This document shows, in pieces, positions 1-16,024 of a stretch of 16,024 bases of DNA. Origin of the DNA: a bacterium (GTDB lineage: Bacteria; CSSED10-310; JAJRTK01); contig JAJRTK010000189.1 of the NCBI GenBank assembly GCA_024278345.1, positions 1 to 16,024 of the forward strand, in the 5' to 3' direction. Numbering within the stretch: position 1 is the stretch's first letter; each line of letters begins with the position of its first letter. The notes under the pieces are model-generated. The model saw nothing but the letters and a program-made list of their open reading frames with translations, was not told the origin of the DNA and did no database searches. The position numbers and the translations under genes were made by a program.

Positions 1-1137
1 CAAAAAAGCGGAGCCAACCACCGTGATCCGGGTCAACACCCGGTCAATATAATTCGCAGTTTTCTTGCCAGGACGAATGCCGGGAACGAATCCGCCATAT
101 TTTTTCATATTGTCAGCCACATCCACGGGGTTAAAAATGATCGCTGTATAAAAAAAACAGAAAAAAACCGTCGTTCCTATGTAGACAAGGTAGTAAAGAG
201 GAGAATGGGAGGCCGGATCGAGATTGTTCACCAACCATTCCACGAATGGAATCCCTTGCGGATTCATAAACTTCGCGATGGTCAACGGAAACAGTATGAG
301 GGACGATGAAAAAATCACCGGTATGACGCCGGCCGTGTTGATCCGCAAAGGAATGTGTGTTTGCTGTCCTCCATACATTTTCCTGCCGACCACGCGCTTG
401 GCGTAATGGACGGGGATTTTCCTCTGGCCAAGCTGCATGACAACAATCAATGCTGTTAGCGCCAAGGTAACCACGGTCACAAAAAGAATGACCCATGGCT
501 TCATCGCTCCGGTTCGGAGTTGGTCGAAACTGATGAGAAGTGCCGACGGAACTCCTGAGATAATGCTCACGGTGATGATCAAAGAAATTCCGTTGCCCAC
601 CCCGCGCTCCGTAATTTGCTCTCCCAACCACATGATAAACGCGGTGCCACTCGTCAATGTGAGGACCGTAACAAACCTAAACCACCAACCAGGATCATTG
701 ACAAACGCCCCTCCGTTCATTTGCTCCAAGCCTATAGCAATCCCCAAGGCCTGGATCGCACTAAGGATGACCGTTCCATAGCGAGTGTACTGTGTGATCT
801 TTTTTCGTCCGTGGTCCCCTTCCTTCGATAATCGCTCAAGGTAAGGCCAAACCACGGTCAAGAGTTGGAGAATGATGGAAGCAGAAATGTAAGGCATGAT
901 CCCCAAGGTGAAGATTGTGAGCTGGGAAAGCCCACCACCACTAAACATGTCGAACATTCCAAGCAAGGTGCCCTGAGAAGCCTGCTCGATGAACCGAGCC
1001 AACTCCTGCGTGTTGATCCCTGCGGTCGGCACATGAACACCCACCCGATAAACAGCTAGAAGCGCAAGAGTCAAGAAAATGCGATTTTGGAGGTCGGGCA
1101 CCTTGAAAATATTAGATAATTCCTGAGAAGAACTCAC
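1..1137 (-). CDS. secY: Preprotein translocase subunit SecY (3' end outside window)
   Basis: SecY forms the protein-conducting channel of the Sec translocon in the inner membrane, with SecE and SecG. The 379 visible codons start with SSSQELSNIFKVPDLQ. They contain the family signature around residues 75-93 (TLGIMPYISASIILQ), the cytoplasmic loop KEGDHGRKKITQYTRYG at about 105-121, the GERGVGNGISLII-like segment (seen as GEQITERGVGNGISL) and the C4-C5 loop QRKIPVHYAKRV followed by PLRINTAGVIPVIF. Several hydrophobic membrane segments are evident. The start is GTG at 1137, and its GTGA overlaps the rplO stop by 4 bp, so the two are probably translationally coupled. SecY closes the spc operon in many bacteria. 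The reading frame is still open at base 1, so the last transmembrane helices and the C-terminus lie outside the window. Identity is certain. The GTG start is inferred, because no ATG precedes the conserved N-terminus. Confidence 0.97.
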   Translation of the reverse strand, partial: MSSSQELSNIFKVPDLQNRIFLTLALLAVYRVGVHVPTAGINTQELARFIEQASQGTLLGMFDMFSGGGLSQLTIFTLGIMPYISASIILQLLTVVWPYLERLSKEGDHGRKKITQYTRYGTVILSAIQALGIAIGLEQMNGGAFVNDPGWWFRFVTVLTLTSGTAFIMWLGEQITERGVGNGISLIITVSIISGVPSALLISFDQLRTGAMKPWVILFVTVVTLALTALIVVMQLGQRKIPVHYAKRVVGRKMYGGQQTHIPLRINTAGVIPVIFSSSLILFPLTIAKFMNPQGIPFVEWLVNNLDPASHSPLYYLVYIGTTVFFCFFYTAIIFNPVDVADNMKKYGGFVPGIRPGKKTANYIDRVLTRITVVGSAFL

Positions 1138-1577
1138 CGCTTTGCCACCTCGACGTTGCCGCCCGCTGCTTCGATCTTACGTCTTGCACTCGCGCTAAAC
1201 GAATGAGCGCGAACCGTCAAGGGTCTTCGGACAAGACCCTCGCCCAAAACCTTCACCCCTGCATACATCCTCCCTCCCTTTTTCGCGGCAATCTGGGTCG
1301 TCAAATCAATAGATTCCGCCTTGACCTCCGCAAGCGTCCCTAGATTGACGATCACCCAACGTTTGCGTTTAAAGCTCGTAAATCCCCGCTTCGGCAATCG
1401 CCGTTGCAAAGGCATTTGCCCCCCCTCAAACGCCGGCCCCTTCCCTCCCCCTGCGCGGGAACGTTGCCCCTTATGCCCTCTAGTCGCTGTCTTGCCGAAG
1501 CCCGACCCAGCACCGCGCCCAATTCGTTTACGTCTATGTCGCGCCCCTTCAGGAGGCGCAAGCTCATGCAACTTCAT
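1134..1577 (-). CDS. rplO: 50S ribosomal protein L15
   Basis: L15 is a 50S assembly protein that binds 23S rRNA. The 147-residue length is usual for the family. The N-terminus MKLHELAPPEGARHRRKRIGRG is the typical opening, followed by the glycine-rich stretch GSGFGKTATRGHKGQRSRAGGG (about residues 24-46) and FEGGQMPLQRRLPKRGF (about 50-66). The C-terminal half contains VKVLGEG and the terminal helix SASARRKIEAAGG that contacts RNA. The start is ATG at 1577, preceded by a GAGGAAGG Shine-Dalgarno sequence about six bases upstream. Its stop overlaps the GTG start of secY. The gap back to rpmD is 152 bp, longer than normal for spc operons, and I see no repeat or structure in it. Confidence 0.98.
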   Translation of the reverse strand: MKLHELAPPEGARHRRKRIGRGAGSGFGKTATRGHKGQRSRAGGGKGPAFEGGQMPLQRRLPKRGFTSFKRKRWVIVNLGTLAEVKAESIDLTTQIAAKKGGRMYAGVKVLGEGLVRRPLTVRAHSFSASARRKIEAAGGNVEVAKR

Positions 1578-1729
1578 ACCGGTCCTTCCTCTTCAACGAC
1601 GAGTTTCACGAACCCCCACACGATTTGGAGGGCCGGAAATGCAAACTACGAAATTCAACTACCTAGACCATCCGATGGAGAAAAACACCAGCAGAACAAA
1701 TCGGAAGTCAGGGCGAGCAGACCAGCCGC

Positions 1730-1915
1730 TCAAGAAGATCTCTCCTCCCAGACCACCAAGTGACAAACTTTATTCAGCATCCCCATGATCTGAGGAGATG
1801 CGTAATGAAAGACGGGACGGTGCAACTTGCGGAGGCCCAAGCCTGCCAATACCCGGCGATGCTTCTCCGGTTGCCCAATCGAGCTTCTCACCTGCCGTAT
1901 CACGAGTTTCTTCAT
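1730..1915 (-). CDS. rpmD: 50S ribosomal protein L30
   Basis: L30 is a small 50S protein found only in some bacterial lineages. The 61 residues read [19 protein letters not shown], then [13 protein letters not shown] and a C-terminal [12 protein letters not shown], which match the family pattern (SxIGxPxxxRxxLxGLGLRKxxxxV...IxGMxxKVxHLV). The start is ATG at 1915. A longer in-frame ORF extends five codons upstream but enters the end of rpsE. The preferred ATG overlaps the rpsE TGA as ATGA, the usual coupling arrangement. The position between rpsE and rplO is the canonical spc location. Nothing is odd apart from the 152-bp spacer that follows. Confidence 0.95.
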
Positions 1916-2424
1916 GCTCTCGTATCCCAAATCTCTTCAAGACTCTTGTTACGCAGCCTAGCCACAGCTTTCGGATCAGCCAACGATTTCAAACCTTCAA
2001 AGGCCGCCTTCGCAACATTATGCGGATTGCGACTCCCTATCGACTTCGTCAATATGTTTCTGACACCACAAGTCTCCATGATCGCCCGGACTGGACCACC
2101 AGCAATCACTCCGGTCCCTTCCGAGGCTGGAAGGAGAAGCACATTCCCAGCCCCAAAGCGCCCATTAACACGATGTGGAATCGTCCCCTTGATGAGGTTG
2201 ATTCTGCACAGATTCCGTTTCGCACGCTCAAGCCCTTTTCGTATAGCTTCAGGGACTTCATTCGCCTTACCCAATCCAATTCCCACCGTACCGCGCCCAT
2301 CCCCGGCTACGACTAAAGCGCTAAAGGAAAACCTGCGCCCTCCCTTCACCACCTTCGCCACACGCGAAATGTGAATCACGCGATCCTTGAGTTCGTTGTT
2401 TTCTTTGGACTCATTACGATTCAT
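1912..2424 (-). CDS. rpsE: 30S ribosomal protein S5
   Basis: S5 is a 30S protein of the decoding and mRNA-entry region and affects translational accuracy. The 170 residues contain the N-terminal double-stranded RNA-binding domain ([20 protein letters not shown], then [27 protein letters not shown], about residues 10-60) and the C-terminal domain with [19 protein letters not shown] and the [13 protein letters not shown] helix. I place the start at the ATG at 2424 (MNRNESKEN) because GAGGAG lies six bases upstream. An in-frame TTG at 2442 would place the start within or upstream of that Shine-Dalgarno sequence. The TGA overlaps rpmD by 4 bp. Upstream, 853 bp separate it from rplR, which in most bacteria is almost adjacent. 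That gap holds a hairpin repeat and a miniature transposon. Confidence 0.97.
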
Positions 2425-2492
2425 CCTGCGCTCCTCAAGCAAGCAAGCCGGCTAATTAACCTGCCTACTCATAACCAAATACAACCCGACGG

Positions 2493-2745
2493 CCTCGGTC
2501 ATCGGTGGCGCCTTCGGCAGCTCTCGCTGTCGGTCGGCCCCGGCCACAGTTCAGAATTTCAACCACCCCCAGGCTTCCAGCCCTGGAACCCGGCGGAGGC
2601 AACCTCCGGACCTTCGCCCGGAGCGGCGCTCCCAGACCCACGCCAGGGAGCCAACTCCCCTAGCCCATATCCTTCGCTCCGCGTACTTGTCGAGTGGCCA
2701 GTGCCAACCGAGGAGAGAGTCGGCTCCGCCGACCACCGATGCCCA
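2493..2745. repeat. Hairpin-array repeat, copy in rplR-rpsE spacer
   Basis: This is a chain of short perfect hairpins: GGAGC-ggc-GCTCC (2620-2632), GGGAG-ccaa-CTCCC (2646-2659) and GTCGGC-tcc-GCCGAC (2719-2733). The two ends carry a 9-bp perfect inverted repeat, CATCGGTGG (2500-2508 and 2733-2741). The inner block with CCCTGGAACCCGGCGGAG (2581-2598) recurs almost unchanged in the rpsS-rplB spacer at about 11,481-11,497. The right end, read on the minus strand, matches the left end of that other copy (11,398-11,424) at 23 of 27 positions. It is therefore a dispersed repeat and not unique spacer. No coding capacity and no target duplication are evident, and its boundaries are approximate. Confidence 0.65.
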
Positions 2746-2827
2746 ATCCGACCAGCGATCTAGCCAAAACCACCCCGCCCCTCTGGAACTTTCCACCTAT
2801 GTTTCCATTCAGTCGCCGGACCCCGCA

Positions 2828-3085
2828 GAACCACAGGGTATCCACGCAAGGCGGGACATTCCCGGGACCGTGGAATCGCAAGCGTCCGGGCAACGCCGCG
2901 CTGTTGCTCGGCGGGTCACGCCGCGCGTTACCCGTAGGTCGTCCGGGGATTCCATCCCCCGTCCCCTGGCAGGGCTTCGCCCTGCACCCACCACGGAAGC
3001 ACGCTCCCTGGACCCACGTTTTTGTACGCTACGCGTTTTCCTTTTTTTCTGTTCTGTCCCGCCTTGCGTGGATACCCGAACCACA
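2828..3085. mobile_element. Miniature inverted-repeat transposable element (242 bp) with 8-bp target duplication
   Basis: Bases 2836-2858 (GGGTATCCACGC...GCGGGACA) are the exact reverse complement of 3055-3077, giving 23-bp perfect terminal inverted repeats around 196 bp of interior. Directly outside both ends is the same octamer GAACCACA (2828-2835 and 3078-3085), the footprint of an insertion. The interior cannot encode a transposase. It forms a row of hairpins: GCAAC/GTTGC (2890-2907), CGGGT/ACCCG (2912-2934), GGGGA/TCCCC (2945-2959) and GCAGGGC-ttc-GCCCTGC (2969-2985). Ends starting GGG with 8-bp duplications occur in families such as IS1595 or ISL3, but I cannot assign one from sequence alone. 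The perfect ends and perfect duplication suggest a recent insertion. Confidence 0.85.
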
Positions 3086-3277
3086 TCAAGATTACCAAGC
3101 ACTCCGTTGGGACAAGTTCTTTCGCGAGGTCCAGCCGCACTAAGGTAACACAAGCCCACTGGAGAGTAGCGCTGGCACCGCACCTCGATAGGTGAGTCCC
3201 ACTTCTATCCGCAATAGATGTAACCCGCAACCTCTGGCTCAAATCACGCCAGCCAACCGACCGCCATCGAGCCCTGT

Positions 3278-3649
3278 TCAGAATTGCAGTCCCTGACCCC
3301 GCGCTGCCTCGGCAAGCGCTTTTATCCGGCCATGGTATCGATATCCAGAACGATCAAACACTACCTCTTTGATCCCGGCGGCTACCGCACGCTGGCCGAG
3401 CAATCTCCCTATAGCTTTAGCTCCTTTTACGTTGGCCCCCATAGCCATATCGGGGTCTGACAGCTCACTCTCCCTTGAAGACGCTGCAACAAGTGTCTGA
3501 CCTGTCCCATCATCAATGATCTGCACATAGATATGCATCAGGCTACGGAAAACGCACAATCGCGGACGACTTGACGTTCCTACCACTCTATTGCGTATCC
3601 GCCGATGCCGTCGTTTTCGACCTTCTTGACGACTAACTACCTTTCCCAT
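3278..3649 (-). CDS. rplR: 50S ribosomal protein L18
   Basis: L18 binds 5S rRNA together with L5 and helps place it in the central protuberance. The chosen product is 123 residues: [22 protein letters not shown], then [20 protein letters not shown] (about residues 29-48, the conserved RLxVFRSxxHIYxQIID block), [18 protein letters not shown] and the terminal [28 protein letters not shown], which is diagnostic. The frame stays open for 32 codons upstream, to 3745. The ATG at 3649 gives the family N-terminus and length and has GGAG nearby upstream, so I prefer it. A 175-bp spacer separates it from rplF. Its downstream spacer is the longest internal gap in the window. Confidence 0.96.
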
Positions 3650-3824
3650 CGCTCCAAACTCGCTATTATTCCGTGGATCTATCCCGAGCAGGCCACCTGG
3701 CCCTTCCAAATAAGTTTGGCCTATCCGTTCGTGCGCCAACTCCATTCCCCCCTTAGCCTGCCCGACACCGCTATTTTCAACCTACCTCATCCCTCAATCG
3801 CACTGATACCCGTGATTGACGCAA

Positions 3825-4361
3825 TTAAGTAGCCGTCTTTCCTTCTTTCTTCCTCACATGTTCGCCCGCGTACCTAATCCCTTTCCCTTTGTATGGTTCG
3901 ACAGGGCGAAAGCCCTTGATCTCCGCTGCAACCTGACCGACAAGCTGCTTATCAATTCCTGAGACCTTGATCCGGGTCTGGCCCGTAACCTCAATATTTA
4001 TGTGTTCTGGGATGGCGTATTCTATTGGGTGAGAATGACCGAGATTAAGAATGAGCATCCTCCCCTGTAGCTGCGCCTTGTATCCTATCCCTCGTATGAT
4101 CAATTCTTTGAAAAACCCCAGAGTCACACCAGTCACCAGATTCGCTACCAGAGATCGCGTCAATCCGTGCAACGAGCGATCCGCAGGGCGATCAGTTGAT
4201 CGGCTCAACCGGATACTCCCATCCGCCAACTCCAAGGAAATCGCCGAGTGGACGGCCAATCCCAAACATCCCCTTGGACCCTTGACCGTCAGTTGCCGGC
4301 CTTCAAATTCGCACTCCACGCCTGCCGGTAGTGTTACCGGCATTCTTCCAATACGTGACAT
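3825..4361 (-). CDS. rplF: 50S ribosomal protein L6
   Basis: L6 is a two-domain 50S protein near the GTPase-associated centre. The 178 residues begin MSRIGRMPVTLPAGVECEFE. They continue with VKGPRG (about 26-31) and the first-domain end HGLTRSLVANLVTGVTLGF, and finish with the second domain containing GIGYKAQLQG and the family signature PYKGKGIRYAGEHVRKKEGK. Length and motifs are normal. The start is ATG at 4361, only 22 bp after the rpsH stop, so it is probably co-translated. The Shine-Dalgarno sequence is weak. The 175 bp to rplR (3650-3824) contain no recognisable repeat or promoter. Confidence 0.98.
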   Translation of the reverse strand: MSRIGRMPVTLPAGVECEFEGRQLTVKGPRGCLGLAVHSAISLELADGSIRLSRSTDRPADRSLHGLTRSLVANLVTGVTLGFFKELIIRGIGYKAQLQGRMLILNLGHSHPIEYAIPEHINIEVTGQTRIKVSGIDKQLVGQVAAEIKGFRPVEPYKGKGIRYAGEHVRKKEGKTAT

Positions 4362-4383
4362 CTCGGCCTACCCTTATCACCGG

Positions 4384-4776
4384 TTACCACACAGAACAAA
4401 GTAATTCACCACCGACATTCACGGATTTCGCTTGACTCCCCGTCATCAATCCTTGAGATGTCGATAGTATACAGATTCCGAGCCCACCCAAGACGGCAGG
4501 TATTCCACCCACCGGCGTATATACGCGGCAACCTGGTTTGGACACCCGTTTCAGTCCCCGAAAAACGCGTTCACCAGATGGCGAGTACTTAAGCTTCAAC
4601 TCAATACAGGACTTACCATCCACAAAAATTTCATCATACGATGCAAGGTACCCTTCTTGCACCAATATATCGGCAATTCTTCGCTTCATTATGGAAGAAG
4701 GCATAACCACCTTCTCGTTTTTCACCATATTGGCATTGCGAATTCTAGTTAACATATCTGCTATCGGGTCTGTCAT
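4384..4776 (-). CDS. rpsH: 30S ribosomal protein S8
   Basis: S8 is a primary 16S rRNA-binding protein of the central domain. In enterobacteria it also represses the spc operon; whether it does so here is unknown. The 130 residues start MTDPIADMLTRIRNANMVKNEKVVMPSS, the near-universal S8 opening, and end GGIPAVLGGLGICILSTSQGLMTG, then NVGGELLCSVW, the diagnostic C-terminus. I choose the ATG at 4776 by family alignment. Two further in-frame ATGs three and two codons upstream (4785, 4782) sit closer to the GGAG Shine-Dalgarno sequence, so the true product may be MGMTDP or MMGMTDP. The upstream spacer to rpsN is 467 bp and contains a hairpin repeat. Confidence 0.97.
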   Translation of the reverse strand: MTDPIADMLTRIRNANMVKNEKVVMPSSIMKRRIADILVQEGYLASYDEIFVDGKSCIELKLKYSPSGERVFRGLKRVSKPGCRVYTPVGGIPAVLGGLGICILSTSQGLMTGSQAKSVNVGGELLCSVW

Positions 4777-5243
4777 TCCCATCATGTTCTCCAAGTATAC
4801 CAGCCAGTAGGCCTCGATCATCGTCTCGGCCACGGCAATGAGTTCTGGCACAGCAGGCCCCCGCTAGAGCCCGGCGGACACGGCCTCCGCCAAGACCGCT
4901 GCATGGTCTGCGGAGATTCCCCGCCCCGCTCCGGTTTCTGAACCTCGCCAGGGAACTCGCTCTCCGGGATTTATAACCTTATTACGCTACCCTTCTTTTT
5001 CGGAGGGCGGGCAAAAAACGATGACCGGTGCCTATTGTGGGTCTAAATTGCCATGCAAACCTACCTCACTGGGTTCCCCGAACGCCAACCTGTTTGCCGA
5101 TTCCAGCGAGTCTTCAGCCCACCTTTCCCCAGAAAATCCCAGCCGTCGAAAACGAGGCAAACCGCGAAGTGCAGCCTAGGTCAATGGAAAAATAACAAAG
5201 CCTCGACAAGGACTGCGCCCCTCCAAGCATCGATAGCGAAATT
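4777..5243. other. 467-bp non-coding spacer between rpsN and rpsH
   Basis: No gene is supported here. The left third (4843-4967) is a hairpin-array repeat. The remainder (about 4970-5243) has no recognisable coding sequence, promoter pair or terminator. A purine/pyrimidine-skewed patch near 4990-5020 (CTTTTTCGGAGGGCGGGC then six A) does not fold into a convincing terminator. In most bacteria rpsN and rpsH are nearly adjacent, so the size is itself unusual. Confidence 0.75.
4843..4967. repeat. Hairpin-array repeat, copy in rpsN-rpsH spacer
   Basis: Successive small hairpins are visible: GGCGGA/TCCGCC (4873-4878 with 4886-4891) and AGACC/GGTCT (4893-4897 with 4905-4909). The latter is nested with an alternative CCGC/GCGG pairing. 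It shares blocks with two other copies. GCCCGGCGGA resembles the ACCCGGCGGA block of both. GCTCCGGTTTCTGAACC resembles GCTCCGGTTCCGGCACC at 11,540-11,556. CGCCAGGGAACTCGCTCTCC resembles CGCCAGGGAGCCAACTCCC at 2641-2659. It therefore links the 2493-2745 and 11,391-11,585 copies into one family. Its boundaries are approximate and it encodes nothing. Confidence 0.55.
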
Positions 5244-5429
5244 TCACCAGCTCGCCTTTGTCACGCCCGGTATCTCACCACGCAACGCGAGCTCCCTAAA
5301 GCAAATCCGACAAATTTCAAATCGCCTCAAATACCCTCGGGCTCTGCCACAGAGGCGGCAGCGATTGTAGCCTCGAACTCTAAATTTGCTGCCCTTCTTC
5401 CATTTCGCAATCAATGATTTTCGAGCCAT
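5244..5429 (-). CDS. rpsN: 30S ribosomal protein S14, zinc-binding (type Z)
   Basis: S14 sits in the 30S head and is needed late in small-subunit assembly. The 61-residue length and the two cysteine pairs CRLC (residues 24-27) and CRIC (40-43) mark the short zinc-binding form, not the roughly 100-residue zinc-free form. Flanking motifs are typical: [54 protein letters not shown]. The start is ATG at 5429, with GAGGAG eight bases upstream. Only 13 bp separate it from the rplE stop, so it is probably coupled. Type Z S14 needs zinc; bacteria often keep a second, zinc-free copy elsewhere, which cannot be judged from this window. Confidence 0.98.
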
Positions 5430-5442
5430 GAAAACCGCTCCT

Positions 5443-5988
5443 CTACTTCCTAAACGGCATTCCCATGAGGCTCAACAGTTCCCGAGCCTCCTCATCGGTC
5501 CCTGCCGTCGTCGCAACCGTTACAGAAAAACCTCGAATACGTTCCACCGAATCGTAGTTAATCTCTGGAAAAATGATCTGCTCAGTCAGCCCGAGTGTAT
5601 AGTTTCCGCGACCATCAAACGAATTTGGATTCACTCCGCGAAAGTCCCTGACCCGCGGTAACGCCACATTCACTAACCGATCAAAGAACTCATACATCCG
5701 CACCGCACGCAAGGTCACCTTGCAGCCGATCTTCATGCCTGCCCGAAGCTTAAAACCCGCGATCGATTTTTTGGCCTGTGTAATAACCGGTTTCTGACCA
5801 GAAATCTTGGCCAGCTCCGCAAGCGCCCTGTCCAATGCCTTGGTGTTCTGGATTGCATCACCAACGCCAACATTCAGCACAATCTTGCTCAGACGAGGAA
5901 CCTGCATGTTGCTCTTATACTGAAAGCGCTTTGTTAACTTCGGAACAACATCCGAAAGATAACGTTTCTTTAACCTTGGAATCTCCAT
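5443..5988 (-). CDS. rplE: 50S ribosomal protein L5
   Basis: L5 binds 5S rRNA with L18 and forms part of the bridge to the 30S head. The 181 residues begin [18 protein letters not shown]. They contain [24 protein letters not shown] (about 21-44), [26 protein letters not shown] (about 75-100), [19 protein letters not shown] and the C-terminal [14 protein letters not shown] with [21 protein letters not shown]. The frame is open a further 33 codons upstream, but that part runs into the end of a transposon-like element (6034-6209), so the ATG at 5988 is preferred. A GTG four codons further upstream is a weaker alternative. The following rpsN is 13 bp away. Confidence 0.96.
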
Positions 5989-6415
5989 CACCTTTAGCAC
6001 AACCACCTCTCGGAAATAACCCGACGCCGTAGACCCGGATATCTCATCAAGGATCGTCGCGAGGAAGTCTGAGGCGCGGCTCCACAAAGGGGGGAAAGGC
6101 GGACACCGGAGGCGTAGTCATGCACTACGTCGAGGATGTCCGACCGACGAAGACGCCGGTGGAGACGATGGTTCAGACGCCGCAGCAGATTTTTGATGAG
6201 ATATTCGGGGTAGAGAACGCGTTTTGTTTACATGCCCCCACAAGCAACAATAAATCACAAGAACGACGACTTCCCCCCATTTTCCGACACCAAACGCCCC
6301 TCAGCTAGTGGCTCGTTCGGCGACACAATCCATAATCCAGTCGGGTTTTCTGGCCGAAATCGGCCTGAAATCGAAAATTCGCGGTCGAACATAACACAAC
6401 TAGCCACACGACCCA
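5989..6415. other. 427-bp non-coding spacer between rplX and rplE
   Basis: No gene is supported. A 176-bp inverted-repeat element (6034-6209) occupies the left part. The rest (6215-6415) contains a compact hairpin, GGCCG-aaat-CGGCC, at about 6352-6365. It also contains a longer imperfect inverted repeat, CTAGTGGCTCG (6305-6315) with CGACCCACTAG (6409-6419), whose right arm covers the TAG stop of rplX. No run of T follows either structure on the transcribed strand, so I do not call a terminator. Confidence 0.7.
6029..6214. mobile_element. Miniature inverted-repeat element (176 bp) with 5-bp target duplication
   Basis: Bases 6034-6055 and 6188-6209 are inverted repeats matching at 19 of 22 positions. 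Read inward, the left end is CCCGGATATCTCATCA... and the right end is CCCGAATATCTCATCA.... The pentamer GTAGA lies immediately outside both ends (6029-6033 and 6210-6214), consistent with a target-site duplication. The interior has no transposase. It folds into a long hairpin centred on CGTAGT-catgc-ACTACG (6113-6129), which can extend outward to GGACA/TGTCC (6101-6105 with 6137-6141). The family is not assigned. The mismatched ends suggest an older insertion than the one at 2836-3077. Removing the element and one GTAGA would shorten the rplX-rplE gap from 427 to 246 bp. Confidence 0.7.
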
Positions 6416-6733
6416 CTAGTCCCTTTCCAACACTTCTCCGCACTTCGGGCAAACCCGAACTTTCCGACCCTCTGCAAGTTGAATCTTCCGTTTGCGCCCA
6501 ACGTGGTCACAGTGAGGACAAACCACCGCGAGATTCGAGACATCGATGGGAGCCTCAATCTGCAAAATGCCACCCTGCCTGTTTGTCCGATCAGGACGCC
6601 GATGTTTGTGAACAAAATTGACCTTCTCAACGACTGCCCGATGACTGCGTGGAAAAACCTCTAACACTTTGCCGCGCTTTGAAATATTTTTCCCGGCAAT
6701 CACAACGACCTGGTCACCCTTCTTGATCCTCAT
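6416..6733 (-). CDS. rplX: 50S ribosomal protein L24 with zinc-ribbon-like tail
   Basis: L24 is one of two initiator proteins for 50S assembly and binds the 5' end of 23S rRNA. The 105 residues open with the KOW motif (MRIKKGDQVVVIAGKNISKRGKVLEVFP), followed by VVEKVNFVHKHRRP and the GGILQIEAPIDVSNL block (about 54-68). The tail carries two cysteine pairs, CPHC (about 72-75) and CPKC (about 94-97), which probably bind zinc. This form of L24 is common outside the proteobacteria. The start is ATG at 6733, with AGGAAGGG just upstream, 42 bp after the rplN stop. The TAG stop lies within one arm of an imperfect inverted repeat (6305-6419). Confidence 0.97.
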   Translation of the reverse strand: MRIKKGDQVVVIAGKNISKRGKVLEVFPRSHRAVVEKVNFVHKHRRPDRTNRQGGILQIEAPIDVSNLAVVCPHCDHVGRKRKIQLAEGRKVRVCPKCGEVLERD

Positions 6734-6775
6734 CGCCCTTCCTATCTTTACCTGATGACCCTCCGCGACCGAGGC

Positions 6776-7144
6776 TCATAAGACCTCTGGGGCCAGCGAA
6801 ATAATTTTCATAAATTTCCGGTCGCGCAACTCCCGCGCAATCGGCCCGAACACCCGCGTACCTACGGGTTCGTTCTGGCTATTCAGAAGAACCGCCGCGT
6901 TGCGATCAAATTTAATGTAGGAACCATCTTTCCTGCGGTGAGCCTTGCGAGTGCGGACAACCACCGCACGCACAACGTCCCCTTTCGATACCGAAGCCCC
7001 TGGTATCGATTCTTTCACCGCAACAACGACAACATCGCCAATCGACGCCCAGCGGCGATTGGTTCCTCCAAGAACTTTTATGCACTGAAGCTTCCGCGCA
7101 CCCGAATTATCAGCGACATCCAAGAAAGATTGAGCCTGTATCAT
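6776..7144 (-). CDS. rplN: 50S ribosomal protein L14
   Basis: L14 lies at the subunit interface and contacts 16S rRNA in the 70S ribosome. The 122 residues have exactly the usual length. They contain [27 protein letters not shown] (1-27), [33 protein letters not shown] (about 36-68), [13 protein letters not shown], then [31 protein letters not shown] at the end. The frame is open eight codons further upstream, but the ATG at 7144 gives the family N-terminus and has a purine-rich GGGA region upstream. The 270-bp gap to rpsQ (7145-7414) is unusually long but contains nothing I can identify beyond a small hairpin, CTGGTT/AACCAG, near 7287-7307. Confidence 0.98.
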
Positions 7145-7414
7145 AGCAATACATCCCTTCCCCTGCAAATCCTAGAACCAAATCCGGCCCGCCAAGAAAC
7201 TGGTTCGGTCGTAGTTTGTTGGCACACGCTATCCATCCAGAAATTCCCTCACAATCGGCAACTCGATCTGTATAGCACTAAGCTGCTGGTTCCTAAAGAA
7301 AACCAGACCCAGAAAACTATCTCGGCTCACCGAAGCGCTATTTTCCAATCCTGTCTCAAGCTCAACTTGACACTCCGTTGACTCCCTCCCCCCCCGCTTC
7401 AAACGGCAAGTGTA

Positions 7415-7663
7415 CTAACGTGCTGAATCGATAACTTCCCGAATTCGCCAGCGCTTCCGCTTGCTCATGGGACGAGTCTCCTCGATGCGGACAACGTCTC
7501 CAACCCGACAGGTTCTTTCATCATGCACCAGATACCTCTTCGTCACTTTCACCACCCGTTTATAGAGCGGGTGCCGAAAACTCCTTGTAACGGCAACAAC
7601 CACTGTTTTTTGCATCTTGTCGCTAACAACCACACCTTGCATTTGGCGTCTTTTCACACTCAA
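7415..7663 (-). CDS. rpsQ: 30S ribosomal protein S17
   Basis: S17 is a primary 16S rRNA-binding protein with an OB fold. The 82 residues contain QGVVVSDKMQKTVVVAVTRSFRHPLYKRVVKVTKRYLVHDE (about 9-49) and GDVVRIEETRPMSKRKRWRI (about 56-75), the diagnostic C-terminal pattern. There is no ATG at the expected position. A TTG at 7663 sits eight bases after AGGG in a GGAGAAAGGG Shine-Dalgarno region and gives M(S)VKRRQMQGVVV. A GTG two codons later and an internal ATG just before QGVVV are alternatives. The gene is preceded by the longest S10-side spacer (784 bp), in which an IS66-type miniature element sits. Confidence 0.95.
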   Translation of the reverse strand: MSVKRRQMQGVVVSDKMQKTVVVAVTRSFRHPLYKRVVKVTKRYLVHDERTCRVGDVVRIEETRPMSKRKRWRIREVIDSAR

Positions 7664-8447
7664 TGTGTTAACCCTTTCTCCAAAGCTACTCGACAACGAA
7701 AGAAACCGTGTGAATCAGAAACTCCACGAAAGCGCAAACAGACACGCCGAAGCCCAACATGCGAACGAACCCAGGCAGGGCACTCCTCGCCATCCACCGA
7801 TCCCATTCTTGAAATCACCATCCCCACCACGGCTTACAGACAAAGATTGCGCAAGCAACGAGGAATCTGCAACAAGATACACTCCCGGGGCAACACTGGT
7901 CACACCTGGTGGCCAAGGCGTCGAATCGAAGAGATCCCAGGTAACCGTTCACGTGGTATCGGACCCCATAATCCCCGATTCCATCGGCTTTTTGGAAATT
8001 CGCTGGCATCTTCCAAATATACTGCCAGTATGTTTGTTGGGGGCTCCATTGAATCAAGAACCAAGGTTTCATCGGGGCTCAGACCACGTGAACGGTTACG
8101 ATTCCAGAAGTGTTTTTTGCAAGTCCCAAGGCCGTTCGTTGGGACCTCAACAGGCTCCAACAAGACACACGAACCATCACCAAATACCCCTTCCATCAAT
8201 GTCTTGCCTACAATCCCCGCCACGGCACCGGGCGATTTCCACCACGCCTTCTAAGGGCCGGAGCAGACTGCTGGCCGACGAGTGCTGGCTGGCATTTCCG
8301 ATCGAGAACCAAAGCCTAGCCAAGTGATTCTGCGGCAAGGATCATCAGATCCCAAGCCGAGTTTCGGGAAAACTACCCAAATCGTGGAATGCGCCGCGCT
8401 GCACCGCCCCCTCCAAAACCAGACTCAAAAGTCTACGCTAACCGCCA
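7664..8447. other. 784-bp spacer between rpmC and rpsQ
   Basis: Normally these genes are adjacent. The middle of this spacer is a miniature transposon with its target duplication (7933-8107). On the minus strand a GTG-initiated frame (from 8223) runs into the element and is shifted out of phase. The frame on the other side (ending 7715) would be continuous with it if the element and one duplication were removed, giving about 113 codons. I do not recognise that hypothetical product, and its composition (rich in W, C and G) is not convincing. No promoter, terminator or RNA gene was recognised in the rest (8108-8447). Confidence 0.65.
7933..8107. mobile_element. IS66-type miniature inverted-repeat element (159 bp)
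   Basis: GTAACCGTTCACGTGGT at 7941-7957 is the exact reverse complement of 8083-8099, giving 17-bp perfect terminal repeats around 125 bp. The flanking octamers GATCCCAG (7933-7940) and GATTCCAG (8100-8107) match at seven of eight positions, consistent with an 8-bp target duplication that has since changed by one base. Ends beginning GTAA with 8-bp duplications are characteristic of the IS66 family, so this is probably a non-autonomous IS66 derivative; the assignment is an inference. The interior encodes nothing plausible. It has hairpins TTTGGAA/TTCCAAA (7991-8017) and ATACT-gcc-AGTAT (8019-8031). Confidence 0.82.
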
Positions 8448-8648
8448 TCAACTGCGTAATCTGAGCTCCCGCTCCTTCAAGATTGTCTTAATACGTCCTC
8501 GCTCCCGGCGAAGGAGACGTAGACGAATCGGATTCTGCAAGACTCCAGAGGCCCGCTGAAAACGAAGACGCAAAAGTTCATCCCCAGCGTCATCGAGTTT
8601 TTCCATTAGATCCTCTGAACTCAAATCTCTCAGATCAGATGCTTTCAT
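8448..8648 (-). CDS. rpmC: 50S ribosomal protein L29
   Basis: L29 is a small helical-hairpin protein near the 50S exit tunnel, where it helps dock trigger factor and SRP with L23. The 66 residues read [61 protein letters not shown]. This shows the family pattern of LxxLRFQxAxGxLxNPxRLRxxRRxxARIxTxLxER. The start is ATG at 8648, overlapping the rplP stop as ATGA. Size and position are normal. Downstream, the operon is interrupted by a 784-bp spacer before rpsQ. Confidence 0.97.
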
Positions 8649-9070
8649 TCTACCGACCCGATCTCCCGGCGCATGACAAACTTTGTTTTCAAGGGTAGCT
8701 TGTGAGAAGCTAACCTCATCGCTTCACGAGCTAGTTTTTCATCGACTCCTTCCATCTCGTATAGAATCCTTCCTGGCTTGACAGGAGCCACCCAGTATTC
8801 CGGGGGACCCTTCCCTTTGCCCATTCTTGTTTCGGCAGGTTTCCTCGTAATGGGTTTGTCAGGAAAAATACGAATCCAGACTTTGCCGCCACGCCTGACC
8901 TTGCGCGTGATAGCAACACGGGCAGCTTCAATTTGGCGGTCAGTTATCCAGCCGGGTTCGAGGACCTTCAGACCGTAAGTCCCAAACGAAACATCACTAC
9001 CGCCTTTCGTCATGCCCTTTAGGCGACCCTTCTGGCGCTTTCGATACTTGACCTTCCTTGGCTGTAACAT
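8645..9070 (-). CDS. rplP: 50S ribosomal protein L16
   Basis: L16 organises the A-site tRNA region of the 50S subunit. The 141 residues begin [24 protein letters not shown]. They include [47 protein letters not shown] (about 29-75), [28 protein letters not shown] (about 82-109) and the end [12 protein letters not shown]. All family hallmarks are present at normal length. The ATG at 9070 shares its A with the rpsC stop (TAATG), and the stop overlaps rpmC by ATGA, so rpsC-rplP-rpmC form a coupled block without spacers. Confidence 0.98.
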
Positions 9071-9966
9071 TAGGAACTGCCCCTATCATTGTCATTTTTC
9101 CCTGCCACTTCCTGCACGCCCAGGTCATGGCTCAACCGACCACCTGGTTTTGGGGTCTGACTACCAACACGTTCAAGCTGGGATGAATCGATTCGCCGCC
9201 GTTTCTGTCGAGGTGGTACGCCACTCACAGACCCGGGTCCTCCCCCAGTTGGCGGCCTTCCACCGCGAGGCCGGCGCCGCTTGCGTTTTTCGCGCTTGGC
9301 CTCATAAAGAGCTTCTGGACGCACCCCATGTCCCAACTGGTTTTGGGGCACCTCCCCATGGTAAACCCACACCTTGACACCAATCACCCCATAGGTCGTC
9401 TTGGCTTCCGCAAAACCATAATCAATGTCAGCTCGAAGCGTGTGAAGAGGAACCCGGCCCTCAAGATACCATTCCCGCCGCGCCATTTCAGCACCGCCAA
9501 GCCTCCCCGCAATAGCCACCCGAATGCCTTCAACGCCAAAGCGCATCGCACTCTGAATCGCTCGTTTCATCGCACGACGAAACCCGACTCTGCGAATAAG
9601 CTGCCCGGCAATATTCTCGGCCACCAATTGAGCATTAGTCTCCGCGTTTCTCACTTCCCTGATATTAATAGCCACGTCTCGGCCAATCTTCTCGCGCAAC
9701 TTTTGACGAGTTTTTTCAACCGATTCCCCCCGTTTCCCAATAATAATTCCCGGCTTCGCCGCGGAGATATTCACCGAGGTCTTGTTCGCAGCCCGAGCGA
9801 TTTCAATTCTTGCAACTCCAGCATGCTCGAGCTGCTTCTTGAGATAGCGCTTAATCACCAAGTCTTCGTGCAACCAGGCGCCATAATTCTTCTTTGTATA
9901 CCACTTCGAATCCCATGTCTTGACGATCCCAAGACGAAATCCAGTTGGGTGAACTTTCTGCCCCAA
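9070..9966 (-). CDS. rpsC: 30S ribosomal protein S3 with long basic C-terminal tail
   Basis: S3 lines the mRNA entry tunnel and contributes to its helicase activity. The 298 residues start [23 protein letters not shown]. They contain the KH motif GIIIGKRGE (73-81), the central [22 protein letters not shown] block (117-137) and the C-terminal domain with [31 protein letters not shown] (154-184). The conserved fold ends near residue 205. A tail of about 93 residues (coding bases 9073-9351) follows, very rich in R, K, G, P and S ([20 protein letters not shown]). It is much longer than the tail of the 233-residue E. coli protein. No ATG fits: the TTG at 9966 follows TAGGAG by seven bases and gives the family N-terminus, so it is the likely start. 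Confidence 0.96.
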
Positions 9967-10024
9967 TGTTGTTCTCCTAACGAAGGGTAGGGGTCTCCAC
10001 TCCACCGTCAGAGTTGAAACCAAT

Positions 10025-10065
10025 CCTGCAAGCTCAATCACCCAAAAGGGTCATTCAATTGCAGG
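10025..10065. repeat. Stem-loop in rplV-rpsC spacer
   Basis: CCTGCAA (10025-10031) pairs with TTGCAGG (10059-10065). Inside it, ACCC and GGGT close an AAAA loop (10040-10051), with partial AAT/ATT pairing between. No T-run follows on the transcribed strand, so it is not a standard terminator. It lies about 60 bp upstream of the rpsC Shine-Dalgarno sequence and could act in mRNA processing or stability, which is only an inference. The rest of this 146-bp spacer shows nothing. Confidence 0.45.
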
Positions 10066-10112
10066 CAAGATAAAGGTATGCGGCTCAACTTAGCATGGCG
10101 CGAAACTGCCCA

Positions 10113-10454
10113 TCAATCCAAGCCATCGTCCACTACCACGGTTATGTGACTTGTTCGCTTACGGATTTTGGCCGCACGACCCATGGCACGGGGACGGAAT
10201 CGACGAAGGGTGGGACCTTCGTCCACACAAGCTCTGCTTACCACCAGCTCATCAACGGCACCCATGAATTCGTTCTGCTCGGCGTTGGCAATTGCAGATT
10301 TCAGTACCTTCCCGACTAAACGCGCAGCCTTCTTGTTCATGTTCTGAAGGTTGATGAGAGCGATCTCCGCCTTTTGACCACGAATACACTGCGTCACTTG
10401 TCGGACCTTCCTAGGCGCAATCCGCAAATAACGCGCCTTTGCCAATGCTTTCAA
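10113..10454 (-). CDS. rplV: 50S ribosomal protein L22
   Basis: L22 lines the peptide exit tunnel with its beta-hairpin and contacts all 23S rRNA domains. The 113 residues read (M)KALAKARYLRIAPRKVRQVTQCIRG at the start, continue with GKVLKSAIANAEQNE (about 52-66) and LVVSRACVDEGPTLRRFRPRAMGRAAKIRKRTSHITVVV (about 74-112), the diagnostic C-terminus containing the hairpin. The frame is open to 10,532. The best Shine-Dalgarno sequence in the window, AGGAGGTG, ends six bases before a TTG at 10,454 and lies inside the region a longer start would translate, so TTG is preferred. An ATG at 10,472 is the alternative. The spacer to rpsS is 479 bp. Confidence 0.95.
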   Translation of the reverse strand: MKALAKARYLRIAPRKVRQVTQCIRGQKAEIALINLQNMNKKAARLVGKVLKSAIANAEQNEFMGAVDELVVSRACVDEGPTLRRFRPRAMGRAAKIRKRTSHITVVVDDGLD

Positions 10455-10933
10455 CTTGAACACCTCCTCCATCCAGGCACGAGCATGCCAGGATATCGTT
10501 TCGAGCCACCCATCAATCTTCAACACCCACATCTTGCCAGGGATCTAGCGGAGGTTCCGCCCCCGAGCGCTTGCCAGGAGACCCGTCCCTTGTCCCACAC
10601 TTTTCACCCAACGCATTCCCCCAAGCGTGGGCGAAAACCGCCAATACTGTATGGATCCTGCCCCGCTCACACAGCAGTTTTTCGGGGGCGATCATCCGAA
10701 TCTCACCGACAGTCTGGGCCGCAGCCTCTCACACGGCCAAGACCACTGACTCCCGTCCTTACGAGAAGCACTGTTACAAGGCTCTCGTCACGAACTTTGC
10801 TCGCACAAACCGCCGCAGAAATAGTAACGTTTTCTTGCCTGTCTGATTAGGCTCCTTACGGCCAAAGTCAGATTGCCCTCGGATCGAACTACAGGCTTCC
10901 CACTGGAAACAAGAACATGGCAAACACCAAACG
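10455..10933. other. 479-bp non-coding spacer between rpsS and rplV
   Basis: No gene, tRNA or promoter is supported. A short hairpin-repeat fragment lies near the rplV end (10,534-10,585), and an imperfect hairpin, CCCAACGC...GCGTGGG, lies at about 10,608-10,630. The remainder (10,635-10,933) has no structure I can identify. It reads open in places on both strands, but without conserved motifs or ribosome binding sites. Confidence 0.7.
10534..10585. repeat. Probable fragment of hairpin-array repeat
   Basis: A perfect hairpin, GCGGA-ggt-TCCGC (10,548-10,560), is flanked by GCCAGGG and by GCCAGGAGACCCGTCCC. The second block resembles the GCCAGGGAGCCAACTCCC module of the copy at 2493-2745. It is short and the similarity is weaker than between the other copies, so membership of the family is tentative. 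Confidence 0.35.
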
Positions 10934-11221
10934 CTACTTTCTCCTAGAACTCCTCTCGCTCTTACTGCCCGCATGCCCACGAAACGTACGGGTCGGCGAG
11001 AACTCCCCAAGCTTGTGACCTACCATATTCTCGGTAACATAGACAGGAAGAAACTTCCTCCCATTATGCACCGCGATCGTGTGCCCTACGAACTCAGGCA
11101 AAACCATAGATCTCCTTGACCAAGTCCGTACGAGACGCTTCTCCATGGTTTCGTTCAAAGCAACAATTTTCTTTCTCAGGCTCTCGCTAACATAGGGACC
11201 CTTCTTAACTGATCTTGCCAT
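10934..11221 (-). CDS. rpsS: 30S ribosomal protein S19
   Basis: S19 sits in the 30S head with S13 and contacts the bridge to the 50S subunit. The 95 residues start [19 protein letters not shown] and contain [51 protein letters not shown] (about 33-83), which is the whole family signature, with a short basic tail. The start is ATG at 11,221, with GGAGGTG seven bases upstream. The length is normal. It lies between two long spacers (541 bp upstream, 479 bp downstream), unlike the tightly packed rplB-rpsS-rplV order of most bacteria. Confidence 0.98.
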
Positions 11222-11762
11222 TCCTTTTCACCTCCATACTACCGCCGTATTTTCGCACCAGCGCCCCACCATGGACCCGCAAGCACACTGCTGTTATCCG
11301 GATTCGGCGCAAAGCCCAGGCCCCGGCTCGTTTAGCCAACCGCATGAGCGTTCTTGACGAAAAACCACCGCCCTCATATCCATTTTTGAGCCTCGGTCAT
11401 GTTTGGTCGGCAGAGCCGACTCTCGCCGCGCCGGTCTACAACCACAGCGAGGGATTCCAAGTGCAGCCCCAGGGCCTCCGGCCCTGAACCCGGCGGAGAC
11501 CCCGGCTATCGCCGCAGCGATGTTCTCCGCTGTGCCTAAGCTCCGGTTCCGGCACCTTTCCTGGGAGCCCTGCTCCCAGGGAACCCGTTGCTTTTCATTG
11601 CAACCGGTCATCAAATCGCCATGAAACTCGCTCCCTGAACCCAATTCACTGTGCGTCGCACTTCTTTTAGAGTGGAAAAAATGACCACTACCCAGTTTTG
11701 CAGCATTGCGCACATGTTTGGCCGCATGAAAGGACAGCCACGGAAGCCGGCCAAGCAACTAC
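11222..11762. other. 541-bp non-coding spacer between rplB and rpsS
   Basis: The centre (11,391-11,585) is a hairpin-array repeat. The flanks (11,222-11,390 and 11,586-11,762) contain no supported gene. A minus-strand frame through 11,611-11,859 overlaps the end of rplB and lacks family motifs. No promoter pair or terminator was found. Confidence 0.7.
11391..11585. repeat. Hairpin-array repeat, copy in rplB-rpsS spacer
   Basis: This is the clearest copy of the family. Perfect hairpins: GTCGGC-aga-GCCGAC (11,406-11,420), AGGGCC-tcc-GGCCCT (11,471-11,485) and CCTGGGAGC-cct-GCTCCCAGG (11,560-11,580). Loops are consistently three bases. Bases 11,398-11,424 match the reverse complement of 2715-2741 at 23 of 27 positions. 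The block CCCTGAACCCGGCGGAG matches 2581-2598 apart from one inserted base. GCTCCGGTTCCGG matches the copy at 4843-4967. No T-run follows any hairpin. Such arrays probably form strong structure in the operon mRNA and could stabilise, attenuate or process it; this is an inference. Confidence 0.65.
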
Positions 11763-12593
11763 TCAGCGGTTTCGGCCACGTTTTTTTAGAATAGCCTTGT
11801 CCGATGGCTTCTTCTTTCTTGTTTTCTTTCCTTTGGTTGGAACTCCCCAAGGTGTACAAGGGTGGCGCCCTCCAGAACTTTTCCCTTCTCCACCACCCAT
11901 GGGATGGTCAACAGGATTCATGGCAACACCCCGGACATGAGGACGCCTTCCAAGCCACCGTCGGCGACCGGCTTTCCCCAATGAAATGTTTTCATGGTCT
12001 GGGTTACCAACCTCGCCTACGGTAGCATAACAGCGAAGATGGATCTTTCGAACCTCGCCCGAGGGTAAACGTACGTGGGCGTAACCACCCTCTTTCGCGA
12101 CCAGTTGGGCTGAGACCCCCGCACTCCTGGCCAACTGACCTCCCCGGCCAGGAGACAACTCGATGTTATGAATCGTTGAACCCAGCGTAATGTTTTCCAG
12201 AGGCAGAGCGTTGCCGAGGCGCATTTCAGCGGCAGGCCCGCTCCGGATTTGGTCACCAGCCTCCAGTCCCTTTGGAGAAAGGATATAGCGCTTTTCTCCG
12301 TCGGAATAATGTATCAGAGCAATCCAACCAGATCGGTTTGGATCATATTCGATGCTGAAAACCTTCCCTGGAACCCCGTGCTTATCGCGACGAAAGTCGA
12401 TCACCCGATACCGGCGTTTGTGGCCACCTCCACGGTGTCGAGCCGTGATGCGACCCCGATTGTTGCGCCCTCCTTTCTTGTGGAGGGCTTTCAAAAGAGA
12501 CTTTTCCGGTTTCGCCCGTGTCAGAACTGAAAAATCCGCACTCGATTGAAAACGGCGACCAGCCGAAGTAGGCTTGTAAAGTTTAATTCCCAT
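11763..12593 (-). CDS. rplB: 50S ribosomal protein L2
   Basis: L2 is a core 50S protein needed for peptidyl transferase activity and subunit association. The 276 residues match the usual length. They contain [14 protein letters not shown] (1-14), [31 protein letters not shown] (about 39-69), the SH3-like core and the highly conserved [30 protein letters not shown] segment (about 220-250) with the functionally important histidine. The C-terminus is basic ([23 protein letters not shown]). The ATG at 12,593 gives the family start; the frame is open 13 codons further upstream. The spacer to rplW is 63 bp. Confidence 0.98.
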
Positions 12594-12656
12594 TGTGCAA
12601 TTCCCTAAGTTCTCATCACTGTCTCGTATCACGCAATCACAAAGCGCGGAAAAGAA

Positions 12657-12953
12657 TCACACTCCGTCCACCAATTCAATCCACTCCCCCTCAGCAAGGG
12701 TCACGATGGCCTTCTTCCAGTCCGACCGACGGCCTGTATTCCGCCCTACTCTTTTCCATTTCCCCCTGGACATGAGAGTGCGCACCTTGAGCACTTTGAC
12801 ACCAAAAAGCTCTTCCACTGCCTTACGTATCTGGATCTTCGTGCTGCGCCGATCAACCTCAAAGGTCACTTTATTGGACTGAGACCTCAACTGACTCGAT
12901 CTCTCTGTGATGATCGGGCGTTTCAGTATCTCATACTTATCTAGATTACCCAT
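12657..12953 (-). CDS. rplW: 50S ribosomal protein L23
   Basis: L23 sits at the tunnel exit and is the main docking site for trigger factor and SRP. The 98 residues read [22 protein letters not shown], then NKVTFEVDRRSTKIQIRKAVEELFGVKVLKVRTL (about 27-60), GKWKRVGRNTGRRSDWKKAIVTL, which is the full family pattern. The start is ATG at 12,953. It overlaps the rplD stop (TAA at 12,946-12,948) by 8 bp, so translational coupling is likely. Nothing is unusual. Confidence 0.98.
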   Translation of the reverse strand: MGNLDKYEILKRPIITERSSQLRSQSNKVTFEVDRRSTKIQIRKAVEELFGVKVLKVRTLMSRGKWKRVGRNTGRRSDWKKAIVTLAEGEWIELVDGV

Positions 12954-13575
12954 TCTTCTGGCGCTCCTTGAACAGCTTCAGACTCTCCTCACTAAAAAGC
13001 ACGATTTCGCTTTCTAGCACACTGAGTAAATCGACGCTCGAATAGCGGAGGATCCGCACATTCACTAAATTACGACAAGCTAAAAAGAAGTTCCTTTCAT
13101 TTCCTGCCGTAATCGCCAAAGTCTTTTGGTTCTTCAGGTTTAGGTGTTCGACAAACCGAACAGCTTCCTTGGTCTTGGGAGTCGATAAATCAAAGTCTGA
13201 CAACACCATAATGGCTTCATTTTCCAGCTTTTCCTTCATCAAGGAGCGAAAAGCAAGAGCCCTGACCTTCCGGGGGCATTTTTTTCGATGGCTTCTCGGT
13301 TCCGGCCCGAAAACCGTGCCGCCGCCCCACAAAGGTGACTTTCTCGAACCAGCACGGGCGCGGCCCGTTCCTTTTTGGCGCCACGGCTTGGCTCCAGAAC
13401 CTGCGACCTCTCCTCGGGTCTTCGTCTTGTGGGTTCCTTGTCTTCGCGCCGCCCGAGCGGCAATTACCGCATAATAGACGGCAGCATCGTTCGGCCCATC
13501 CGCGATGAAAGCCTCTGGAAACTCCGTTTCGCCAACAATTTGATTTTCCTTGTCCCGCACCTCAAGCATCGGCAT
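12946..13575 (-). CDS. rplD: 50S ribosomal protein L4
   Basis: L4 is a 50S assembly protein whose long loop lines the exit tunnel; in gammaproteobacteria it also represses the S10 operon. The 209 residues contain the loop [47 protein letters not shown] (about 51-97), followed by [19 protein letters not shown] (about 106-124) and the C-terminal [23 protein letters not shown]. The start is ATG at 13,575 (MPMLEV), with GGAG about nine bases upstream; a second ATG two codons later is possible. It overlaps rplW by 8 bp. The upstream spacer to rplC is 72 bp and shows nothing. Confidence 0.98.
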
Positions 13576-13647
13576 CGGCCCAACTCCAATACAACAAAAG
13601 CCTTCGTTTCACGGACGCAAAACGGTGACCAAAATCGGTAAACTAGC

Positions 13648-14268
13648 CTATTTACTCACAATCAAATAACTACCACGAGCTCCCGGAACCGCGCCCTTGA
13701 TCAAGAGCAGGTTCTGCTCTGGCATAATCTTGACAACCTTCAGGTTCTTAGTCGTAACCCGGGTTTCTCCGTAATGACCGGGCATTCGTTTGCCGCGAAA
13801 AACTCTTGAAGGCCAAGAGGCCATACCTATTGATCCGACCTTGCGGTGAACCTTATGTGTACCGTGTGACGACCCTTTCCCGGCAAAACCATGTCGCTTC
13901 ATCGCGCCCGAAAAACCGCGACCCTTGCTCCGCCCAGTAATCTTGATCTTGTCGCCTTCATAGAAAAGCTCCACTGAAAGGGTTTCCCCTTCCTCATACT
14001 CTTCAACCGAATCAACCCGAAACTCTCTCACGAATCGTTTAGGCGTGATTCCGAGTCTCTCATACTTCCCAAGCTCTGGCTTGTTGGCCACTCTAACTGG
14101 CATGTCATCGAACCCAAGCTGCAGGGCACGATAACCATCGCGAGCTTCATCCTTGATCTGCAAAATCGGGCACGGGCCGGCCTTGATGACTGTCACCGGG
14201 ATGAGAACTCCCCCATCTCCAAACACGTGAGTCATGCCGAGCTTCTTGCCGAGTAGTCCGCAGCGCAT
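13648..14268 (-). CDS. rplC: 50S ribosomal protein L3
   Basis: L3 is an early 50S assembly protein reaching toward the peptidyl transferase centre. The 206 residues begin [20 protein letters not shown] and contain [15 protein letters not shown] (about 26-40). The diagnostic core follows: [37 protein letters not shown] (about 112-148) and [25 protein letters not shown]. The end is [18 protein letters not shown]. The start is ATG at 14,268, with TAGGAG about seven bases upstream and only 9 bp after the rpsJ stop. All features are normal. Confidence 0.98.
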
Positions 14269-14277
14269 ATACTTCTC

Positions 14278-14586
14278 CTATAGCTTGATTTCTACGTCCA
14301 CACCAGCAGGAAGATCCAGCCGCATAAGAGCATCGATGGTTTGGGCGGTGGGGTTGAGAATCGCAAGAAGCCGCTTGTGCGTCCGCACTTCAAACTGCTC
14401 TCGAGACTTCTTATCGATGTGAGGCGATCTTAGCACCGTATATCGGTTCTTCTCAGTTGGAAGGGGAATCGGTCCAACGATTTGAGCAAGGGTTTGCTTA
14501 GTCGTGTTGACGATCTCCGAAGCCGACTGATCTAGCAGCTTGTGGTCAAATGCCTTGAGCCGAATCACAATCTTCTGTCCGGTCAT
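14278..14586 (-). CDS. rpsJ: 30S ribosomal protein S10
   Basis: S10 sits in the 30S head and also serves as NusE in transcription antitermination. The 102 residues read [30 protein letters not shown], then [40 protein letters not shown] (about 38-77) and [18 protein letters not shown]. This is the standard length and motif set. The frame stays open upstream to 14,769, but the ATG at 14,586 has GGAG seven bases before it and gives the family start. It is the first gene of the cluster in this window: no tuf, fusA, rpsG or rpsL precedes it within 1.4 kb. A candidate promoter lies about 160 bp upstream. Confidence 0.98.
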
Positions 14587-14741
14587 AACTACTCCAAAGG
14601 GATCATAAAACTTGGGGGCAGAGCTCATCACCAAATGAGAAAAGTCTACGGCCCACACACCGATTTCACAGACAAAGCGCGAGCATACGGGAGATCCAAA
14701 GGGTAATGCCCGACACGGCCACCCCCTGGATATGATGACGG

Positions 14742-14769
14742 AAGATACTAAGCACGACCCTCGTGTCAA
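14742..14769 (-). promoter_or_regulatory. Candidate sigma-70-type promoter for the rpsJ operon
   Basis: On the minus strand a perfect -35 box TTGACA (14,764-14,769) is followed, after a 16-bp spacer, by TATCTT (14,742-14,747), which matches four of six positions of the -10 consensus. Transcription would start near 14,735 and leave a leader of about 150 nt before rpsJ. The position directly upstream of the first gene supports it. No other pair of comparable quality was seen upstream of rpsJ. Confidence 0.5.
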
Positions 14770-15014
14770 GGCAATCCCCGCCCAAGCTCACAGCCGACAA
14801 GCAATGCTCACGAAGTTGGGCTTGACAGTGCGCGGCAGTCTATACGAATTCGCAGCCCAATCCAAGAGGAGCCCTCAGACCCAGTCAGGAGGGGGTGACA
14901 AGACTTCCTCACCACTCCGCGAAGGACCCACGCACAGAAATTCGCTGCAATAGAACTAGGAACCTCGATCATCCCACCCTCCAGTCCCTGGAACAAACCC
15001 ACGAACTCCCTCTT

Positions 15015-15043
15015 GGGGTGCCGATTTCCGGAATTCGGACCCC
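15015..15043. repeat. Long palindromic hairpin
   Basis: GGGGT (15,015-15,019) and ACCCC (15,039-15,043) enclose CCGATTTCCGGAATTCGG, itself a palindrome except for two symmetric mismatches. This gives a stem of about 13 paired bases with one bulge. No T-run follows on either strand, so a terminator is not indicated. It resembles a REP-like unit, but only one copy is visible here. Confidence 0.5.
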
Positions 15044-15670
15044 CTCCTCTAAAAGTTGATCCTGTTTTGCTCATTCCTCCACATCTCGAAACCGGCTGGC
15101 GGAACGCTTCAAGGGTATGATGATTGTCGAGGGCTTTGCTCTCTTGGAGTTGCGGTCCGCTCGCGGCGGCGGCAATCCGCCCGCCGCCACTCGCCTTTCA
15201 TCGCCCCGAAACCATGCCCAGAGCCATCAAGACGTGCCCCGACCCGAAAGCCAGCCAAGCGGAACTGACGGATGACAGCGGAAAAAGAATCTGACCAAAA
15301 TTCGTCACTTCTCAATAAAGCCGGGTGTGAAGAGTGTAGCGAGTCGAGTTCGTGAAGTGCTCGGGCGGAGATTTGGAAACGTGGCGGATGCGCTTCGAGT
15401 AGAGCTGGACGTGGAGTCCTTCACCGCCACCGAGTTTGTGGTCGGGCGGCGATGAGGAATTGATCCCCCCGGGGAGCCAAGAAAGAGGCCGAAATCATCG
15501 CAATCTTGGAGGCGCCAGTTTGTCGGGGAGCTTCAGAACAGGCAACCGATGGAAACAGTGACCATCTGCTGCAACGAGAAGCCTCGTCTTCCCTTTTTCG
15601 AGTCTGTGGGTACACGAGAGGATGGAAGATTGGCGCAGAGGAAGAGAGCGTAAAGGGGGGCGGACGGCGG

Positions 15671-15782
15671 GCGAAAAGAGCGCTTGGCGAAAGTCGCGAA
15701 CTCTCGGCGTCAAAAAAAACTTCGCGGAAAAGGGTTGCGAGTCGCGGAAAGGGCGCTTGGCGAAAGTCGCGAACTTTCGGTG
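15671..15782. repeat. Pair of 39-bp direct repeats, 73-bp period
   Basis: Bases 15,671-15,709 and 15,744-15,782 match at 35 of 39 positions, with a 23-bp identical core (15,680-15,702 and 15,753-15,775) starting GCGCTTGGCGAAAGTC. The second copy contains a perfect hairpin, CGAAAGT-cgcga-ACTTTCG (15,761-15,779). In the first copy one stem base differs. A further partial copy of the TCGCGGAAAAGGG motif lies between them. The function is unknown; it could be a degenerate tandem repeat or part of a larger dispersed element. Confidence 0.6.
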
Positions 15783-16024
15783 CTCCTTTGACTCATTTCG
15801 TCTCGGGCTCCGTGACCCGAGTCCAGCTCTCTCCACGATTTTTCTCTCTGGTAACGTCGCTGGAGCTTGGTATGCCTAACCGCGCCAAAAGCGCCACTTT
15901 CATCGGTGGGACCGCTCGATGGGGCTCGTGAAGGTCTTCGTGGAAGAGGCTCTGTATGGGGCGGGAGGCTCTGCGGATACGCCGCCTTGTACATGGCCGT
16001 CCGCGCTGTTACGCGCCACAACCC

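Follow-up and report, generated by a model that had tools for sequence, protein, structure and literature searches.

Few parts of bacterial genomes are as conserved and as tightly packed as ribosomal-protein operons, in which spacers are usually a few bases long. In the 16,024-nucleotide stretch of DNA analysed here (the window), the spacer between rplR, which ends at 3278, and rpsE, which starts near 2424, is 853 bp and holds a 242-bp element with perfect inverted ends. The question raised by this locus is what the element is, how it could have come to lie there, and how the operon accommodates it.

The element and its insertion site

The element occupies window positions 2836-3077 and is non-coding. 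Its 23-bp terminal repeats, which the original prediction had described as perfect, are complementary at 23/23 positions and are the sole inverted repeat reported in 2600-3300. They are flanked on both sides by a perfect 8-bp direct repeat, also as claimed, and the 242 bp contain no transposase ORF, in agreement with the earlier reading of the interior. Short (less than ~600 bp), non-coding and bounded by terminal inverted repeats, the element has the make-up of a MITE. A search of window positions 2300-3400 with Rfam covariance models returned nothing at E values up to 1. The features of the element and of its two flanking genes are as follows.

1912..2424, minus strand: rpsE (30S ribosomal protein S5), intact, the gene downstream of the insertion (TIGR01021, 214.8 bits)
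2828..2835, no strand: left copy of the 8-bp target-site duplication (TSD), GAACCACA (from the sequence and the TSD statistics of the family)
2836..2858, plus strand: left terminal inverted repeat (TIR), GGGTATCCACGCAAGGCGGGACA (matched 413 times in the genome with up to 3 mismatches)
2859..3054, plus strand: non-coding interior with a subterminal module, four hairpins (the fourth decayed) and then a T-rich right arm (from sequence, folding and copy alignment)
2962..3039, plus strand: 78-bp hairpin/T-run module, also present in family B repeats and elsewhere the landing site of group II introns
3055..3077, minus strand: right TIR, the perfect complement of the left (from the sequence)
3078..3085, no strand: right copy of the 8-bp TSD, GAACCACA (from the sequence)
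3278..3655, minus strand: rplR (50S ribosomal protein L18), intact, start codon not fixed, the gene upstream of the insertion (TIGR00060, 130.5 bits)

The scores of the rplR and rpsE products against these NCBIfam models indicate that neither gene is damaged. The two genes almost abut in the four genomes of the same phylum that gave a hit, and the insertion is therefore as unusual as was originally proposed for a place normally almost without a spacer. Across 84 loci (80 named genomes and the four of the same phylum), 26-354 bp separate the rplR stop from the point where conservation in rpsE begins, a range that includes the rpsE N-terminus so that the real spacers are shorter; a similar measure gives 875 bp here. 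Consensus scans of the element revealed neither terminator-like nor promoter-like sites on either strand. Given the absence of such sites and the intact genes on either side, read-through is the likeliest outcome, and the operon mRNA is probably read through the element as a structured spacer. Tolerance of the element between rplR and rpsE would then follow from the integrity of both reading frames and the lack of a predicted terminator in the direction of transcription.

A high-copy family with 8- or 9-bp duplications

The genome is a 6.06-Mb draft in 550 contigs and is 88% complete. When up to 3 mismatches are allowed, it contains 413 matches to the 23-mer end, of which 196 are forward and 217 reverse, whereas the reversed pattern, used as a control in the same genome at the same threshold, gives 0; the end is thus clearly multi-copy. 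Unselected contigs contain 24 ends (up to 5 mismatches) in 309 kb. The best full-length matches to the element are 95% identical over 242 bp. No match to the family was found in 59 other genomes, 7 of them from the same phylum, and no similarity was seen in phages or plasmids. An 18-mer core of the end does occur in two viral contigs, and we regard this as an unrelated match.

Copies were examined in a 1.1-Mb sample of fetched contigs, which is enriched for them and contains 43 complete pairs of ends; of the single ends, 43 are close to a contig end and 39 are internal. Extrapolated from these counts, the genome holds roughly 200-350 elements. With a duplication called when at least 7/8 or at least 8/9 positions match, 8- or 9-bp TSDs are present in 29 of the 45 two-ended copies in which both flanks are readable (8 bp at 21 sites and 9 bp at the other 8, with one mismatch allowed); 2000 shuffles of the flank partners gave 0.7 on average and never more than 5.

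Empty sites were sought by joining the flanks of TSD-bearing copies and looking for uninterrupted relatives. The clearest case is paralogous: the copy at L168:16807-17086 lies within a dispersed 'GGCGGCGGACGG...' repeat. Other copies of this repeat, such as that in L177, are intact, being uninterrupted at the same junction and carrying a single GCGGAACG. Candidate empty sites for L180 and L190 point in the same direction and are less clean, with patchy homology across the junction.

The fragmentation of the assembly bears on a further explanation, that the locus is an assembly or binning artefact in which contigs were mis-joined at a high-copy repeat. The assembler evidently struggles with this family, since 43 of the 82 unpaired ends sampled are close to where a contig stops. 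A mis-join would not, however, leave rplR and rpsE in conserved order and strand with the same 8-mer on both sides, and we consider an artefact most improbable. The dispersed copies, the ends that act as their boundaries in a 34-copy alignment, the TSDs at many independent sites and the paralogous empty site of the L168 copy all support the miniature transposon reading of the original prediction; rather than a single-copy sequence with indistinct limits, there are hundreds of copies with defined ends. We are thus highly confident that the element belongs to a high-copy MITE family of non-autonomous DNA transposons. The proposal that the window copy moved recently fares less well: despite perfect ends and a perfect TSD, it shares 95% identity with the nearest other copies found and one of its hairpins is decayed, and its mobility is at best moderately recent.

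Mosaic interiors and neighbouring repeats

The four successive hairpins originally proposed are a fair description of the family; the window copy has three good ones (2913-2933, 2945-2959 and 2969-2985), and the fourth (2991-3011), which has the family form CCAGGGAGCGCGCTCCCTGG, is decayed. Interiors are mosaic, with 24 module combinations in the 34 aligned copies. These are built from three left arms and three main right arms, a GGGTCACG hairpin that is optional or doubled, a GGGGA...TCCCC hairpin in several variants, and a fourth hairpin in three forms. Mean pairwise identity is 0.956 for the left TIR, 0.895 for the right TIR, 0.731 for the subterminal region and 0.824 for the interior; conservation of the left ends (0.956) above that of the neighbouring 32 bases (0.731) is expected if a transposase selects the ends. 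One hairpin is seen as GGGGATTCCATCCCC, GGGGACTCCGTCCCC and GGGGCCTCCGGCCCC. Since other hairpins break pairing and compensatory change was judged by eye only, we claim no selection on these structures. At L103:1-340, tandem GGGTCACGTTTGCGTGACTCGAA hairpin units occur in one MITE, which suggests slippage or unequal recombination of modules.

The element folds strongly, with z-scores of -7.1 as DNA and -6.0 as RNA. This property, together with insertion inside an essential operon and the precedents for MITE-borne RNase III processing (reviewed in PMC10969869), would suit a domesticated regulatory or structural repeat with a function in the ribosomal operon (an attenuator, an mRNA processing element or an RNase III site) rather than a selfish insertion. 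The folding strength nevertheless appears to come largely from the perfect TIR stem, the family lies at hundreds of unrelated sites, the fourth hairpin is decayed in the very copy that occupies the operon, and relatives have no such spacer; a domesticated function is thus very unlikely.

Returning to the element as a mobile MITE, it is not the only repeat in this operon. The others are listed here.

2492..2715, plus strand: decayed MITE-like copy of family B (GGCCTCGGTCAT ends) in the same rplR-rpsE spacer, boundaries approximate
6034-6209: intact MITE from a different family (CCCGGATNTCTCATCAA... ends), lying in the spacer between rplE and rplX; its TSD, GTAGA, is at 6029-6033 and 6210-6214
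4806-5023, 11383-11668 and 15075-15286: further dispersed repeats in operon spacers or flank

Some of the dispersed repeats (2492-2715, 4806-5023, 11383-11668 and 15075-15286) are present in dozens of contigs, and the reversed window, used as a control, gave no matches. With up to 6 mismatches allowed, the end of the CCCGGATNTCTCATCAA-ended family is matched 110 times in the 1.1-Mb sample, and 9 of 15 sampled pairs of this family have a perfect 5-bp duplication. Family B has GGCCTCGGTCATGGTACCGGCCAC ends and perfect 8- or 9-bp duplications in 7 of 13 pairs. One family B element, at L060:335-535, lies inside an ISL3 transposase gene with the 9-bp duplication GTTCAAGCG, and so even IS genes are broken by MITEs here. 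A fourth miniature family, whose members are ~152 bp long and have GGGACCTATCAAATCC ends, is found at L075:137-288, L090:3652-3803, L104:4604-4755 and other places; it apparently makes 8-bp duplications (for example ATTCAGGT) and is sometimes nested in a MITE with the 23-bp end (L108). MITEs and MITE-like repeats thus fill several spacers of the operon as well as its upstream flank, with the genes at the site of the element intact, and the locus shows how much structured non-coding DNA a ribosomal-protein operon can absorb.

The 78-bp stretch at 2962-3039 recurs in family B without the 23-bp TIR. Group II introns in L063, L085, L091, L117, L174 and L188 occupy one fixed place in this hairpin module, with ...GCTCCCTGGAC on one side and CCACATTTTTGTG on the other, and do so in MITEs whose ends differ. 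The intron in L091 matches Rfam RF00029, and their position resembles the hairpin/terminator targeting of class C introns. It is conceivable, although we think it doubtful, that the hairpin array is an exchangeable module that moves between MITE families with unrelated ends and is kept because it is functional; it may, for example, form a single-strand or RNA structure recognised by host or parasite machinery, group II introns included. If so, MITE families would be a recombining community and not separate deletion derivatives of different ISs. The family is a good natural system for studying how recombination yields MITEs that share a hairpin module yet differ in their ends, and what draws group II introns to that module.

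Candidate transposases and relation to known elements

Copies of the family would have been mobilised in trans by a DDE transposase, of cut-and-paste or copy-out type, with the 23-bp end as its recognition site. The matching full-length element that the genome had been expected to hold was found neither among the sampled TIR pairs nor beside transposase remnants. Pairs of TIRs up to 3.5 kb apart in the 1.1 Mb of fetched contigs include no autonomous partner; they span 99-381 bp, apart from one of 673 bp that encloses a nested repeat. Transposase genes in this genome are represented only by fragments of ISL3-, ISKra4-, ISAs1- (DDE_Tnp_1), IS1- and IS1595-like types, none of which is bounded by the 23-bp end. 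A protein search for ISMich2-like transposases likewise gave nothing with this end, and IS256 is absent. Several of the fragments begin at contig ends, as is expected when multi-copy ISs break an assembly. Because the assembly lacks ~12% of the genome and its contigs are broken at IS copies, the absence of a helper is weak evidence.

The ends and duplications offer some guidance. Members of p-MULT (prokaryotic Mutator-like elements, including ISKra4) have inverted repeats of 18-39 bp with a conserved terminal cytosine, and direct repeats of 8 or 9 bp (PMC3942029). The MITE agrees with group p-MULT 4 in its 23-bp end (...ACCC/GGGT...) and in its duplications (21 and 8 sites of 8 and 9 bp), but no transposase-encoding element with common ends was found, the degraded ISKra4-like genes having no 23-bp end. 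ISKra4 relatives recovered from 386 genomes begin GGGTGTG, GGGTGCATC or, within the same phylum, GGGTGTCC, and three of them have 8-10-bp duplications. From these sequence features we lean slightly towards mobilisation by a Mutator/ISKra4-type transposase. The most likely enzyme would be of the p-MULT 4, ISKra4 type, its gene having been lost, degraded or left out of the fragmented assembly. Four to seven like bases at GGGT, together with the TSD length, are thin evidence, partly common to other families (IS1, 8-9 bp), and we refrain from classing the element with ISKra4 derivatives.

The MITE could instead be moved by, or be a deletion derivative of, an IS with a non-Mutator transposase, for example of the IS1, IS1595 or ISL3 type. 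Gene remnants like those of IS1, IS1595, ISL3 and ISAs1 are present in the genome, and several of these families likewise leave duplications of 8 or 8-9 bp. Their remnants nonetheless lack the 23-bp end, the apparent ends being ...GAAGAGCC for the ISL3 remnant and GGCTCTATATGCG for an IS1595 copy, and the 9-bp duplications are not readily explained by families that make a fixed 8 bp. A non-Mutator origin is thus possible but rather unlikely. The same IS1595 end is also found inserted within a MITE in L094.

Among known systems, ISKra4, ISMich2 and ISAzba1 (p-MULT 4; PMC3942029) resemble the MITE in having ends of 18-39 bp that start with G and end with C, and 8- or 9-bp duplications. The full-length ISKra4-family elements recovered here start GGGTG, like the GGGT of the MITE; ISKra4, ISMich2 and ISAzba1 encode a transposase and exceed 1.2 kb, whereas the MITE encodes nothing and its end is alike in the first few bases only. 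The TIMEs, Tn3-derived inverted-repeat miniature elements, are reported to generate mosaic non-autonomous transposons (PMC4133298). They differ from the MITE here, with its 8/9-bp duplications and unrelated ends. TIMEs have Tn3 ends and 5-bp duplications.

Correia elements of Neisseria and ERIC elements of Enterobacteriaceae are, like this family, high-copy, intergenic, hairpin-forming bacterial MITEs. Both duplicate TA, and they differ from the MITE here in ends, target duplication, sequence and hosts. ERIC reaches 711 copies in Photorhabdus (PMC10969869). The Chunjie MITE of Geobacter uraniireducens (Chen et al. 2008, cited in PMC10969869) is 178-235 bp long with dozens of copies, and is alike in size, in its conserved TIRs and direct repeats, in its many partial copies and in having one copy in an operon. 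Compared by description, the family reported here differs in its far greater number of copies, its exchangeable hairpin modules and its presence in a ribosomal-protein operon. It is thus a new family of a known kind, set apart by its load, its mosaic build and its site.
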